From Robertkochia sediminum (GTDB lineage Bacteria > Bacteroidota > Bacteroidia > Flavobacteriales > Flavobacteriaceae), in NCBI RefSeq assembly GCF_016786255.1, contig NZ_JADMKT010000064.1, forward strand, positions 124,001 through 188,000: 64,000 nt of DNA. Direction: 5' to 3'. Both the position numbers and the translations under genes were made by a program. The notes beneath the pieces were generated by a model. It did not search any database and had not been told where the DNA came from. It worked only from the letters and a program-made list of their open reading frames with translations. Position 1 is the first letter of the stretch. Every line of letters begins with the position of its first letter. This document shows, in pieces, positions 1 to 64,000 of this stretch.

Positions 1-1799
1 TCCCAGCCTTTTACCAAACGGAAGGCATTCCAGATCTTATTGGCAAATCCTTTCCCCTGCTGACAAAGGCCTTCATCGAACAACAGGTCATTTCCCGCTG
101 CAGAACTCAGCAATAATCCAACACGAACCCCATCGGCTCCGTATTCCTTGATCAATCCTAGAGCATCGGGCGAATTCCCAAGTGATTTTGACATCTTACG
201 ACGTTGCTTATCGCGAACAAGTCCGGTGAGATATACATTACTAAAAGGCTTTTCTCCCCTAAACTCGTAACCGGCAATGATCATACGAGCCACCCAGAAA
301 AAGAGGATGTCCGGACCGGTAACCAGGTCATTGGTCGGATAGTAATATTCGATCTCTTCATTTTCGGGTTCCAAAACACCTCCGAAAACACTAATAGGCC
401 ATAACCACGAAGAGAACCAGGTATCCAGAGAATCTTCCTCCTGTCTCAAGTCATTTACTGTGAGACCGGCATTACCCGTCGCCTCTTTAGCCTTTTCCAG
501 GGCCTGCTCCACCGTTTCAGCCACTACGAAATCATTTTGTCCGTCGCCGTAGTACCATGCAGGGATCTGATGTCCCCACCACAGCTGGCGCGAAATGTTC
601 CAGTCACGGATATTCTCCATCCAGTGGCGGTACGTATTTTCAAATTTCTTAGGAAAGAGCTTTACGTCTTCATCTTCAAGCACCGCTTTGATCGCAGGCT
701 TCACCAACTCTTCCATTTTCAGGAACCACTGCTCAGAAAGTCGGGGCTCGATAACTGCCTTGGTACGCTCTGAGGTTCCTACTTTATTGACGTGGTTTTC
801 GGTCTTTACCAAAAATCCTTTTTGTTCCAGTTCTTTAGAGATCGCCTTACGCACATCAAAGCGATCCATGCCTTCGTAATGCATTCCGAAGCTGTTCAGG
901 GTGGCATCGTCGTTAAAGATATCGATCACCTCCAGTTGATGCTTCTCCCCTAACACCTTATCGTTCTCATCGTGGGCCGGGGTCACTTTAAGACATCCCG
1001 TACCGAATTCCAGGTCTACATACTCATCTTCGATGATCGGGATCTCCCTGTTCACCAATGGTACGATAGCCTTTTTCCCTTTAAGGTGGGTATAACGCTC
1101 ATCGTTAGGATTAATACAGATAGCAGTATCTCCAAGGATGGTTTCCGGACGCGTCGTGGCAATGGTCACTTTTTCATCACTTCCAACGATCGAGTATTCC
1201 AGGTAATATAACAGCCCCTGACGTTCTTCGTAGATCACCTCCTCATCAGAAAGGGTGGTCTTGGCTTCCGGATCCCAGTTCACCATGCGATGACCGCGAT
1301 AGATGAGTCCCTTTTCATAGAGGTCAACGAACACCTTGATCACCGAGGTCGACATATCGTCGTCCATCGTAAACTTAGTACGATCCCAATCACATGAGCA
1401 TCCCAATTTTTTAAGCTGCTCCAGGATCACTCCTCCGTACTCTTCTGTCCAGTCCCAGGCGTGTTTCAGAAATTCTTCACGGGTAAGGTCGCTCTTATTG
1501 ATCCCATGCTCCTTCAATCGGGCCACTACCTTGGCTTCGGTTGCGATAGATGCGTGATCGGTTCCGGGCACCCAACAGGCGTTAAACCCTTTGAGTCTTG
1601 CCCTTCTTATCAGGACATCCTGTATGGTATTGTTGAGCATATGCCCCATGTGCAATACCCCGGTCACGTTTGGCGGAGGAATTACAATGGTGTAAGGCTC
1701 CCTACCATCAGGTACCGAGCGAAAATAATTGTGCTGCATCCAGTATTCATACCACTTACCCTCAACGGTATTGGCCTCGTATTTAGAAGGAATATTCAT
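1..1799 (-). CDS. valS: Valine--tRNA ligase (valS), N-terminal ~599 residues, cut by window start
   Basis: This cytoplasmic class I aminoacyl-tRNA synthetase charges tRNA-Val with valine. The frame is open from the ATG at 1799 down to base 1, so about 270 C-terminal residues of the usual ~870 lie outside the window. The class I signature HMGH is at residues 50-53, after a PPPNVTG stretch typical of ValS. The sequence around 181-200 encodes KMSKSLGN near residue 536, the second catalytic motif that binds ATP. GTDHAS after the HIGH region and DWTEEYG also fit ValS. It is transcribed away from the DUF1573 gene, and a TACTTTTG box lies about 32 bp upstream. The family call is certain; only the C-terminal anticodon-binding and coiled-coil parts cannot be checked. 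Confidence 0.97.
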
Positions 1800-1830
1800 C
1801 TTCGGAAACTGTGTTTTGGCATTAAAGTTG

Positions 1831-1838
1831 CAAAAGTA
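1831..1838 (-). promoter_or_regulatory. Flavobacterial -7 box for valS
   Basis: Read on the minus strand this is TACTTTTG, which matches the Bacteroidota -7 consensus TAnnTTTG. It would start transcription about 26 bp before the valS ATG. No TTG -33 element is seen at the expected 17-23 bp spacing, so the call rests on the -7 box and position alone. Confidence 0.45.
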
Positions 1839-1925
1839 GCCATAAGGGCAGGATTTTAAAAGAAAAGATTAAATTTTGAAGACTGTCTAAAATCGATTAC
1901 ATTTACTTTTCACTTAAATCTTATA

Positions 1926-2315
1926 ATGATGAAAAAATTACTAATGCTTTTATTTGTGGGACTCACCTACCTCAGTGTGTCTGCACAGGAAAAAGTAGCC
2001 AAGATCGAATTTAAGAGCGATGTTATCGACTACGGTGAGATCGCCCGAGGCAGTGATGGAATACGTGTGTTCGAATTCACGAATACTGGAGACGCTCCTT
2101 TGATCATCTCTAAAGTAACTTCATCCTGCGGATGCACCATCCCGAAGAAACCGGAAGAACCGATCATGCCAGGAGCAACTGGCCAGATCGAAGTTAAATA
2201 CGACACGCAAAGAGTTGGGCATATCAGAAAGACCATCATGGTAACTTCTAATGCCGCTACCCCTAAAGTCCCATTAAAAATTAAGGGGCAAGTAATGCCG
2301 GACTCAGGAAAATAA
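1926..2315 (+). CDS. DUF1573 domain secreted/periplasmic protein
   Basis: The 129-residue product has a signal peptide (Met-Met-Lys-Lys, a hydrophobic core and a VSAQ cleavage region near residue 21). One DUF1573 domain covers nearly all of the mature part, about residues 28-125. This is an Ig-like beta fold common in Bacteroidota. The conserved core is visible: a DYGEI start, the FEFTNTGDAPL stretch, the SSCGCT motif with two cysteines, and a PG turn before the last strands. No enzyme activity is known for the family, and a role in envelope or surface assembly is only a guess. Two ATGs in a row (1926 and 1929) are possible starts. The gene stands alone, diverges from valS and is followed by a strong terminator. 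Confidence 0.9.
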   Translation: MMKKLLMLLFVGLTYLSVSAQEKVAKIEFKSDVIDYGEIARGSDGIRVFEFTNTGDAPLIISKVTSSCGCTIPKKPEEPIMPGATGQIEVKYDTQRVGHIRKTIMVTSNAATPKVPLKIKGQVMPDSGK

Positions 2316-2333
2316 ACACCTGCTTAACACACC

Positions 2334-2362
2334 AAAAGGCTCGCCATCGCGGGCCTTTTTTT
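2334..2362 (+). terminator. Intrinsic terminator after the DUF1573 gene
   Basis: A 10 bp stem (AAAGGCTCGC paired with GCGGGCCTTT, one G-T pair) closes a CATC loop and runs into seven T residues. It sits 19 bp after the stop codon. Confidence 0.9.
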
Positions 2363-2391
2363 ATAACAATAAAAAACACTCCTCTTCCGAT

Positions 2392-2820
2392 ATGAAAATT
2401 ATGATCAGCCTACTCGCTTCCATCGCGTTCACGCTAAATATGAATAGCCAGTCAGATCATGAATTTATATTTAGCCTGCATTTCCAGGATTATTTTGACA
2501 ACGATACGGTTAGCTTTCACATTAACGACCGCAAGGTGTTTCAGCATGAAATTCTGGATAGCGATAAATCGGTCGGAATTACCGATTTCACTTATACTGC
2601 CTACAAGAAAGGAGACACCATCGTGATCTATCGGAATAAAACACGGGAAAGCACATGGGTAATTTCAGAAAAAGCTACGTTATCATTTACCATTCTTATA
2701 AATGATGTGAAGACAATTATTCCGGTAGATCTAAAAAGAGGAACCTTCCTGGGGATCGAAAAAGGAATTGATGGCCAGGTCTTATTAAATCAGGCTACCC
2801 GGGCCTTCTTTTACGATTAG
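2392..2820 (+). CDS. Secreted hypothetical protein, 142 aa
   Basis: I do not recognise this protein. The N-terminus looks like a short signal peptide (MKIMISLLASIAFTLN, then a polar SQS segment), so the product is probably periplasmic. The mature part is rich in alternating hydrophobic and polar residues with many Asp, Lys and Thr, consistent with a small beta-sandwich. No cysteine or obvious catalytic motif is seen. It lies after the terminator of the DUF1573 gene and converges with the minus-strand carboxypeptidase gene, so it probably has its own promoter. The ATG is followed by an AT-rich Lys/Ile start typical of secreted proteins in this genome. Confidence 0.7.
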   Translation: MKIMISLLASIAFTLNMNSQSDHEFIFSLHFQDYFDNDTVSFHINDRKVFQHEILDSDKSVGITDFTYTAYKKGDTIVIYRNKTRESTWVISEKATLSFTILINDVKTIIPVDLKRGTFLGIEKGIDGQVLLNQATRAFFYD

Positions 2821-2888
2821 CAATAAGGCGCACTTCGGAAAGTAGCATCTCAAGAAAACGGTTCACAAATTCTGATTCCGCCTTAAGA

Positions 2889-4082
2889 TCAATGCTTAGA
2901 ATACCGAAACGGATAACGGTCTTTTTTAGACTCCCGTTCCCGGTTGTACACCAGCAAATGGTCTTTATCTTCCTGTACTTCGCGGTAGCCCAGCAGGTGA
3001 AAGACCGACTTAGCCATAAAACGCGCCACCTTAAGATCGACCCTTAATCCGTTCTTTGTACTGTCGATCCACTCCACCCCTGGCAGCGCTGCCAGCAAAC
3101 TGTCTAATTTCATCAACCTGAACAAGGCCGAAAGTTTGAGCATCGGATAAGGTACTTTTCTAACAAAAAAATAGCCGTCTTCCCCCTGCTGCTGATAGAG
3201 CGGCATAAATATGATGGTCGATTCCGGGGCTACCAGGGTCTGCCCTTTACTTTCTGCCAATAATGCGCCTTCTTCTATGGATTGGAAATTCTGAAATCCG
3301 GGAAACATCTTAAAGCCTTCGTCAGGTTTAAGGGCATAGCGAAAGGTGACCTCATAGAAATTCTGGTAACCCCGGGTAATATCGGCCAGACGTTTTCGAT
3401 GGGCAACTCCAACTCCTTCTGGCAACTCCAAAACGCCTGCTACATCCAACACCAGCCAAAGAAAACTCTCGGCATTCAACACCGATTGTTCTGCATCGTG
3501 ACTTCCCGCTTCAAATCCGAGACTCACAAACCCCAGCTGGTTGATAAAGCTAAGCAAGGCACCCCGCAAGTATTCTTCGATACCCAGCACCACCGGCACA
3601 GGAAATACCGAGGTAAACCGTCGGTTGATCAAGGCATCGTCTATGGTGATAAAAGGTATGGAGGCCGCAGAGGTGGTATGAATATCAATAAAATATAAGG
3701 GGCCTTTTACGTGATTGCTTATATCGGAGATGATCCCGAGCAATTCCCGGCGGTCCTTGTGTTCTGAGACCTTGGTGCCTCCCAGAACAGGACCTGAAAA
3801 TAGGTTTCTTGACCACACGCGATTAAGGTCCTTATCTATAAAACGCTGTCCGCGTCTAATGGCGGGAATATTCCCGCTTAAGATATAAAGCGACCCTTTA
3901 AAGTTTGCCGCTCTCAGCGCATCCTTCATGCGGGCCACGGCCTTAAGTCCGGCTTGTTCATTCCCGTGAACACCACAAAACACAACCACACAAGGGGCTT
4001 CGGCACTTTCGTAATGTTCATAGATCACCCTGTTTATATCTTTAGCTACAGGTAGTATGGTCGATTTGGTTTCAGACATCAT
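2889..4082 (-). CDS. Succinylglutamate desuccinylase/aspartoacylase (AstE/AspA) family zinc hydrolase
   Basis: This 397-residue protein belongs to the M14-type zinc carboxypeptidase fold of the AstE/AspA family, which cleaves N-acyl groups or acidic amino acids from small amides. The zinc site is visible: HGNE at residues 39-42 gives His and Glu ligands, the downstream DIHT gives the second His, and DLNRVW carries the substrate-binding Arg. A GFEAG stretch follows the expected order. The start (MMSETK, ATG at 4082 or 4079) overlaps the 3' end of the GCS2-CBS gene by 11 bp, so the two are almost certainly co-transcribed and translationally coupled. The pairing with a carboxylate-amine ligase suggests hydrolysis of a glutamyl-type amide or peptide, but the substrate is unknown. 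No signal peptide is seen, so it should be cytoplasmic. Confidence 0.88.
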   Translation of the reverse strand: MMSETKSTILPVAKDINRVIYEHYESAEAPCVVVFCGVHGNEQAGLKAVARMKDALRAANFKGSLYILSGNIPAIRRGQRFIDKDLNRVWSRNLFSGPVLGGTKVSEHKDRRELLGIISDISNHVKGPLYFIDIHTTSAASIPFITIDDALINRRFTSVFPVPVVLGIEEYLRGALLSFINQLGFVSLGFEAGSHDAEQSVLNAESFLWLVLDVAGVLELPEGVGVAHRKRLADITRGYQNFYEVTFRYALKPDEGFKMFPGFQNFQSIEEGALLAESKGQTLVAPESTIIFMPLYQQQGEDGYFFVRKVPYPMLKLSALFRLMKLDSLLAALPGVEWIDSTKNGLRVDLKVARFMAKSVFHLLGYREVQEDKDHLLVYNRERESKKDRYPFRYSKH

Positions 4083-5916
4083 TCTTGGTTATTATTCCTA
4101 CCAGGTATCCCTCCTGAACTACGGGTAAGCTCCCGATATGATGAAGCAACAGCATCTCTCGCGCCTTGCTTATGTGTTCGTATGGAGAAATGGTGATCAC
4201 ATTCTTTTTCATAATACTGGCCACGCATAACTGCTCCAGGTCGCCTTCGGTCTGGTCGAGATCGGTCGTGGTCACGATCCCTCGTAACACCCCCTTATCA
4301 TCGATCACCGGCATATGATGGATCCCGCGCCAAAGCATCAACTGTTCAATGAACCCCGCATTATCGTCGATCCTTACCGTTTGCACATTACGGTTCATAT
4401 ATTGATTAACGTACTTTTCTGATTCCAGCTTTATATCCATATCCTCTTTCAACACCTTCCAGGCCGATACGGGAATCCCCCTGAACTGATAGGTGTGAAT
4501 GGCTGCACTAAGCGCCCTGCAGGCATCGGTTTTCTTCATATGGGTTCTCAGGGCACGGTAGCTTTTACGCATCCAGGTACTACCATCCTGATGGTGGATG
4601 CGGTTACGGATCACCCTCAGGAAGTAGGAGGCGTCTTCATGATCCACCCCACAATCTATAAGTCCTCTGTAAGCTATTGGGATCAGGACCTCTTCGAGTA
4701 GCGTATCGGCGGCGATCAATTCGCCGGCCCAATGAAACCGCGTCGCCATTCCGTGTCTCGCCGCCTGAAGAAAATTACTTTTCACATCACGGAAATCGTA
4801 TTTAAGATGAAGGTCATCATATTGCTTCGGACGCCCTTTCATGAGTCCTACCCAAAACGCCATATTGGCCACCTCATCGGTCACGGTAGGTCCGGCAGGC
4901 AGGTACCTGTTCTCGATCCTCAGGTGTGGTTTTCCTTCGGTAACCCCATAGCAAGCGCGATTCCAGCGGTATATGGTTCCGTTATGCAGGTTAAGCGCCT
5001 TGAGCTTAGGGATCTTTCCTTCGGCCAGCTGTTCATCGCTAAAGCCTTCAAAATCGGAAGTTAACAAGCTGCGAAAACGCAGTACCTCCTGTTTGAACAG
5101 GTCGGCAACATTCTCCGGCGCCCAGTTATCGCCAAAGCTAACGCGGGCTTCCCGTTCATTCAGGTAAAACGAACTCGCCCGGGTATCAATACTTTGGGTG
5201 AAAAGTGCGATACGGGTCTCATCCCAGAGCTCTTTTCCCAGTAATAAAGGAGAATTGGTACAGATACTCAACACTGGTCCGGAGATCATCTGCGCCCAGT
5301 TATAACTATTGCAGAAATCTTTGGCACCTATCTGCAGGTGGGCCTGAAAGCTCGTATTACACCCTTCGAACAATACCGAATCGTGTTTAAGGGATACCTC
5401 ATCAATGCCCTTGATATGCAGATCGAACTCCCGCCCGCGCAGTTCACGCATGAGCTTATTCAAAGCGTGATACCGGTCTATAGGAGCCATATAATCTATA
5501 CGCAGATGCTTCAGGCTAATAGTGGGCAGAATACCCGTGAGCAGCACTTTAGTATCCAGCTCTGCTCCTTTTTCGGCCACGTATTTAAGGTCGGCCCTCA
5601 GTCCGCGCAAGAGCGTCCTGAAGCATTTCCCCTCTAACACGAGCGGATCCAGATTGATCTCCAGGTTGTATTTGGCGATCTCCGTAGTAAAACGTTCGTT
5701 ATCGAGCCTTTCCAGTAATTCCATGGCCAGAGGTGCCGGATACCAGTTGCGGTCTACCAAACACAATTCCTGCTCGGCGCCGATACGAACCACATCTTCT
5801 TCGATGAGGCCTTGCCGGCAAATGGTTTCTAACGCCCGAATATCGGCGAGCAAATGCTCGTTATAGCGTTTACGCTCTTCGACAGAGTCAATTTTACGCA
5901 CGACTTTAATTCCCAT
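4072..5916 (-). CDS. GCS2-like carboxylate-amine ligase with C-terminal CBS domain pair
   Basis: Residues about 35-470 resemble the glutamate-cysteine ligase 2 (GCS2/YbdK) family, ATP-dependent enzymes joining a gamma-carboxylate to an amine. The motif RIGAEQELCLVD near residue 45 contains the ExE acidic pair typical of this fold. Basic and aromatic motifs (RIENRYLPAGPT, RNRIHHQDGSTW) fit the nucleotide site. Residues about 480-614 form two CBS domains (for example MPVIDDKGVLRGIVTTTDL and GSLPVVQEGYLVGIITKND), which usually bind adenine nucleotides and could let the enzyme sense energy charge. The protein is much longer than YbdK (~370 aa) because of the CBS pair. It is the first gene of a two-gene operon with the AstE-like hydrolase. 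True gamma-glutamylcysteine synthesis is possible but unproven. Confidence 0.85.
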   Translation of the reverse strand: MGIKVVRKIDSVEERKRYNEHLLADIRALETICRQGLIEEDVVRIGAEQELCLVDRNWYPAPLAMELLERLDNERFTTEIAKYNLEINLDPLVLEGKCFRTLLRGLRADLKYVAEKGAELDTKVLLTGILPTISLKHLRIDYMAPIDRYHALNKLMRELRGREFDLHIKGIDEVSLKHDSVLFEGCNTSFQAHLQIGAKDFCNSYNWAQMISGPVLSICTNSPLLLGKELWDETRIALFTQSIDTRASSFYLNEREARVSFGDNWAPENVADLFKQEVLRFRSLLTSDFEGFSDEQLAEGKIPKLKALNLHNGTIYRWNRACYGVTEGKPHLRIENRYLPAGPTVTDEVANMAFWVGLMKGRPKQYDDLHLKYDFRDVKSNFLQAARHGMATRFHWAGELIAADTLLEEVLIPIAYRGLIDCGVDHEDASYFLRVIRNRIHHQDGSTWMRKSYRALRTHMKKTDACRALSAAIHTYQFRGIPVSAWKVLKEDMDIKLESEKYVNQYMNRNVQTVRIDDNAGFIEQLMLWRGIHHMPVIDDKGVLRGIVTTTDLDQTEGDLEQLCVASIMKKNVITISPYEHISKAREMLLLHHIGSLPVVQEGYLVGIITKNDV

Positions 5917-5999
5917 ATCCCAGATTTTCCTGCAGGAAATTAGTCCAAATCCCCGATGAATTCTATGATAATTATCAACTCGAAAGGATTGAAAATCAA

Positions 6000-7346
6000 T
6001 TAAAGGACTTCGCGAAGCGTGAAGGCAAAGGTTAACCGCTCACCATTGCGGTCCACCTCGAGACGCACGGTTTTTCCCGGCTTTTTATTCAGCATTTCTT
6101 TTACCTCCTGAATATTGAAATTATGGGTTTCTTTTCCATTTACACTCAGGAGCACATCTCCTTCCCGCAGACCAACTTCCTTCGCTGGACTTTCTTCTCT
6201 AAGGGCAGCGATCTGTAAGGCCGGTTTTAACTGCAGGGAAAGGGCTTTGGACATCGAAAAAACAACACCCCCATCGTTAGTTCCCGAACGGTCCTTGAAC
6301 ACGGTACCGAGATTAGACATTGTCGTTTCGGCCACCATACGCATGCCGTTATGTTCCAGCTCGATACCGCTCATGTTGTAGTGAAAAGGATCTTTAAAAT
6401 TGGAATTCTTCGTGAGGGTGATACGTTCATACGGATAATCGATGACGAGGTTGAAACGCTTGAGGATCTCCGACCCCAGGCTACCACTGCGGCCACCAGA
6501 AAACGTAATGTGCTGCACACTGGTCGAATCGGGAAATGCCACCTTGGCATCTTCGAACTCAAAATTCCCGATCTGAAACCGATCGATCCTGGAGCGCTTG
6601 CCGTAGACCTCTCCACTGAGCCCCCTGCCCATGTAGTCGTCAAAATGCTTTTCGGGAACTTCGATCCCTCTGTCGCTGTTCTCAAAAAGCCACAATGCAT
6701 CAGAGCTACCACTGTCTACCAACAGGTACACCGGGGTATTCCCTTCTTCACCAAACCCGACCTCAGCCTTAACAAATGGTTTGTTCCCAATAATGTCCAG
6801 ACGATAGGTTTCACAGTTCTTGCAATTCTTATATCGGTATTCCTCCGGATCATGAAATCGCAGAACCTTACGGTTGTATTTCACTTCCACAATAAAATTC
6901 TTGAGGAGATCGTAACCTATGATCCCGTGAATAGGAATCCCCAATTGGGGTGAAAAATTAATATCACTGTCCAGGAGCATATACAACTCCTGGCGGCTGT
7001 TCATCAGGTTCTTCAGCCTGAACGTATTCCCTGTAGACCTGACAGCCTTGATGGGCTCCCCCTCCCCTAATCCCTTAACCATAATGGTTTCGGCATTGCG
7101 AAGTTCGAGTCCTTCCTCTCCGGTCACATTGAACATAATAGGCGTGCTTACTCCGGTATCGAGAATAAACGACAACGCTACCCCGTTAACTTCTACGGGA
7201 ACAATGATCAGGTTATTGATGAATTGAAAACGGATGGTCTCCCGGCTCTCACCTGCCTTTAAATGATATCCCTGCTGGGCCTGTAATGAAGAAAAGGCCA
7301 ACGCAAAGAATATCCATATGACTTGGATTGAACGCAAAATTGACAA
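6000..7346 (-). CDS. Secreted retropepsin-like aspartyl protease with PDZ domain
   Basis: The 448-residue product starts with a signal peptide ending near residue 23 (SLQAQ). Two aspartyl-protease signatures are visible in one chain: ILDTGVST with Asp63 and LLVDSGSS with Asp near 211. Both active-site aspartates of a two-lobed retropepsin-like fold are therefore present. Residues about 375-446 form a PDZ domain (EVGLREGDVLLSVNGK), which would bind peptide C-termini. The protein should act in the periplasm or at the surface. It is a single gene, divergent from the aminotransferase. Family members are common in Bacteroidota, but I know of no defined substrate. Length and both catalytic motifs look intact. 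Confidence 0.9.
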   Translation of the reverse strand: MSILRSIQVIWIFFALAFSSLQAQQGYHLKAGESRETIRFQFINNLIIVPVEVNGVALSFILDTGVSTPIMFNVTGEEGLELRNAETIMVKGLGEGEPIKAVRSTGNTFRLKNLMNSRQELYMLLDSDINFSPQLGIPIHGIIGYDLLKNFIVEVKYNRKVLRFHDPEEYRYKNCKNCETYRLDIIGNKPFVKAEVGFGEEGNTPVYLLVDSGSSDALWLFENSDRGIEVPEKHFDDYMGRGLSGEVYGKRSRIDRFQIGNFEFEDAKVAFPDSTSVQHITFSGGRSGSLGSEILKRFNLVIDYPYERITLTKNSNFKDPFHYNMSGIELEHNGMRMVAETTMSNLGTVFKDRSGTNDGGVVFSMSKALSLQLKPALQIAALREESPAKEVGLREGDVLLSVNGKETHNFNIQEVKEMLNKKPGKTVRLEVDRNGERLTFAFTLREVL

Positions 7347-7493
7347 TAGATTGATGAATGCTATTCAAGATACACATTATTATAGCTTTTGACTATCTGT
7401 TTAACACACTTTAACGAGCGGAATTTTACCCTGAAAACCGGCTATAATATTGAAATATATTTTGCAAATTTGCTGGCGTTAAACCGGAAGGAT

Positions 7494-8684
7494 ATGCCAC
7501 AAATTTCAACCAAGGGCCAGGCGATGCCCGAATCTCCAATTAGAAAATTAGTTCCCTTTGCAGAAGCTGCTAAGAAAAAAGGAACACACGTATACCACCT
7601 GAATATAGGTCAGCCTGATATCAAAACCCCGCAGGTAGCGCTTGACGCGATAAAGAACAACACGCTGGAAGTACTCGCTTACAGTCCAAGTGAAGGTACA
7701 GCCTCTTACCGCAGTAAGATCGCAGAAAACTTTAACCAAAAGGGTATTGCAGTAAAACCGGAAGAGATCATTGTCACCACAGGTGGATCGGAAGCTTTGT
7801 TATTCACCATGGGAAGCATTTGTGACCCGGGAGATGAAGTGATCATCCCTGAACCCTTTTACGCCAATTACAACGGATTTGCTACGGCATCGGGAGTGAC
7901 GGTGGTCCCGGTAGTTTCCAAGATCGAAGATAATTTTGCCCTGCCTCCTATTGCAGAGTTCGAAAAGCTTATTACGTCAAAAACACGTGCTATCCTCATC
8001 TGCAACCCCGGCAACCCGACCGGTTACCTGTACTCTGCAGAAGAGATCGCAGAGCTTGCAGCCATGGTAAAAAAATACGACCTCTTCCTGATCGCAGACG
8101 AAGTATACCGCGAGTTTACCTACGACGGCAGGTCGCACGTATCCATACTGGAGCGCAAAGACCTTGACGATCATGCCATCGTTGTCGACTCGGTTTCTAA
8201 ACGCTACAGCATGTGCGGGGCACGAATCGGATATATGATCTCCAGAAATAAGGAAGTCATGACCACGGCTCTCAAATTTGCCCAGGCACGACTCTCTCCC
8301 CCTACCTTTGCGCAGATCGCCGGAGAGGCAGCTCTCGAAACGCCTCAGAGCTATTTCGACGAGGTGATCACAGAGTATGTAGAACGCAGAGACCTGTTGA
8401 TCAAGGAACTTTCTGAGATCGATGGCGTAAGAGTAGCCGTTCCGCAAGGCGCCTTTTATTGTATCGCCGAACTTCCGGTGGAAGATGCCGACGATTTTGC
8501 TAAATGGCTTTTAGAAGATTTCAACATTGACGGGGAGACCATCATGGTTGCTCCGGCTGCAGGCTTTTATTCCACACCGGGGATCGGATCGAACCAGGTG
8601 CGTATTGCATATGTCCTGAAAAAGGAAGACCTTTCAAAGGCAGTAAACATCCTGAAAGAAGGCCTCAAAAAATACAATGGATAA
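7494..8684 (+). CDS. Pyridoxal-phosphate aminotransferase, class I/II
   Basis: This 396-residue fold-type I PLP enzyme is close to aspartate aminotransferase. Visible motifs are the N-terminal LNIGQPD substrate loop, TTGGSEAL for the phosphate cup, CNPGNPTG, the ADEVYREF stretch with the PLP-ring Asp, and VVDSVSKRYSM with the Schiff-base Lys. The C-terminal NQVRIAY carries the Arg that binds the substrate carboxylate. I chose the ATG at 7494 (MPQIST) because homologues begin there; the frame is open further upstream to 7389, but that part has no family similarity. The end overlaps the murB start by 8 bp, so the two genes are coupled. Whether it uses aspartate, an aromatic or another amino acid cannot be told from sequence. 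Confidence 0.92.
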   Translation: MPQISTKGQAMPESPIRKLVPFAEAAKKKGTHVYHLNIGQPDIKTPQVALDAIKNNTLEVLAYSPSEGTASYRSKIAENFNQKGIAVKPEEIIVTTGGSEALLFTMGSICDPGDEVIIPEPFYANYNGFATASGVTVVPVVSKIEDNFALPPIAEFEKLITSKTRAILICNPGNPTGYLYSAEEIAELAAMVKKYDLFLIADEVYREFTYDGRSHVSILERKDLDDHAIVVDSVSKRYSMCGARIGYMISRNKEVMTTALKFAQARLSPPTFAQIAGEAALETPQSYFDEVITEYVERRDLLIKELSEIDGVRVAVPQGAFYCIAELPVEDADDFAKWLLEDFNIDGETIMVAPAAGFYSTPGIGSNQVRIAYVLKKEDLSKAVNILKEGLKKYNG

Positions 8685-9696
8685 TCTTTTTCAAAAGAAC
8701 GTATCACTAAAACCATACAACACCTTTGGCATTGATGTCAAGGCCGCTCAATTCTTCTCTGCAAAAACGGTAGAAGATCTGCGCGAGGCCCTACTTAACG
8801 CCCCGGGTGAAAAATTCATCCTGGGTGGGGGAAGCAATATGCTACTCACCCGGGAGATCACCAGCCCCGTGATACACATCGCACTCAAGGGCATTGAGAT
8901 CATCTCACAGACCAAAGAGAAGGCCCTTGTACGAGTTGCAGGAGGTGAATCCTGGCATGAATTCGTGCTTTGGGCTATTGCCAACGACCTTGGCGGGGTA
9001 GAGAACATGTCGCTTATCCCCGGAAATACCGGTACCGCCCCTGTACAGAACATCGGAGCCTACGGGGTGGAGCTCAAAGACGTTTTTCACAGCTGTGAGG
9101 CCATGTCTGTAAGCACCGGAGATCTTAGAACCTTCACCCTAGAAGAATGTCAATTCGGATACCGCGACTCGATCTTCAAAAGGGAGATCAAAGGCCAGTA
9201 CGTGATCACTTCGGTGACCATGGAGCTCACCACCAAAGGACATCATAAAATAAATACCGCATACGGGGCCATAACCAACGAGCTGGAACGAATGGGGATC
9301 AACAACCCGGAGATCGGAGATGTCTCCAGGGCAGTTATTGCCATAAGGCAAAGCAAACTTCCCGACCCTGCTCAACTGGGCAACAGCGGTAGTTTCTTTA
9401 AAAACCCCATCCTCCCGAAAGCCACCTTCGAAAAACTACTAGAAAATAGTCCCGAGCTCCCTCATTATCCCGCCGGAACCGATATGGTAAAGGTTCCCGC
9501 AGGTTGGCTTATTGACCAGTGCGGACTCAAAGGCTATCGGGAGGGCGATGCCGGCGTACATGAGAAACAGGCCCTGGTATTGGTGAACCACGGTAACGCC
9601 AGTGGATCCGACATCCTGAGACTTTCAAGATACGTACAGGAGAAAGTACAGCAAACCTACGGCATCTCTATAACCCCCGAGGTCAATATATTTTAA
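8677..9696 (+). CDS. murB: UDP-N-acetylmuramate dehydrogenase (MurB)
   Basis: MurB reduces UDP-GlcNAc-enolpyruvate to UDP-MurNAc with NADPH and FAD in cytoplasmic peptidoglycan precursor synthesis. The 339-residue length fits the long (type I, E. coli-like) form. FAD-binding motifs ILGGGSNML near residue 50 and the SLIPGNTGTAPVQNIGAYG segment are clear. The catalytic Ser lies in GNSGSFFKNP, and the terminal PEVNIF carries the conserved Glu. The gene starts inside the 3' end of the aminotransferase gene (8 bp overlap). An imperfect inverted repeat (CGCTGA/TCAGCG, 9710-9724) follows the stop but has no T-run. Confidence 0.96.
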   Translation: MDNLFQKNVSLKPYNTFGIDVKAAQFFSAKTVEDLREALLNAPGEKFILGGGSNMLLTREITSPVIHIALKGIEIISQTKEKALVRVAGGESWHEFVLWAIANDLGGVENMSLIPGNTGTAPVQNIGAYGVELKDVFHSCEAMSVSTGDLRTFTLEECQFGYRDSIFKREIKGQYVITSVTMELTTKGHHKINTAYGAITNELERMGINNPEIGDVSRAVIAIRQSKLPDPAQLGNSGSFFKNPILPKATFEKLLENSPELPHYPAGTDMVKVPAGWLIDQCGLKGYREGDAGVHEKQALVLVNHGNASGSDILRLSRYVQEKVQQTYGISITPEVNIF

Positions 9697-9740
9697 CCCC
9701 CCTTCTTCACGCTGACCCTCAGCGTATTACATTAAATTGA

Positions 9741-9748
9741 TACCTTTG
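9741..9748 (+). promoter_or_regulatory. Flavobacterial -7 box for the ECF sigma/anti-sigma operon
   Basis: TACCTTTG matches TAnnTTTG and would give a leader of about 65 nt before the sigma gene ATG. No clear -33 TTG is present at the usual spacing. The leader contains an 11 bp palindrome at 9775-9785. Confidence 0.45.
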
Positions 9749-9774
9749 CTCATGGCAAAAGCATTATTATTTTG

Positions 9775-9785
9775 TTACTTAGTAA
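9775..9785. promoter_or_regulatory. Short palindrome in the ECF sigma leader
   Basis: TTACT-T-AGTAA is a perfect inverted repeat. It lies inside a looser one (GTTAC at 9774-9778, GTAAC at 9790-9794). It is 36 bp before the sigma gene and could be an operator or a leader structure; no regulator is known. Confidence 0.25.
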
Positions 9786-9820
9786 TTCTGTAACCCCTGT
9801 TTTACCTAAAATAGAATAGC

Positions 9821-10396
9821 ATGAGCAAATTGCTTGAAAGAAATATCATTGATCTGCTCCGGGAACGGAACGAGAAAGGTATGGAATTGCTCTTCGATCA
9901 CTATGGCGACACCCTTTTTGGGGTAGCCTACAAAGTCACTAAGGATGAAGATCTGGCTAAGGATGTGGTACAACTGAGCCTGATGAAGATCTGGGACAAG
10001 ATAGACACCTACAACCAGGAAAAATCAAAGCTTTTTACGTGGATATTTCGCATTACGAGGAACACCGCCATCGATAAATTGCGTAGTGCAAATTTAAAAA
10101 GCGATCAGGAGATCCAAATCGAAGTTTCTGACGTATATAACTTAGGGACTGAATCGGTTAATCCGGATCACCTGGACCTGAGAAAGCATTTAGCCTCACT
10201 CGACGAGAAGTACCAGGTGGTGATGGAAGCCTTGTTTTTTCAAGGCATGACCCAACAGGAAGCCAGCGAAGCACTAGATATGCCGCTGGGAACCATCAAG
10301 TCAAGATTAAAGATCGGCCTGAGAGAGCTCAGAAAGATCTACGACCCGGCCCTGGTTATTTTGATATGTAGTATGTTGATGAATTATTTACCATGA
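9821..10396 (+). CDS. ECF-type RNA polymerase sigma factor
   Basis: The 191-residue protein has the two-domain ECF layout. Region 2 spans about residues 20-90, with the DEDLAKDVVQLSLMKIW core and FTWIFRITRNTAIDKLR. Region 4 spans about residues 120-175, with the QGMTQQEASEALDMPLGTIKSRL helix-turn-helix. It overlaps the next gene by 4 bp (ATGA), and that gene encodes its likely membrane-bound anti-sigma factor. It should direct RNA polymerase to a small regulon when released; the signal is unknown. An upstream TACCTTTG box suggests constitutive or sigma-A transcription of the pair. Confidence 0.93.
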   Translation: MSKLLERNIIDLLRERNEKGMELLFDHYGDTLFGVAYKVTKDEDLAKDVVQLSLMKIWDKIDTYNQEKSKLFTWIFRITRNTAIDKLRSANLKSDQEIQIEVSDVYNLGTESVNPDHLDLRKHLASLDEKYQVVMEALFFQGMTQQEASEALDMPLGTIKSRLKIGLRELRKIYDPALVILICSMLMNYLP

Positions 10397-11190
10397 AAGA
10401 AGCTGTGAAAATTTTTCTGGAGGAAGATATTCTGGAGCGTTACGTGATGGGCGCTGCAGATTATGAGGAGAGCCTCCAGGCCGAGCACTTTATTTCTACT
10501 TACCCCCAAGTAAAAGAGGAATACGATAAGTTACAGGAAGACCTGGAACAATTCGCTCGCGCCTACGCCAAACCCCTTCCTGCATCCGTGAGGAACTCCG
10601 TGCTGGAAGAGATCAAGACCCAAAACACATCTGAAGTAACATTTGAAGCACCAAAGAAAAAGTTCGCTACCTGGTATATGGCTGCCGCCATAATCAGTAC
10701 GCTTCTTATGGGGGCAGCGACCGTTACCCTATGGAAGCAAAATCAAATGCTCAATTCTGAGAAACACAATATCACAGAACAGGTCAATTTGCTTAAGAAC
10801 GATATCGTAGAGACCAATTCCAAAATGGAAGTGCTCAAAAGTAAATTCGCCGTATTAAGCGATCCGGATACCAGGCAATACGTTTTTGAAGGAAACGAAA
10901 GAGCCAAGAATCTGAGGTCTGTTGCCTATATCAATCCGAAAGACGGACTAAGTGCCATTAACATCGTATCGCTACCCGATCTGCCTAAGGAGAAGGAATT
11001 TAAGATGTGGGCAGAGGTCGACGGTAATATGGTACTTCTCGGAGTACTCGAAAAAGCCGATCAAAAGCTCATGTCATTACCTTTAACAGATAAAGCCTCG
11101 AGCATACAGATCACCATCGATAATAAAGGAAATAAAGATTTTGCCGCCATCGATACCGAGGTAGCAAGAATCGATTTCACCAAAGAGTGA
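10393..11190 (+). CDS. RskA-type anti-sigma factor
   Basis: The 265-residue protein has an N-terminal cytoplasmic part of about 90 residues, including a YVMGAADYEES segment typical of anti-sigma domains. One membrane segment follows near residues 94-113 (WYMAAAIISTLLMGAATVTLW). After a coiled-coil-like stretch comes a C-terminal RskA domain with the hallmark KMWAEVDGNMVLLGVL. It is translationally coupled to the sigma gene by an ATGA overlap, so it should sequester that sigma factor and release it after an envelope signal. Flavobacterial homologues have the same arrangement. A 13 bp-stem terminator follows. Confidence 0.9.
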   Translation: MKEAVKIFLEEDILERYVMGAADYEESLQAEHFISTYPQVKEEYDKLQEDLEQFARAYAKPLPASVRNSVLEEIKTQNTSEVTFEAPKKKFATWYMAAAIISTLLMGAATVTLWKQNQMLNSEKHNITEQVNLLKNDIVETNSKMEVLKSKFAVLSDPDTRQYVFEGNERAKNLRSVAYINPKDGLSAINIVSLPDLPKEKEFKMWAEVDGNMVLLGVLEKADQKLMSLPLTDKASSIQITIDNKGNKDFAAIDTEVARIDFTKE

Positions 11191-11212
11191 ACCGGCTATT
11201 GAAAACAGCTAT

Positions 11213-11249
11213 AAAAGCAGTAAAACCCTACGTTTTGCTGCTTTTTTTT
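11213..11249 (+). terminator. Intrinsic terminator of the sigma/anti-sigma operon
   Basis: AAAGCAGTAAAAC pairs with GTTTTGCTGCTTT (one T-G pair) around a five-base loop, followed by a run of T. Confidence 0.92.
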
Positions 11250-11331
11250 ATGTCACTCATCAGCTTCCGTGAAGCGCTGTTAAATGGCAAATTTTTAACT
11301 GCTTAAGAAATATGATATCTGCGGATTTTCG

Positions 11332-11339
11332 TATTTTTG
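11332..11339 (+). promoter_or_regulatory. Flavobacterial -7 box for the small four-Cys protein gene
   Basis: TATTTTTG matches TAnnTTTG and lies 16 bp before the ATG at 11356, giving a very short leader. No TTG is seen at the -33 position. Confidence 0.5.
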
Positions 11340-11355
11340 CCACAAATTTGAATGT

Positions 11356-11556
11356 ATGAAACTCGTATTGATAAGTGTCGTATTATTAGCAATTGCTTTT
11401 GCAGGAATCGCCATTAAGATCTGGGCCAAAAAGGACGGTAAATTTGCAGGAACCTGCGCCAGCCAATCGCCATATCTTAACAAGGACGGTCAGGCCTGCA
11501 GTTTCTGTGGAAAACTACCCGAGGAGCAAGAATGCAAAAGCCCCGAGCTTAACTAA
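11356..11556 (+). CDS. Small membrane-anchored four-cysteine protein, NqrM-like candidate
   Basis: The 66-residue protein has one N-terminal membrane helix (about residues 3-23), a short basic linker and a cysteine-rich tail with Cys34, Cys48, Cys51 and Cys60. The tail contains a CSFCG motif. This architecture resembles NqrM (DUF539), the small membrane protein that delivers iron for the Fe centre of Na+-NQR and also has one helix and four cysteines. The first Cys lies right after the helix, as in the Vibrio protein. The spacing and surrounding residues differ, so the link is inference. It is a single gene with its own promoter box, far from the nqr operon at 55.6-61.5 kb. Homologues occur widely in flavobacteria as unnamed membrane proteins. 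Confidence 0.6.
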   Translation: MKLVLISVVLLAIAFAGIAIKIWAKKDGKFAGTCASQSPYLNKDGQACSFCGKLPEEQECKSPELN

Positions 11557-11682
11557 CCGCTTCCCCTCCCTACGTTATCCCATTTCAGAGCGCGCCGGAT
11601 CTGCTATGGGTTTTCAGAATCCTGAAAAACTTCTGAGATCCCACAGATTTCTTATATTTAAACGACATCAAACACCATCCTT

Positions 11683-12246
11683 TTGGAGCTCACGCCGGAA
11701 CTGATAACATCACATATAGAAAAAGCCAGACAAGGAGATCAGAAGTCCTTCAGTTTTCTCCTTAACTCTTTTTGGAACTACGTATACGGTTATCAACTGC
11801 TCCGCACCAAGGATGAAAACCTTACGGAAGACATTACTATAAGAACCTTCACCAAAGCCTTCGATAAGATCGAAACCTACAAGGAAGAGTACGATTTTAA
11901 GACCTGGCTTATCACCATTTCCAAGAATATTCACATCGACCTGTTGCGTAAACAAAAAAGTAGAGGGGAGCACAAAAGGCAGGGCGAGGACGAAAGCGGT
12001 ATTTACGAATTACCCGACGACACCCCTACAGCAGAAGACCAGCTTATTAAAGAGCAGCACCTTGCCTCCCTGCTGGAAGACATTAAAAAACTGAAGCCAC
12101 ACTATCAAAAAGTGATCAACCTGCGCTACTTCCAGGAATTGTCGTACCAGGAGATCTCTGACGAACTTGCAGAGCCGCTAAACAGTGTAAAAGTGAAGCT
12201 GCTTCGGGCGAGAAAACTCCTCGCAGAGATCATTAAGCAGAAATAA
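11683..12246 (+). CDS. ECF-like RNA polymerase sigma factor, TTG start
   Basis: The 187-residue protein has sigma region 2 at about residues 20-95 (ENLTEDITIRTFTKAFDKI, FKTWLITISKNIHIDLLRK). Region 4 is at about 130-180 (LRYFQELSYQEISDELAEPLNSVKVKL). The likely start is TTG at 11683, because no ATG fits the N-terminus MELTPEL that homologues share. An inverted repeat TTTTCAG/CTGAAAA (11611-11628) and a near -7 box TATATTTA lie upstream. No anti-sigma gene follows; the next gene is the NRAMP-type transporter. The target regulon is unknown. Confidence 0.9.
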   Translation: MELTPELITSHIEKARQGDQKSFSFLLNSFWNYVYGYQLLRTKDENLTEDITIRTFTKAFDKIETYKEEYDFKTWLITISKNIHIDLLRKQKSRGEHKRQGEDESGIYELPDDTPTAEDQLIKEQHLASLLEDIKKLKPHYQKVINLRYFQELSYQEISDELAEPLNSVKVKLLRARKLLAEIIKQK

Positions 12247-12282
12247 AAACCTCACCCCTTTTAAATTTCCGTTATAATATTG

Positions 12283-12305
12283 TCTGAAAAACATTATTTT
12301 TCAGA
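12283..12305. promoter_or_regulatory. Inverted repeat just before the NRAMP-type transporter gene
   Basis: Two perfect 9 bp arms (TCTGAAAAA and TTTTTCAGA) flank a CATTA loop and end 14 bp before the ATG at 12320. It could be a metal-regulator operator or an RNA hairpin over the ribosome-binding region. It is not followed by a T-run, so it is not a normal terminator. Confidence 0.4.
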
Positions 12306-12319
12306 AAACTAACCAACCT

Positions 12320-13528
12320 ATGCATTTTCTGAAAAGAATAGGCCCCGGCCTACTTTTTGCCGGTGCAGCCATCGGGGTTTCTCACCTGGTCCAGTCTACA
12401 CGTGCCGGTGCCTCTTTTGGGTACGGACTGTTATGGGCCCTACTCCTCGTTCACCTTTTTAAATACCCTTTCTTTCAATTCGGCCCCAGATATGCCCTGG
12501 CTACAGGAGAAAGTTTACTGGAAGGCTACCTTAAATTAGGAAAGGGCGTACTCCTGGCGTATTTCACCATTACCCTGGCCACCATGTTCACTATACAAAC
12601 AGCAGTGACCATAGTTACAGCAGGGTTGGCGGCCAACCTCTTTGGCATTACTGCAGATCCGGTGATCTGGAGCGTGATCATTACCGTGATCAGTACGGTG
12701 ATCCTTTTACTGGGGCATTACAAACTCTTGGACCGCCTTATGAAATACATCGTGCTCACCCTTACCCTCTGCACCTTGCTGGCGGTGATCATCGCGCTAA
12801 GAGGAGAGCAATCGCCTCCCCTTACCCAGGTATTCCCTACCGAAGCCGCCTCCGTAGCATTCCTCATAGCATTTATGGGATGGATGCCTGCCCCCATGGA
12901 CATATCGGTCTGGCATTCGCTGTGGGCAATAGAAAAGAAAAAGATCCAACCCGATTACCAGATCAAACATGCCCTTGGCGACTTCAATCTTGGCTACCTC
13001 AGCACCATCGTACTGGGGATATTCTTCCTGAGCCTGGGAGCCTTGGTCATGTTCGGTTCAGGAACCACCTTCAGCCCGGGAGCAGGTGCCTTTGCCGGTG
13101 AGTTCATCGACCTGTATACCTCCAACCTGGGCAGCAATACCTTTTTGATCATTGCACTATCCGGATTTACAGCCATGTTCAGCACCACCCTCACCACCCT
13201 GGATGCCTCCCCCAGAACCATGGCCAGGGCCACGCAATTGCTCACAGGGAGAAAAACACCCTTTAACTTCGTATTCTGGATCGCGATCCTGGCAACGGGA
13301 ACTATAAGCATCCTGCTATTCCTGCGGTCAGAAATGAAAACCCTGATCGATCTGGCCACCATCCTTTCGTTTGTTACGGCTCCGTTTTATGCCATTGTCA
13401 ATTACACATTGGTGACCTCCCGCCATATGCCGGAAGGCGAAAGACCTCATACGTCTATGCGCATATTAAGTTGTGCAGGGATCTTATTCTTATCGGGATT
13501 CAGTATTTGGTATATCACAACCCTTTAA
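12320..13528 (+). CDS. NRAMP-superfamily membrane transporter lacking the DPGN motif
   Basis: The 402-residue protein is strongly hydrophobic with about 11 membrane helices and starts with the NRAMP-like GPGLLFAGAAIG helix. In classical Mn/Fe transporters helix 1 carries DPGN, which binds the metal. Here the aligned segment around residues 18-24 reads IGVSHLV, so both the Asp and the Asn are replaced. Helix 6 keeps an MPAPMD segment near residue 192, instead of the usual MPHN. The scaffold is clearly related, but the substrate is uncertain: it may be a different cation or not a cation at all. It follows a sigma factor gene by 73 bp, with an inverted repeat between. Confidence 0.8.
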   Translation: MHFLKRIGPGLLFAGAAIGVSHLVQSTRAGASFGYGLLWALLLVHLFKYPFFQFGPRYALATGESLLEGYLKLGKGVLLAYFTITLATMFTIQTAVTIVTAGLAANLFGITADPVIWSVIITVISTVILLLGHYKLLDRLMKYIVLTLTLCTLLAVIIALRGEQSPPLTQVFPTEAASVAFLIAFMGWMPAPMDISVWHSLWAIEKKKIQPDYQIKHALGDFNLGYLSTIVLGIFFLSLGALVMFGSGTTFSPGAGAFAGEFIDLYTSNLGSNTFLIIALSGFTAMFSTTLTTLDASPRTMARATQLLTGRKTPFNFVFWIAILATGTISILLFLRSEMKTLIDLATILSFVTAPFYAIVNYTLVTSRHMPEGERPHTSMRILSCAGILFLSGFSIWYITTL

Positions 13529-13551
13529 GACATTTTATGATCTGAACTTTG

Positions 13552-13559
13552 TATCTTTG
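13552..13559 (+). promoter_or_regulatory. Flavobacterial -7 box for lipA
   Basis: TATCTTTG matches TAnnTTTG exactly and lies 19 bp upstream of the chosen lipA ATG at 13579. It also shows that the longer reading frame start at 13549 is not the real one. Confidence 0.55.
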
Positions 13560-13578
13560 CCGGAAGAAAATTTCAGCT

Positions 13579-14457
13579 ATGAGTACAGAAACTGTATCCA
13601 AAAGTGTTGCACCAAAAAAAGGTAAACCGAAATGGCTGCGGGTAAAGCTGCCCACAGGCAAGAAATACACCGAGCTTCGAGGCCTGGTAGATAAATATAA
13701 CCTCCACACTATTTGTACCTCAGGAAGTTGCCCGAACATGGGTGAGTGCTGGGGAGAAGGTACCGCCACCTTCATGATCCTCGGAAACACCTGCACCCGT
13801 TCCTGCGGATTTTGCGGAGTGAAGACCGGGCGTCCGGAAACGGTAGATTGGGAAGAACCCGAAAAGGTAGCCCGATCGATCAAGATCATGAAGATCAAGC
13901 ACGCCGTGATCACCTCTGTAGACCGTGACGACCTTAAAGATATGGGGTCTATTATCTGGGCAGAGACCGTGAAGGCGATCCGAAGAATGAACCCCGAAAC
14001 CACCCTCGAAACCCTTATTCCCGACTTTCAGGGCGTAGAACGCAATATTGATCGTATTATCGAGGTAGCTCCTGAGGTGGTATCTCACAACATGGAAACC
14101 GTAAGAAGGTTAACCCGTGAGGTTCGTATCCAGGCAAAGTACGACCGAAGCCTTGGCGTACTTAAATACCTGAAAGAACAGGGGATCAACAGAACGAAAT
14201 CGGGCATCATGCTCGGTCTTGGGGAAACCGAAGAAGAAGTGATCCAAACCCTTCACGACCTTAAGGAAGCACAGGTAGATATCGTAACTATCGGTCAGTA
14301 CCTCCAGCCTTCGAAAAAACACCTTCCGGTACGTTCGTTCATCACTCCCGATCAGTTTGACAAATACCGTCAGATCGGTTTGGACCTTGGGTTCCGCCAT
14401 GTAGAAAGTGGAGCACTGGTGCGTTCGTCATACAAGGCTCAAAAACATATTGAATAA
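13579..14457 (+). CDS. lipA: Lipoyl synthase (LipA)
   Basis: LipA is a radical SAM enzyme that inserts two sulfur atoms into octanoyl groups on lipoyl domains of 2-oxoacid dehydrogenases and the glycine cleavage system. Both cluster motifs are present. The auxiliary cluster site is CTSGSCPNMGECW (C-x4-C-x5-C), and the radical SAM site is CTRSCGFC (C-x3-C-x2-C). The 292-residue length is normal, and the C-terminal GALVRSSYKA carries the conserved Ser ligand. The ATG at 13579 (MSTET) is chosen because a promoter box covers the upstream part. A strong terminator follows, so the gene is monocistronic. Confidence 0.97.
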   Translation: MSTETVSKSVAPKKGKPKWLRVKLPTGKKYTELRGLVDKYNLHTICTSGSCPNMGECWGEGTATFMILGNTCTRSCGFCGVKTGRPETVDWEEPEKVARSIKIMKIKHAVITSVDRDDLKDMGSIIWAETVKAIRRMNPETTLETLIPDFQGVERNIDRIIEVAPEVVSHNMETVRRLTREVRIQAKYDRSLGVLKYLKEQGINRTKSGIMLGLGETEEEVIQTLHDLKEAQVDIVTIGQYLQPSKKHLPVRSFITPDQFDKYRQIGLDLGFRHVESGALVRSSYKAQKHIE

Positions 14458-14478
14458 ATAACACCAACACTATACTCA

Positions 14479-14500
14479 CCCCGCCACGGCGGGGTTTTTT
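14479..14500 (+). terminator. Intrinsic terminator after lipA
   Basis: CCCCGC pairs with GCGGGG around a CACG loop, followed by six T residues. The T-run runs straight into TATCTTTA, a near -7 box for the next gene. Confidence 0.93.
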
Positions 14501-14518
14501 ATCTTTAACCACCACACC

Positions 14519-15517
14519 TTGAAGAAGATCGCTATCGGAATAAACGGCTTTGGCCGCATCGGAAGAACGCTTTTCCGCATTTTACAAGACCACCCATTTA
14601 TTGAGGTAACAGCTATAAATGACCTCGCCGATGCCCGTACGCTGGCCCATCTCTTAAAATACGACAGCATACACGGAGTCATGAAAGCAGACATTACTCA
14701 TGCTTCGGGAAGGATCATTGTGAACGGCAGGGAGATCCCCTTATCCAACGATCGCACCCCGGATGCCATCGCATGGCCCGAAACTGTGACTCTTGTAGTG
14801 GAGGCTACCGGGAAGTTCAAAACCAAGGCCTCCCTTGAAGGTCACCTCAAGAACGGAGTAAAAAAGGTGATCCTGAGTGTCCCCCCCGAAGATCACGACA
14901 TAAAAATGGTCGTATTAGGCGTTAACCAGCACGAGATCACCGGAGAAGAAGATATTATTTCCAATGCTTCCTGCACCACCAACAATGCGGCCCCGATGAT
15001 CAAGGTGATCAGGGACCTTTGTGGCATCGAGCAGGCGTATATCACCACCGTGCATTCCTATACTACCGATCAAAGTTTACACGATCAACCACACCGGGAC
15101 CTGCGAAGAGCCAGGGCTGCCGGACAAAGTATTGTGCCCACCACGACTGGTGCTGCGAAAGCACTCACGCAGATCTTCCCCGACCTGGCCGATGTGATCG
15201 GTGGCTGTGGTATTCGCGTTCCCGTTCCGGACGGATCCCTAACCGATATCACCCTGAACGTAACCCGGGACACGAGTATCGAAGCGATCAACAACGCTTT
15301 TAAGGAAGCAGCCTCCACCACTTTAAAGAACATTTTGGTGTATACAGAAGACCCGGTAGTTTCGGTAGACATGATCGGAAATCCGGCATCGTGTACCTTC
15401 GATGCCCAAATGACCTCAGTGATCGGAAAAATGGTTAAGATCATTGGGTGGTACGATAACGAGTACGGTTACAGCAGCAGAATCGTCAATTTAATTGAAC
15501 TGTTAAGTCAGAAATAG
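14519..15517 (+). CDS. gapA: Glyceraldehyde-3-phosphate dehydrogenase, type I (TTG start)
   Basis: This 332-residue cytoplasmic glycolytic/gluconeogenic enzyme oxidises glyceraldehyde-3-phosphate to 1,3-bisphosphoglycerate. The NAD fold GINGFGRIGR is at residues 8-17, the catalytic Cys sits in SNASCTTNNAAP near residue 155, and HSYTTDQ carries the catalytic His. RRARAA and the C-terminal WYDNEYGYS are also typical. The motif after the catalytic Cys reads NNAAP instead of the common NCLAP. The only plausible start is TTG at 14519. Transcription probably begins at the TATCTTTA element right after the lipA terminator. Erythrose-4-phosphate dehydrogenase is a less likely alternative. Confidence 0.93.
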   Translation: MKKIAIGINGFGRIGRTLFRILQDHPFIEVTAINDLADARTLAHLLKYDSIHGVMKADITHASGRIIVNGREIPLSNDRTPDAIAWPETVTLVVEATGKFKTKASLEGHLKNGVKKVILSVPPEDHDIKMVVLGVNQHEITGEEDIISNASCTTNNAAPMIKVIRDLCGIEQAYITTVHSYTTDQSLHDQPHRDLRRARAAGQSIVPTTTGAAKALTQIFPDLADVIGGCGIRVPVPDGSLTDITLNVTRDTSIEAINNAFKEAASTTLKNILVYTEDPVVSVDMIGNPASCTFDAQMTSVIGKMVKIIGWYDNEYGYSSRIVNLIELLSQK

Positions 15518-15545
15518 CTATATTTAATTTTCTTAACTTACCTCT

Positions 15546-17783
15546 ATGCGGTTCATTATACTCCTCATAGCACTACTTTTCGCACCCTTTTCCGGGGTGG
15601 CACAGACCGACCTCATCAACAAGGACAGTCTGCAAGGCATCATTGAAAAATTTTACAAACAAAAGAATCTGGCCAACTACGAAGGAGCCCTTACAGAGCT
15701 CAACCGGGCAACAGAGCTGGCTTCGATCATAGATGACGAGAGGGTACTCGTTGACCTGTATAACCTGAACACCATCCTCAACCTGGAGTTCAACAAAAAC
15801 ATAAGCCCCTCTCTGAGCTTGCGGCTGGCTAAGGACGACCTCAACGGTTCAGGCACCTACCCCCAGGCCGATGCTCTGACTTCGGTTCTTGCAGCCTATG
15901 TTCAAGCCAGGAACAACAACCCAGGTAACGCCCTCAAAGAGGTAAACCGCGCCAAAGAACTCCTTGCCAAGGTCGACCCGGAATTACTCAATCCCAACAC
16001 ACAGACCTCAATCAATTTCTATTTAGGTCTCACCTATAAGGAGCTGGAGAACTACGCTAAGGCCAAGGTTTATTTCAGTAAGGTAGGTCAACAAGAACAC
16101 AGCTTCGAAAAAGAATACCTCAAAGCAATGTCAAATCTGCGCATGGCCGAGATCTTTTTCGAGAATGACAATTTTGCAAGTGCCCGCCCACAGCTGGAAA
16201 ATGCCTTACAAATAGCCTCTGCACGAGAGTACCCGAAGATCTTAAAAGACGCCCACTTGCTCAGTTATAAGATCCTTGAAGAACAAGGAGAATACCAGAA
16301 GGCGTTGTACCAATTTAAACAAGCCGATAGCATTATTGCCTTGTACTTTAATCCGGATATCCTGCAATCACAGGAAAGAGCTTCCCACGAGAACGACATC
16401 GAAATGATGCAGCGAACGTTTGATGAACTGAATGCGCAAATAAAGCAAGGGGAAGCAACCTCCAACAAACAAAAGCTCACTACGGTTCTGAGTTCTGCCC
16501 TGCTTATTATTATCTCTTTACTTACCATCTCCCTTTACAGGAACAACCAGATCAAGATCAAATCGAATGACCTTCTGATCATCAAGAATAAAGAATTACA
16601 GTTGGCTAAAGAAGAGGCCGAAAAGGCGATGAAAGCCAAAAGTCAGTTTCTTTCTACCGTGAGTCACGAGTTACGCACGCCACTCTATGCGGTTACCGGA
16701 CTCACCCACCTGTTGCTGGAAGAAGACCCTAAAGAAAGTCAGAAGGCACACCTGAAATCATTAAAATTCTCCGGAGAATACCTGCTTGATTTCATCAATG
16801 ACATCCTTCAGATCAATAAGATCGACGCCAATAAGGTATCTCTCGAAAATCAGCCCTTTGACCTGCGCAACTCCCTTGAAGATGTATCGCATTCACTGGA
16901 GCAAACGGCCAGAGAGAACAACAACCGTATTGAACTGGATATTTCTCCTGACATACCTCCGAAGATCATTGGAGATTCACTCAAACTCTCACAGATCTTC
17001 CTGAACCTGGTCGGAAATGCACTAAAATTCACCAATAACGGTACTGTAACCCTTAAAGCCCTTACCACAGAGAAAACCGATAAATTGATCAAGATCCATT
17101 TCGAGGTGGTCGATGAGGGGATAGGGATCTCTAAAGAAATGCAACAAACCATTTTTGAAAGCTTCTCTCAGGGATCGGTACAGATCAACCGTAAATACGG
17201 GGGTACCGGTTTGGGCCTCACGATAGTCAAGAGCTTGCTAGGTCTCTTTAACAGTGAGATCGACCTGGAGAGTGAACTCGGAAAAGGAAGCCGTTTCTTT
17301 TTTGATATCACCTTCGATCTTCCTGAAGAAAAGGTGGCAGTGGCCGAAAAAGAAGAAACTCCGGAGCCCTTGCCTGTCATGGAAAGCACCGACCTCGACA
17401 TTCTTAAAGGCCTCCACATTCTCATCGTGGAAGACAATAAGATCAACCAGGTGATCACCAAAAAAATGCTCGATAAAAAAGATATCACCTGTGAGATCGC
17501 CAATGACGGATATGAGGCTGTAGATATGGCAAAAAGCAACGAATACGACCTCATACTCATGGATATTCATATGCCCGGAATTAGCGGACTCGTTGCTACG
17601 GGGCAGATCCGGGAATTCGACACGAACATTCCGATCATTGCACTTACTGCCATCTCCCTCGATGAGAATACCGATGATTTCTTTGAGGCCGGATGTACAG
17701 ACATCATCACCAAGCCTTTTAAACCGGATACCTTTTACCATACCATAGCCCGCGTTATTGGAGACTCAAGGGCCAGCGTCTAG
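15546..17783 (+). CDS. Hybrid sensor histidine kinase with TPR sensor region and receiver domain
   Basis: The 745-residue protein starts with a signal peptide (residues 1-19), followed by a periplasmic helical region of TPR-like repeats to about residue 310. One membrane helix lies near 315-332 (VLSSALLIIISLLTISLY). The HisKA domain has the phosphoacceptor His in STVSHELRTPL near residue 378. The HATPase domain shows the N box (NLVGNALKFTNNG), G1 (DEGIGIS) and G2 (GGTGLGL). A C-terminal receiver at about 624-740 has LIVEDN, the phospho-Asp in LILMDIHMPG, and the Lys in ITKPF. No DNA-binding output is attached and no response regulator is adjacent, so the phosphate target must be encoded elsewhere. 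Confidence 0.93.
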   Translation: MRFIILLIALLFAPFSGVAQTDLINKDSLQGIIEKFYKQKNLANYEGALTELNRATELASIIDDERVLVDLYNLNTILNLEFNKNISPSLSLRLAKDDLNGSGTYPQADALTSVLAAYVQARNNNPGNALKEVNRAKELLAKVDPELLNPNTQTSINFYLGLTYKELENYAKAKVYFSKVGQQEHSFEKEYLKAMSNLRMAEIFFENDNFASARPQLENALQIASAREYPKILKDAHLLSYKILEEQGEYQKALYQFKQADSIIALYFNPDILQSQERASHENDIEMMQRTFDELNAQIKQGEATSNKQKLTTVLSSALLIIISLLTISLYRNNQIKIKSNDLLIIKNKELQLAKEEAEKAMKAKSQFLSTVSHELRTPLYAVTGLTHLLLEEDPKESQKAHLKSLKFSGEYLLDFINDILQINKIDANKVSLENQPFDLRNSLEDVSHSLEQTARENNNRIELDISPDIPPKIIGDSLKLSQIFLNLVGNALKFTNNGTVTLKALTTEKTDKLIKIHFEVVDEGIGISKEMQQTIFESFSQGSVQINRKYGGTGLGLTIVKSLLGLFNSEIDLESELGKGSRFFFDITFDLPEEKVAVAEKEETPEPLPVMESTDLDILKGLHILIVEDNKINQVITKKMLDKKDITCEIANDGYEAVDMAKSNEYDLILMDIHMPGISGLVATGQIREFDTNIPIIALTAISLDENTDDFFEAGCTDIITKPFKPDTFYHTIARVIGDSRASV

Positions 17784-17799
17784 TAAAAACAGAAAGTTT

Positions 17800-18807
17800 C
17801 TAGTTTGAATACCCCGCAATAAAGGAATTGAGATGTTCCAGGAACTGCTCTTCCCGGTCGAGTAATCGCAACTTAATGGGCAAGTACCAAAGGTCGTCCA
17901 ATTGGTCTTCCAGCCGCATAAAGTCTTTTTCGGTAGTGAAATTGAAGCTATTCTTTTTTAGCACCTTTATTTCATGGGGTGCAAAATTATGATGGTCCGG
18001 ATATCCCAGGTGCTTAAACTCAAGGTCCAGCGACTTCAAATAATGCAATAGCGGTCCCGGGGTCGCAATACCCGTGATCAGGCTGGCGTCCTGAGGTATG
18101 GCGGTAAGCGGCAACTTTTCTCCCTTTTTGTTGTACAGGTATTGATCGTAATCGATAGTGGCAAAATACACCTCCTGCCCGGGCAAGGGATCCAAATGTG
18201 CTTTTACATCTTTCATCTCGGTGTCCATGAGATGCGAAGGACACTTAGTTACCACGATAATATCGGCCCTGGCAGCCTGGTTCTTCGTATCTCTGAGATT
18301 TCCTGCCGGCAACACACGATCGTCTACATAGAGATCGCCATATACAGTTAGCAGGATATTTAATCCCGCTGTTACCTTGCGATGCTGAAAGGCATCATCC
18401 AACAGAATAACTTCGGGAGCCACCTCTTTCAGTAGCATAGCGATACCCTCTGTCCTGTTGGCATCGACCGCAACCGCCACTTCCGGAAACTTCCGAAAGA
18501 ACTGAAACGGTTCATCGCCCAGATCTTCAACCCTGGTATCGGGACCGCCCAGCACATAGCCTGAAGACCTCCGCTTATACCCGCGACTCAGCAGTGCCGT
18601 CCTGTACCGGTCCTTGATATGATCGGCAATAAATTCGGTCATTGGGGTCTTTCCCGTACCCCCTACCCTGAGATTTCCGATACAGATCACGGGAAGATCG
18701 TATCGCTTTGTGGCAAACCAGCCCCAGTCGTAGCATTTATTGCGCACCAGGATCACAGCTCCATAAAGCCAAGTAAAGGGAAGTAGTATTTTTCGCCAGG
18801 CACGCAC
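17800..18807 (-). CDS. lpxK: Tetraacyldisaccharide 4'-kinase (LpxK)
   Basis: LpxK phosphorylates the 4' position of the lipid A disaccharide precursor at the inner membrane. The 335-residue protein has an N-terminal hydrophobic membrane-anchor helix (LLPFTWLYGAVILVRN). The P-loop region GNLRVGGTGKTP follows near residues 42-53. RGYKRRSSG and LLDDAFQHR are further hallmarks of the family. It converges with the histidine kinase gene (16 bp gap) and is divergent from the Nif3-like gene. Start and length agree with family members. Confidence 0.95.
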   Translation of the reverse strand: MRAWRKILLPFTWLYGAVILVRNKCYDWGWFATKRYDLPVICIGNLRVGGTGKTPMTEFIADHIKDRYRTALLSRGYKRRSSGYVLGGPDTRVEDLGDEPFQFFRKFPEVAVAVDANRTEGIAMLLKEVAPEVILLDDAFQHRKVTAGLNILLTVYGDLYVDDRVLPAGNLRDTKNQAARADIIVVTKCPSHLMDTEMKDVKAHLDPLPGQEVYFATIDYDQYLYNKKGEKLPLTAIPQDASLITGIATPGPLLHYLKSLDLEFKHLGYPDHHNFAPHEIKVLKKNSFNFTTEKDFMRLEDQLDDLWYLPIKLRLLDREEQFLEHLNSFIAGYSN

Positions 18808-18827
18808 AATAGCGAAATTAGAATAAT

Positions 18828-18835
18828 TATATTTG
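18828..18835 (+). promoter_or_regulatory. Flavobacterial -7 box for the Nif3-like gene
   Basis: TATATTTG matches TAnnTTTG exactly and ends 16 bp before the ATG at 18852. A -33 TTG is not apparent. Confidence 0.5.
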
Positions 18836-18851
18836 AAAATAAAACCTGTCT

Positions 18852-19946
18852 ATGACAATAAAGCAGATCACCGATCACATTGAGGCTTTTGCGCCCCTGC
18901 CCTATGCTGAAGATTTTGACAACGTAGGCCTGTTGGTAGGCAATGCCCATGCAGACTGCACCGGGGTTCTGGTTTCCCTCGACACCCTTGAAGCGGTGGT
19001 CGATGAAGCCATCGAAAAAGCGTGCAACCTGATCGTGAGCTTTCATCCCATTATTTTTAGCGGACTCAAAAAGATCACCGGAAAGACATATGTAGAAAGG
19101 GTGGTATTAAAAGCCATAAGAAACGATATTGCCATTTATGCCATACACACGGCACTGGACAATAGCTTTGAAGGCGTTAACGCCAGGATCTGTGATGTAT
19201 TGGGATTAAGCAATAAGAAGGTACTTATTCCTCAAAAGGCAACCATCAAAAAACTCACCACCTTCGTGCCCGTTGAACATGCCGAAAAACTTCGCCAGGC
19301 CCTATTCGAGGCCGGCGCCGGTAACATAGGCAATTACAGCCATTGCAGCTTTAATCTCGAAGGTGACGGCACCTTTAAAGGTGAGGAAGGTGCAGATCCG
19401 GTATACGGAAAAAAAGGTGAGGTACATACCGAAAAAGAGGTCATGGTAGGGGTAACCTATGCACGTCACACCGAATCTCAGGTACTGCAAGGTCTTTTTA
19501 AAGCCCACCCGTACGAAGAGGTGGCTTATGAGATCCATACCCTGGAAAACACCAACCAGCATATCGGGATCGGAATGACCGGTACCTTTGAAGCTCCAAT
19601 GGAAGAGACAACATTCCTGGATCACGTGAAATCGGTTTTTAAAACCGGCTGTGTGCGACACTCAGCCCTTAGAGGAAAACCGGTAAAAAAGGTAGCTGTA
19701 TTAGGCGGAAGCGGAGCCTTTGGTATAGGTAATGCCCTGGCTGCCGGTGCCGACGCCTACATTACCGGAGACCTTAAGTATCACGACTTTTACAAGGCCG
19801 AAGGCAAGATCCTGCTCGCTGATCCGGGTCATTTTGAAACGGAACAATATACAAAAGAACTATTAGTTGAGCATCTTAGAAAAAAAATCCCTAATTTTGC
19901 AATCGTTTTATCAGTTTGCAATACAAATCCCGTCAAGTATTTATAA
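18852..19946 (+). CDS. Nif3-like dinuclear metal centre protein (DUF34/YbgI family)
   Basis: The 364-residue protein belongs to the Nif3/DUF34 family, which forms toroidal hexamers with a di-metal site. N-terminal motifs include the AEDFDNVGLLVG segment and SFHPIIFSG with a metal-ligand His. C-terminal metal-site motifs include TGDLKYHDF and ADPGHFETE. The middle region (about 130-230) is the CutA-like insertion typical of the longer Gram-positive and Bacteroidota form. A GTP cyclohydrolase I type 2 role has been proposed for the family but is not established. It is followed after 5 bp by the coiled-coil/zinc-ribbon-like gene, a pairing often seen in Bacteroidota. Confidence 0.92.
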   Translation: MTIKQITDHIEAFAPLPYAEDFDNVGLLVGNAHADCTGVLVSLDTLEAVVDEAIEKACNLIVSFHPIIFSGLKKITGKTYVERVVLKAIRNDIAIYAIHTALDNSFEGVNARICDVLGLSNKKVLIPQKATIKKLTTFVPVEHAEKLRQALFEAGAGNIGNYSHCSFNLEGDGTFKGEEGADPVYGKKGEVHTEKEVMVGVTYARHTESQVLQGLFKAHPYEEVAYEIHTLENTNQHIGIGMTGTFEAPMEETTFLDHVKSVFKTGCVRHSALRGKPVKKVAVLGGSGAFGIGNALAAGADAYITGDLKYHDFYKAEGKILLADPGHFETEQYTKELLVEHLRKKIPNFAIVLSVCNTNPVKYL

Positions 19947-19951
19947 TTCAT

Positions 19952-20731
19952 ATGGCAAAGAAAACAGACGTAACCGTTGAAGAAAAGTTAAGGACACTTT
20001 ACGACCTTCAGCTCATAGATTCCAGGGTAGATGAGATCAGAAATGTAAGAGGAGAACTTCCTCTTGAAGTGGAAGACCTGGAAGATGAGGTAGAAGGCCT
20101 GAATACCAGGTTAGAAAAGCTGAACGGGAATCTTGACGATATCCACACGGAGATCGCCAACAAGAAGAACCTGATCGAAGAAGCCAAGTCGCTGATCAAG
20201 AAGTACAGCGAACAACAAAAGAACGTTAGAAATAACAGAGAGTTCAACTCGCTTTCCAAAGAGATCGAGTACCAGGAGCTTGAGATCCAATTGGCTGAAA
20301 AGCACATCAAGGAATTCAAGGTACAGATCGAGCAGAAAAAAGAGGTTATCGCTCAGACCAAAGAGCGTCTGACCGAGCGCGAAACGCACCTTAAGCACAA
20401 GAAAGACGAGCTGAATGATATCCTTGCAGAGACCGAGAAGGAAGAAAAAGCCCTGATCGAAAAGAGCGAAGAATACCAAAATCAGATCGAAGATCGTTTG
20501 CTACAGGCGTACAAAAGAATTCGCGGAAGTGTGAAGAACGGACTGGCAGTAGTGCCGATCGAGCGTGGCGCTTCAGGAGGTTCTTTCTTTACCATTCCAC
20601 CACAGGTGCAAATGGAGATCGCTGCCCGCAAAAAGATCATCATCGACGAGCACAGTGGTCGTATCCTTGTAGACCCTGCTTTGGCAGATGAAGAAAAAGA
20701 GAAAATGCAAAACCTTTTCGAATCGTTCTAA
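19952..20731 (+). CDS. C4 zinc-ribbon (CdsZ) family coiled-coil protein without the zinc cysteines
   Basis: The 259-residue protein has long heptad-rich helices from about residue 10 to 185, an antiparallel coiled coil, and a short C-terminal domain. That domain aligns with the zinc ribbon of the CdsZ/DUF164 family (PPQVQMEIAARKKIIIDEHSGRIL). The CxxC pairs that bind zinc in other phyla are absent; this part has no Cys at all. This appears to be the Bacteroidota form of the family. The ATG at 19952 (MAKKTD) is chosen over the frame opening at 19916, which would overlap the previous gene. Some relatives are linked to translation or nucleic-acid binding, but the function here is unknown. It is co-transcribed with the Nif3-like gene and followed by a strong terminator. 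Confidence 0.85.
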   Translation: MAKKTDVTVEEKLRTLYDLQLIDSRVDEIRNVRGELPLEVEDLEDEVEGLNTRLEKLNGNLDDIHTEIANKKNLIEEAKSLIKKYSEQQKNVRNNREFNSLSKEIEYQELEIQLAEKHIKEFKVQIEQKKEVIAQTKERLTERETHLKHKKDELNDILAETEKEEKALIEKSEEYQNQIEDRLLQAYKRIRGSVKNGLAVVPIERGASGGSFFTIPPQVQMEIAARKKIIIDEHSGRILVDPALADEEKEKMQNLFESF

Positions 20732-20750
20732 GAAGGTTTTCCAAATATTG

Positions 20751-20782
20751 AAAAAGGCCGCTGATCTCAGTGGCCTTTTTTT
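20751..20782 (+). terminator. Intrinsic terminator after the Nif3/coiled-coil operon
   Basis: AAAAAGGCC pairs with GGCCTTTTT, and the inner CTGA/TCAG extends the stem. Seven T residues end the structure. The A-rich 5' arm means it can also work on the minus strand for the small lipoprotein gene. Confidence 0.93.
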
Positions 20783-20818
20783 ATGCTATCAATTATAATG
20801 GGCAAATCAACCGGATGA

Positions 20819-20998
20819 TCACCAACGCCCTCCGTTGTAAACACCTACGCTAATATTTGGCTGTACCCTGGGTCCTCCCGGCCCCCAAACCACATCGACT
20901 CCCGCACTGGTACCCCAGTGAGAATTTCCGCAACCTGCCAGACTAAATCCGGCCAGTAAAACGATCGCTATGATCAGGGCATATCTGTACTTTTTCAT
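20819..20998 (-). CDS. Small lipoprotein, 59 aa
   Basis: The frame encodes 59 residues. It starts with a classic lipoprotein signal (MKKYRYALIIAIVLLAGFS, lipobox LAGC with Cys23), so the mature part is only 37 residues. That part is rich in Gly, Val and Trp (for example VDVVWGPGGP and a terminal NGGRW) and has no recognised domain. The ATG is 22 bp after the stop of the VOC protein gene, so it probably belongs to the same transcript. The signal peptide and good spacing support a real gene despite its size. Function is unknown. Confidence 0.65.
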   Translation of the reverse strand: MKKYRYALIIAIVLLAGFSLAGCGNSHWGTSAGVDVVWGPGGPRVQPNISVGVYNGGRW

Positions 20999-21019
20999 CT
21001 TTCTACTTTTTAATTCACA

Positions 21020-21853
21020 TTATTTCTTTTGTACACAAACGATAGCTCCTGCAGGATCCTGAAAGATCCCGAACTTCCCGTCACGTATGTCTTCTGCAGG
21101 CTCCAGCACAATAAAAGCGCCACCTTGCTCAGCGCGTTCAACAACCCCGGAAGGGTCCGACACCAGCACATAAGGTACCCATTGTGTCCCCTGGTTGGTT
21201 ATCGGATTCTCAATCATTCCCGCGATCTTCTCTCCATTGTTCTCAAACACCCAATAGGGTTTTCCATCAACCTCCTGATCATTTGTAGCCACTCCGAAAG
21301 CAGTCTCATAAAAGCTTTTTGACGTAGCGGGATCGTCGGCCCATAGTTCCGACCAGGCGAGAGGATGTTTGTCGGCCATACCACCACCGCTAAACGCGGG
21401 ATCAACATTTCCGATAAAGGCAAATTCTTCTCCTTCAGCCCCTTCCAGAACTACCTGGGTTCCACGACCGGGTATATTCGCCGGCGGCAGGATCACCCTG
21501 CCTCCGTTCTGCTTCACCATGTCAACCCTTTGCTCAAGGTCATTTACAGGGATCAATTTGATCCATACGGCCTGATTGGCTCTCGGAACTTCTATAACAC
21601 CTCCTATTCGGGTCCCTCCCGAATAGATACCGGCCAATCGCAGCCCCTTAACTTTTATATCCTTAAAGGTCCACCCAAATACCGATTCATAAAACTTTTT
21701 GGAGGCATCCAGGTCCGGGGTCACCAGATCATGCCAAATAAAAGGCCGGGTAGGCGCCTCCTCCCCGGTAGGCTCTGGAATATCTTCATAGGCAGACAAG
21801 GTCAAGAACAAGATCACGATCAGGGGCCATTGAAGATACCGTGTACATTTCAT
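21020..21853 (-). CDS. Exported protein with two VOC (glyoxalase/dioxygenase-fold) domains
   Basis: From the ATG at 21853 the product has 277 residues: a basic start (MKCTRY), one hydrophobic segment at about 8-20 that works as signal or anchor, then two VOC modules. The first runs from about residue 35 (FIWHDLVTPDLDASKKFYESVFGW) and the second from about residue 160 (LAWSELWADDPATSKSFYETAFG). VOC domains pair to form a metal site in glyoxalases, dioxygenases and resistance proteins. Here the usual ligands are only partly recognisable, so an enzyme activity cannot be assigned. The frame is open upstream to 21901, but the internal ATG gives a proper signal peptide. The small lipoprotein gene follows. 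Confidence 0.85.
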   Translation of the reverse strand: MKCTRYLQWPLIVILFLTLSAYEDIPEPTGEEAPTRPFIWHDLVTPDLDASKKFYESVFGWTFKDIKVKGLRLAGIYSGGTRIGGVIEVPRANQAVWIKLIPVNDLEQRVDMVKQNGGRVILPPANIPGRGTQVVLEGAEGEEFAFIGNVDPAFSGGGMADKHPLAWSELWADDPATSKSFYETAFGVATNDQEVDGKPYWVFENNGEKIAGMIENPITNQGTQWVPYVLVSDPSGVVERAEQGGAFIVLEPAEDIRDGKFGIFQDPAGAIVCVQKK

Positions 21854-22008
21854 TGCTGGTGGTTTTAATTTATTAAGAAGGTCTAACGTACCTCTAGTCA
21901 AGCCGTTAAACCCTTTGTTAAAGATAAAACAACCAAAATAAAAATCCTACCAACCACCTGATCCATAGCTGTTTACACCTCGAGAGATCATAAACTATGG
22001 ATGATTAG

Positions 22009-22070
22009 TGATGCGAAATGCGTAGTGCGGGATGCGTACAGCGTATAGCGGGATGCGGGATGCGGGATGG
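22009..22070. repeat. Degenerate tandem repeat of the heptamer GCGGGAT
   Basis: Three perfect copies of GCGGGAT stand in tandem at 22048-22068. They are preceded by decayed versions such as ATGCGAAATGCG and GTGCGGGATGCG from 22009. The block is G-rich on the plus strand, noncoding, and lies between the VOC gene and kmo. Confidence 0.75.
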
Positions 22071-22129
22071 GTAAAACTACCGCCTCTCATTAACTAAGAA
22101 GAAAAATAGTTTATACCCTGTAAAAACGA

Positions 22130-23476
22130 TCAGTGCGATTCGAGAAGCTCCAGGATCTTTTGCTCTACTTCATCGGTAGCCCATTGGTCTCGTATGCCTT
22201 CCATAGCCATCACCTGGTCCATGATCGCCTTTTGTCGATCTCCCTCTTTCAGAGCTTCGGCATAAGGCTTCGTGCTAAAGGTTACCCGGGTGTATAGCGG
22301 CACCCACTTATCCGGATGACGTTCAGAGAACCATTTTTCGATCTGTTTACGCAGTAAAAAGTCAGGATCTGCAGTTTTGGAACTCATCTCCATAAAATTA
22401 TTCAGGCTGAGTTGTGCAATGGCATCTGCATTGGGTTTACGCAGTTTCTGATAGGCTTTGAATATAAGTTCCCAATCGTCCTGATAAGCGTTCATAAGAT
22501 CATTCAGGGTCATAATATCTTCGAATCCCGCATTCATGCCCTGACCGTAAAAAGGTACTATCGCATGGGCGGCATCCCCCACCAGGGCCACCTTGTCCCA
22601 GTAGGTCCAGGGATCACATTTAATAGTGACCAAGGTACTGGTTGGGTTCTTAAAAAAGTCTTTTTTCAGATTTTCGATCTCGTGGCGCACATCGGCAAAA
22701 TAGTGGCTAAAGAATTCCTCAACGATCTTTTCATCGGTCAAAGCCTCGAAAGAATACTTGCCCTCCAACGGCATGAACAAGGTACACGTAAAACTCCCGT
22801 CCAGGTTAGGCAAGGCAATGAGCATGAACTTACCCCTTGGCCAGATGTGCAGCGAATGCTTGTCGAGCTTATGCGATCCATCTGCATTTGCCGGGATGGT
22901 GAGCTCCTTGTATCCCGATTCGAGAAAGGACTGACTGTAATTGAACAAACTACGACGTTGCATTTTGTGCCGAACCCTTGAAAAAGCACCGTCGGCCCCA
23001 AAAACATGATCGTACTTTACAGGAGTCCATGGAGCATTCTCCTCGTCTCCGAGGTAGATCTTAGCTTCCGGAAGATCGACATCCCAAACCCTGGAGTTGA
23101 AAATAAACCGGGCCCCGGTAGCTTCTGCCAGATCGATCATTTTTTTGTTTAACACCCCACGGGATATAGAATAGATAGCCTCCCTTTCTTTTCCATAGGG
23201 TTGAAAATATACCTCCCCTTCCATAGGATGAATGGCGCGCTTATCCATGGGGATCCCCAATTTACGGATCTCCTCCTCAATACCCACCTCAGCCAGGGCT
23301 TTCCACCCGCGAACAGACATGGCAAGGTTGATAGACCTACCGGAAAAAGCGGTATGCCGTATGTCAGGACGTCGGTCATAAACATCGACTTCGTGACCCC
23401 TCTTCTTGAGATAAATAGCCAGTAAACTTCCTACGAGTCCGCTGCCAATGACAGCGATATTTTTGGGCGTTTGCAT
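22130..23476 (-). CDS. kmo: Kynurenine 3-monooxygenase
   Basis: This 448-residue FAD monooxygenase hydroxylates L-kynurenine to 3-hydroxykynurenine with NADPH and O2. The FAD fold is clear: GSGLVGSLLAIYL at residues 9-21 (GxGxxG) followed by EVDVYDRRPD. The second FAD motif VGDAAHAIVPFYGQGMN lies near residue 310 and matches Kmo closely. The ATG at 23476 (MQTPKN) is chosen because the frame further upstream runs over a promoter box and hairpin. A putative transcript start near 23509 leaves a leader of about 33 nt that is almost entirely a hairpin. KynU, the next enzyme, lies at 32.4-33.7 kb. The C-terminal membrane-anchor helices of mammalian KMO are absent. Confidence 0.95.
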   Translation of the reverse strand: MQTPKNIAVIGSGLVGSLLAIYLKKRGHEVDVYDRRPDIRHTAFSGRSINLAMSVRGWKALAEVGIEEEIRKLGIPMDKRAIHPMEGEVYFQPYGKEREAIYSISRGVLNKKMIDLAEATGARFIFNSRVWDVDLPEAKIYLGDEENAPWTPVKYDHVFGADGAFSRVRHKMQRRSLFNYSQSFLESGYKELTIPANADGSHKLDKHSLHIWPRGKFMLIALPNLDGSFTCTLFMPLEGKYSFEALTDEKIVEEFFSHYFADVRHEIENLKKDFFKNPTSTLVTIKCDPWTYWDKVALVGDAAHAIVPFYGQGMNAGFEDIMTLNDLMNAYQDDWELIFKAYQKLRKPNADAIAQLSLNNFMEMSSKTADPDFLLRKQIEKWFSERHPDKWVPLYTRVTFSTKPYAEALKEGDRQKAIMDQVMAMEGIRDQWATDEVEQKILELLESH

Positions 23477-23485
23477 ATCGTGTAT

Positions 23486-23513
23486 AAAAAAATGCCCGCC
23501 ATAGCGGGTTTTT
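23486..23513 (-). promoter_or_regulatory. Terminator-like hairpin in the kmo leader
   Basis: CCCGC and GCGGG (five pairs, four-base loop) are flanked by A-runs and T-runs on both sides. On the minus strand the hairpin is followed by a run of seven T and then, nine bases on, by the kmo ATG. It may be an attenuator, a 5'-end stabiliser or a remnant terminator. Confidence 0.5.
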
Positions 23514-23514
23514 A

Positions 23515-23522
23515 CAAAGTTA
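23515..23522 (-). promoter_or_regulatory. Flavobacterial -7 box for kmo
   Basis: Minus-strand TAACTTTG matches TAnnTTTG. The predicted transcript start falls at the base of the leader hairpin. No TTG is found at a normal -33 distance. Confidence 0.45.
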
Positions 23523-23677
23523 ACAAATAAATACGGGTTTACTCTTCCCATATTACAAACCTCAGCACACCCATCTTACACCGATCTTCAAAAGACGAAA
23601 CAAGACCCTACGCCCCTGTACAAAAGCACTTTAAACAAAATTTTGTATTTTATAGAGAATCCAAAAATTCAAATATT

Positions 23678-23923
23678 ATGGACCAAGCGAAACTTGAGGT
23701 CATGCGTAAGCTCCTCACAAAACTTGAAGACATTAAAAACACCCAGGAAAGCAGCATCGATAAGATCAACCATGTGATCACCGATCTGTTTCAACACCCT
23801 GACCCTAAACTGGAAAAGGTCATGGAAGACGCCCACCAAAGAGCATCAGACAATGTAGACATGGTTCGTGCAGCCATGCACGAATATGAAGAACGCTTGA
23901 AAAAGTTAACACCATCAGAATAA
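23678..23923 (+). CDS. Small helical protein, 81 aa, unknown
   Basis: I do not recognise this family. The 81 residues are highly charged and should form two or three amphipathic helices, for example LEVMRKLLTKLEDIKNTQ and DNVDMVRAAMHEYEERLKKL. No cysteine, signal peptide or membrane segment is seen, so it should be a small soluble cytoplasmic protein. A CAAAATTTTG palindrome (23636-23645) lies about 30 bp upstream. It precedes the DUF2256-photolyase cluster on the same strand by 74 bp and might be transcribed with it, though any functional link is only positional. Confidence 0.7.
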   Translation: MDQAKLEVMRKLLTKLEDIKNTQESSIDKINHVITDLFQHPDPKLEKVMEDAHQRASDNVDMVRAAMHEYEERLKKLTPSE

Positions 23924-23997
23924 TTTTGTTTAATATTAACTTTAAAAAGTTAGACATTTTATATTTTAGAGGGGTCGGATAGTTCCGGCCCTTATTT

Positions 23998-24174
23998 ATG
24001 AAACACAAAAAGAAAGGAGACCTGCCGGAAAAGATATGCCTGACCTGTGAAAGACCATTCAGCTGGAGAAAAAAATGGCAGCGCAACTGGGAGCAGGTCA
24101 AATACTGTAGCGAACGATGCAGGAGAAACAGAAAAAACACGGAATCGTCTGGTTCAGAAACAACCTTCGGGTAA
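23998..24174 (+). CDS. DUF2256 family zinc-finger-like protein
   Basis: This 58-residue frame matches DUF2256. It has a Lys-rich start, LPEKICLTCERPFSWRKKW with a CxxC pair (Cys14, Cys17), and VKYCSERCRRNR with a CxxxC pair (Cys37, Cys41). The four cysteines should bind one zinc ion. DUF2256 genes are often found beside cryptochrome/photolyase genes. Here the frame overlaps the start of the DASH cryptochrome gene by 58 bp in a different frame, so the two are tightly coupled. The extra tail after RRNR (about 13 residues) is encoded within the overlap. A role as partner or cofactor-handling protein for photolyases is inference from context. Confidence 0.85.
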   Translation: MKHKKKGDLPEKICLTCERPFSWRKKWQRNWEQVKYCSERCRRNRKNTESSGSETTFG

Positions 24175-25427
24175 AAGACAATACGAGTCTCCATGAAGCC
24201 CTGGCCTCATGCCATCAGGTTACCGGGGTGTATTGCTTTGACCCCGTACAACTGGGCACAACGCCCTGGGGCTTTCCAAAAACCGGAGGTCACCGAAGAC
24301 GTTTCTTTCTGGAAACCCTGAAAGACCTTAAGGAGGAACTGCTTACCCTGAACATCCCATTGCACTTTGGCTCAGGGCGACCGGGAGAAGTACTTCCGGA
24401 ATTGGTAAGATCCTGGCATGTCGATGCCATTTACACCCAAAAAGAATGGACTTCAGAAGAAGAATGGGATAACAGGCATATAAAAGCGCATACCTTGCCT
24501 CCCCTGATCGAACATTACGATCAGTTTCTCATACACCCCGATCACCTGCCTTTTGAACCGGAGAATGTTCCCGAAGTCTTTACGAGATTCCGAAAACAGG
24601 TGGAAGCCCATTCGGAGGTGAAGCCTGTCGTGCATATTACGGGCAGCTCTTCGGCTGAAAATCCGCTACCGGGATTGAACACCCAACTCCCCCAGCCCGA
24701 CGATCTAGGCGTCGTGATCAGTGAGCCTGACAACAGGACTGCTTTCCCGTGCAAGGGTGGTACCTCACAAGCCCTGGAACGTATAGATCATTATTTCTGG
24801 AAAACGAAAAAACTGCAATACTATAAGCGCACAAGGAATGGACTAACAGGTATAGATTACAGCTCCAAGCTTTCCCCATGGTTGGCCAATGGAAGTATTT
24901 CTGCGCGAATGATCTACCACGAGGTAAAACAATTCGAAAAAAAGGTGGTGAGTAATCAGGATACTTACTGGTTGATCTTTGAACTCCTCTGGCGGGATTA
25001 CTTTAAATACATCTCCATGAAACACGGTAACCGCATCTTTCTGCAGGGAGGTATCAAAAACCGGGAATACGAATGGAGGTTTAACAAGCACGCCTTTAAA
25101 CGCTGGACCAGCGGGAACACCGGTAATGATTTTGTCGATGCCAACATGATCGAACTGGCCCGCACCGGATGGATGAGTAACAGGGGGCGGCAAAATGTGG
25201 CTTCATACTGGGCAAAAGACCTGGAACAGGATTGGCGCGCAGGTGCGGCGTGGTTCGAAAGCCAACTGATCGATTACGATGTGCACAGCAATTGGGGCAA
25301 CTGGAACTATGTAAGCGGGGTAGGTAACGATCCCAGAAACCGGAAGTTCAATACCAAAAGCCAGGCAGAACGCTACGACACCAATGGCTCCTTTAGAAAA
25401 CTATGGCTGCAAAACACCTTATTCTAA
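24117..25427 (+). CDS. Cryptochrome DASH
   Basis: The 436-residue protein is a photolyase-superfamily flavoprotein of the DASH class, which binds FAD and an antenna such as MTHF and repairs single-stranded or looped pyrimidine dimers. The N-terminal Rossmann domain starts with GIVWFRNNLRVKDN, and residues 45-57 (GTTPWGFPKTGGH) are typical of DASH. The FAD domain contains LLWRDYFKYISMKHG and TGWMSNRGRQNVASYW. The C-terminal DYDVHSNWGNWNYVSGVGNDPR is a strong DASH marker. The start overlaps the DUF2256 gene, and the FeS photolyase gene follows after 10 bp, so all three should be one transcript. Light-dependent expression is possible but not visible in sequence. Confidence 0.95.
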   Translation: MQEKQKKHGIVWFRNNLRVKDNTSLHEALASCHQVTGVYCFDPVQLGTTPWGFPKTGGHRRRFFLETLKDLKEELLTLNIPLHFGSGRPGEVLPELVRSWHVDAIYTQKEWTSEEEWDNRHIKAHTLPPLIEHYDQFLIHPDHLPFEPENVPEVFTRFRKQVEAHSEVKPVVHITGSSSAENPLPGLNTQLPQPDDLGVVISEPDNRTAFPCKGGTSQALERIDHYFWKTKKLQYYKRTRNGLTGIDYSSKLSPWLANGSISARMIYHEVKQFEKKVVSNQDTYWLIFELLWRDYFKYISMKHGNRIFLQGGIKNREYEWRFNKHAFKRWTSGNTGNDFVDANMIELARTGWMSNRGRQNVASYWAKDLEQDWRAGAAWFESQLIDYDVHSNWGNWNYVSGVGNDPRNRKFNTKSQAERYDTNGSFRKLWLQNTLF

Positions 25428-25437
25428 ACCCATACCT

Positions 25438-26973
25438 ATGACCATTGTCCGACTTATTCTAGGCGATCAACTCAATAGCCAACACTCCTGGTTTAAAGAA
25501 AAGAACGAGGAGGTGATCTACCTAATGGCCGAAATGAGACCGGAAGCGACCTATGTGACTCATCACCTGCAGAAACTTATCGGCTTCTTCGCTGCCATGC
25601 GCAATTTTTCTGAGCACCTTGAGCAAGAGGGGCATCGGGTACACTACCTCCGCATTAATGACCCTGAGAATCCGCACACCCTTAAAGAAGTGATCCACAA
25701 GTGCATCACACAATACCAGGCAGAGCAATTCGAATACCAACTACCCGATGAATATCGCCTTGACAAGGAACTTCGGGAAATTTGCAAAACCCTGAATATC
25801 TCCTCGGCGACTGCCGACACAGAGCACTTTCTCACCACCCGCGATACGCTGAAGAACTTCTTTAAAGGCAAGAAGCAACTGCTTATGGAGCATTTTTATC
25901 GCATGATGCGAAAAGAACACAACATCCTTATCGACGCTAACGGGAAGCCTGTAGGGGGAGCGTGGAATTACGATAAAAGCAACAGAAAAAAATGGAAGGG
26001 AGACCCTGAAATTCCGGAACTACCTCATTTTAGCCGAAACACGGTCACTGTATTAAAGGACATCGATGAAGCTGAATTATCGTCAATCGGTGAGGCCGAC
26101 CCCGATAATTTTCAATGGCCATTAAACAGATCTGAAGCCCGGGAACTCCTCGATCACTTTTGCGAATACCTGCTCCCCAACTTCGGCGACTATCAGGATG
26201 CCATGCACACTGAGACCGTATACCTGTTTCACTCCCGCCTGTCGTTTGCCCTGAACACCAAGATCCTCCATCCCCGGGAAGTTATCGATCAGGTCGTTCA
26301 TACCTATGAAAAGGATCCAGACCGTATCGACATAAGCCAGGTAGAAGGGTTTGTTCGCCAGATCCTCGGGTGGCGAGAATACATGAGAGGCATCTATTGG
26401 ATGGAAATGCCCGGGTATAATGATCAAAACTTTTTTAAGAACAAGAACAAATTACCCGGTTTCTACTGGACCGGAAACACACGAATGAACTGCCTGAGCA
26501 ACTGCATAAAGAACAGCCTGGACCACGCCTATGCCCACCATATACAACGGCTGATGGTTACCGGAAATTTTGCCCTGCTCAATCAAACCGACCCGGATAT
26601 GGTAGACGAGTGGTATCTCGGCATCTATATAGATGCTATAGAATGGGTAGAGATCACCAACACACGAGGCATGAGCCAGTATGCAGATGGCGGACTTCTC
26701 GCTACAAAACCCTATATATCCTCTGCCAACTACATCAACAAAATGAGTGATTACTGTAAAGGGTGTACATACGATCACAAAAAAAGAACGGGATCAGATG
26801 CCTGTCCGTTTAATGCCCTGTACTGGAATTTCCTCCATGATAAAAGAGCACAACTGGAATCAAACAGACGCATGGGAATAATGTACCGATTACTCGACAA
26901 GATCGAACCGGAAGAGCTGGATGCGATCAAAAAACGCAGCCAGGCGATCATGAGCGATCCGGATGAATTTTAA
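25438..26973 (+). CDS. Iron-sulfur photolyase (FeS-BCP, PhrB/CryB-like (6-4) photolyase)
   Basis: The 511-residue protein belongs to the bacterial FeS cryptochrome/photolyase group, whose studied members repair (6-4) photoproducts. Four Cys ligands are at the expected places: Cys352 (in MNCLSN), then Cys440, Cys443 and Cys456 in the order C-x2-C-x12-C. The numbering is offset by only two from the cluster ligands I recall for Agrobacterium PhrB. The N-terminus IVRLILGDQLN matches the PhrB-type antenna domain, and GWREYMRGIYW is typical of the FAD domain. I use the ATG at 25438 (MTIVRL), because the longer frame overlaps the upstream gene. It is the last gene of the DUF2256-CryDASH cluster. Confidence 0.94.
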   Translation: MTIVRLILGDQLNSQHSWFKEKNEEVIYLMAEMRPEATYVTHHLQKLIGFFAAMRNFSEHLEQEGHRVHYLRINDPENPHTLKEVIHKCITQYQAEQFEYQLPDEYRLDKELREICKTLNISSATADTEHFLTTRDTLKNFFKGKKQLLMEHFYRMMRKEHNILIDANGKPVGGAWNYDKSNRKKWKGDPEIPELPHFSRNTVTVLKDIDEAELSSIGEADPDNFQWPLNRSEARELLDHFCEYLLPNFGDYQDAMHTETVYLFHSRLSFALNTKILHPREVIDQVVHTYEKDPDRIDISQVEGFVRQILGWREYMRGIYWMEMPGYNDQNFFKNKNKLPGFYWTGNTRMNCLSNCIKNSLDHAYAHHIQRLMVTGNFALLNQTDPDMVDEWYLGIYIDAIEWVEITNTRGMSQYADGGLLATKPYISSANYINKMSDYCKGCTYDHKKRTGSDACPFNALYWNFLHDKRAQLESNRRMGIMYRLLDKIEPEELDAIKKRSQAIMSDPDEF

Positions 26974-27119
26974 TTTCTGAAAGGCCTTCACCTTGTATGA
27001 CAGCGCTTAACCCAATAGTATAAATCATTTACTTACAACCACTTTAGGAGGTTTCAGCAAATTGTAAAAAACAAGCATTTTTTTTCAAAAAAAACACATT
27101 ATCGAGATCCAAAACCAAA

Positions 27120-27211
27120 AAGCGCACGTATATAAAGTAATCATTACATAGTAGTAGGTATTAGTTTAGGGAAGAAAGCCCTTTGGTCTTTTAAGGTCAA
27201 AGGGCTTTTTG
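27120..27211 (+). ncRNA. Candidate small RNA ending in a terminator hairpin
   Basis: The segment has two tandem TAGTAGG-type bases (GTAGTAGG near 27151), a purine-rich GGGAAGAAAGCC lead and a strong hairpin plus T-run at the 3' end, with no gene close upstream. It recalls conserved flavobacterial intergenic RNAs such as the flavo-1 motif, but this is from memory and not verified. No clear promoter box was found. Confidence 0.3.
27175..27211 (+). terminator. Intrinsic terminator, no close upstream gene
   Basis: AAAGCCCTTTG pairs with CAAAGGGCTTT around a 12-base loop, followed by T residues. It is a very stable hairpin and can also act as the end of the candidate RNA described for this stretch. 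Confidence 0.9.
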
Positions 27212-27356
27212 TTGGTTAATACTTCCCATAACCGGACTTCGCACTAAACCACTTTCTGCAGCACCTTAATCTTTGCAGCATCATCTTTCACCTCCCTTCG
27301 CACTGTAACCGTTTTCCTGTCAACACGATCTCCTACCTCTTTGTTTTCAGATGTTC

Positions 27357-27393
27357 TTGTACGCCACGACCTCATTTGTACGCCACAGCCTCA
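27357..27393. repeat. 18 bp direct repeat, two copies
   Basis: TTGTACGCCACGACCTCA at 27357-27374 is repeated as TTGTACGCCACAGCCTCA at 27376-27393, with two differences. It lies 50 bp before the SDR gene, in its probable promoter region. Confidence 0.7.
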
Positions 27394-27442
27394 AAGGAGA
27401 TTATTACAGTTTACCTATCTTAGTTGAAAAGCAAAGAACACG

Positions 27443-28204
27443 ATGTGGGATCTTAAAAATAAAACAGCTTTGATCACTGGCGGCTCTAAAGGCATAGGCC
27501 TGGCCTGTGTAGCAGAATTTGCGGCACTGGGCGCACGGGTGATCTTTACAGGACGAAATGAAGACGTACTCAAAAAGGAAGAAACCCGGCTAAAGAAAAA
27601 AGGCTACAAGGTTATTGGTGTAGCCGGCGATGTAACCCTGGATAGTGATAGGGCGAGATTACGGGACGCCATCGAAAAGAACTTCAGCAGCCTGGACATC
27701 CTGGTGAACAACGCAGGAACCAACATTCGCAAGGCCACGACAGGCTATAAGGAAGAAGAGTACCGAAAGGTGATCGAACTCAACCTCATGGCTCCATTCG
27801 AATTATGTCGTATCTGCTTTCCCTTTCTTAAAATTTCAGGAAAAGCATCTGTGATCAACATTTCTTCGGTAGCGGCTATCGTAGACGATCACACAGGTGC
27901 CCCCTACGGTATGGCCAAATCGGGGATCCTTCAAATGACGCGAAGTCTTGCCGTAGAATGGGCGCAACACGGCATTCGCGTTAACGCTGTATCTCCCTGG
28001 TTTACCCTTACCCCTTTAACAGAAGGACTCCTAAAGCAACCTGAAAAAATAGACCCCGTACTTCAACGCACGCCATTGCGACGCGTTGCCGATGCTTCAG
28101 AGGTGGCAGCAGCTGTTGCGTTCCTGGCTATGGACAAATCATCATATATTACCGGGCACAATCTCGTAACCGATGGCGGCATGAGCATCAATGCCCTGTT
28201 GTGA
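27443..28204 (+). CDS. Short-chain dehydrogenase/reductase (SDR), tropinone-reductase-like
   Basis: The 253-residue protein is a classical SDR using NAD(P)H. The cofactor motif TGGSKGIG is at residues 12-19, the NNAGT motif near residue 88, and the catalytic Tyr and Lys lie in YGMAKSG near residues 155-161. A Ser is about 13 residues earlier (INISSVA). The tail has the usual ITGHNLVTDGG segment. The best general match by pattern is the tropinone reductase/3-oxoacyl reductase branch, but the substrate cannot be read from sequence. It converges with the Fer4/CDGSH gene, with only 5 bp between the stops. Confidence 0.9.
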   Translation: MWDLKNKTALITGGSKGIGLACVAEFAALGARVIFTGRNEDVLKKEETRLKKKGYKVIGVAGDVTLDSDRARLRDAIEKNFSSLDILVNNAGTNIRKATTGYKEEEYRKVIELNLMAPFELCRICFPFLKISGKASVINISSVAAIVDDHTGAPYGMAKSGILQMTRSLAVEWAQHGIRVNAVSPWFTLTPLTEGLLKQPEKIDPVLQRTPLRRVADASEVAAAVAFLAMDKSSYITGHNLVTDGGMSINALL

Positions 28205-28209
28205 TCTCC

Positions 28210-28635
28210 TTATCCTTTAAAACCGGCTTTGCGGTGTGCTCCATCACAATATGGTTTGTTCGCAGATGCTCCACATCGGCAAAAGGCGGTGGTCTTTTCC
28301 TTTTCCTCGGTGTCGCCGTTAGGATGTGCCACATGGAGCTTACCGTGTACCAGTAACGGTCCGTTCTCCATGATCTCAACCAGGGTATCTTTATCGTGCC
28401 CTGCGGTTACAGCCTGCTCTTCGCTATCCTTCATAAAAAAGCTCAATGCGCCGGACGGACATTTTTTCACCTGTTCTACAATGGCATCTGTCCCCGCCCC
28501 GTCCATGGTTATCCACGGTTTTTCATCAGGCTTAAAAACGCCGGGAAGTCCCTTAACACAAATGGCAGAATGAATACAAATTCCGGGTTTCCAAACCACG
28601 GTAACCTCGCCGTTGGTATACTCTTTTTTTGACAT
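28210..28635 (-). CDS. Fused mono-cluster ferredoxin-like (Fer4_19) and CDGSH iron-sulfur protein
   Basis: The 141-residue protein combines two iron-sulfur modules. Residues about 8-68 resemble the Fer4_19/DUF1271 domain, with GICIHSAIC and KKCPSGAL carrying the Cys ligands. Residues about 112-138 are a CDGSH domain: CRCGASANKPYCDGAH has the C-x-C-x(9)-C-x3-H ligands of a 2Fe-2S cluster. The linker contains a GPLLVHG stretch often seen in such fusions. The partner and the electron route are unknown. It is a small soluble protein, probably monocistronic, converging with the SDR gene. Confidence 0.9.
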   Translation of the reverse strand: MSKKEYTNGEVTVVWKPGICIHSAICVKGLPGVFKPDEKPWITMDGAGTDAIVEQVKKCPSGALSFFMKDSEEQAVTAGHDKDTLVEIMENGPLLVHGKLHVAHPNGDTEEKEKTTAFCRCGASANKPYCDGAHRKAGFKG

Positions 28636-28806
28636 GTCTTCGATTTTCTCTTAAAGATACCAAAAATGGAGACTCTTCCCCGGGCCGGGGAATGAAAAAT
28701 ACACCCAACCGTTACAACCTCCTGTACTTACAGGCTGGTCACCTTAAAAGAATGTACATTAGGCTGATACCCGATAATTCTTTAATTTTATCAAAAATCA
28801 TCTACT

Positions 28807-29460
28807 ATGAAATACCTGTTTCCGATCGCCATGATCCTCCTCACCATTATTTCCTGTAAAGAGGAAAAGGCCAAACCCTTAAGTTTTGTTGAAAAAGTGG
28901 CCCAAGCCAATGGTATTGAACACTGGAAAGATGTTTCAGAATTGCGCTTCACCTTCAATGTAGACCGGGATACCATTCACTTTGAAAGGGACTGGGCATG
29001 GAATCCGAAAACCGGCCAGGTGGCTATGACCTATAACGGAGAGACTACCACCTACAACAGGGATGCTGTAGACGAACGCTCACTTAAAGCCGATAAGGCC
29101 TTTGTAAATGACACCTATTGGCTGCTTGCTCCCTTCAAGCTCATTTGGGACGAAGGGTATACCAGGGATTCTATCATCAGGGATGAAGCGCCAATTAGCA
29201 AAGATACCCTGTACAAGCTCACCATACACTACACCGGGGATGGCGGATACACGCCGGGAGATGCCTACGATTTCTTTATTGACGACGACCATATGATCAG
29301 AGAATGGATCTACCGGGAAGACAATTCTACCAGCAATTGTTTTATCACCACATGGGAAGACTATACAGAAGAAGGAAAAATGAAGTTCGCTACGCTTCAT
29401 CAGGATGAGACGGGAGGCTTCAAACTTTACTTCAGCGACATAGAAGTGATCAAAGATTAG
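28807..29460 (+). CDS. Lipoprotein, 217 aa, probably DUF6503-like
   Basis: The protein begins with a lipoprotein signal (MKYLFPIAMILLTIISC, lipobox ending at Cys17), then EEK. The mature part starts with a helix (VEKVAQANGIEHWKDVSELRF) followed by beta-rich sequence with many aromatic residues. This layout recalls LolA-like or DUF6503 outer-membrane lipoproteins of flavobacteria, but I cannot confirm the family. It should sit in the outer or inner membrane facing the periplasm. It is a single gene ending in a bidirectional terminator shared with the MFS gene. Confidence 0.75.
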   Translation: MKYLFPIAMILLTIISCKEEKAKPLSFVEKVAQANGIEHWKDVSELRFTFNVDRDTIHFERDWAWNPKTGQVAMTYNGETTTYNRDAVDERSLKADKAFVNDTYWLLAPFKLIWDEGYTRDSIIRDEAPISKDTLYKLTIHYTGDGGYTPGDAYDFFIDDDHMIREWIYREDNSTSNCFITTWEDYTEEGKMKFATLHQDETGGFKLYFSDIEVIKD

Positions 29461-29470
29461 ATCAAAAAAT

Positions 29471-29503
29471 AAAGGGCTCTTGTTAAGAGCCCTTTATTTT
29501 TTT
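29471..29503. terminator. Bidirectional terminator between the lipoprotein and MFS genes
   Basis: AAAGGGCTC pairs with GAGCCCTTT around a seven-base loop, followed by T-runs on the plus strand and matched by A-runs upstream. It overlaps the last codons of the minus-strand MFS gene. Confidence 0.9.
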
Positions 29504-30637
29504 ATACGACATGGTAAGCGCGGCTATGACCGCCCCCACCAGCAATGCGATAAAACTCAAACGCAGGGAAGCGTATTGTGCCAAAAATCCTAAAAACACA
29601 GGCCCCATTAAGAATCCGAGAAATCCACTTCCGGCGATAAAAGAAATCCCTTGAGAAGCTGCCACCCCCTTAACTTTTCCTCCCAGGCGAAACAGCTCAG
29701 GAACGATCACCGAAAATCCGATACCTACAAGTCCGAACCCTCCAATAGCCAACAGGGTAGATCCGCTCAGGATAAGCAAATACCCCCCAATACCAATGAG
29801 AAGGCCATAAATGATTATCGCAAAAGAGCCAAAGCGGTTACTCACCTCATCACCAAAGAACCTGCCCAGGGTCATACAGGCCGAAAAAACAGTATACCCC
29901 ATACCTATGAGCAATGCCGTTTGTGCCAGGGTTACCTTTTCGAGATACAAGCCGCTCCAATCGACCATTGCACCTTCACTGGCCATAATGATAAAAGCCA
30001 CTAATCCGAGTGCGAAGAGCGGTTTAAAGTGTTTAAAGCTAAAGTGACCATCAGACTTCACGGGTGACCGCTCAGCAATGTAGTTGCGCGAGAGCAATAC
30101 GTTCACAACAAGCACCAGGGAAGCGACCACCAACATATACATCAATGGGGTTGGGAACAGAGGCGATAAGATACTTCCTACTCCCGCTCCGATAACACCT
30201 CCAAGACTAAAAAATCCGTGCGCTGCAGACATGATCTGTACCTGCTTCTTAGCTTCCAGTTCAGACACCAGGGTATTCATGGCAATATCGGTAAATCCCG
30301 AAGCCAGCCCCACTCCGAACAAAGCTGCCGACAAACCGATATGGCTTGTGGCCAGAAACGGAAAAACAAAGGCGACACAAAACAGGGAGATCCCCACGAT
30401 GGTGGATCTTCCAAGACCTAAACGGCCCACGAGGTAAGGAGATACAGGAAGACCTAATAAGGTCCCGAAAGCCAGAAAGAACAGGGAAATTCCTAATTGT
30501 CCTTCATTGATCGCCAGTTTCTGAGCGATCTCCGGAATATAAATAGCCCATGTACCAATAAGGATATTGATAGAAGCAAACACCCATGCAACGCCAAAGT
30601 ACAAGGGTTTGGTCAGGATTAATTTCAGTGATCTCAT
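29483..30637 (-). CDS. MFS transporter
   Basis: The protein has 384 residues from the ATG at 30637 and about 12 membrane helices, the normal size for the major facilitator superfamily. A loop near residue 75 (VGRLGLGRSTIVG) resembles the MFS motif A region. The general pattern suggests a fucose-permease/YbjJ-like clade, but no substrate can be named. The ATG at 30655 is less likely because it lies within the -7 box TATTTTTG (30660-30653). The gene is divergent from an AraC-type regulator, which probably controls it. Confidence 0.88.
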   Translation of the reverse strand: MRSLKLILTKPLYFGVAWVFASINILIGTWAIYIPEIAQKLAINEGQLGISLFFLAFGTLLGLPVSPYLVGRLGLGRSTIVGISLFCVAFVFPFLATSHIGLSAALFGVGLASGFTDIAMNTLVSELEAKKQVQIMSAAHGFFSLGGVIGAGVGSILSPLFPTPLMYMLVVASLVLVVNVLLSRNYIAERSPVKSDGHFSFKHFKPLFALGLVAFIIMASEGAMVDWSGLYLEKVTLAQTALLIGMGYTVFSACMTLGRFFGDEVSNRFGSFAIIIYGLLIGIGGYLLILSGSTLLAIGGFGLVGIGFSVIVPELFRLGGKVKGVAASQGISFIAGSGFLGFLMGPVFLGFLAQYASLRLSFIALLVGAVIAALTMSYKKIKGS

Positions 30638-30652
30638 AGACTTAAAAAAGTG

Positions 30653-30660
30653 CAAAAATA
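30653..30660 (-). promoter_or_regulatory. Flavobacterial -7 box for the MFS gene
   Basis: Minus-strand TATTTTTG matches TAnnTTTG and lies 15 bp before the ATG at 30637. It faces away from the AraC gene promoter, which starts 11 bp further on. Confidence 0.5.
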
Positions 30661-30670
30661 AAACTATTCA

Positions 30671-30702
30671 TTGTGTAACTCACTGTGTTTCCATTATTTT
30701 TG
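30671..30702 (+). promoter_or_regulatory. Flavobacterial promoter of the AraC-type regulator gene
   Basis: TTG at 30671-30673 and TATTTTTG at 30695-30702 are separated by 21 bp. This is a full match to the Bacteroidota consensus TTG-N(17-23)-TAnnTTTG. The transcript start is expected near 30708. Confidence 0.7.
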
Positions 30703-30734
30703 ATGATCACACCACAAGAAATCCCCGGCTACGC

Positions 30735-31601
30735 ATGCGGTTAATGCAATTTGAAAACACCTTCGAGAGAGATCCCTTTTTTCACATTACCTTGGTTAAC
30801 CGGGAAGCAGATGGCGAACCACCCAAGACCTATGCACCTCACAGCCATGATTACTACGTGATCATGGTTACCCGAAACGGCACCGGCATGCACCTTATCG
30901 ATTTCCGGGAATACGAGATCACTCCGGGTAGTGTATTCTTTTTAAGCCCGAACCAAGTACACCGGGTCATCGAAGAAAAGGGATTGAGTGGATACACCAT
31001 CGCCTTTAACGATGAGTTCTTACTGCACTCCAATATCAGCAGGCATTTCCTGGAACACATCAACCTCTTCAGGCCTTATGGAGAGAGTCCTCCCCTGCTC
31101 CCTGACCCCGACACCATGACCTTACTGGAGCAGTACTGCCGTGATATGGAGACCTGCTTTAACGAAGAGCAGGCTTTCAGGTACGAGGCATTGGGGGCAC
31201 ACCTACGTCTGTTTCTTATTAGTTGCAATACCGTTTGCAACCTGAATTCGACCGATATCAACCAAACGCTTGACAGCGCTATGACCACCATAAGCGCATT
31301 CAAGGACCTGGTCGAAAAAAAGATCAACACCTGGCATAAGGCATCCCAATATGCCGAAGCCCTGCACATTAGCACCAATTACCTCAACAAGCTCAACCGG
31401 GAGTACCTGCATACCTCCACCAAGGAATACCTGCAGAACCGACTGGTACTGGAAACCAAGCGCAAGCTGCTTACCTCCGGTGCATCGGCCAAGGAGATCG
31501 CTTACGACCTGGGCTTTCAAGACCCTTCACACCTCAGCAAAATGTTCAGAAATTGTACGGGAACCTCTATCTCCGACTTCCGCCAGGGCATCAGGAGTTA
31601 G
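30735..31601 (+). CDS. AraC family transcriptional regulator
   Basis: From the ATG at 30735 the protein has 288 residues. An N-terminal cupin-like ligand domain covers about residues 30-110 (YAPHSHDYYVIMVTRNG, PGSVFFLSPNQVH). The C-terminal double helix-turn-helix domain covers about residues 190-288, with EYLQNRLVLETKRKLL and AYDLGFQDPSHLSKMFRNCTGTS. The frame is open further upstream to 30567, but the strong promoter at 30671-30702 excludes that start. The divergent MFS gene is the likely target, and the pirin gene 76 bp downstream may belong to the same regulon. The inducer is unknown. Confidence 0.92.
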   Translation: MRLMQFENTFERDPFFHITLVNREADGEPPKTYAPHSHDYYVIMVTRNGTGMHLIDFREYEITPGSVFFLSPNQVHRVIEEKGLSGYTIAFNDEFLLHSNISRHFLEHINLFRPYGESPPLLPDPDTMTLLEQYCRDMETCFNEEQAFRYEALGAHLRLFLISCNTVCNLNSTDINQTLDSAMTTISAFKDLVEKKINTWHKASQYAEALHISTNYLNKLNREYLHTSTKEYLQNRLVLETKRKLLTSGASAKEIAYDLGFQDPSHLSKMFRNCTGTSISDFRQGIRS

Positions 31602-31677
31602 ATCTACACCAATATTCCGCTTTTTTACATGGACTCAGGTTTGGTTATTCCTGATCTTTGTTAAAAAATAAGATCCT

Positions 31678-32406
31678 ATGAAAACACTACTTCATAAAGC
31701 AGATACCCGCGGTCATGCAGATCACGGATGGTTAAAGAGTTATCACACCTTTAGTTTCGCCAATTACTACAACCCTGAGCGCATGCATTTTGGTGTACTA
31801 CGCGTACTCAACGACGACAGTGTAGCCCCGGGCATGGGATTTGGAAAGCATCCTCATGACAATATGGAGATCATTTCCATCCCGCTCTACGGTGACCTGG
31901 AGCACCAGGACAGTATGGGAAACAAAACGGTGATCAAAGAAGGTGACATACAGTCCATGACTGCCGGAACCGGAGTTTTTCACAGCGAATACAACAAGAA
32001 CAAAGACAAAGAAGTGAAATTTCTCCAGATATGGATACTCCCTAAAAAGAGAAACGTCACCCCTTCTTACGATCAGATCACCTTATCGTTAGAAGACCGT
32101 CACAATACCCTGCAACAGATCGTATCTCCCGATAAGGACGACAGTGGGGTGACCATTAACCAGGACGCCTGGTTTCACCTCTCGAATCTCGATAGCGGAA
32201 AAAGCCTGGACTACACCCTGAAAGGGGAGAATACAGGAGTATACGCCTTCGTTCTTAAAGGAGACGTATCGATCAATGGGGTAGCGCTCTCCACCCGCGA
32301 CGGATTGGGGATCAGTGAAACCGACAGCCTCAAAATTGAAGCAGGTACCGATGCCGAGTTTTTGCTTATGGAGGTGCCCATGCAGCTTCCTTCTATTAAT
32401 GGATGA
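31678..32406 (+). CDS. Pirin family cupin protein (YhaK-like)
   Basis: The 242-residue bicupin starts KADTRGHADHGWLKSYHTFSFANYYNPERM, typical of pirins. Metal ligands are visible in GKHPHDNMEI near residue 60 and in the GVFHSEYN segment near 103. Some pirins oxidise quercetin, and others act as redox sensors; no specific function can be assigned here. It lies 76 bp after the AraC regulator with no terminator between, so it may be co-regulated. A strong terminator follows. Confidence 0.93.
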   Translation: MKTLLHKADTRGHADHGWLKSYHTFSFANYYNPERMHFGVLRVLNDDSVAPGMGFGKHPHDNMEIISIPLYGDLEHQDSMGNKTVIKEGDIQSMTAGTGVFHSEYNKNKDKEVKFLQIWILPKKRNVTPSYDQITLSLEDRHNTLQQIVSPDKDDSGVTINQDAWFHLSNLDSGKSLDYTLKGENTGVYAFVLKGDVSINGVALSTRDGLGISETDSLKIEAGTDAEFLLMEVPMQLPSING

Positions 32407-32410
32407 TTAT

Positions 32411-32444
32411 AAAAAACGCCCGGCACAAGCCGGGCGTTTTTTTT
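32411..32444. terminator. Bidirectional terminator between pirin and kynU
   Basis: AAAAACGCCCGGC pairs perfectly with GCCGGGCGTTTTT around an ACAA loop, with eight T residues after it. The A-run on the other side lets it serve the minus-strand kynU gene too, whose stop lies at its edge. Confidence 0.95.
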
Positions 32445-33711
32445 ATTTCTTAAGGATCCCTTCTTTCAGGATCTGGCCGAAGCGATACATATCTTCGAAC
32501 GAATTGTAGAATGGCACCGGTGCCAGTCGTATCACATTAGGCTCCCTCCAGTCGGGAAGCACTCCCTTGCTCATTAAAAAATCAAACAACGACCGTCCTT
32601 GTCCGTGCAGGAACACCGAAAGCTGGCATCCGCGTTCTTCCGGAGTAATGATCTCAAAACTTCCCTGGACCTCAGTCTCGACCGTTTTAAGGATGAACTC
32701 CAGGTAAGCAGTGAGCTTCTGGCTCTTAGCTCTGAGGGCATCCATCCCAACTTCCTCGAACATGGTAAGAGAAGCAAGATATGGAGCCATAGCCATAACA
32801 GGAGCATTACTCAACTGCCAGGCCTCTGCATTGGCCATAGGTTCAAACTCGGGCTTCATCAAGAAGCGGGTTTCTTTTTTAGTTCCCCACCATCCCTCGA
32901 AACGCGGAATATCTTTACGATCCAGGTAGCGCTGATTGATAAAGACTCCCGAAAGGTTTCCGGGACCACTGTTCATATATTTATAGCTGCACCACGCAGC
33001 AAAATCAACATCCCAATCGTGTAATTTCAGCTCCACATTACCGGCAGCATGTGCCAGGTCCCAACCGATCATTACACCACAGGCTTTGGCCTTAGCCGTA
33101 ATGGCCTCCATATCTAGCACCTGACCGTTGTAGTAATTAACGCCTCCAAGCAAAACAAGAGCGAGCTCATCTTTATGTTCCTCGATAGCATCTAAAAAAT
33201 CCTCGGTATGCCAATGGTGCTCACCGGGGCGTTTTTGAACTTCTACCAGGGCAGTTTCCGGGTCATACCCATGAAACCTCGCCTGACTTTTTAACATATA
33301 CTGATCAGACGGAAAGGCCTTCTCCTCGCACAAGATCTTATAGCGCCCTTTTTCCGGACGGTAGAAAGACACCATGAGCAAGTGCAGGTTCACGGTGAGG
33401 GTATTCATAACGGTTACCTCTTCTTCCCGAGCCCCTACGATCTTTGCCAGGGGAGCCGCCAGCCTTTCATGGTAATCCCACCAGGGTTTGTCGGCCTCAA
33501 AATGCCCCTCTACACCAAGGTTGGCCCAATCGGCCATGATCTCATTGACATAGGCACTGCTTCGTTTGGGCTGCAAGCCCAGGGAGTTCCCCGTAAAATA
33601 GATCACCGGATGCCCCTCGTGTTGCGGAAAAATAAATTCCGAACGGTACGAGGCCAGAGGATCAGAAGCATCCATCTTCTTAGCAAAATCCAACGTATTC
33701 TCGAATGTCAT
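32443..33711 (-). CDS. kynU: Kynureninase
   Basis: This 422-residue PLP enzyme cleaves kynurenine or 3-hydroxykynurenine to (3-hydroxy)anthranilate plus alanine. Visible markers are YFTGNSLGLQPK near residue 33, GWDLAHAAGNVELKLHDWDVDFAAWCSYKYMNSG with the PLP Lys (SYKY), and the terminal RLAPVPFYNSFED. The ATG at 33711 (MTFENT) is chosen because the frame upstream to 33942 has no similarity and overlaps the divergent gene. With kmo at 22-23 kb it would give 3-hydroxyanthranilate. It is probably transcribed alone. Confidence 0.96.
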   Translation of the reverse strand: MTFENTLDFAKKMDASDPLASYRSEFIFPQHEGHPVIYFTGNSLGLQPKRSSAYVNEIMADWANLGVEGHFEADKPWWDYHERLAAPLAKIVGAREEEVTVMNTLTVNLHLLMVSFYRPEKGRYKILCEEKAFPSDQYMLKSQARFHGYDPETALVEVQKRPGEHHWHTEDFLDAIEEHKDELALVLLGGVNYYNGQVLDMEAITAKAKACGVMIGWDLAHAAGNVELKLHDWDVDFAAWCSYKYMNSGPGNLSGVFINQRYLDRKDIPRFEGWWGTKKETRFLMKPEFEPMANAEAWQLSNAPVMAMAPYLASLTMFEEVGMDALRAKSQKLTAYLEFILKTVETEVQGSFEIITPEERGCQLSVFLHGQGRSLFDFLMSKGVLPDWREPNVIRLAPVPFYNSFEDMYRFGQILKEGILKK

Positions 33712-33831
33712 GCGTTTATTTTGTTTTGGGCTAAAAATACAAAGAAGAATAGGTTTGGGTCGAAAAATGGCAAAAACTATATCCTTTTGTTTCCTGGTTA
33801 TGACATCTGTGTTCCAGGTAGTACCTTTGCA

Positions 33832-33839
33832 AAAATTTC
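33832..33839 (+). promoter_or_regulatory. -7 box before the O-methyltransferase gene
   Basis: TACCTTTG matches TAnnTTTG but ends only five bases before the ATG at 33845, which would give a leaderless transcript. No -33 TTG is seen. It may be coincidence. Confidence 0.25.
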
Positions 33840-33844
33840 TGGAT

Positions 33845-34486
33845 ATGCATTTTTTACCCGAGGAACTGGAAGTATATGTCGAAAAGCATTCACAACAGGA
33901 ACCTGCTATCTTAAAAAAGCTGAGCCGGGAGACGCATCTCAAGGTGCTTCAACCCCGAATGATCAGCGGTCATTTTCAAGGCAGAGTACTCAGCATGTTG
34001 TCAAAGATCATTGCCCCTGAGCAGGTATTGGAGATCGGCACCTATACGGGTTATTCGGCCATATGCCTGGCCGAAGGACTAGCCAGCGGTGGAAAGGTGC
34101 ATACCATCGACGTAAACGAGGAGCTTCACGACTTTCAAAGAAAGTACTTCGATCTGAGTGGCTGGGGCGAACAGATCGTTCAATATACCGGGAACGCCCT
34201 GGACATCATCCCCGACATGCCTCAGAAATTCGATCTGGTCTTTATAGATGCCGATAAGGTAAACTACCCCGCATACTTCGACCTGATCATCGAAAAGATG
34301 AATCCCGGAGGCGTGATCCTAACAGACAATGTATTGTGGAGCGGTAAGGTTTTGGAAGAAGTGAAGCCCAACGACAAGCAAACCAACGCCCTGCTGGAGT
34401 ACAACAAGCTACTTAATGAAGATCCAAGGGTAGAAACCGTATTATTGCCTATACGCGACGGACTCACCGTTACGCGGGTACGCTAA
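33845..34486 (+). CDS. SAM-dependent O-methyltransferase (caffeoyl-CoA/COMT-like)
   Basis: The 213-residue protein is a class I SAM methyltransferase of the metal-dependent catechol O-methyltransferase group. The SAM motif is VLEIGTYTGYSA near residue 63, and GKVHTIDVNEE follows. The metal/catalytic segment LVFIDADKVNYPAYF carries the Asp ligands, and ILTDNVLWSGKV is typical of this family. The ATG at 33845 (MHFLPEE) fits homologues. It lies divergent from kynU and converges with the PAP2 gene. Small-molecule catechols are likely substrates, but none can be named. Confidence 0.92.
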   Translation: MHFLPEELEVYVEKHSQQEPAILKKLSRETHLKVLQPRMISGHFQGRVLSMLSKIIAPEQVLEIGTYTGYSAICLAEGLASGGKVHTIDVNEELHDFQRKYFDLSGWGEQIVQYTGNALDIIPDMPQKFDLVFIDADKVNYPAYFDLIIEKMNPGGVILTDNVLWSGKVLEEVKPNDKQTNALLEYNKLLNEDPRVETVLLPIRDGLTVTRVR

Positions 34487-34504
34487 CGCCATACACAAAA
34501 GCAT

Positions 34505-35065
34505 TCACCTTCCGGTAGCTGCTCTCCAGGAATTATGCGCCCGGTACCCAAGGGTTCCAAGTAATATCCCCACCAGCATTCCGGCAAGGATGTCTGAGGG
34601 GTAATGTACGCCCACATATATCCGGCTGAAACTAAACGCCAAAGGCCACAGAAAGAACAAGAATGCCCAGGGATATTTGCGCTGCACCAGGAACACCACA
34701 ATGGTGGTAAGTGCGAATGAGCTGGCGGCATGCCCCGAAAAAAAGCTAAAGGTATCAGATTGGGTAAGTACGCGAAGTAATTTGGAAAATTCTTCATCGC
34801 CACTGGGCCGTATACGGGCCACCAGAGTTTTAACTACAACGGTAAGTAATAAGGTAAAAAGCAAGGTGCTTACGGCAGTAACCTGTCCCATCCAGGGTTT
34901 ATTACCCCACCAAGCTTTATAGATCAGGAACAGGAACAAAAAAAACAAAGGGGTCCAGAAAATGGGTTGGGTAATGGTGCTCCAGAAAAGATCGTATTCT
35001 TCAATTCCCAGATTATTGAGGTATACGAGCAGCTGCCTGTCGTATTCCAGCAATTGCTCGAACAT
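34505..35065 (-). CDS. PAP2 family membrane phosphatase
   Basis: The 186-residue protein has about five membrane helices and the three phosphatase motifs of the PAP2 superfamily. These are KTLVARIRPSG (KxxxxxxRP) near residue 75, FFSGHAASS (PSGH-like) near residue 105, and SRIYVGVHYPSDILAG (SRxxxxxHxxxD) near residue 150. It probably dephosphorylates a lipid phosphate such as undecaprenyl pyrophosphate or phosphatidic acid. Its start overlaps the tatA stop by one base (TGATG), so it is translationally coupled to tatA. Confidence 0.93.
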   Translation of the reverse strand: MFEQLLEYDRQLLVYLNNLGIEEYDLFWSTITQPIFWTPLFFLFLFLIYKAWWGNKPWMGQVTAVSTLLFTLLLTVVVKTLVARIRPSGDEEFSKLLRVLTQSDTFSFFSGHAASSFALTTIVVFLVQRKYPWAFLFFLWPLAFSFSRIYVGVHYPSDILAGMLVGILLGTLGYRAHNSWRAATGR

Positions 35066-35337
35066 CAGAGTTTGCGTTTAACCGAGCCGGTGAATTTTTC
35101 AAGATCGTCTTTCACCCCTTCTACAGATTCCTTGATCTCTTTGGTAAAATCGGTATCTATGCCTTGGCTTTCGGCACTGCGCTGGATCTCTCTCTTTACA
35201 TCTTCTGTCGCGTCTTTCAACTGTCGCATCCCCTTCCCGAGTCCGCGAGCGATCTCAGGTAATTTATCGGCACCAAAAACCATGATCACGATAAACAGGA
35301 TAAATACGATCTCACCTCCGCTGATAAATAAAAACAT
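35065..35337 (-). CDS. tatA: Twin-arginine translocase subunit TatA/TatE
   Basis: TatA forms the pore-like component of the Tat system that exports folded proteins across the inner membrane. The 90-residue protein has an N-terminal helix (GGEIVFILFIVIMVFGADKLPEIA) followed by the amphipathic helix (GLGKGMRQLKDATEDVKREI) and a charged tail. The G-A-D-K-L-P turn fits TatA in Bacteroidota. The start at 35337 gives the usual short N-terminus; an in-frame ATG at 35382 lies inside a leader hairpin near the expected transcript start. A full promoter is upstream. No tatC is in the window. Confidence 0.9.
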   Translation of the reverse strand: MFLFISGGEIVFILFIVIMVFGADKLPEIARGLGKGMRQLKDATEDVKREIQRSAESQGIDTDFTKEIKESVEGVKDDLEKFTGSVKRKL

Positions 35338-35357
35338 AGCTACTTCGATTATATGAA

Positions 35358-35379
35358 GCTGCCGGCAGGAGCCGGCAGC
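35358..35379 (-). promoter_or_regulatory. 9 bp inverted repeat in the tatA leader
   Basis: GCTGCCGGC and GCCGGCAGC flank an AGGA loop, giving a very stable hairpin. It starts about 7 nt after the predicted transcript start and ends about 21 nt before the tatA ATG. No T-run follows, so it is not a normal terminator. Confidence 0.6.
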
Positions 35380-35391
35380 CATTTGAGTCTA

Positions 35392-35425
35392 CAAATATAA
35401 GGAAGAAATATTTTGCTTCCTGCAA
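35392..35425 (-). promoter_or_regulatory. Flavobacterial promoter for tatA-PAP2
   Basis: On the minus strand TTG (35425-35423) and TATATTTG (35399-35392) are separated by 23 bp. Both elements match the Bacteroidota consensus. Confidence 0.65.
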
Positions 35426-36049
35426 TTACCACGCATAGGCGTGCTTATAATCTTCACCTTTAAGAATGCTTAACATATCCTCTTCAAGAGACTCGATAGG
35501 ATATTCTACGATCCTGTTGAGCTCTTTACCCTCCTTCATAAATATGATGGTAGGTACATTGGTTACATCCAGACCTTCCTCCAGGTTGTCCGGAGTGGTC
35601 TTTTCGGTATCCATGGTGATAAGGGTCACCTTATCTGCCGGAAATTCCAACGCGTCTAAAAGTTTGAAGAAGGCCGGTACTTCACGCTTACTATCACCGC
35701 ACCAGGTCCCCATGAACATTTTGATCTCGAGGTCTTGTGTGAGTGGCTTGAGCTTTTGGACCATCGCGACATCCGGACGATACTCCTCGTAATTCACATC
35801 AAACCAGCTATTGAACGGTGGTTGCTGAAGGGCTTCGCGATCCTGAAGTCCGAGGAGTAACTTATCCTGCGCTTCAGCGTGATCTGCCGCAGATTCGGCT
35901 TCTTCCGCCATAGCCGATGCCCCGGCCATAGCCGCTTCATCAGCAACGGCAGCCTCTGCAGCTACCTCAGCCTGTTTTCCTTCTTTATTGTTTTGGCCTG
36001 CGCACGAAAGCATGATGGCAGCAAGCACTACATAAGCAATTTTATACAT
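35426..36049 (-). CDS. Thioredoxin-fold lipoprotein with a single active-site Cys
   Basis: The 207-residue protein has a lipoprotein signal (lipobox ending at Cys16 in MLSC), followed by an Ala/Glu-rich low-complexity linker (about 26-60). The thioredoxin-like domain covers about residues 90-200. The active-site motif is GTWCGDSKRE at about 115-124, so there is one Cys (117) and no second Cys as in CxxC; cis-Pro lies in NVPTIIF. It may be a redox sensor, chaperone or thiol-binding protein rather than a normal disulfide reductase. It should sit in the periplasm on a membrane. It is 20 bp downstream of gpmI, so it may be in its transcript. Confidence 0.85.
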   Translation of the reverse strand: MYKIAYVVLAAIMLSCAGQNNKEGKQAEVAAEAAVADEAAMAGASAMAEEAESAADHAEAQDKLLLGLQDREALQQPPFNSWFDVNYEEYRPDVAMVQKLKPLTQDLEIKMFMGTWCGDSKREVPAFFKLLDALEFPADKVTLITMDTEKTTPDNLEEGLDVTNVPTIIFMKEGKELNRIVEYPIESLEEDMLSILKGEDYKHAYAW

Positions 36050-36069
36050 GGTATGGTTTTAATTGGTTT

Positions 36070-37593
36070 TTATACTAGAGCATCCTGGGTCATGGCCTCA
36101 GGTTTTGCTACCCCCATAAGCTTCAGTACGGTTGGAGCAATATCCCCAAGGATCCCTGATGCCACTTTTTTAACGTCATTATCTACAAGAATGATCGGCA
36201 CCAGGTTGGTGGTATGCGCCGTGTTTGGCGAACCGTCCGGATTGATCATGGTATCGCAGTTTCCGTGATCTGCGATCACGATGGTGGCATATCCGCTCTC
36301 AAGGGCAGCCGAGATCACCTCTTTCGCACAGGCATCAACGGTTTCACAAGCCTTGACGGCAGCTTCCATTACTCCGGTATGTCCAACCATATCCGGATTG
36401 GCGAAATTAAGACAAATAAAATCGGCCGAATCGTCTTTTTTGATCTCCGGAATGATCTGATCGCGAATGTCAAAGGCACTCATTTCCGGCTGAAGATCAT
36501 AGGTAGCCACTTTTGGCGACGGACAAAGAATGCGCTGTTCTCCTTCAAAAGGTTCCTCGCGCCCTCCGTTAAAGAAGAAGGTTACGTGCGGATACTTCTC
36601 CGTTTCTGCGATCCTGATCTGTGTTTTACCGGCCGCGGCGAGCGTAGCACCAAGGGTGTCGGAGATATTTTCCTTATCGTAAACCACATGAACGTTCTTG
36701 AAGGTATCGTCGTAATTGGTCATGGTCACGTAATACAGATCGAGCTTATGCATATTTTGCTCGTGGTAATCCTGCTGGGTAAGTGCCATGGAGATCTGAC
36801 GACCACGGTCTGTACGGAAGTTAAAATTGATCACCACATCGCCCGCTGCGATCGTAGCCACCGGTTCCTTATTGTCATCTACCACAACGATCGGCTCAAC
36901 AAATTCATCGGTAACCCCGTTATCGTAGCTGTCCTGCATCGCTTTTACCGGATCTGTGTATGCTGCACCTTCTCCGTGTACCATAAGGTCGTAAGCCTTT
37001 TTAACACGCTCCCATCGCTTATCGCGGTCCATGGCAAAATAACGCCCTATAACCGATGCCAGCTGGCAATGGGTCTTTTTACCGTGTAAGATCACATCGG
37101 CAATAAAATCCTTACCACTTTTCGGGTCAACATCCCGACCATCGGTAAAGGCGTGTATGTAAACCTGCTTATCAAGACCGGCACTATGAGCAGCATCCAT
37201 AAGCCCCTTCAGGTGATCCACATGAGAGTGTACCCCTCCGTTACTCACAAGACCTATAAAATGAACGTTCTTATTGTTCTTTTTAGCGTGATCAAAGGCA
37301 TCTCTGATCTCCTTTTCGTCTGCCAGGGTATTGTTCTTTACCGCAAGGTTGATCTTCGCAAGGTCCTGGTAAACGATACGGCCGGCACCAATATTCATAT
37401 GCCCTACTTCACTGTTTCCCATCTGACCTTCCGGAAGGCCTACATTAAGACCATCGGTACGCAGGGTAGCGTTCGGGTATTTGTCATAAAGACTATCAAC
37501 AAAAGGAGTTTTGGCCTGTGCAATGGCCGATACGTTCTTATCGGGTGAGATCCCCCATCCGTCGAGGATCATCAATAATACTTTTTTATCCAT
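36070..37593 (-). CDS. gpmI: 2,3-bisphosphoglycerate-independent phosphoglycerate mutase
   Basis: This 507-residue di-manganese enzyme interconverts 3- and 2-phosphoglycerate in glycolysis. The N-terminus MDKKVLLMILDGWG contains the metal-binding Asp, the phosphoserine nucleophile lies in GQMGNSEVGHMNIG near residue 60, and ADHGNCD near 440 carries further metal ligands. FTDGRDVDP is also typical. I choose the ATG at 37593 over the one at 37602 (MLK), because a TATCTTTG box at 37623-37616 leaves only a few bases before the latter. Length matches the family. The thioredoxin-fold gene follows closely. Confidence 0.95.
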   Translation of the reverse strand: MDKKVLLMILDGWGISPDKNVSAIAQAKTPFVDSLYDKYPNATLRTDGLNVGLPEGQMGNSEVGHMNIGAGRIVYQDLAKINLAVKNNTLADEKEIRDAFDHAKKNNKNVHFIGLVSNGGVHSHVDHLKGLMDAAHSAGLDKQVYIHAFTDGRDVDPKSGKDFIADVILHGKKTHCQLASVIGRYFAMDRDKRWERVKKAYDLMVHGEGAAYTDPVKAMQDSYDNGVTDEFVEPIVVVDDNKEPVATIAAGDVVINFNFRTDRGRQISMALTQQDYHEQNMHKLDLYYVTMTNYDDTFKNVHVVYDKENISDTLGATLAAAGKTQIRIAETEKYPHVTFFFNGGREEPFEGEQRILCPSPKVATYDLQPEMSAFDIRDQIIPEIKKDDSADFICLNFANPDMVGHTGVMEAAVKACETVDACAKEVISAALESGYATIVIADHGNCDTMINPDGSPNTAHTTNLVPIILVDNDVKKVASGILGDIAPTVLKLMGVAKPEAMTQDALV

Positions 37594-37615
37594 TTTCAAC
37601 ATTAATCTTATCTCC

Positions 37616-37623
37616 CAAAGATA
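37616..37623 (-). promoter_or_regulatory. Flavobacterial -7 box for gpmI
   Basis: Minus-strand TATCTTTG matches TAnnTTTG and lies about 22 bp before the chosen ATG. A -33 TTG is not visible. Confidence 0.5.
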
Positions 37624-37825
37624 CTAACATATATGCTCTTCTGAAAGCTGAGAGCCCTTGGATTTAAGCCTCACGAAGGGTTTTTACGCAAACGTTTGAC
37701 TTTCTTAAAGTATTGATAAAGAAGTGATTGATTTCGTTAAATCCAAGTTAATACCCTCCAAATACTGAAACATCACACTTTCTGAGGCGTCTATTAAATC
37801 GTATAACCAATAACATTCATCAATC

Positions 37826-38209
37826 ATGAAAACATTATCAATTATCGCAGCATTCCTGCTCACAGTAACTGCCGTACAGGCAAACAACGACAACTCCATC
37901 GATCCTGACAAAACCAATCCTTATACCGAGGTAGCGTCTTACAACCTAACCCCCTTGTGTTATGCCGCTGCCAAAGGCGATGTTGCGAAGGTTAAAGAAC
38001 TTATCGAACTGGGGGCCGATGTAGACGCCACCTCCAGAGGCTATACACCACTAATGTATGCCGCTCGATACAATCACTGCAAGGTGGTTAAAGCGCTTCT
38101 TAATGCGGGAGCTGAAGAAGATGTAAAGCACAGCGTTCTGAAAAAGACCGCTTACGATTTTGCCGCGATCTCCAATGCCGATGAGGCCATGACAATACTT
38201 GATCAGTAA
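37826..38209 (+). CDS. Secreted ankyrin-repeat protein
   Basis: The 127-residue protein has a signal peptide (MKTLSIIAAFLLTVTAVQA). About two ankyrin repeats follow: TPLCYAAAKGDVAKVKELIELGADVDA and TPLMYAARYNHCKVVKALLNAGAEED. A third partial repeat ends the protein. Such small exported ankyrin proteins are common in flavobacteria and should bind another periplasmic protein; the partner is unknown. It is a single gene with a very stable terminator. Confidence 0.9.
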   Translation: MKTLSIIAAFLLTVTAVQANNDNSIDPDKTNPYTEVASYNLTPLCYAAAKGDVAKVKELIELGADVDATSRGYTPLMYAARYNHCKVVKALLNAGAEEDVKHSVLKKTAYDFAAISNADEAMTILDQ

Positions 38210-38245
38210 AAGAGGAGACTGAAAATAACTATTTTGATTTAGCGC

Positions 38246-38277
38246 AAAAAAAACCCCGGGATATCCCGGGGTTTTTT
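38246..38277 (+). terminator. Intrinsic terminator after the ankyrin gene
   Basis: AAAACCCCGGG pairs with CCCGGGGTTTT around ATAT, with A-run before and T-run after. It can also end the minus-strand DUF6747-like gene. Confidence 0.94.
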
Positions 38278-38298
38278 CCTTTAAAGCACCGTGATCCC

Positions 38299-38466
38299 TT
38301 AGAAAGTGAATCCGGTTGCCAACCTGTATACAAATGCGTATAACACTACCATAAGCCCTGCGAAGCTTACGATACTAATGAATTTTAACAGAACAGCCGC
38401 AGTGCGGTTATTCAATTCTTCAAAAGAGGTACGGTAAAGATTTTTTAGAAGTAAAAATGTTGTCAT
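38299..38466 (-). CDS. Small membrane protein, 55 aa, DUF6747-like
   Basis: The frame encodes 55 residues starting MTTFLLLKNLYRTSFEELNN, with one membrane helix at about residues 27-46 (VLLKFISIVSFAGLMVVLYA) and the end YRLATGFTF. Short proteins with this layout (a K-N-L-Y start and a helix before a TGFxF tail) occur in flavobacteria, and I believe they are called DUF6747, though this is from memory. The ATG is 22 bp from a 12 bp palindrome upstream. Function is unknown. Coding is supported by a normal start and the terminator on its 3' side. Confidence 0.65.
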   Translation of the reverse strand: MTTFLLLKNLYRTSFEELNNRTAAVLLKFISIVSFAGLMVVLYAFVYRLATGFTF

Positions 38467-38487
38467 AAAGTGCTATTACTAATTAAA

Positions 38488-38499
38488 CAAAACGTTTTG
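38488..38499. promoter_or_regulatory. 12 bp palindrome upstream of the small membrane protein gene
   Basis: CAAAACGTTTTG is perfectly symmetric with a central CG, a pattern seen in LacI-type operators. No LacI gene is nearby. The site is 22 bp upstream of the minus-strand start at 38466. Confidence 0.3.
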
Positions 38500-38702
38500 A
38501 TTAGCATACAGCAGATCGTTCTGGTGAAGAAGTCAGGGAAAAAAAGCTATTTAACCTTTAAAGATCCTCAATACTATCCGGGACCAGAAATAAGAAAATG
38601 GGGCATTCTTAATTCTGCCTTCTAAGCTAAATTAAAATCAATTTTTGAAGAAAAATTCTTACGATTTCCCGATGAAATACCAATTATATAGACGTACGAA
38701 AC

Positions 38703-39479
38703 TTATTGCGGGTATCCGTATTTTTCGATCGCAGCGCGAATATGAGCGATTCGGTTGTCCGGATCGGGGTGAGTACTCTGAAACTCAGGGGTTCTGTTCG
38801 GTCCTGCTGCCGATTTAAGGATCTGCTGTACTCCGATCATGTCATGAGGGTCGTAACCCGACCGGATCATAAACCGTACACCGAGGTCGTCACTCTCCAG
38901 CTCGTCACTACGACCATACTTCATATTGATCATATTGGCGACTACTGCAGCCATTTGTGTGGTGGCAACGCTTTCTGACCCGATGGCCACTCCACTTAAA
39001 ATACCCTGGGTTAGCCCTTGTTTTGACATCTGGTCTGCACTATGGCGCCCAACCACATGACCTATCTCATGCCCCAGCACTCCGGCTAACTGCCCTTCGG
39101 TCTCCAGCTTTGTGAAAAGCCCATAGGTAATAAAGATCTGTCCGCCAGGCAGTGCAAAAGCATTGATCGTTGACGGATCTGCCAACAAGTGAAATTCAAA
39201 ACTATAAGGGGTTTCCCTGGCCACGGTATTGGCCACCAGTTTATTTCCCACGGCATCTACCAGGGCCTGTGCCTCGCGACTGGGATGAAGACCTCCGAAC
39301 TGAGCAGCCATTTGCGGGGCACTGCGCAACCCCAGGGCTACCTCTTCATCCGGCGATATGGTAATGTGTTGTTCCTTTCCGGTATAGGGATTGGTCTCGG
39401 CAGAAGAGCAGTATTTAAAGACCGCAAAAAGCACGATCACCACTCCGATCATAAAACGGAAGCCTACTTTTGTTCTCAT
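38703..39479 (-). CDS. M48 family zinc metalloprotease, membrane-anchored
   Basis: The 258-residue protein has one N-terminal hydrophobic segment (FMIGVVIVLFAVFKYCSS), probably a lipoprotein or signal anchor with Cys24. The M48 protease domain follows. The zinc motif is LGHEIGHVVGRHSADQ (HExxH) near residue 136, and the third ligand Glu lies in DELESDDLG near residue 195. The tail STHPDPDNRIAHI is typical of the YcaL/LoiP/BepA group that degrades misfolded outer-membrane proteins. It is a single gene on the minus strand, 65 bp past the M15 gene. Confidence 0.92.
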   Translation of the reverse strand: MRTKVGFRFMIGVVIVLFAVFKYCSSAETNPYTGKEQHITISPDEEVALGLRSAPQMAAQFGGLHPSREAQALVDAVGNKLVANTVARETPYSFEFHLLADPSTINAFALPGGQIFITYGLFTKLETEGQLAGVLGHEIGHVVGRHSADQMSKQGLTQGILSGVAIGSESVATTQMAAVVANMINMKYGRSDELESDDLGVRFMIRSGYDPHDMIGVQQILKSAAGPNRTPEFQSTHPDPDNRIAHIRAAIEKYGYPQ

Positions 39480-39544
39480 GAGCTAAACATTTATAACACA
39501 GCAGTGCAGGAAGATCGTAAGGAGGTGGTTCAATTTACAAAAAA

Positions 39545-40258
39545 TTAGTTTTTGAGCTGCGGATTTATATCCATGATATGTTCATTTTTATAGGCTTCCA
39601 GCAATCGTCCGCGTAGTAATTGTCCGCCATAGAGTTCAGCAGGTTCAATGAGCGATTCCAGTTCAAGCTCCAGAAAAGCCTTCAACATGGGTTTGGAGAG
39701 CGGAGCATAGCTGTAGTGCCAGGGCTCATAATGAAATCCCTTTCGATCCGGGTCGTTCGTATAGACCAGGAAAAATCCGTAATCACCGGCATGGGCATCC
39801 ATCCATTGCTTCATCTTCGCGAATGGGCCGCCATCCTCAAATTTATCGGCCACGAGCAACCCCTCTGTTTCTCCGGCTGCCTCATCGACAAGATCCATAT
39901 CGGTACCCCAATGATGCCGCGATGTACCGGGAATGGTAGAATACTCGGTAATGCGTTCTACTACCTGCAAGGGGGTAAGACCTTCTTTCCTGTATGTCTT
40001 GTATTTGTCGTTCCATATCTCTGCCTGTCGGCTGTAACTGCGAAATCCGGACACCACTTTTAAAACGACACCTTCTTTTGCGGCAGCTTCAGCCATCTTC
40101 TTAAATGCCTCCACCACCTCAGGCTGCAATCCTGAAAGGTCGTCGCGCATCGCTACTGCGACCCTTCCGCTTAAAAGATCTACAGAAAATTCCTGAGCAT
40201 GCGAGCAGAGCACACTCGTAAAAACCCAACACAGCAGGAACACTTTAATTTTCATCAT
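39545..40258 (-). CDS. D-alanyl-D-alanine carboxypeptidase, M15B (VanY/DacB-like)
   Basis: The 237-residue protein has a signal peptide (to about residue 21, SHAQ). The M15 zinc peptidase domain shows VSGFRSYSRQ near residue 65, SRHHWGTDMDLVD near residue 112 with the His and Asp ligands, and FHYEPWHYSY near residue 176 with the final His. It should trim the terminal D-Ala of peptidoglycan stem peptides in the periplasm. The gene overlaps the GNAT gene by 4 bp, and the two are likely one transcript, although their functions are not obviously linked. Confidence 0.93.
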   Translation of the reverse strand: MMKIKVFLLCWVFTSVLCSHAQEFSVDLLSGRVAVAMRDDLSGLQPEVVEAFKKMAEAAAKEGVVLKVVSGFRSYSRQAEIWNDKYKTYRKEGLTPLQVVERITEYSTIPGTSRHHWGTDMDLVDEAAGETEGLLVADKFEDGGPFAKMKQWMDAHAGDYGFFLVYTNDPDRKGFHYEPWHYSYAPLSKPMLKAFLELELESLIEPAELYGGQLLRGRLLEAYKNEHIMDINPQLKN

Positions 40259-41214
40259 TTTGCCTGTTTTCCCGAATTTAAAGATTTCTCCATATAAAAA
40301 TGCGGTCCTATTTTGGGGATATCGAATAAAGGACCGATAGTACGATATTCGGCCCGCTTGTAAAATCCAACCGCCTTTTCACGGGCATTCATCCAGATAA
40401 GATCCCCACCGCGGGCGACCACCTCGTTTTCCGCCTTATTCAACAGGGCACCACCAACGCCTTTACCACGATATTCATCGATTATGGCCATTCCCCTTAA
40501 CTGGTACACCCCGTCTTCCTGTTTTCCGGGACGGCCGGTAAGCATAAGGGTTGCCACCCCCACCAACCGACTTTCATAGTAGGCTCCGAGGTGAAAGGTC
40601 GTTGCCAGCTCATCACCATTGAAAACAGCGCTCTCCGGCGGCCTTCCGCTTCGCAGCACCGGATGACGTACCTCCAGTACAGTGCTTTTATCAACCAGTC
40701 GCAGGTGGTAGTTCGGATTGACCCTGGCAAACAACTTCGCCGGCAAACCTTCGTAATCAAAATCTTTTATATGAAGCATCCCAAGTTTTTCGACCACCCT
40801 TAATGAAGCTACATTATCCACATGCACATGGGCGTAAATACGCCATAACCGCAACCTGAAAAATCCGTAGTCCATAGAAGCTTCGGCCGCTTCTGTGGCA
40901 TAGCCCTGTCCCCAGTATTTTTTAAAAAAGCGATACCCCACCTCTGTGATACCCTCTGCGGGATGAAGTTTGAGTCCGCACCACCCCAGAAAGGCATTAT
41001 CTTCTTTACGGATCACCGCCCACCGGCCGATACCGTACTTCCTGTAATCTTCATACCGTTGCAAAAACGCTTCCGCTTCGGCGGTTGAGGCAAAAGGGCT
41101 GTCTCCGGTAAATTGCAGTACTTCACTATCGGCATTGAGCGCGTAAAGCTCCATCCCGTCGCCGGGCATGAACTCCCTCAGGTAGACCCTAACCCCCTCT
41201 GTAATTCGCTTCAT
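40255..41214 (-). CDS. Tandem GNAT acetyltransferase (two domains)
   Basis: The 319-residue protein joins two GNAT domains. Residues about 5-165 resemble RimJ/RimL-type acetyltransferases (GVRVYLREFMPGD, RFFKKYWGQGYATEAA as the acetyl-CoA site, ASLRVVEKLGM). Residues about 170-315 form a second, shorter GNAT domain (RGMAIIDEYRGKGVGGALL as the acetyl-CoA site, GFYKRAEYRTIG). Both CoA motifs (Q/RxxGxG/A) look intact. Single-domain forms are common, and the fusion suggests two linked acylations or a regulatory second domain. Substrates are unknown. It overlaps the M15 peptidase gene downstream. Confidence 0.88.
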   Translation of the reverse strand: MKRITEGVRVYLREFMPGDGMELYALNADSEVLQFTGDSPFASTAEAEAFLQRYEDYRKYGIGRWAVIRKEDNAFLGWCGLKLHPAEGITEVGYRFFKKYWGQGYATEAAEASMDYGFFRLRLWRIYAHVHVDNVASLRVVEKLGMLHIKDFDYEGLPAKLFARVNPNYHLRLVDKSTVLEVRHPVLRSGRPPESAVFNGDELATTFHLGAYYESRLVGVATLMLTGRPGKQEDGVYQLRGMAIIDEYRGKGVGGALLNKAENEVVARGGDLIWMNAREKAVGFYKRAEYRTIGPLFDIPKIGPHFYMEKSLNSGKQAK

Positions 41215-41355
41215 AAAGAAAAATATGAGCCTTTAAGATAATCTTTATTTCACAAATCCGGAGCCCTTACCTGAAGAAGGATCCTGAGAATCAACACCCT
41301 TAGCACCTCCTCCTTTTTGAGGGGCTGTTTTTGCCAAAATGACTGCAATTTTTTT

Positions 41356-41387
41356 TTGGTTATAATTTCAAAGAATTTATATATTTG
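41356..41387 (+). promoter_or_regulatory. Flavobacterial promoter of tRNA-Gly
   Basis: TTG at 41356-41358 and TATATTTG at 41380-41387 are 21 bp apart, a full consensus match. The tRNA 5' end is 10 bp downstream of the -7 box. Confidence 0.75.
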
Positions 41388-41397
41388 CACCCGGAAT

Positions 41398-41470
41398 GCG
41401 GGAGTAGCTCAGTTGGTAGAGCGTCAGCCTTCCAAGCTGAATGTCGCGAGTTCGAACCTCGTCTCCCGCT
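41398..41470 (+). tRNA. tRNA-Gly (anticodon TCC)
   Basis: A full cloverleaf folds. The acceptor stem is GCGGGAG with CTCCCGC, the D stem is GCTC/GAGC, the anticodon stem is TCAGC/GCTGA with loop CTTCCAA, and the T stem is GCGAG/CTCGT with loop TTCGAAC. The discriminator base is T and CCA is not encoded. The anticodon TCC reads GGA and GGG glycine codons. A consensus promoter lies directly upstream and a terminator directly after. Confidence 0.97.
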
Positions 41471-41474
41471 CTAA

Positions 41475-41502
41475 GCCCAACCTTATGGTTGGGTTTTTTT
41501 TT
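41475..41502 (+). terminator. Intrinsic terminator after tRNA-Gly
   Basis: CCCAACC pairs with GGTTGGG around TTAT, followed by about nine T residues. Confidence 0.93.
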
Positions 41503-41551
41503 GCCATAAACCGGGAGGTAAACCTCTTTCATATTATGTAACTTTACGATT

Positions 41552-42283
41552 ATGAACGAAAAAGCGCTTACACGCATTAACAAATACCTGAGCGAAGTAG
41601 GATTTTGCTCCCGCCGGGAAGCCGATAAACTGATCGCCCAGGGCCGGGTTACGGTTAATGGGGAGCTTCCCGAAATGGGCTCCAAGGTGAGTCCCGAAGA
41701 CGAGATCAGAGTAAATGGCAAACTCATTAACGAGCCTGAAGAAGCTCCAGTATACCTCGCTTTCAATAAACCCGTGGGTATTGTTTGCACCACAGACACC
41801 AGGGTCGAAAAAGACAACATCATTGACTACATCAATTACCCAAAGCGCATCTTTCCCATAGGTCGGCTTGACAAGCCCAGTGAAGGCCTCATCTTTCTTA
41901 CCAACGATGGCGACATCGTTAACAAGATCCTGCGGGCGCGCAACAATCACGAAAAAGAGTACGTGGTAAGGGTGAACAAACCGGTAAATAAAGATTTTAT
42001 AAGACGTATGCGCAGCGGTGTTCCCATTTTAGGAACAGTTACCAGAAAATGCTTTGCCGAGCAAACCGGGCGTTACGAGTTCAGGATCATACTCACCCAG
42101 GGACTCAACCGCCAGATCAGGCGTATGTGCGAATACTTCGATTACAGAGTAACCAAACTTAAACGGGTGCGCATCATGAATGTAAACCTTGATGTGGAAC
42201 CGGGTAAATGGCGCTACCTGACCCCTAAAGAGGTTGGCGAGATCAAAAATATGGTCTCCGATTCGTCAAAGACCCACCGCTAG
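41552..42283 (+). CDS. rluF: 23S rRNA pseudouridine synthase, RluF-like (RsuA family)
   Basis: The 243-residue protein has an N-terminal S4 RNA-binding domain (residues about 8-60, [20 protein letters not shown]). The RsuA/RluF catalytic domain follows, with the nucleophilic Asp in [10 protein letters not shown] near residue 105. [13 protein letters not shown] is another family signature. The best match by pattern is RluF, which modifies U2604 of 23S rRNA, but the sister enzymes RluE and RsuA use other sites. The gene is single, 50 bp after the tRNA terminator, with the start at an ATG that follows an AT-rich leader. Confidence 0.88.
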
Positions 42284-42382
42284 CAGCCCCTGGAGACAGG
42301 TTAAACCCAAACTCCGCAGACTCTGGAAAAGAGACAACCCTAAGTTAGCTCAATACACCAACAGTCCACCAACAGCTTCCCT

Positions 42383-42477
42383 GCAACAGGTCGGGAGAAG
42401 TTAACTTCGGCCCCGGGTTCGAGTTTTCCGGCAACAGGTCAGGACAAATTAACTCCGGCCCCGGGCTCAAGTTCCCA
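42383..42477. repeat. Two 47 bp direct repeats (period 48) covering the 3' end of pepE
   Basis: Positions 42383-42429 and 42431-42477 agree at about 38 of 47 bases. On the minus strand the period is exactly 16 codons in the pepE frame. The copy within pepE ends at a TGA stop, while the other copy reads CGA at the matching place, so the frame continues in the repeat past the stop for 32 codons. Confidence 0.85.
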
Positions 42478-43143
42478 GGCATCTTTTCCCTGCTCAAAGA
42501 TACGGGCGGTAAGAGGGCCGCGAAGCACGATGTTATCTCCCTTAACTTCCAGCCAGCTGCCTTCGCGCAATCCCACCACAGGAATGCGATTAAGGGTATG
42601 AAACTCCTTGATCCTGGTCTCCCGGGTCTCGCCCATATGGGTACTCCCCTCCACAGGATCGAGATAATGCGGATTCAAATTAAAAGGTATGGCCCCAAGG
42701 GTTTTAAAGCTGGGCGGATAAATAATAGGCATGTCGTTGGTGGTTTGCATACTGAGCCCCGTAATGTTAGATCCGGCACTGGTACCCAGGTAAGGCATTC
42801 CCGAATAGATCTTTTCACGCAACACCTCCATAACGCCCTCCCCGTAGAGCTTTGTTACCAGCAAAAATGTATTTCCTCCACCCGTAAACACAGCCTCGGC
42901 ATTTTTAAGACCTTCCACGGGATCCTCATAGGTGTGAAGTCCCACCACCTTCTTCCCCAAGGGCGACAAACCCTTTGCAGCCACTTCGGTATAGGCATCT
43001 TCAGAGATACCTCCAGGGCGGGCATAGGGTATAAAAGTAATCGTATCGACCTGCTCGAACATGGATTCAAGCGCCGGTAAAAGGTATTCAAGATAAGAAG
43101 CGCCGTGTACTGTAGAAGTACTGGCTACGATCATATTTTTCAT
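42439..43143 (-). CDS. pepE: Dipeptidase E (PepE), serine peptidase S51
   Basis: The 234-residue cytoplasmic enzyme cleaves dipeptides with an N-terminal Asp. The nucleophile Ser lies in LGTSAGSNITG near residue 122, preceded by AVFTGGGNTF near residue 83. The start at 43143 (MKNMIV) matches family length (about 230). The frame opens further upstream to 43218 but without similarity. The tail (LEPGAGVNLS) repeats in frame after the TGA stop, which suggests that the C-terminus has been changed by a tandem duplication. It is probably monocistronic. Confidence 0.93.
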   Translation of the reverse strand: MKNMIVASTSTVHGASYLEYLLPALESMFEQVDTITFIPYARPGGISEDAYTEVAAKGLSPLGKKVVGLHTYEDPVEGLKNAEAVFTGGGNTFLLVTKLYGEGVMEVLREKIYSGMPYLGTSAGSNITGLSMQTTNDMPIIYPPSFKTLGAIPFNLNPHYLDPVEGSTHMGETRETRIKEFHTLNRIPVVGLREGSWLEVKGDNIVLRGPLTARIFEQGKDAWELEPGAGVNLS

Positions 43144-43309
43144 GAGAAGAACGTTTTGCTGTCCCTGCAAAGATGGGCATTTTATTGTTTTTAAAACAAC
43201 TTCAGGAGAAGCCTGCATCGATCATCCTTCAAACACAAGCACCTCGCTTCCCGCTGTTTTTATTTTGATTAGATCTTTTTAATGGTTAATTTCAATAAAA
43301 AATTTGCTC

Positions 43310-44050
43310 TTGAAACATTTACTTACCATAACACTCTGCCTCTTCACCCTCCTCGGTCATACTCAGGACGATCGCGTTCCGATCATCGGAAAGGTGCTCT
43401 ACATCAACACGAATGTACCCAATGAGAATGTGATCAATATCACTGCAGAAACCGCTACAGCCACAGACGACAACGGGGAATTCATGATCGACGTAAAAGA
43501 AGGAGACATCCTGGCCTTTACTTCGCTTAACTACCAGTTCAAAACGGTAACCATCACTGCAGATATGATCGAAAAGAACAGGATCGTGGTCACCGTCGAT
43601 GAAAAGATAACCGAACTGGACGAGGTGGTGATCACCCCCGAGAACAGGGAGAAATTCCTGGAGCTCAAAGGAGAGGAGTTCAAGAAGATCGATTACCAGA
43701 CCGATATGTCTACCAAGGTAGATAATGTAGCCCTCCCGCTGCAGGACCAGGGAATGCAATACGGACTCAATTTTGTTAACATCTTTAAAGCCCTTTTCAA
43801 CGCCAACAATAAGAATGGGGAAAACCTGCCGACCATTAAGGTATCGGAGGTATTGAGGCAGGTATACGATGACGAATTCTTCGTAACCGACCTCAGCATT
43901 CCTCAGGATAAGATCAACGAATTTCTGGTCTATATCGATCAGAACACCCCTCCCAGGGAGCTCTTGCGAAAAGATCAGGAATTTCAACTTATCGATTACC
44001 TGGTCAATCAGAGCAGGAGCTTTAACGAACTGCTAAAAGAAGGACAATAG
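43310..44050 (+). CDS. Exported protein with carboxypeptidase-regulatory-like domain (TTG start)
   Basis: The 246-residue product starts with a signal peptide (KHLLTITLCLFTLLGHTQ). Residues about 25-95 look like a CarboxypepD_reg-like beta domain (GKVLYINTNVPNENVINI, DDNGEFMIDVKEGDILAF). The rest is helical and polar with no known motif. No ATG fits; the start is TTG at 43310 or 43304. Such proteins are common in flavobacteria, often beside envelope genes, but no function is assigned. It diverges from pepE and is followed by the DUF6702-like gene. Confidence 0.78.
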   Translation: MKHLLTITLCLFTLLGHTQDDRVPIIGKVLYINTNVPNENVINITAETATATDDNGEFMIDVKEGDILAFTSLNYQFKTVTITADMIEKNRIVVTVDEKITELDEVVITPENREKFLELKGEEFKKIDYQTDMSTKVDNVALPLQDQGMQYGLNFVNIFKALFNANNKNGENLPTIKVSEVLRQVYDDEFFVTDLSIPQDKINEFLVYIDQNTPPRELLRKDQEFQLIDYLVNQSRSFNELLKEGQ

Positions 44051-44200
44051 CCCACCGGAAAACACCCTCAGCTTTACATTCAGACACCCCACCCTCTTAA
44101 ACAAGAGCGATGCAGTTCGTGGCTAATGGCAGAAGTTATCATCTTTTTAACATGATAAATGCCAAAAAAGGGATACTTTTCGCGCGTTCAAAAAAATCGC

Positions 44201-44704
44201 ATGAAAAGAATTTTAGCCCTCCTCCTATGCTGCTTGCCCTTGCTTTCAGCAGGTATCCTGCACAAATATTACGTAAGTGTAACCGACATCAACTACAACG
44301 CAGAAAGCCGTTCGATACAGATCATTGCACGTTATTTTACAGACGATCTCGACCTGTTACTAAGCGAGCGATACGGCATTAAAGCTGGCCTAATGACCGA
44401 TGAAGAATCGGCTCAAGCCGACTTTTTCATTGAAAAATACCTTAAAACAAAGTTCAGGATATACCTGGATGGTGAATTACAAACCTTCGAATTCCTCGGA
44501 AAGGAATACGACTCCGATCTCACCAAATGCTACCTGGAGATCAAAAGTATCGATCCGGGCAGCTATAGCAGTATCCGGGTTGAAAATGAGGTGATGACAG
44601 AACTTTTTGAAGAGCAGAAACACATTACCCATATTAAATTTCCGGAAGGAAAGAAGAGTTTTCTCTTACACAAGGGGAATGATAAAGCTTTGTTAAACTT
44701 TTAA
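44201..44704 (+). CDS. DUF6702-like exported protein
   Basis: From the ATG at 44201 the product has 167 residues. It has a signal peptide (MKRILALLLCCLPLLSAG) and then HKYYVSVTDINYNAESRSIQIIARYFTDDLD, the start typical of DUF6702. The middle is beta-rich, and the C-terminus (HKGNDKALLNF) matches the family end in flavobacteria. The longer frame from 44159 lacks a plausible leader. It precedes the M1 peptidase gene by 63 bp, a conserved neighbour pair as far as I recall. Function is unknown; the location should be periplasmic. Confidence 0.82.
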   Translation: MKRILALLLCCLPLLSAGILHKYYVSVTDINYNAESRSIQIIARYFTDDLDLLLSERYGIKAGLMTDEESAQADFFIEKYLKTKFRIYLDGELQTFEFLGKEYDSDLTKCYLEIKSIDPGSYSSIRVENEVMTELFEEQKHITHIKFPEGKKSFLLHKGNDKALLNF

Positions 44705-44767
44705 CGTAAAAACCATTAAAAGCTAAAAATTTATATTTTTCGCGACTTAAATCACTTAAAAACAACT

Positions 44768-47080
44768 ATGAAAAGAACCAAGTTTCTCTTTGCAGCTATT
44801 GCAACAGCCTCTTTCGGTTTGTTGCAGGCCCAGGAACAGGAACAGGAGGCTACCCCTGAAGGGCACCTCAACAATAACAGATTCCGCCAACTGTACCAGG
44901 AGTTTGCTACTCCTAACCAGTACAGAACAGGAGCCGGTGCTCCCGGTCATGCATACTACCAGCAACAAGCCGATTATAAAATGGATATTGAGCTGGATGA
45001 CGAAACCCAGAAACTTTATGGTAGAGAGGTGATCACCTATACCAATAATTCTCCTGATGTTCTTGAATACCTGTGGCTACAGCTCGACCAGAACATCCGT
45101 AAGAAAGATTCACCTGCATTATTAAAAAATTCGGCTTCTGCCTCTTCTGCAGATATGGCCGGCCGTTTTGCCGACAAATACCTGGGAGAGCCTTTTGACG
45201 GAGGTTTCAACATCGAAGCTGTTACCGACACCAAAGGGAATCCGCTTACATACACCATCAACCAAACCATGATGCGCGTTGACATCAAGCAACCGCTTCA
45301 GCCGGGAGAAAGCATGTCTTTTGAGATCAAATGGTGGTACAACGTGAACAACCACGTTGTGAACAGAGCCCGTAGTGGTTATGAGCACTTTGAAGAAAAT
45401 GGGAACAACGCCTATGTTATTGCCCAGTTCTTCCCAAGAATGGCCGTTTACAACGACGTTGAAGGTTGGCAGAACTATCAGTTCTGGGGGAATGGGGAAT
45501 TCGCTCTTCCTTTCGGAAACTACGAAGTGAACATCACCGTACCGGAAGACCATATCATGGAAGCTACCGGTACGCTGCAAAACGCTAAAGACGTACTTAC
45601 TAAAGAGCAGTACAAGCGTTTTGAAGCTTCAGCTTCATCTTATGATAAGCCCGTATTTATCGTTACGGAAGAAGAGGCCAGAGTTAATGAAACAGAAAAG
45701 GCTTCTAAAAAGAATACCTGGACCTTCAAGGCCGAGAATGTAAGAGACTTTGCTTTTGCAACTTCCAGAAAATTTATCTGGGAGCGTCAGGCAGTAAAAA
45801 TGAATAACGGAAAAACCGTTATGGCCGTTTCTTTGTATCCTAAAGAAGGAAATCCGCTTTGGGAAGAATATTCTACTAAGGCAGTGATCCAGACCTTAAA
45901 AACCTATTCGCGTCATACCTTCGACTACCCCTATCCTAAGGCTGTTTCGGTTCACGCTAAGAATCAGGGAATGGAATACCCAATGATATGCTGGAACTAC
46001 GGACGTCCTAATGCAGAAGGAGAATACAGCGACAGAACCAAGTTCGGAATGATCTCTGTGATCATCCACGAGGTAGGTCACAACTTCTTCCCGATGATCG
46101 TTAACTCTGACGAGCGTCAGTGGGGATGGATGGACGAAGGTCTTGACACCTTTATGCAGTACCTTGCAGAGCAGGATTTCGGTAAAAACTACCCGGAGTC
46201 TATCGACGGATACGAAAACTACCCATCGCGAAGAGGAGCACCTAAAAAGATCGTTCCTTACATGAAGGGAGACCAAAACTTTATCTCTCCGATCATGTCG
46301 AACCCGGAGAACGTATACCAGCTTGGACCTAATGCATATAGCAAGCCGGCAACAGCACTCAACATCCTTCGTGAAACCGTAATGGGGAAAGAGCTGTTTG
46401 ATCACGCTTTCAAAACCTATGCGCAGCGCTGGATGTTCAAGCACCCAACTCCTGAAGATTTCTTCCGTACTATGGAAGATGCGTCTGCAGTAGACCTTGA
46501 TTGGTTCTGGAGAGGATGGTTCTATTCTACGGAGGTTGTAGATATGGGCGTTAAGAACATTTCTAAACTCGTGGTTACCTCTACGCCTACCCAAAAGATC
46601 AAAGAAGCCATCGAGCAGAGAGGTTACTCCCTTTCAGATCTGCCTCCAATGGTTTACATGGTAGACGAAAACAGCGAAGAATACGCTAACGAGGTTGCCA
46701 AACAAAGTGAAGCTGAGCGTTTCAAAACGCTTACAGAATACATGATCGACAACTTTGATGCCGAAGCACGTGCCAATATGGAGATCCCTAAGTATTTCTA
46801 CGAGATTACCTTTAACAAGCCGGGAGGAATCCCAATGCCGCTTATCGTTGAGTATAACTACAAAGACGGAAGCAAAGACCTCATGAAATACCCGGTACAG
46901 ATCTGGAGAAAGAACGATCAGGAGGTTAAGGTAGTGTTGCCATCGAACAAGGAGATCGCAAGTGTGGTAGTTGACCCGAAAGAAGAAACTGCCGACATCA
47001 ACACCGAAAATAACCAATGGCCAAGAAAAGAGGCCGATACCGAATTCGATAAGTTCAAGCAGAAGGTTAAAGGAAAATAA
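44768..47080 (+). CDS. M1 family zinc metallopeptidase
   Basis: The 770-residue exported protein has a signal peptide (FLFAAIATASFGLLQA, about 20 residues). The M1 aminopeptidase-like domain has the zinc motif HEVGHNFFP followed by the third ligand Glu 18 residues later in GWMDEG. The exopeptidase motif region is QGMEYPM rather than GAMEN, which is common in the Bacteroidota branch. The N-terminal half is a beta domain. Its codon choice is restricted and looks like that of a highly expressed gene. It follows the DUF6702-like gene and ends in a strong terminator. It probably digests peptides in the periplasm or outside. Confidence 0.93.
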   Translation: MKRTKFLFAAIATASFGLLQAQEQEQEATPEGHLNNNRFRQLYQEFATPNQYRTGAGAPGHAYYQQQADYKMDIELDDETQKLYGREVITYTNNSPDVLEYLWLQLDQNIRKKDSPALLKNSASASSADMAGRFADKYLGEPFDGGFNIEAVTDTKGNPLTYTINQTMMRVDIKQPLQPGESMSFEIKWWYNVNNHVVNRARSGYEHFEENGNNAYVIAQFFPRMAVYNDVEGWQNYQFWGNGEFALPFGNYEVNITVPEDHIMEATGTLQNAKDVLTKEQYKRFEASASSYDKPVFIVTEEEARVNETEKASKKNTWTFKAENVRDFAFATSRKFIWERQAVKMNNGKTVMAVSLYPKEGNPLWEEYSTKAVIQTLKTYSRHTFDYPYPKAVSVHAKNQGMEYPMICWNYGRPNAEGEYSDRTKFGMISVIIHEVGHNFFPMIVNSDERQWGWMDEGLDTFMQYLAEQDFGKNYPESIDGYENYPSRRGAPKKIVPYMKGDQNFISPIMSNPENVYQLGPNAYSKPATALNILRETVMGKELFDHAFKTYAQRWMFKHPTPEDFFRTMEDASAVDLDWFWRGWFYSTEVVDMGVKNISKLVVTSTPTQKIKEAIEQRGYSLSDLPPMVYMVDENSEEYANEVAKQSEAERFKTLTEYMIDNFDAEARANMEIPKYFYEITFNKPGGIPMPLIVEYNYKDGSKDLMKYPVQIWRKNDQEVKVVLPSNKEIASVVVDPKEETADINTENNQWPRKEADTEFDKFKQKVKGK

Positions 47081-47106
47081 CCTCCAAAACACTTCGCTAA
47101 AAATCT

Positions 47107-47138
47107 GCCGCCTAATTATTTAGGCGGCTTTTTTTTTG
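47107..47138 (+). terminator. Intrinsic terminator after the M1 peptidase gene
   Basis: GCCGCCTAA pairs with TTAGGCGGC around TTAT, followed by ten T residues. Confidence 0.95.
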
Positions 47139-47165
47139 TTAAAAAACTACTAAACCTTTTAAGAG

Positions 47166-47182
47166 TAATAGTAATACTATTA
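47166..47182. promoter_or_regulatory. Perfect 17 bp palindrome, probable TetR operator
   Basis: TAATAGTAATACTATTA has perfect 8 bp arms around one central base. It lies 24 bp before the tetR-type gene ATG, in the expected promoter region of the export operon. Size and symmetry fit a TetR-family operator, so the regulator probably represses its own operon. Confidence 0.65.
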
Positions 47183-47206
47183 TTTTAGCGAGTGTAAATA
47201 GTTTAT

Positions 47207-47881
47207 ATGCAAGGATTATTCTCGAATTTCAAGATCCAGATCAATGAGAACATCTATCTCAAAGATCCGGAATCATCAAAACTTGGAAAGAAGATCATAG
47301 ATCACAGCATCCTGCTAATCGACGAAATAGGCTTCGAGCATTTTACCTTTAAAAAGCTCGCAGACAAGATCGGTTCGACAGAGAGCTCGATCTACCGCTA
47401 TTTCGAAAACAAGCACCAACTGCTGGTATATCTCACCGACTGGTATTGGTCCTGGATGGAATACAAACTGGTTTTCAACACCCACAACATGTCCAATCCG
47501 AGCAGCAAGCTCGAACTCGCCCTGGAGATCGTAACTATGGCGCCTGAAAAAGACGAGAACTTCTCTCATATCAATGAGGTGGTTCTCGGGAGTATTGTGA
47601 TCTCAGAGTTTTCCAAATCCTACCTCACCAAGGAGGTCGATCAGGAGAACAAGGAGGGATACTTCGCCACTTTCAAGCGACTGGTAGGCAGGGTAGCCCA
47701 ATTCATCACAGAGGTTAATCCGCAATACCCACATCCAAGAAGTCTGGTGTCTACCGTAATACAGGGGGCACTTCATCAACAATACAGCAAGGCACACCTG
47801 CCCAGTCTTACCGACTTCAACGACAACAAGGAGTTAGTAGATTTTTACAAACAATTGGTTCTAACGCAGATCAACGCATAA
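47207..47881 (+). CDS. TetR/AcrR family transcriptional regulator
   Basis: The 224-residue protein has an N-terminal helix-turn-helix at about residues 43-70 (FTFKKLADKIGSTESSIYRYFENKHQLLVYL), the hallmark of TetR regulators. It is preceded by a longer than usual lead of about 25 residues. The C-terminal ligand domain (about 80-224) is helical and unassigned. It is followed after 3 bp by the ABC transporter gene, so it is the first gene of the exporter operon. The 17 bp palindrome just upstream is the likely binding site. The ligand may be the substrate of the exporter. Confidence 0.92.
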   Translation: MQGLFSNFKIQINENIYLKDPESSKLGKKIIDHSILLIDEIGFEHFTFKKLADKIGSTESSIYRYFENKHQLLVYLTDWYWSWMEYKLVFNTHNMSNPSSKLELALEIVTMAPEKDENFSHINEVVLGSIVISEFSKSYLTKEVDQENKEGYFATFKRLVGRVAQFITEVNPQYPHPRSLVSTVIQGALHQQYSKAHLPSLTDFNDNKELVDFYKQLVLTQINA

Positions 47882-47884
47882 CTT

Positions 47885-49570
47885 ATGGAAAACACGAAAA
47901 AGATCATCACATCCTGGCAGCGATTTATCAATATGCTCAGCCTGGATAAAAAAGACATTTACCAGATCGCGTACTACGCCGTGTTCGCAGGTCTGGTGAG
48001 TCTTACCCTACCGCTGGGAATTCAGGCCATCATAAACCTTATCCAGGCTGCACAGCCCTCTACGAGTTGGGTGGTTCTCGTGGTATTGGTCACTCTGGGA
48101 GTAGCCTTTACCGGTATCCTTCAACTTATGCAGCTACGCATCATAGAAAATATCCAGCAAAAGATCTTTACCCGGTCGGCCTTCGAATTCTCCTACCGCT
48201 TCCCAAAGATCAAAATGAGCGAGCTGGACGACTATTATCCGCCGGAGCTGGCCAATCGTTTTTTTGATACCCTTACCATTCAAAAAACCTTATCGAAACT
48301 CCTCGTGGACATCCCGGCAGCATTCTTGCAGATCATTTTCGGATTGGTTCTGCTGTCCTTTTACCACCCGTTCTTTATCGCCTATGGCATTCTGCTCATT
48401 GTGTTGATCTACATCGTATTTAAATTCACATACAGCAAGGGGCTAAGTACGAGTCTGGAAGAATCTAAATACAAATACAAGATCGCCCACTGGATACAGG
48501 AGATCGCCCGTTCTATCGTAAGTTTCAAACTTTCAGGAAAAACCTCTCTGGCCATGCAAAAAAGCGACTCCCTGGTCAATGATTACCTCGATGCTCGCGA
48601 GAGTCACTTCCGCATACTCATCGTACAGTTCATCCAAATGATCGGCTTTAAGGTACTGGTAACCGCAGGACTCCTGGTGGTTGGTGGTTTACTGGTACTC
48701 AACCAACAAATGAACATCGGTCAGTTCGTAGCGGCAGAGATCATCATCCTTTTAGTGATCACCTCTGTAGAGAAACTCATTCTGGGGCTGGAACCTTTTT
48801 ACGATATGCTTACTTCTCTTGAAAAACTGGGGCAAGCTGTAGATAAGGAATTGGAACAACAGGAAGGAGAGCTTGAGCTTGACGAGACCAAAGATGATCT
48901 TTACATTAGCCTCGAGGAGGTAGCCTATCATCAGCCTACCAGCAAAAAGAATATTATCAAGGATATTAACCTGGTCATTAATCCACGTGACCTCATCCTT
49001 GTGCGAGGGGCCAACGGATCGGGTAAATCGACCCTCCTCAAGGTCATCGCCGGATTGTTCGAACCTACAGAGGGCAATATGTTCATCAACAATCACAACG
49101 GCAGGGTTATTCGCCCCAATGCCTACAGAGCGCTTTTGGGGCATGCCATCACTGAAGAATCGCCTTTTGAGGGCACCATTCTGGAAAACCTCACCTTTGG
49201 CGACACCTCCCTTACCACCAAAGACATTGACTGGGCAATTGAGATGGCAGGCCTCAGAGAGTTCGTAAAAGCCCAACCTAACGGCCTCAATACGATCTTA
49301 AAACCCGAAGGTTGGCAAATGTCGCATACAATCATGAAAAAGATCGTACTGGCAAGGAGTATTATCAGAAAACCGAAACTCCTGATCCTTTCAGATCCGC
49401 TCAATCAGTTCGACGCCAGCGAAAAGGAACGACTTATCTCCGCATTAACCGCCCCAGAGCGTCCGTGGGCTATTATCGTAGAAAGTAACGATCCGCGTTG
49501 GGCAGCAAATTGCGGTCGCATCATTACTATGGAAAACGGAAAGATCATCAACATCAAAGAACAATCATAA
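47885..49570 (+). CDS. ABC exporter permease/ATPase with degenerate nucleotide-binding domain
   Basis: The 561-residue protein has an N-terminal transmembrane domain with about six helices (residues 25-320) and an NBD from about 345. Walker A is intact (RGANGSGKST near 374-383). Other motifs are strongly changed. The signature is MSHTI at 479-483 rather than LSGGQ, the Walker B Asp504 is followed by Pro rather than the catalytic Glu, and the switch His is replaced (ESN at 533-535). The Q-loop also reads GHAI. The protein overlaps the HlyD gene by one base (TAATG). It lacks the peptidase domain of bacteriocin exporters. ATP may be bound but hydrolysed poorly, or a second NBD may be needed. Confidence 0.9.
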   Translation: MENTKKIITSWQRFINMLSLDKKDIYQIAYYAVFAGLVSLTLPLGIQAIINLIQAAQPSTSWVVLVVLVTLGVAFTGILQLMQLRIIENIQQKIFTRSAFEFSYRFPKIKMSELDDYYPPELANRFFDTLTIQKTLSKLLVDIPAAFLQIIFGLVLLSFYHPFFIAYGILLIVLIYIVFKFTYSKGLSTSLEESKYKYKIAHWIQEIARSIVSFKLSGKTSLAMQKSDSLVNDYLDARESHFRILIVQFIQMIGFKVLVTAGLLVVGGLLVLNQQMNIGQFVAAEIIILLVITSVEKLILGLEPFYDMLTSLEKLGQAVDKELEQQEGELELDETKDDLYISLEEVAYHQPTSKKNIIKDINLVINPRDLILVRGANGSGKSTLLKVIAGLFEPTEGNMFINNHNGRVIRPNAYRALLGHAITEESPFEGTILENLTFGDTSLTTKDIDWAIEMAGLREFVKAQPNGLNTILKPEGWQMSHTIMKKIVLARSIIRKPKLLILSDPLNQFDASEKERLISALTAPERPWAIIVESNDPRWAANCGRIITMENGKIINIKEQS

Positions 49571-50928
49571 TGCTGAACATATCTACAAATCGTGTGAATA
49601 AAAAGGTCGATATAACCACGACCCGCTCCGGAAAGAAGGTATTCTTCAGAGAGCACCACAAAACCTTTAGCCGGTTGTTAGGAATATTCCTCCTGATCAT
49701 GTTGGCCGTTATGTTCCTTCCATGGACTCAGAACGTTCGGGGAGAGGGCTACGTGACCACCTTAACCCCGGGACAGCGTCCGCAAACGGTTCATGCCATT
49801 ATCCCCGGTCGGGTGGAAAAATGGTATGTGAGAGAAGGACAGCATGTAAAAAAGGGCGACACCATTGCCTTCCTTTCAGAGATCAAGGATTCCTACTTTG
49901 ACCCCACCCTGCTTCAACGTACCGAAGCACGACTAAACGCCAAAAAGCAAAGCGTGGCTTCTTATGGAGGTAAGATCAAGGCTTTAGACATACAGATCGA
50001 TAATCTAAGGAACGAGTTGGACCTGAAGACCCAACAGTTGCGCAATAAACTCATCCAGGCCAACCTTAAGGTGGTGAGTGACAGCATCGACCTGGAGGCT
50101 GCAAAGACCAACCTCACTATTGCCGAGAGACAATACAACCGGGCCAACATCCTTAACCAGGAAGGTCTAAAAGCACTGCAGGAGGTTGAAGATAAAAAAA
50201 TGAAACTCCAGGAGGCACAGGCCAAAAAGATCTCTCTGGAGAACAAACTGCTTTCCAGTAAAAACGAAGTACTCAATACCGAGATCGAACAAGGTCGTAT
50301 CCTCGCCGAATACGGCGAGAAGATCTCCAAGGCCGAAAGCGATAAGTTTTCAGCAATGAGCATGCAATTCGAAGGGGAAGGCGAAGTGAACAAACTCGCG
50401 AACCAGTACACCAACTACGAGGTACGAAGGTCATTTAACTATGTCACAGCCCCTCAGAGCGGCTTTATAAATAAGGCTCTCACATCCGGACTGGGAGAAA
50501 CCGTAAAAGAAGGCGACCCCCTTGTGAGCATCATGCCCTCTGATATAGAGATCGCTGTAGAAACATTTATTTCCCCCATCGATCTTCCCCTTATCCACAA
50601 AGGTGAGAAAGTGCGTATTCAGTTCGATGGATGGCCGGTGATCATCTTCTCCGGATGGCCAAACCTATCTTTCGGAACCTTTGGAGGTACCGTAGTGGCT
50701 ATAGAGAACTATATTAGCACCAACGGAAAATACCGTATCCTGATCGCCCCGGACCCGGAAGACCACCCATGGCCCGAAGAGATCCGCGCAGGATCTGGAG
50801 CCCAGACCATTGCCCTGCTCGAAGATGTACCGATCTGGTTTGAGTTATGGCGACAGTTAAACGGATTCCCTCCGAATTACTATCAACCCCAACAGCAAGA
50901 TGGGGATAAAGCAATGAAAAAGAAATAA
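49570..50928 (+). CDS. HlyD family periplasmic adaptor
   Basis: The 452-residue protein has a cytoplasmic start, one membrane helix at about residues 35-53 (RLLGIFLLIMLAVMFLPW), a lipoyl/barrel-sandwich half (VHAIIPGRVEKWYVREGQHVKKGD), and a long coiled-coil region (about 120-270). The second half-motif is FNYVTAPQSGFINKAL, followed by a beta-barrel domain. This is the membrane-fusion protein linking the ABC permease to the TolC channel. I use the ATG at 49570, which overlaps the ABC stop codon. The tail is Gln/Lys-rich and short. Confidence 0.93.
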   Translation: MLNISTNRVNKKVDITTTRSGKKVFFREHHKTFSRLLGIFLLIMLAVMFLPWTQNVRGEGYVTTLTPGQRPQTVHAIIPGRVEKWYVREGQHVKKGDTIAFLSEIKDSYFDPTLLQRTEARLNAKKQSVASYGGKIKALDIQIDNLRNELDLKTQQLRNKLIQANLKVVSDSIDLEAAKTNLTIAERQYNRANILNQEGLKALQEVEDKKMKLQEAQAKKISLENKLLSSKNEVLNTEIEQGRILAEYGEKISKAESDKFSAMSMQFEGEGEVNKLANQYTNYEVRRSFNYVTAPQSGFINKALTSGLGETVKEGDPLVSIMPSDIEIAVETFISPIDLPLIHKGEKVRIQFDGWPVIIFSGWPNLSFGTFGGTVVAIENYISTNGKYRILIAPDPEDHPWPEEIRAGSGAQTIALLEDVPIWFELWRQLNGFPPNYYQPQQQDGDKAMKKK

Positions 50929-50929
50929 T

Positions 50930-52324
50930 ATGACCGGAAGGATTATCATAGCGCTATTTCTACTGCTCTCCCTGAAGGCCTACCCTCAGCAAAACGACAG
51001 TATCTTTGACTTGAACGAGTTTCTCGGTTTTGTCAAGAAGAATCACCCCGTTGCTGCACAGGCCAACCTGAAGATCAATACCGCACAGGCCAACCTGCTA
51101 AAAGCCCGTGGCGGATTTGATCCTAAGATCGCGGTAGATTACGATCGTAAGGACTTTAAAGACACCGAGTATTACGATCTACTCTACGGTACTTTTAAGA
51201 TCCCTACCTGGTTCGGGATCGAACTGCAGGCAGGGTATGAGCTCAACGATGGAAATTTTTTAAATCCGCAGAACGTTGTGCCTGAAGACGGACTCTACAG
51301 TGCGGGGATCTCTGTTCCCATAGGTCAGGGGCTGTTTATTAACGAGCGTATGGCCACCCTGAAGCAGGCAAAGATCTTTACAGAGCTCAATGCCGCCGAA
51401 AGAGAACTCCAGATCAACCAATTGCTCTACGAATCTATCGTAGCCTACATGGACTGGTTTCGCGCCTATCGGGAGTATGAGCTCTACAGTGAGTTCCTCG
51501 AAAACGCCGATTACCGCTTGCGAAACCTGAAACGCCAGATCGAAGAGGGCGACAAAGCCCCCATTGACAGTATTGAGCTGGGTATCACCGTTCAAAACCG
51601 AAGGATCAATCTTAGAAATGCAGAACTATCGCTCCTGCGCTCCCGATTAGCCCTTTCTAACTTTCTATGGGATGAGGCTTATATACCCCTGGAGATCGCT
51701 CAGAGCATACGTCCTGCACCAAACACCCTTGAAACCCTTAGCGCGATCATTGCCAGAAATGGCGCTGAGATCACTAATTTCGACGTGGCCGCTCACCCAA
51801 AGATCAGGGCCATGCGCTCTAAGATCGAAACCCTGGAAGTAGACCGAAGACTGAAGGCAGAAATGCTAAAGCCTGAACTCAACCTCAATTACAATTTCAT
51901 CACCAGTGATGCAGAACAGGTGAACACCATTAACACCGGAGATTACAAGTTCGGACTGGAATTCAGCTTCCCGATATTTCTTCGGAAAGAGCGGGGTGCC
52001 CTGCAAATGAGCAAGTTCAAGATCCAGGATGCCAATTACGCCTTTGAACAGGAAAGCCTTACCCTTAAGAACAAGGTAATCGCTTCACTGGCCAAGGTTG
52101 ACAACTACGTACAACAGCGCGATCAGGTAAATCGGGTGACCACCGATTACGAAGCCCTTTTACAGGCCGAAGAGCGCAAATTCAGCTTCGGAGAGAGCTC
52201 TGTGTTTTTACTCAACTCACGGGAGCGCAGCCTGCTGCAAGCCCGTCTTAAACAGATCGAACTCAACTACAAACTGGCCGAAGCTCAGGCCGAGCTTATC
52301 AGGACTATCGTGCTGGATCCTTAA
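50930..52324 (+). CDS. TolC family outer-membrane efflux protein
   Basis: The 464-residue protein starts with a signal peptide (IIIALFLLLSLKAYPQ). Two similar halves of long helices and beta strands follow, as in TolC. The first has LNEFLGFVKKNHPVAAQANLKI, and the second starts around residue 290 (AAHPKIRAMRSKIETLE). It ends with helices (ERSLLQARLKQIELNYKLAEAQAEL). The start is 1 bp after the HlyD stop, so it belongs to the same operon. It should form the exit duct in the outer membrane. Confidence 0.93.
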   Translation: MTGRIIIALFLLLSLKAYPQQNDSIFDLNEFLGFVKKNHPVAAQANLKINTAQANLLKARGGFDPKIAVDYDRKDFKDTEYYDLLYGTFKIPTWFGIELQAGYELNDGNFLNPQNVVPEDGLYSAGISVPIGQGLFINERMATLKQAKIFTELNAAERELQINQLLYESIVAYMDWFRAYREYELYSEFLENADYRLRNLKRQIEEGDKAPIDSIELGITVQNRRINLRNAELSLLRSRLALSNFLWDEAYIPLEIAQSIRPAPNTLETLSAIIARNGAEITNFDVAAHPKIRAMRSKIETLEVDRRLKAEMLKPELNLNYNFITSDAEQVNTINTGDYKFGLEFSFPIFLRKERGALQMSKFKIQDANYAFEQESLTLKNKVIASLAKVDNYVQQRDQVNRVTTDYEALLQAEERKFSFGESSVFLLNSRERSLLQARLKQIELNYKLAEAQAELIRTIVLDP

Positions 52325-52349
52325 CCCTGAATTTCTAAAAAATATACCC

Positions 52350-52357
52350 TATTTTTG
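52350..52357 (+). promoter_or_regulatory. Flavobacterial -7 box for map
   Basis: TATTTTTG matches TAnnTTTG and gives a leader of about 53 nt before the ATG at 52416. No -33 TTG at normal spacing is visible. Confidence 0.5.
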
Positions 52358-52415
52358 CACACCTGTACCAAGGTATATTTACAAGTTGAAATTCAGTTTA
52401 TCAAACATATTTAAG

Positions 52416-53231
52416 ATGGTTAAGATCAAGACACCCGAAGAAATCGAATTGATGAGACAAAGCGCCCTCGTGGTTTCCAAGACCCTGGGAATGCTGGCAG
52501 GAGAACTTAAACCGGGTGTTACCACCAACCATCTGGACAAACTTGCTGAGGCCTTTATCAGAGACCAGGGGGCAGAACCCGGATTCCTCGGGCTATACGA
52601 CTGTCCTTCTACCCTGCTCACCAGCGTTAATGAAGCCGTAGTACACGGGTTACCAACAGACAAACCCCTGGAAGAAGGCGATGTGGTATCTATAGACTGT
52701 GGTGCCCTTATGAACGGATTTTATGGCGATCACGCTTACACCTTCGAGATCGGGGAAGTAGACCCGGAAACCAAAAAACTCCTCGAGGTGACCAAGAGAT
52801 CCCTCTATATCGGAATTCGTGAATTCAAGAACGGAAATCGCGTTGGCGATGTAGGTTTTGCTATTCAAAACTACTGTGAGAGTCACGGGTACGGAGTTGT
52901 GCGAGAACTTGTAGGTCATGGCATTGGAAAAAAGATGCACGAAGATCCCGAAATGCCGAACTACGGAAAACGCGGCCGCGGTAAGAAATTCCAGGAAGGT
53001 ATGGTCGTAGCCATAGAGCCTATGATCAATATGGGGACCCATCGCATCAAGCAGCTTCGTGACGGATGGACCATCGTAACCGCCGACGGAAAGCCAAGTG
53101 CTCACTTTGAACACGACGTAGCCCTGATCAATGGTAAACCGGAGATCCTTTCCACCTTTAAGTACATCTATGACGTTCTGGGTATCCAAAGCGACGAGGA
53201 AGACGAGTTCAAGCAGACCGTGAAAGCATAA
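52416..53231 (+). CDS. map: Methionine aminopeptidase type I
   Basis: The 271-residue cytoplasmic enzyme removes the initiator Met from new proteins. Its metal ligands are in the order Asp (SIDCGALMNGFYGDHAYTFEIG), Asp, His (ELVGHGIGKKMHEDP), Glu (VVAIEPMIN) and Glu (HFEHDVALI). The ATG at 52416 (MVKIKT) is preferred to the TTG at 52386. There is an extension at the end (about 15 residues, acidic) compared with E. coli Map. It starts 91 bp after the TolC gene and has its own promoter box, and the methyltransferase gene follows after 14 bp. Confidence 0.96.
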   Translation: MVKIKTPEEIELMRQSALVVSKTLGMLAGELKPGVTTNHLDKLAEAFIRDQGAEPGFLGLYDCPSTLLTSVNEAVVHGLPTDKPLEEGDVVSIDCGALMNGFYGDHAYTFEIGEVDPETKKLLEVTKRSLYIGIREFKNGNRVGDVGFAIQNYCESHGYGVVRELVGHGIGKKMHEDPEMPNYGKRGRGKKFQEGMVVAIEPMINMGTHRIKQLRDGWTIVTADGKPSAHFEHDVALINGKPEILSTFKYIYDVLGIQSDEEDEFKQTVKA

Positions 53232-53245
53232 CCCTATTCTTTCTT

Positions 53246-54010
53246 TTGAAAAAACTATTCAAATACGTCCTTAATACCGTACCCCGCCCCCTGCTTATCC
53301 GTTTAAGTTATGTGGTGAAGCCGGTGGTGGCTATGTATTACAGTGGCGATCGCTACACAGATCCTATTGACCAGAAAAGCTACCGAAGCTTTCTCCCATA
53401 CGGATACGGCAAGCAGCGGGACAATGTACTAGCTCCCGGCACCCTTTCGCTCGAAAGGCACCGCTTGCTTTGGCTTTTCCTGAAGGAGAAGACCAATTTT
53501 TTCTCTGCACCCTTAAAGGTGTTGCATTTTGCTCCCGAACAGGCGTTCTATAAACGCTTTCGCCAACTGGAAAACCTGGAGTACACCACTACCGACCTCA
53601 ATTCACCGCTGGCCGATGTGAAAGCCGATATCTGCGACCTGCCCTTTGAAGACAACAGCTTTGATGTGATCTTATGCAATCACGTACTCGAGCACATCCC
53701 AAACGATAAGAAAGCGATGCAGGAGCTCTACCGCATCATGAAACCCGGTGGCTGGGGCGTATTTCAGATCCCCCAGGAACTGGACAGGGAAATCACCTTT
53801 GAAGACGACAGCATTACCGATAGAGAAGAAAGAGCACGCATCTTTGGTCAATACGACCATGTGCGTATCTACGGGAGGGACTATTTTGACAAGCTCCGAA
53901 GCATCGGGTTCAGGGTCGAAGAAGAACAAATGGCCGCGCTTATGCCAAAAGAAAAGGCCGATACGTACCGCATCGACCCAAAAGAGATCATTCCTGTGGT
54001 AAGGAAGTAA
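53246..54010 (+). CDS. Class I SAM-dependent methyltransferase (TTG start)
   Basis: The 254-residue protein has a core of the methyltransferase-11 type: VLHFAPEQAFYKRFRQ near residue 92 takes the place of motif I, and LPFEDNSFDVILCNHVLEHI is typical of motifs post-I/II. MKPGGWGVFQIP follows. No ATG fits; the start is TTG at 53246, which begins MKKLFKYVLNTVPRPLL. The substrate is unknown. It is 14 bp after map, so it is probably transcribed with it, and it converges with apbE. Confidence 0.85.
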   Translation: MKKLFKYVLNTVPRPLLIRLSYVVKPVVAMYYSGDRYTDPIDQKSYRSFLPYGYGKQRDNVLAPGTLSLERHRLLWLFLKEKTNFFSAPLKVLHFAPEQAFYKRFRQLENLEYTTTDLNSPLADVKADICDLPFEDNSFDVILCNHVLEHIPNDKKAMQELYRIMKPGGWGVFQIPQELDREITFEDDSITDREERARIFGQYDHVRIYGRDYFDKLRSIGFRVEEEQMAALMPKEKADTYRIDPKEIIPVVRK

Positions 54011-54132
54011 GCCTTATTTCTTCAAGCGAAGTAACCTTTATTTACTCCTAAAATAGCAGCAAACCTTATCCCCCGAAGCAAAACTTACTACTTAGGCAGT
54101 GGTCGACGTTAGTCGTAAGGTCGCAGCAAGCC

Positions 54133-55173
54133 CTAATCCCCCAGCATCAGCCTTTGAAAGCCTGATGTACGGTATTCCTGCAGCCCACCCTGATCATTGA
54201 GGCTTATAATGTATACATCGAGGTGCTCAAGTCCGTTCAGGGTTTCTTTAATACCCTCTAAAGACATGCCCATAAAAGCGGTGGCATACGCATCGGCTTC
54301 CATACATGTAGGCGCCAGTACCGAAGCACTCAGGACCTTATTCTTAAACGGATACCCGGTACGCGGATCTATGGTATGTACATACTTTTCTCCGGTAACC
54401 TCATCGACCCTGTATTTGCGATAATTACCACTGGTGGCCATTGCCCGGTCGTGGAGGGCTAATTTCGCAATGAGCCTGCGCTCTCCTGCCGGTTGAAAAG
54501 GATCGTCTACAGCAACTACCCATTGTTTATCTTTTATGGTATTCTTACCCTTAGCCAGGATCTCACCACCAATTTCGACCAGGTAGTTTTCTACCCCCTG
54601 TTCTTCGAGCATCCTTCCTACGAGGTCTACACAATACCCTTTTGCCAGCGCATTAAAATCAAGGTAAACCTGTGGATGATTCTTCACGACCTTATTGCTC
54701 TCATCAATTGCGATCTTTTCCAAGCCTGTAAACACAAGAATACTGTCTACCTGGGCGCTATCCAGCGTTGCTATACCTTTTTCAGGGCCAAACCCCCAGG
54801 CATTGACCAAAGCGCCAACCGTCGGGTCAAAAACACCATTGGTGCTTTGCCATACCTCACGGGCACTAGCGAACACCTCTTCAAAATAGGCATCCACCAC
54901 TACAGCAGTATCTCCCCTATTAATACGGCTGATATCACTGTCGGGAATATACGTCGACATCGAGGCGTTTACCTCGTCAAAGACCTGCGCGATCTTGCTG
55001 GTGTAGAAAACTGTATCGGAGGGCACCTCATAGATAATGGTATAGGTAGTTCCAAGGGCCTCACCCCTTTCTGTTTGCTGTACGATCTTTTGTTCGGGAC
55101 GCTTACACTGCACGATCACAGCGAAAAAACAGAGTCCCAGTGCTATGTTAGCTACCGATCTCAATAATGCCAT
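54133..55173 (-). CDS. apbE: FAD:protein FMN transferase (ApbE)
   Basis: ApbE uses FAD to attach FMN covalently to a Thr in NqrB, NqrC and related proteins. The 346-residue protein has a lipoprotein-like signal (CFFAVIVQCK, Cys23). The ApbE domain starts with MGTTYTIIYE-type sequence (EALGTTYTIIYE), has AKGYCVDLVGRML near residue 190 and IGGEILAKGKN near residue 210. IDPRTGYPF and EADAYATAFMGM carry the Mg/FAD site. The location next to nqr fits the role. It overlaps the small unknown gene by 26 bp. A terminator after nqrF suggests that it is at least partly expressed apart from nqrA-F. Confidence 0.95.
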   Translation of the reverse strand: MALLRSVANIALGLCFFAVIVQCKRPEQKIVQQTERGEALGTTYTIIYEVPSDTVFYTSKIAQVFDEVNASMSTYIPDSDISRINRGDTAVVVDAYFEEVFASAREVWQSTNGVFDPTVGALVNAWGFGPEKGIATLDSAQVDSILVFTGLEKIAIDESNKVVKNHPQVYLDFNALAKGYCVDLVGRMLEEQGVENYLVEIGGEILAKGKNTIKDKQWVVAVDDPFQPAGERRLIAKLALHDRAMATSGNYRKYRVDEVTGEKYVHTIDPRTGYPFKNKVLSASVLAPTCMEADAYATAFMGMSLEGIKETLNGLEHLDVYIISLNDQGGLQEYRTSGFQRLMLGD

Positions 55174-55510
55174 TGTAGTTTACGATATAGTTTTCTTCTT
55201 TGGTTACCGGCTTGGTATAGTCCTTTGCATTTGCGAGGCCAACCCCCGCATAATACGTACGCGCTTTGAACTTTAAGGCGTGTACCCTGATACTCTCCAT
55301 AAAGATCATATCAAAGTCTTTCGGGTCTTCCGGATAAGCTATCGCTTTTACGATAATGAAGTGTAATTTCTTATTCTTAAGGCAAACGAATTGCGGATCC
55401 TTCTTGAGCTGACTGTTCACAGCCATAAACTCGAAACCTTGCTTTTCAAGGTCCTTACCTACGATGTTCATTGCCAGATTGTGCAATTCCTGTTCACTCA
55501 ATACTCCCAT
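55148..55510 (-). CDS. Conserved small protein between nqrF and apbE
   Basis: From the ATG at 55510 the product has 120 residues (MGVLSEQELHNLAMNIVGKDLEKQGFEF then a beta-rich body). I do not recognise a named domain. The sequence is soluble, mixed alpha/beta, with no signal peptide. In some flavobacterial genomes this neighbour of nqrF is, as I recall, mislabelled as an NqrF subunit; it has no FAD or Fe-S motif. It overlaps the apbE start by 26 bp. Its position suggests a part in Nqr or flavinylation, but this is only context. Confidence 0.75.
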   Translation of the reverse strand: MGVLSEQELHNLAMNIVGKDLEKQGFEFMAVNSQLKKDPQFVCLKNKKLHFIIVKAIAYPEDPKDFDMIFMESIRVHALKFKARTYYAGVGLANAKDYTKPVTKEENYIVNYNGIIEIGS

Positions 55511-55520
55511 AGTATTCAAT

Positions 55521-55556
55521 ATAAAATAAAAAACCGACACGCGAGGTGCCGGTTTT
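55521..55556 (-). terminator. Intrinsic terminator after nqrF
   Basis: On the minus strand AAAACCGGCAC pairs with GTGTCGGTTTT (one G-T pair) around a five-base loop, followed by T-rich sequence. It separates nqrA-F from the small gene and apbE. Confidence 0.85.
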
Positions 55557-55579
55557 GGTATTTGTAATTTCGGTATTCA

Positions 55580-56872
55580 TTAACCTCCAAAGTCGTCGAA
55601 ACGAACATTCTCCGGTGGCACTCCAAAATCATCACACATTTTCTCCACCGCTTTGTTCATTAGTGGTGGTCCACAGAAATAGAATTCGATATCTTCAGGA
55701 GCATCGTGATGGTTCAGATAGTTTTCGATCACCACCTGGTGTACGAATCCTACGAATCCATCTCCTTCACCATCAAGACCATCTTTTACCTTCCAGTTAT
55801 CTTCTTCTAGTGGCTCAGAAAGGGCAATATAGAATTTAAAGTTCGGGAAGTCACGCTCCAACGCTCTGAAGTGCTCTGTGTAGAACAGCTCACGCTTAGA
55901 ACGACCACCGTACCAATACGTAACTTTCCTTCCTGTCTTAAGGGTTTTGAACAGGTGATACAGGTGCGAACGCATTGGCGCCATACCTGCTCCACCACCC
56001 ACGTAAAGCATTTCTGCATCACTGTGGTTAATGAAGAACTCACCATAAGGTCCTGAGATGGTCACCTTATCTCCTGCCTTACGCGAGAAGATATACGAGG
56101 AAGCGATCCCCGGATTTACATCCATCCATCCATTCTTATTGCGATCCCATGGTGGGGTGGCAATACGAACGTTAAGCATGATATCGCGCCCTTCTGCAGG
56201 ATACGAAGCCATCGAATATGCACGCTCTACAGTTTCCGTGTTCTTCATTACCAATGGCCAAAGGTTGAACTTATCCCACTCCATCTGGAATTTCTTAGGA
56301 TCGTCGTGTTCTTCAGGGTGGGCAGTAATATCGATATCACTGTACTTGATCTCACATGGAGGGATCTCGATCTGGATATAACCTCCGGCCTCGTAATCCA
56401 TATCCTCAGGGATACGCACTACGAATTCCTTGATAAAGGAAGCCACGTTCCAGTTACGAACAACCTCAGCCTCCCATTTTTTGATCCCAAATACCTCCTC
56501 AGGCACTTTGATCACCATATCTTGTTTTACTTTTACCTGACATCCAAGACGCCATCCTTCGGCGATCTCCTTACGGGTAAAGTGAGGGGCTTCTGTTGGA
56601 AGGATCTCTCCTCCACCCTCAGTAACGATACATTTACATTGTATACAGGTTCCCCCTCCACCACAAGCCGATGGCAGGAAGATCTTATTATCTCCAAGTG
56701 TAGAAAGTAGCGTACCTCCCGAATTCACCTGAACATCCTTCTCTCCGTTGATCTTGAGGCTCACAGGACCTGACGGCACCAATTTAGCCTTCGCTCCGAG
56801 CAGGATCCCCACAAGCGCAAAGATCAGTACCAGAAATACTACTAAACTCGCAATGATTACTGAATAATCCAT
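55580..56872 (-). CDS. nqrF: Na+-translocating NADH:quinone reductase subunit F
   Basis: NqrF is the NADH-oxidising subunit and carries FAD and a 2Fe-2S cluster. The 430-residue protein has one N-terminal membrane helix (about 5-26). The ferredoxin domain has Cys70, Cys76 and Cys79 in [10 protein letters not shown] and a fourth Cys near residue 112 (RLGCQVKV). The FAD-binding [12 protein letters not shown] and the NADH site [16 protein letters not shown] follow. The C-terminus ends in FDDFGG, as in other NqrF. It is the last gene of nqrA-F. Confidence 0.97.
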
Positions 56873-56890
56873 TCTTTCTTAACTAATGAT

Positions 56891-57505
56891 TTATAATTTA
56901 ATTCCCATGAAGCTCATGAACCCAAGGGCCATAAGTCCTGTAATGATAAAGGTGATCCCCAGTCCTCTAAGCGGAGCAGGAACGTTCGAGTAAGCGATCT
57001 TCTCGCGAATAGCGGCAATGGCAAGGATCGCCAGGAACCATCCGATCCCTGAACCTAATCCGTAAGTAGCAGCTTCCCCGATCCCGGCGAAGTCTTTCTG
57101 CTGCATGAACAGCGATCCTCCAAGAATCGCACAGTTTACTGCGATAAGCGGAAGGAAGATTCCCAGAGCTCCGTAAAGCGCCGGTGCGAACTTCTCAACG
57201 ATCATCTCTACCAACTGTACCATCGAAGCGATCACCGCGATGAACATGATAAAGCTCAGGAAGCTCAGGTCGATATTAGCGTACTCAGCTCCTAACCAGG
57301 AAAGGGCCCCCGGACGAAGCAGGTAGTTATCCAGCAAGAAGTTGATAGGAACCGTGATCGATAATACGAAAATTACCGCTGCTCCAAGACCTACTGCTGT
57401 TTTCACAGTCTTCGATACTGCCAGATAGGAACACATTCCCAGGAAGTAGGCGAAAACCATGTTTTCTATAAAAATACTTCTGACAAAAAGATTTACGTAA
57501 TCCAT
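56891..57505 (-). CDS. nqrE: Na+-translocating NADH:quinone reductase subunit E
   Basis: NqrE is an integral membrane subunit of about six helices, related to RnfA. With NqrD it binds the intramembrane 2Fe-2S (Fe) centre. The 204-residue length is normal, and the opening [28 protein letters not shown] is diagnostic, including the Cys near residue 26. [10 protein letters not shown] near residue 120 holds the second ligand Cys. It lies between nqrD and nqrF in the usual order. Confidence 0.97.
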
Positions 57506-57534
57506 TATTCTGTAATTTTTTTAAGCCTGGAAGC

Positions 57535-58257
57535 TTAGTTCTTCTCAATTAATTTTCTGTTTCTGGCTCGCTGTACCCAGATCAATACCCCAACAACCAG
57601 CAGTGCCGCAGGCGATAGAAGCATTAATCCGTTGTTCTCATACCCTAGCGCATAAAGTCCGGTAGACTCTGCAAGAGTTACCCCTTTATGACCCAGTACT
57701 TCGAATCCGAAAAGCTTTCCTGAACCGAGAAGCTCTCTGAAGAAAGCCACGATCACAAGGATAAGACCATATCCGGCAGCATTACCAACACCATCAAGGA
57801 AAGACTTCCATACCCCGTTACCCAGGGCGAAGGCCTCAAGACGACCCATTACGATACAGTTGGTAATAATAAGACCAACGAATACCGAGAGCTCTTTACT
57901 CACATCATATGCGAAGGCTTTAAGCACCTGGTCTACCAGGATCACAAGAGCCGCAACAACCACCAGCTGAACGATGATACGAATACGGTTTGGGATCAGG
58001 TTTCTGATGATCGAGATGATCATATTAGCGAAGGCCATTACTGCCAATACGGCAATTGCCATAACTATGGCCGGCTTCAACTGAACGGTGATCGCCAGGG
58101 CCGAACAAATACCGAGTACCTGTACGGTGATCGGGTTATTGTCGTCCAGCGGATCAGTCAATAACTGTCTGTTCTTTTTAGAGAATAGAGGCTCCTTTTC
58201 TTCAGCAACGAAAAGCGTAAGTGGAGCTTTCTCTTTGTTATCTTTATTATGGGCCAT
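57535..58257 (-). CDS. nqrD: Na+-translocating NADH:quinone reductase subunit D
   Basis: NqrD is a membrane subunit of about six helices (RnfE-related) that shares an iron centre with NqrE. The 240-residue protein has a longer hydrophilic N-terminus (about 30 residues) than the Vibrio form. Cys residues are in VLGICSALAIT near residue 50 and ITNCIVMGRLEAFALGN near residue 133. The genes are 29 bp (to nqrE) and 2 bp (from nqrC) apart, so they are co-transcribed. Confidence 0.97.
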   Translation of the reverse strand: MAHNKDNKEKAPLTLFVAEEKEPLFSKKNRQLLTDPLDDNNPITVQVLGICSALAITVQLKPAIVMAIAVLAVMAFANMIISIIRNLIPNRIRIIVQLVVVAALVILVDQVLKAFAYDVSKELSVFVGLIITNCIVMGRLEAFALGNGVWKSFLDGVGNAAGYGLILVIVAFFRELLGSGKLFGFEVLGHKGVTLAESTGLYALGYENNGLMLLSPAALLVVGVLIWVQRARNRKLIEKN

Positions 58258-58259
58258 AA

Positions 58260-58985
58260 TTAGTTATTTAATGCTACGTTAACTTTCTGTGTTTTCAGGT
58301 ATTCGATGTAGTAAGCCAAACGATCTTTGATCATATCGGTTACCCCATCACCGGTAATGGTAGCTCCGGAAATGGCATCAATGGCGTTATCGTCCTTGTT
58401 GTTACCACCCGAATAACCTTTCATTACATTAACTCCAACGAACTCTCCATTGTCGTTCAGGATCTTTTCATCCTTAAAGCGCTCTTCGAACCAGCTCTGA
58501 GTGATCTCAGCCCCAAGTCCGGGAGTCTCTCCTTTATGATCAAAAACAGCTCCTTTGATGGTGTTCACATCATCTTCCAATGAAATGTATCCCCAGATGG
58601 CATCCCATAGACCGGCACCTCTAAGCGGAATAATGTAAAAGTTCTGACCTTCTACCGAAGCCTTATACAAAGGGAAAAGCTGATCTTCGACCGGCTTTTT
58701 AACCTCTTTGGCAAGGTCGATATTAAAGGCGTTCACATCTTTATCGATACTACCGTCTGCGCGCAAAGCGATCTGCTCGGTAATATATTTATTGAATTGC
58801 TCTGCAGCTTCTGCTCTTTCCACATCGATCCCGATGGTGGTAAGGATGTTCTGCATTTTCTCCTGACGTACATTCTCTGCCTGCATAGGTTGCAGGGACG
58901 TTGCTGCTATAGCCAATGCCGAAGCAACCACGATCACCATAATGGTGGCAAAAATGAAAGTATACGCGTTACTATCTCTGTTCAT
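58260..58985 (-). CDS. nqrC: Na+-translocating NADH:quinone reductase subunit C
   Basis: NqrC carries a covalent FMN on Thr, added by ApbE, in its periplasmic FMN-bind domain. The 241-residue protein has one N-terminal membrane helix (about 8-28). The flavinylation motif DAISGATITG is intact, with Thr near residue 209. It lies 2 bp upstream of nqrD and 2 bp downstream of nqrB. Confidence 0.97.
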   Translation of the reverse strand: MNRDSNAYTFIFATIMVIVVASALAIAATSLQPMQAENVRQEKMQNILTTIGIDVERAEAAEQFNKYITEQIALRADGSIDKDVNAFNIDLAKEVKKPVEDQLFPLYKASVEGQNFYIIPLRGAGLWDAIWGYISLEDDVNTIKGAVFDHKGETPGLGAEITQSWFEERFKDEKILNDNGEFVGVNVMKGYSGGNNKDDNAIDAISGATITGDGVTDMIKDRLAYYIEYLKTQKVNVALNN

Positions 58986-58987
58986 AA

Positions 58988-60145
58988 TTAAGCGGATTTA
59001 GCGGTTACAGTTGCTAATCTTTTCTTTCTTCTTTTAATACTTGCCTCGATCACGTAGTGGTCGATGGTCGGCGCAAATACGTTCATAAGCAGGATGGCAA
59101 GCATCACTCCTTCAGGATAAGCCGGGTTGAACACACGGATCATCACACTGAATACCCCAACTAAAATTCCGTAGATCCACTTTCCTTTATAGGTCTGTGC
59201 GGCAGAAACCGGATCGGTAGCCATAAACACAATACCAAAAGCAAGTCCTCCTACAATGAGGTGCTGGTACCAAGGGAAGCTCATCAGGGCATTTGCACCC
59301 CAAAGGTTAAACAGGAAGGCCATTGCAGCAGCTCCGATGAATCCACCAACAATAATTCTCCAGCTTCCGATACCTGTAAGGATCAACAACAAGGCTCCAA
59401 GACCAATAAATAATGTAGAGGTCTCTGCGATAGATCCCGGAATAGCTCCCGCGAACATGCTCCACATATCATAACTCACTTCCTTACCGGCAGCAAGCGA
59501 CCCAAGAATGGTCTCTCCTGAAATACCATCCACATTAGAGGCTTCAGAAACCCATACCTTGTTTCCAGACATATAAGTAGGATAGGCGAAGAATGCAAAA
59601 GCACGAGCCATTAGCGCCGGGTTAAGGATGTTCATCCCTGTTCCTCCGAAGGCCTCTTTTCCGATAAGTACGGCAAAGGCCACAGAAACAGCCACCATCC
59701 AGAGTGGAATATCTACCGGCATGATCATCGGAATAAGCAATCCTGTAACCAGGTATCCCTCATTCACCTCGTGACCGCGGTAAATAGCAAAGATAAATTC
59801 AATACCAAGTCCCACCGCATAGGAAACAACGATCATAGGAACGATCTTCCATGCTCCGTGAAGGAAGGCATCAAAAAAGGTAAAAGCTTCTCCCGTCTGA
59901 GAGAAATACTGGTATCCTGTATTGTACATTCCGTAGATCAACGCCGGAATAAGGGCGAGTACCACAACCATCATGGTACGTTTAAGGTCTACCGCATCGC
60001 GGATGTGAGCCCCTTTCTTAGTTGTGTGATCCGGAACGAACAAAAAAGTATCGAACGCACTAAAAGCAGGAGCGAATTTCTCCCACTTCTGACCTTTCTC
60101 GAAAGGTCGCTTTAAGTCATCTAACTTCTTTCTTAAAAAACTCAT
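58988..60145 (-). CDS. nqrB: Na+-translocating NADH:quinone reductase subunit B
   Basis: NqrB is the largest membrane subunit, with about ten helices, a covalent FMN and riboflavin, and part of the Na+ path and quinone site. The 385-residue length is normal, and TGMNILNPALMARAFAFFAYP is diagnostic. The FMN attachment site should be a Thr in a SGAT motif; here residues 209-212 read SGET, keeping the Thr212 acceptor but with Glu in place of Ala. The rest of the sequence looks intact, so the protein should work. It is between nqrA and nqrC with tight spacing. Confidence 0.96.
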   Translation of the reverse strand: MSFLRKKLDDLKRPFEKGQKWEKFAPAFSAFDTFLFVPDHTTKKGAHIRDAVDLKRTMMVVVLALIPALIYGMYNTGYQYFSQTGEAFTFFDAFLHGAWKIVPMIVVSYAVGLGIEFIFAIYRGHEVNEGYLVTGLLIPMIMPVDIPLWMVAVSVAFAVLIGKEAFGGTGMNILNPALMARAFAFFAYPTYMSGNKVWVSEASNVDGISGETILGSLAAGKEVSYDMWSMFAGAIPGSIAETSTLFIGLGALLLILTGIGSWRIIVGGFIGAAAMAFLFNLWGANALMSFPWYQHLIVGGLAFGIVFMATDPVSAAQTYKGKWIYGILVGVFSVMIRVFNPAYPEGVMLAILLMNVFAPTIDHYVIEASIKRRKKRLATVTAKSA

Positions 60146-60157
60146 AGCTATCTATTT

Positions 60158-61501
60158 TTAACCCACTTCCTGGATCATCAGGTCTAATGCTTCTCTGATG
60201 ATGCTTTGGGCCTCAATTTTAGAGGTGTTAGTATAATCGATCAACGCGAAATCTTCAGGAGCAACCTCGTAGATACCCAGGTTTTCCATTTTTTCGATAT
60301 TCGCAGCCATGCACTCCTTGAGCAGTTGCATTGGGAAGATATCCATAGGCATTACCTGCTCCATTTCACCGGTTACCACTAATGCACGCTCTTCCCCGTT
60401 CAGGTTCGTATTCACTTTGTATCGCTTGTTCGGGAACAACCATGAAAGTGAACTTCTCGACATACTCGGGATGTGGTTATCCTTGAATGGCAACCAACCG
60501 AACATACGGTGCTCCTTACCTTCAGGGATCATCGTGATCTCATTGGCGTAATAACCAACGTATCCGTCATTTGCTATATGATCTCCGGTAAGCACATTAC
60601 CGCTAATGATCCTTACCGATGAAGAGATCTTACCTACCACATCGTGAACATTTGTTCCGATGCGCATGGTATAATATGCATTCTTTGGCGCTTCTGTACC
60701 TGCCAGAGCAACCATTCGGTCTGCCTGGAATTTACCGGTACGGAAGAAAGAACCAATGATAGCTACATCTTCAGGTCCTACCACCCAAACGCGCTCTCCT
60801 GCGTTGATCGGGTCGATATGATGGATCTGCACCCCAACGTTTCCGGCCGGGTGTGGTCCTGAAACCTTGTGAAGTGCTACCCCGTTGATCCCACTAAAAA
60901 GTCCGCTGCCCTTGGCATCGTAACACACGTGGGTTTTTCCAGAGGTAAGCTTGGCTATTGCCTCAAGTCCTGTTTTAAAATCGTCCATACGATCTTTTAA
61001 CAGGAACTCCACATCGGCGCTCAGTGGCGCGGTAGACATGGCAGAAACGAAAATGGCCTTAGGAGCCTCCTCCGGATTTGCGATCACGTCGTACGGACGC
61101 TGCTTGATGAACGGCCAGCAACCTCCTGCAAGAAGGTGCTCTTTAACCTCGGTTCCAGACATCTGAGAAACATCTTTAGAACCGTGGTCCACGTAAGTGT
61201 CTTCAGTATCCGCTTCAATTATTACTTCAAGAATTCTTCGCTTGGCACCTCTTCTGATCTCCGTAAGGGTTCCGCTAACAGGAGCTACGAACTTAACGCT
61301 GTCGCTGTATTTGGAAAAGAAGATCACCTCTCCCGCCTTAACGGAAGCACCTTCCTTGACCACCATCTTAGGGGTCACACCGTGAAAATCTGTAGGTTTA
61401 ATAGCGAATTTCTTAGACCTGGGAGCAGTAGAAACTGTTTTCTCTGCCACACCTTGCAGCTTAATATCTAAGCCTTTTCTAATCTTAATGTCGTTTGACA
61501 T
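60158..61501 (-). CDS. nqrA: Na+-translocating NADH:quinone reductase subunit A
   Basis: NqrA is the soluble, membrane-associated subunit thought to hold ubiquinone or menaquinone near NqrB. From the ATG at 61501 the product has 447 residues, starting MSNDIKIRKGLDIKLQG, the standard N-terminus. FHGVTPKMVVKEGASVKAGE and HPAGNVGVQIHHIDP are family markers. The frame upstream to 61585 lacks similarity. A -7 box TAAATTTG is about 40 bp upstream. It is the first gene of the nqr operon. Confidence 0.97.
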   Translation of the reverse strand: MSNDIKIRKGLDIKLQGVAEKTVSTAPRSKKFAIKPTDFHGVTPKMVVKEGASVKAGEVIFFSKYSDSVKFVAPVSGTLTEIRRGAKRRILEVIIEADTEDTYVDHGSKDVSQMSGTEVKEHLLAGGCWPFIKQRPYDVIANPEEAPKAIFVSAMSTAPLSADVEFLLKDRMDDFKTGLEAIAKLTSGKTHVCYDAKGSGLFSGINGVALHKVSGPHPAGNVGVQIHHIDPINAGERVWVVGPEDVAIIGSFFRTGKFQADRMVALAGTEAPKNAYYTMRIGTNVHDVVGKISSSVRIISGNVLTGDHIANDGYVGYYANEITMIPEGKEHRMFGWLPFKDNHIPSMSRSSLSWLFPNKRYKVNTNLNGEERALVVTGEMEQVMPMDIFPMQLLKECMAANIEKMENLGIYEVAPEDFALIDYTNTSKIEAQSIIREALDLMIQEVG

Positions 61502-61542
61502 GCTATCTATGCTAATGAAATTAGTTAACTCAAAAATTCCAG

Positions 61543-61550
61543 CAAATTTA
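61543..61550 (-). promoter_or_regulatory. Flavobacterial -7 box for the nqr operon
   Basis: Minus-strand TAAATTTG matches TAnnTTTG and gives a leader of about 35 nt before the nqrA ATG. No TTG is visible at the -33 spacing. Confidence 0.5.
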
Positions 61551-61660
61551 ATAATTATAAGATTGTTCCCATAATAAATACCCATATTTTTGGTGAAGGA
61601 AAAGCCTGCAAAAAAGCACTTTTAAAATTGTTTATCTTTAGAAAAAATACACTCAACCAA

Positions 61661-62917
61661 ATGCGTCGAATCGCCCTTACTTTGTTACTTTTATTACACA
61701 ACATACCGCTCATTCTTGCGCAGGTTCAAAGTGAGATCGCTCCACCGGAGAACATCCGGTCTGTAGTGTTTACAGGCAACAACAATGCCGCCCAGTTCCC
61801 GATCGTGCGTTTGGGCGAAAGAATGCAGCTACGTTTCGACGACCTCTATGCAGACGAAGCCGATTATTACTACCGTATAGAACATTGTAATTACGACTGG
61901 ACCCCCTCCAACCTCGTCAAGAATCAATACCTCGACGGACTCGACAATCAACGTATTCAGCAGTACGACAATTCTCTGGCCACCCTGCAACCCTACACTT
62001 CCTATTATCTCCAGCTTCCGAACGGTCAAACAGGCCTGCGCCTCACCGGAAACTACATTCTCAAGATCTACGACCAGGCAGACCACCTGGTATTCTCACG
62101 CAGGTTCATCATCTTCAAAAACGCCGTTAGCGTCGGCGGCATAGCAAAGCGCCCGAGGGATTTTGAACTCCTCAACACAGGGCAGCGAATAGAATTCTCG
62201 ATCAACCAGGGCGACTTCAATCTGGTGAATCCGCAACAGGAGGTTAAAGTGAGCATCTTGCAGAACAGTAATTTTCAAACCGAAAAACGAGACATCAAAC
62301 CCCAGTTCATTTCCGGCGGACAGCTACTTTACAAATACGAAAAAGAAACCACCTTTGAGGGCGGCAATGAATACCTCAACACCGACACCAAAGACATCAG
62401 GGTGAGCACCAATACCATCTCACGCATCGAACTCAAGAACCGCTACAACACCTATTTATACACCAATACAACACGTAGAGAACAACCCTATACCTACTTC
62501 CCCGATATCAACGGAGATTTTTTAGTGAATCTCGGACAAGGCGTACAGAACGACCCCAATACCGAGGCCGACTATTGCTTTGTGCATTTCAGCCTCGCTT
62601 ACGAGCCCTGGATGGGATTAAAAGACATCTATGTATACGGAAAGTTCAACAACTACGAATTACAGGAAGAAAATAAACTTCGGTTTAACGAAAAGAACAA
62701 CACCCTCGAAACCACCATCTTCTTAAAACAAGGCTTTTACAACTTCAAATATGTGATCAGAAACACCGATGGCAGCATCGACCAAAATGCGATTAGCGGC
62801 AACCATTGGCAAACCGAGAACGAATACCTCATCACGGTGTACTACAGGGACTTTGGCGCCCAGTACGACAGTGTGATCGGTATGGCCAACATCAGTTCTG
62901 TAGACATATCCAACTAA
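61661..62917 (+). CDS. DUF5103 exported protein
   Basis: From the ATG at 61661 the product has 418 residues: a signal peptide (IALTLLLLLHNIPLILAQ) and a beta-rich body of DUF5103 type, found throughout Bacteroidota. Markers are VRLGERMQLRFDDLYADEAD near residue 48 with the YRIEHCNYDW segment, and the C-terminal FNYVSG-like beta strands (GFYNFKYVIRN). The domain often has an Ig/CBM-like end (about 310-410, YVYGKFNNYEL). It should be in the periplasm or at the surface. Function is unknown. The DUF3667 gene follows after 8 bp. Confidence 0.88.
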   Translation: MRRIALTLLLLLHNIPLILAQVQSEIAPPENIRSVVFTGNNNAAQFPIVRLGERMQLRFDDLYADEADYYYRIEHCNYDWTPSNLVKNQYLDGLDNQRIQQYDNSLATLQPYTSYYLQLPNGQTGLRLTGNYILKIYDQADHLVFSRRFIIFKNAVSVGGIAKRPRDFELLNTGQRIEFSINQGDFNLVNPQQEVKVSILQNSNFQTEKRDIKPQFISGGQLLYKYEKETTFEGGNEYLNTDTKDIRVSTNTISRIELKNRYNTYLYTNTTRREQPYTYFPDINGDFLVNLGQGVQNDPNTEADYCFVHFSLAYEPWMGLKDIYVYGKFNNYELQEENKLRFNEKNNTLETTIFLKQGFYNFKYVIRNTDGSIDQNAISGNHWQTENEYLITVYYRDFGAQYDSVIGMANISSVDISN

Positions 62918-62925
62918 CCACCGAT

Positions 62926-64000
62926 ATGAGCGACAAACCCGAGATCAAAAAAAGCTACCTGCCCGCCAGAAAGCAGTTCAAATACAGAGGGCAACGCTGC
63001 CTGAACTGCGACCACCCCCTGGATACCAGCGATAAATATTGTGCGAATTGCGGCCAGTTGAACTCAACTAAGAAAGTCACCTTTACCGACCTCTTTGATG
63101 AATTTTTTGGCAGCCTGATCTCTTACGACTCCAAACTGCGACAAACATTAAAAGCCCTCCTGCTAAAACCGGGCAAGATCACCAGAGAATACATCGAAGG
63201 GAAACGGGTATCGTATACCAATCCGTTTCGTTTTCTCCTGAGTCTTTGTATCGTTTATTTCCTGATGATCGGGTATACCACCAACCTCGAAAATCTGAAT
63301 GACACCTCAAAAACTGCCACAGAACTCATCAATGAAGATCCTCAAAAAGCAGAAAGCATCATAGACTCCCTGGAGAAAAAAGGTATTCTTTCTGGCGATA
63401 TTAACCGGGAGATCAACAACCAGCAGACCAAGGACTCCATCCTGTCGGCGATAGACACCGTTCGTTACGGCATGAATCTCATCTTAGATTCCCAAAACCG
63501 CAAGGACTCTCTTGTCAAGGTCGACCCGGTTGAGTTTTACAATAAAATGATCTCAGATACCCTTAGCGACTTCGAACGCTTTGGAAAGTTTTGCGAGTTT
63601 TACCACCGGGCGGTAAAACACGAACATTTTAAAACAGAAGAAGAGGCCAGAAGCCTTTTACCCACCAAACTGGAGGGTTCAGAATTGTGGGCCTTCAGAA
63701 TAGGGAGGAGCTCTTATCGCGTTCGCCAGGAGCCGGGCACCTTCTTAAACACGGCCATTTCACGACTCCCTTTCTTCATCTTCTTTTTCCTTCCCATATT
63801 CGCCATTTTTATATGGGCACTTTACATCCGAAGACCTTTCTTCTATATGGACCACCTCATATTCAGCTTTCATTGCCAATCGCTCTTTATCATTCTCCTT
63901 ATGTTCGCCGCCATTATCGAATGGCTCACAGGTTACGGAGTCAATTGGATCGCAGTGATCTTATTTTCTTTCTACCTCTACAAGGCCATGAGGGCGTTTT
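62926..64000 (+). CDS. DUF3667 membrane protein, 5' part, cut by window end
   Basis: The ATG at 62926 opens a frame that stays open to the last base, giving 358 residues. A zinc-ribbon-like start RCLNCDHPLDTSDKYCANCGQ has two CxxC pairs, and the following LLKPGKITREYIEGKRVSYTNPFRFL is the hallmark of DUF3667. Membrane helices are visible near residue 102 (FLLSLCIVYFLMIGYTT) and several after about residue 285. A long charged region lies between. It is 8 bp after the DUF5103 gene and likely in the same operon. The C-terminus is missing. Confidence 0.88.
   Translation, partial: MSDKPEIKKSYLPARKQFKYRGQRCLNCDHPLDTSDKYCANCGQLNSTKKVTFTDLFDEFFGSLISYDSKLRQTLKALLLKPGKITREYIEGKRVSYTNPFRFLLSLCIVYFLMIGYTTNLENLNDTSKTATELINEDPQKAESIIDSLEKKGILSGDINREINNQQTKDSILSAIDTVRYGMNLILDSQNRKDSLVKVDPVEFYNKMISDTLSDFERFGKFCEFYHRAVKHEHFKTEEEARSLLPTKLEGSELWAFRIGRSSYRVRQEPGTFLNTAISRLPFFIFFFLPIFAIFIWALYIRRPFFYMDHLIFSFHCQSLFIILLMFAAIIEWLTGYGVNWIAVILFSFYLYKAMRAF

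Follow-up and report, generated by a model that had tools for sequence, protein, structure and literature searches.

Here, we report an exporter protein of Robertkochia sediminum in which, as judged from sequence alignments, the catalytic motifs of ABC ATPases are gone; they are likewise gone from most of its relatives, and a sister clade keeps the export operon without any nucleotide-binding domain (NBD). The gene lies in a window of 64,000 nucleotides (by which we mean the whole stretch of DNA analysed), and we put at roughly 60% the probability that its product is the inner-membrane component of a tripartite exporter in which the membrane domain (TMD) works independently of ATP hydrolysis by the NBD. 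On this reading, the ABC motor would have become dispensable, decayed, and then been lost once, and the window protein would be an intermediate, its NBD probably serving as a folded structural or regulatory domain and not as a motor.

The window protein and its operon

The exporter gene is an uninterrupted reading frame of 561 codons that is open over its full length. An initial interpretation made from the letters of the DNA (the sequence-only reading) had placed it in an intact TetR-ABC-HlyD-TolC operon, and Pfam matches for all four genes bear this out. The genes, together with the parts of the exporter discussed below, are as follows (positions in the window).

47207..47881, + strand: TetR-family regulator, first gene of the operon (PF00440, 33.5 bits against a cut-off of 24)
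47885..49570, + strand: exporter of 561 aa with a type IV ABC membrane domain and a degenerate NBD (PF00664, 34.4 bits, cut-off 28; PF00005, 63.6 bits, cut-off 25)
47885..48874, + strand: membrane domain (residues 1-330), which is what the family conserves (all 29 orthologues compared are more similar here than in the NBD; the model shows six long helices)
48215..48256, + strand: cytoplasmic turn between TM2 and TM3 with coupling helix 1, residues 111-124, with the PELAN of PELANRFFD (model helices 111-114 and the start of 119-160)
48737..48739, + strand: Glu285, early in TM6, helix 278-300 (Glu in all 89 NBD-less rows and in 174 of the 176 NBD-bearing ones)
48770..48775, + strand: Glu296-Lys297, in TM6 (conservation counted over 89 NBD-less and 176 NBD-bearing rows)
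48905..49561, + strand: degenerate NBD, residues 341-559 (column counts; NBD strands and helices in the model)
49570..50928, + strand: HlyD-type periplasmic adaptor (PF13437, 52.4 bits; TIGR01843, 81.9 bits, under its cut-off of 208.65)
50930..52324, + strand: TolC-type outer-membrane channel (PF02321, 103.5 bits)

PF00664 and PF00005 are thus fused in one protein, both above their Pfam cut-offs, and the operon holds both partners of a tripartite exporter, i.e., the HlyD-type adaptor, whose ATG overlaps the stop codon of the ABC gene, and the TolC-type channel; a second half-transporter was not found in it. Two relatives (82% and 80% identity) are collinear with the window protein across almost its entire length. 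An AlphaFold2 model (pLDDT 89.8, pTM 0.82) predicts a complete type IV exporter fold including the NBD, and superposes on HlyB (8dck_B) with a TMq of 0.90 and an rmsd of 2.6. The TetR control suggests that the substrate may be a small toxic molecule or metabolite.

Within the NBD, the ABC motifs, the A-loop included, are given in their standard register, and the motif columns were placed by alignment with L079-L106, members in which the motifs survive. Counts in the following lines refer to 178 NBD-bearing members of the family.

48932..48934, + strand: column of the A-loop aromatic residue, Gln350 (by the standard register)
49007..49033, + strand: Walker A, GANGSGKST, residues 375-383, kept (column of Lys381 is Lys in 173 of 178)
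49151..49153, + strand: column of the Q-loop Gln, Thr423 (Gln in just 12 of 178)
49319..49333, + strand: signature (LSGGQ) columns, MSHTI, residues 479-483 (at the fourth position, 26 of 178 have Gly and 126 have Ser or Thr)
49391..49396, + strand: Ser503 in the column of the Walker B Asp and Asp504 in that of the catalytic Glu (Asp and Glu jointly in 27 of 178)
49487..49489, + strand: column of the switch His, Asn535, in ESN (21 of 178 have His, and all of these belong to the distant L079-L106)

The sequence-only reading had described an ATPase with Walker A but without the signature motif, catalytic Glu, or switch His, and the alignment confirms its observation of missing motifs as real and family-wide. 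The Walker A that it named is retained, with the pattern G....GK[ST] present as GANGSGKS at residues 375-382 (RGANGSGKST in a longer reading), and both the MSHTI of the signature region and the loss of the switch His in ESN fall in the expected columns. It had taken Asp504 for the Walker B Asp and GHAI for the Q-loop; the hallmark residues are indeed lost at both sites, but Asp504 occupies the Glu column, with Ser503 in that of the Walker B Asp, and the Gln column is now placed more precisely, at Thr423. The A-loop aromatic residue, on which the sequence-only reading had not commented, is present in 21 of 51 close relatives and lost in 30, the window protein with its Gln350 being counted among the latter.

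Decay and loss of the NBD across the family

Of 60 genomes searched, among them that of Robertkochia sediminum itself, 30 hold orthologues, each scoring at least 385 bits, while every non-orthologue match stayed below 124 bits; a profile search extended the family to 97 of 395 genomes of the phylum. Altogether, 303 loci gave 297 TMD reading frames, of which 268 were distinct: 178 with an NBD, 89 without, and one cut by a contig end (L287, left out). The sequence-only reading had proposed aligning the NBDs of homologues for the same losses, and in this alignment all four hallmarks (the Q-loop Gln, the signature Gly, the Walker B Asp with the catalytic Glu, and the switch His) are absent from 135 of the 178 NBD-bearing members, and not one member has all four together. 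The Q-loop Gln occurs in L041-L043, L057, L060, and seven more, while Gly, Asp with Glu, and His are kept jointly in 20 members, all within the distant relatives L079-L106; LSTGQ appears in four rows, again in distant members only. At the Glu column, Asp is found in 108 of 178 and Glu in 38; Asn, Gly, Ser, and Lys are also among the substitutions. Glu is also seen near the window protein (L011, L012, L013, L021, and L023). One member lacks Walker A as well (L078). None of the 30 orthologues has the signature Gly, the His, or the Gln, and a single one, L006 from the genus of the window protein, has Asp-Glu at Walker B, with LPYTV as its signature and with neither His nor Gln. The sequence-only reading would have recognised a local error or pseudogene by close homologues that have both LSGGQ and the catalytic Glu; such homologues were looked for and not found among these 30, and fully canonical close homologues are therefore unlikely. 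Sequencing error or chance is excluded as the origin of the losses, because they occur family-wide.

The usual pattern of conservation is inverted in this family. All 29 orthologues resemble the window protein less closely in the NBD than in the TMD (mean -0.258), whereas for the control L132, another exporter of the window genome compared across the same relatives, the NBD is the more similar domain in 24 of 29 (mean +0.056). Because L132 has Asp in the Glu column, we added L133, a fully canonical exporter of the same genome, as a second control, and here the NBD is the more similar domain in 21 of 29 (mean +0.066); each control represents the best 29 of the other genomes that gave a match (53 for L132 and 59 for L133). 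As comparisons of the window gene with its nearest relatives are mostly saturated in dS, dN/dS was taken from closer pairs among the relatives. In 52 such NBD-bearing pairs, which are not independent, median dN/dS is 0.077 for the NBD vs 0.040 for the TMD, with the NBD higher in 51 of 52 and reaching at most 0.498; for the NBD-less genes (98 non-independent pairs), the median is 0.114 and the maximum 0.276. These substitution rates show that the degenerate NBD diverges faster than the membrane domain yet stays under purifying selection. Since it is held under such selection together with its Walker A, the NBD of the NBD-bearing members does something and has some role.

The 89 distinct members without an NBD (no PF00005) end right after TM6, with 1 to 21 residues beyond the TMD profile. 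The HlyD gene lies directly 3' in 89 of 89, at -100 to +97 nt, and TolC comes next in all 28 loci with at least 4 kb of downstream sequence (the other 61 have ~1.2 to 2 kb); among NBD-bearing loci with room, HlyD is found in 147 of 155 and TolC in 84 of 88. Six of the 97 family genomes show this arrangement as a reading frame of 334-360 aa, then HlyD, then TolC. The only NBD in the neighbourhood of these six belongs to a different kind of ABC ATPase gene, which in L065 lies 4.2 kb downstream, and a second half-transporter was not found beside these NBD-less genes, the first examined. Hosts of NBD-less members include Spirosoma, Fibrisoma, Larkinella, Hymenobacter, Pedobacter, and Mucilaginibacter, as well as Chitinophaga rhizophila, Dyadobacter koreensis, and Sphingobacterium deserti; Spirosoma, Hymenobacter, Pedobacter, and Mucilaginibacter are environmental bacteria. 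The NBD-less share of genomes with a match is 15 of 46 in family f17, 36 of 111 in f24, and 25 of 101 in f23, where open frames of up to 430 aa were counted by eye from scan listings, with sequences fetched for part of them and the partial or contig-cut G485 and G681 left out.

Two trees of the membrane domain place these members in a single group. In the first, of 126 rows (123 representatives of 265 and three outgroup rows), the NBD-less proteins form one side of a branch (SH-aLRT 99) and are nested in a 106-row branch (100) of degenerate and NBD-less members, outside which fall the near-canonical members and three degenerate ones (L084, L087, and L099); long branches meet at the outgroup and make the root unsure, while the clade counts are independent of it. 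In the second, a mixture-model tree of 44 of the 123 (24 chosen and 20 drawn at random), the NBD-less clade has support of 100/99 and is present in 100% of 200 bootstrap trees, and the near-canonical rows have 100/100. Several losses had been suspected, as three genome families hold both kinds of members, but the trees give one; by these phylogenies, the NBD was lost once. That decay preceded loss follows if ABC exporters are assumed to be ancestrally NBD-bearing, a reading of the tree in which the outgroup branches are long. The decay itself, to judge from the tree, happened more than once, because L084, L087, and L099 fall among near-canonical rows. The stages coexist, with near-canonical NBDs, dead NBDs as in the window protein, and no NBD, and HlyD and TolC lie beside nearly all of them.

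The membrane domain and the source of energy

For the NBD-less L231 from Spirosoma telluris, modelling (best model pLDDT 85.4, pTM 0.77; the other four models 63-75) predicts all six long helices that a type IV exporter has, together with its two cytoplasmic turns. The model matches HlyB (8dck_A) with a TMq of 0.85 and an rmsd of 2.5, and in a second comparison with a Z of 26.3 over 327 residues and an rmsd of 3.3; the alignments for the structure models held 39 NBD-bearing proteins plus the window protein in one case and 60 rows in the other. Among proteins of solved structure, those closest in a profile comparison of sequences are ComA (E 1e-9), ABCB10, PCAT1, and, weakly, PrtD.

All 89 NBD-less rows have the same residue at 15 or more ionisable columns, among them E88, E121, R125, K134, K138, H161, E193, K197, R238, H241, E285, K297, D307, K314, and D320. 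Comparisons with NBD-bearing members used 176 rows, two of the 178 being without the needed TMD ends: Lys297 is kept in 170 of these, and Glu296 in 172 of them and in 79 of 89 NBD-less rows (the other 10 have Asp). Among the near-canonical members (n=23), Glu285 is found in 22, Glu296 in 20, and Lys297 in 17; ComA has Asn at the Glu285 column. These three TM6 residues are candidates for ion coupling, and because they are also conserved in NBD-bearing members, the alignments place their origin before the loss of the NBD, so that they were not acquired with a changed energy source. A basic residue at 246 was considered as a feature specific to NBD-less members and ruled out, as 25 NBD-bearing rows share it.

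Coupling helix 1, which contacts the NBD in ordinary exporters, is conserved at 0.84 in NBD-less vs 0.82 in NBD-bearing members, and coupling helix 2 is the least conserved region of the NBD-less members (0.49 vs 0.56). Short helices at 111-114, 119-124, and 211-216 in the L231 model indicate that the coupling helices are not lost. Coupling helix 1 may have been kept as a structural element of the cytoplasmic gate, or for contact with the N-terminal tail of HlyD or with another partner; this tail is short, with a median of 31-33 residues ahead of the membrane helix.

For the preferred reading, in which the membrane domain is independent of ATP hydrolysis by its own NBD, the mechanism would run as follows. 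ATP hydrolysis by the window subunit would not be the energy source, and the NBD would be a relic that persists because it helps in folding, dimerisation, or regulation; its Walker A may still bind nucleotide. By analogy with related membrane domains, a proton gradient is the most likely energy source; less surely, the proton-motive force may power export via Glu285, Glu296, and Lys297 of TM6 together with Lys256 and His241 of TM5. The membrane domain would alternate its access, as do the NBD-less SbmA and truncated MsbA, and HlyD and TolC would carry the substrate outwards, as in EmrAB-TolC. Several observations run against this explanation: coupling helix 1, an NBD contact in ordinary exporters, is kept where there is no NBD, which differs from SbmA; L006 keeps its Walker B Asp-Glu; the NBD with its Walker A is under purifying selection in NBD-bearing members; and the three TM6 residues are older than the NBD loss.

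The sequence-only reading had offered three ways out, i.e., hydrolysis by another route, a second NBD elsewhere, or an ATP-gated or non-hydrolysing exporter, and overall these are partly supported. A motor acting in trans, i.e., a different ABC half-transporter or a stand-alone ATPase whose gene lies elsewhere and which supplies the hydrolysis, would account for the conserved coupling helix 1 of NBD-less members, and the window genome offers three other PF00664 proteins: the canonical L133, which occurs in 60 of 60 genomes such that a partner of this kind would always be at hand, L132, which keeps LSGGQ, His, and Gln with Asp in the Glu column, and L131, which has Walker A, Asp-Glu, and His and is without LSGGQ by pattern. 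We nevertheless consider such a motor unlikely. Neither L132 (54 of 60 genomes) nor L133 tracks the family (30 of 60), and no second half-transporter adjoins the window gene or the six NBD-less genes mentioned above. In 16 NBD-less genomes, a family NBD elsewhere was not found among the family-profile matches listed (~120 bits upward, a limit below which a stand-alone ATPase from a different family may fall), the best of which scored 155 bits and all of which lie in reading frames of at least 583 aa, i.e., in other full exporters, vs 272-320 bits at the family locus in four NBD-bearing control genomes; this disfavours the second NBD of the sequence-only reading. Moreover, because the signature and the Walker B/His of the window protein are both lost, a mixed dimer even with a canonical partner would probably have two defective composite sites.

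The third option fared better, in that a non-hydrolysing exporter comes closest to the preferred reading, while ATP gating is impossible for the NBD-less clade, which has no ATP-binding gate. The remaining form of it, a passive facilitator whose NBD binds but does not split ATP while the substrate flows down its own gradient via HlyD-TolC, draws on the near-universal Walker A Lys, the purifying selection on the NBD, and its predicted fold, and is improbable in the light of that clade, of the loss of the A-loop aromatic residue in the window protein and many close relatives, and of L078 with its missing Walker A. The protein might also be no pump at all and instead serve another transporter as a scaffold or sensor, by assembling HlyD-TolC or opening it; the tight genomic coupling to HlyD speaks for this, but a conserved six-helix exporter fold and so many ionisable columns would exceed the needs of a scaffold, and we rate it as quite unlikely. 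Unusual hydrolysis, with Asp504 in the Glu column or a new signature Ser/Thr replacing the usual chemistry, could be seen in the frequent acidic residues at the former and Ser or Thr at the latter; with substitutions that are not uniform, an NBD that is the faster-changing half in 29 of 29 orthologues, and a sister clade that works without any NBD, this other route to hydrolysis is disfavoured and very unlikely. Missing hallmark motifs might finally point to a pseudogene or sequencing error, a reading that we reject as practically negligible in view of the open frame, the collinear relatives, the orthologues in 30 of 60 genomes, and the dN/dS values of the relatives, which stay under 1 for TMD and NBD alike.

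Relation to known transporters

The family derives from exporters like HlyB and ComA but falls short of them in its catalytic residues. It resembles the HlyB/LssB/PrtD type in its fold (that of HlyB), in its HlyD and TolC partners, and in its best NCBIfam match, TIGR03375 (LssB); it differs in scoring 186.3 bits against a cut-off of 693.1, in having no intact ATP site by motif, and in the absence of the NBD from one clade. Heterodimers such as TM287/288 and TAP also have a substituted catalytic Glu and His and a non-consensus signature, with the losses split between the chains such that one site works, whereas here one chain has lost all of them and has no partner in the operon. In EmrAB-TolC, a proton-driven transporter of the inner membrane works with TolC and an adaptor resembling HlyD; the family is like it in these two partners and unlike it in fold, EmrB having an MFS fold and the family an ABC fold.

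PF05992, which we take to be the SbmA/BacA sequence family, gave no match up to E = 1 in three NBD-less members, nor up to E = 10 in the window protein; SbmA was likewise not among 17 PDB sequences matched up to E = 1 or among the structural matches listed. PMC13316013 describes SbmA/BacA (SLiPT) as a proton-driven type IV ABC membrane domain without an NBD that arose from an NBD-bearing ancestor, and SLiPTs as peptide importers of the YddA lineage that gained TM0 and lost the coupling helices. The likeness lies in the 89 relatives without an NBD (the window protein itself has one); the differences are that the present family keeps coupling helix 1, adjoins HlyD and TolC, and has living members with a decayed NBD, and that it resembles ComA, PCAT1, and HlyB, with export as its direction by operon context, vs import by SbmA. 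The family would thus work like SbmA/BacA and not be a member, as sequence family, direction, partners, and coupling helices differ. For artificial truncations, PMC4979069 reports that MsbA without its NBD (MsbA-MD) exports ethidium driven by a pH gradient, and cites LmrA-MD as a membrane domain that alone exports drug, also driven by a pH gradient; these derive from ATP-driven pumps, whereas the truncation in this family is natural, inherited, and widespread. Together with the natural SbmA, MsbA-MD and LmrA-MD are the prior basis, in the literature that we searched, for an ABC membrane domain run by an ion gradient.

In open-licence PMC papers, we found neither a description of this family nor experiments on, or transport data for, one of its members. 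We see about an even chance that a Bacteroidota lineage of ABC exporters turned from ATP-driven pumps into secondary transporters, in a second ABC-to-secondary transition separate from that of SbmA. If true, it would be the first such transition in the export direction, through a TolC channel, within the literature searched. Natural NBD-less exporters and living intermediates in one family make the question testable with matched pairs, and a protein that domain libraries label as an ABC permease/ATPase may not use ATP.

Residue 248 and the NBD-less clade

The column of Gln248 in the 561-aa window exporter (codon at 48626-48628) holds Gln in 169 of the 176 NBD-bearing rows. Every one of the 89 NBD-less rows carries Phe, Tyr, Leu, or Met there instead, and this change is a mark of the NBD-less clade.

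Genomes and loci with NBD-less genes

Two genomes from the scan of one genome family carry both forms, the short frames being classed as NBD-less by their length: in G622 a family open frame of 577 aa accompanies two of 334-340 aa, and in G590 one of 592 aa accompanies one of 336 aa. At one NBD-less locus (L065), a divergent TetR gene resembling that of the window (L065:5135-5866, minus strand) lies ahead of the NBD-less gene; a similar divergent TetR gene was found in none of the other five NBD-less loci examined alongside it.

Range of NBD decay

In one NBD-bearing member (L078:4492-6147), Walker A is destroyed as well, reading QYEHPLFVRT, and this NBD may represent a stage on the way from decay to loss. 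Three distant members (L104-L106) have some of the least decayed NBDs observed in the family; there the alignment columns show LSTGQ, the Walker B Asp and Glu, and the His to be present and the Q-loop Gln to be absent; these NBDs are possibly still working. Another ABC exporter of the window genome, one of the two conservation controls (L132:7926-9707), keeps LSGGQ and the His, and its catalytic-Glu column is occupied by Asp (DD).

N-terminal extensions

The extension ahead of the membrane domain gave no Pfam match up to E = 1 in the two members searched, L075 and L086. In stop-to-stop frames, approximately 125-260 residues precede this domain in L071-L076, L079-L083, L085, L086, and L088-L102.
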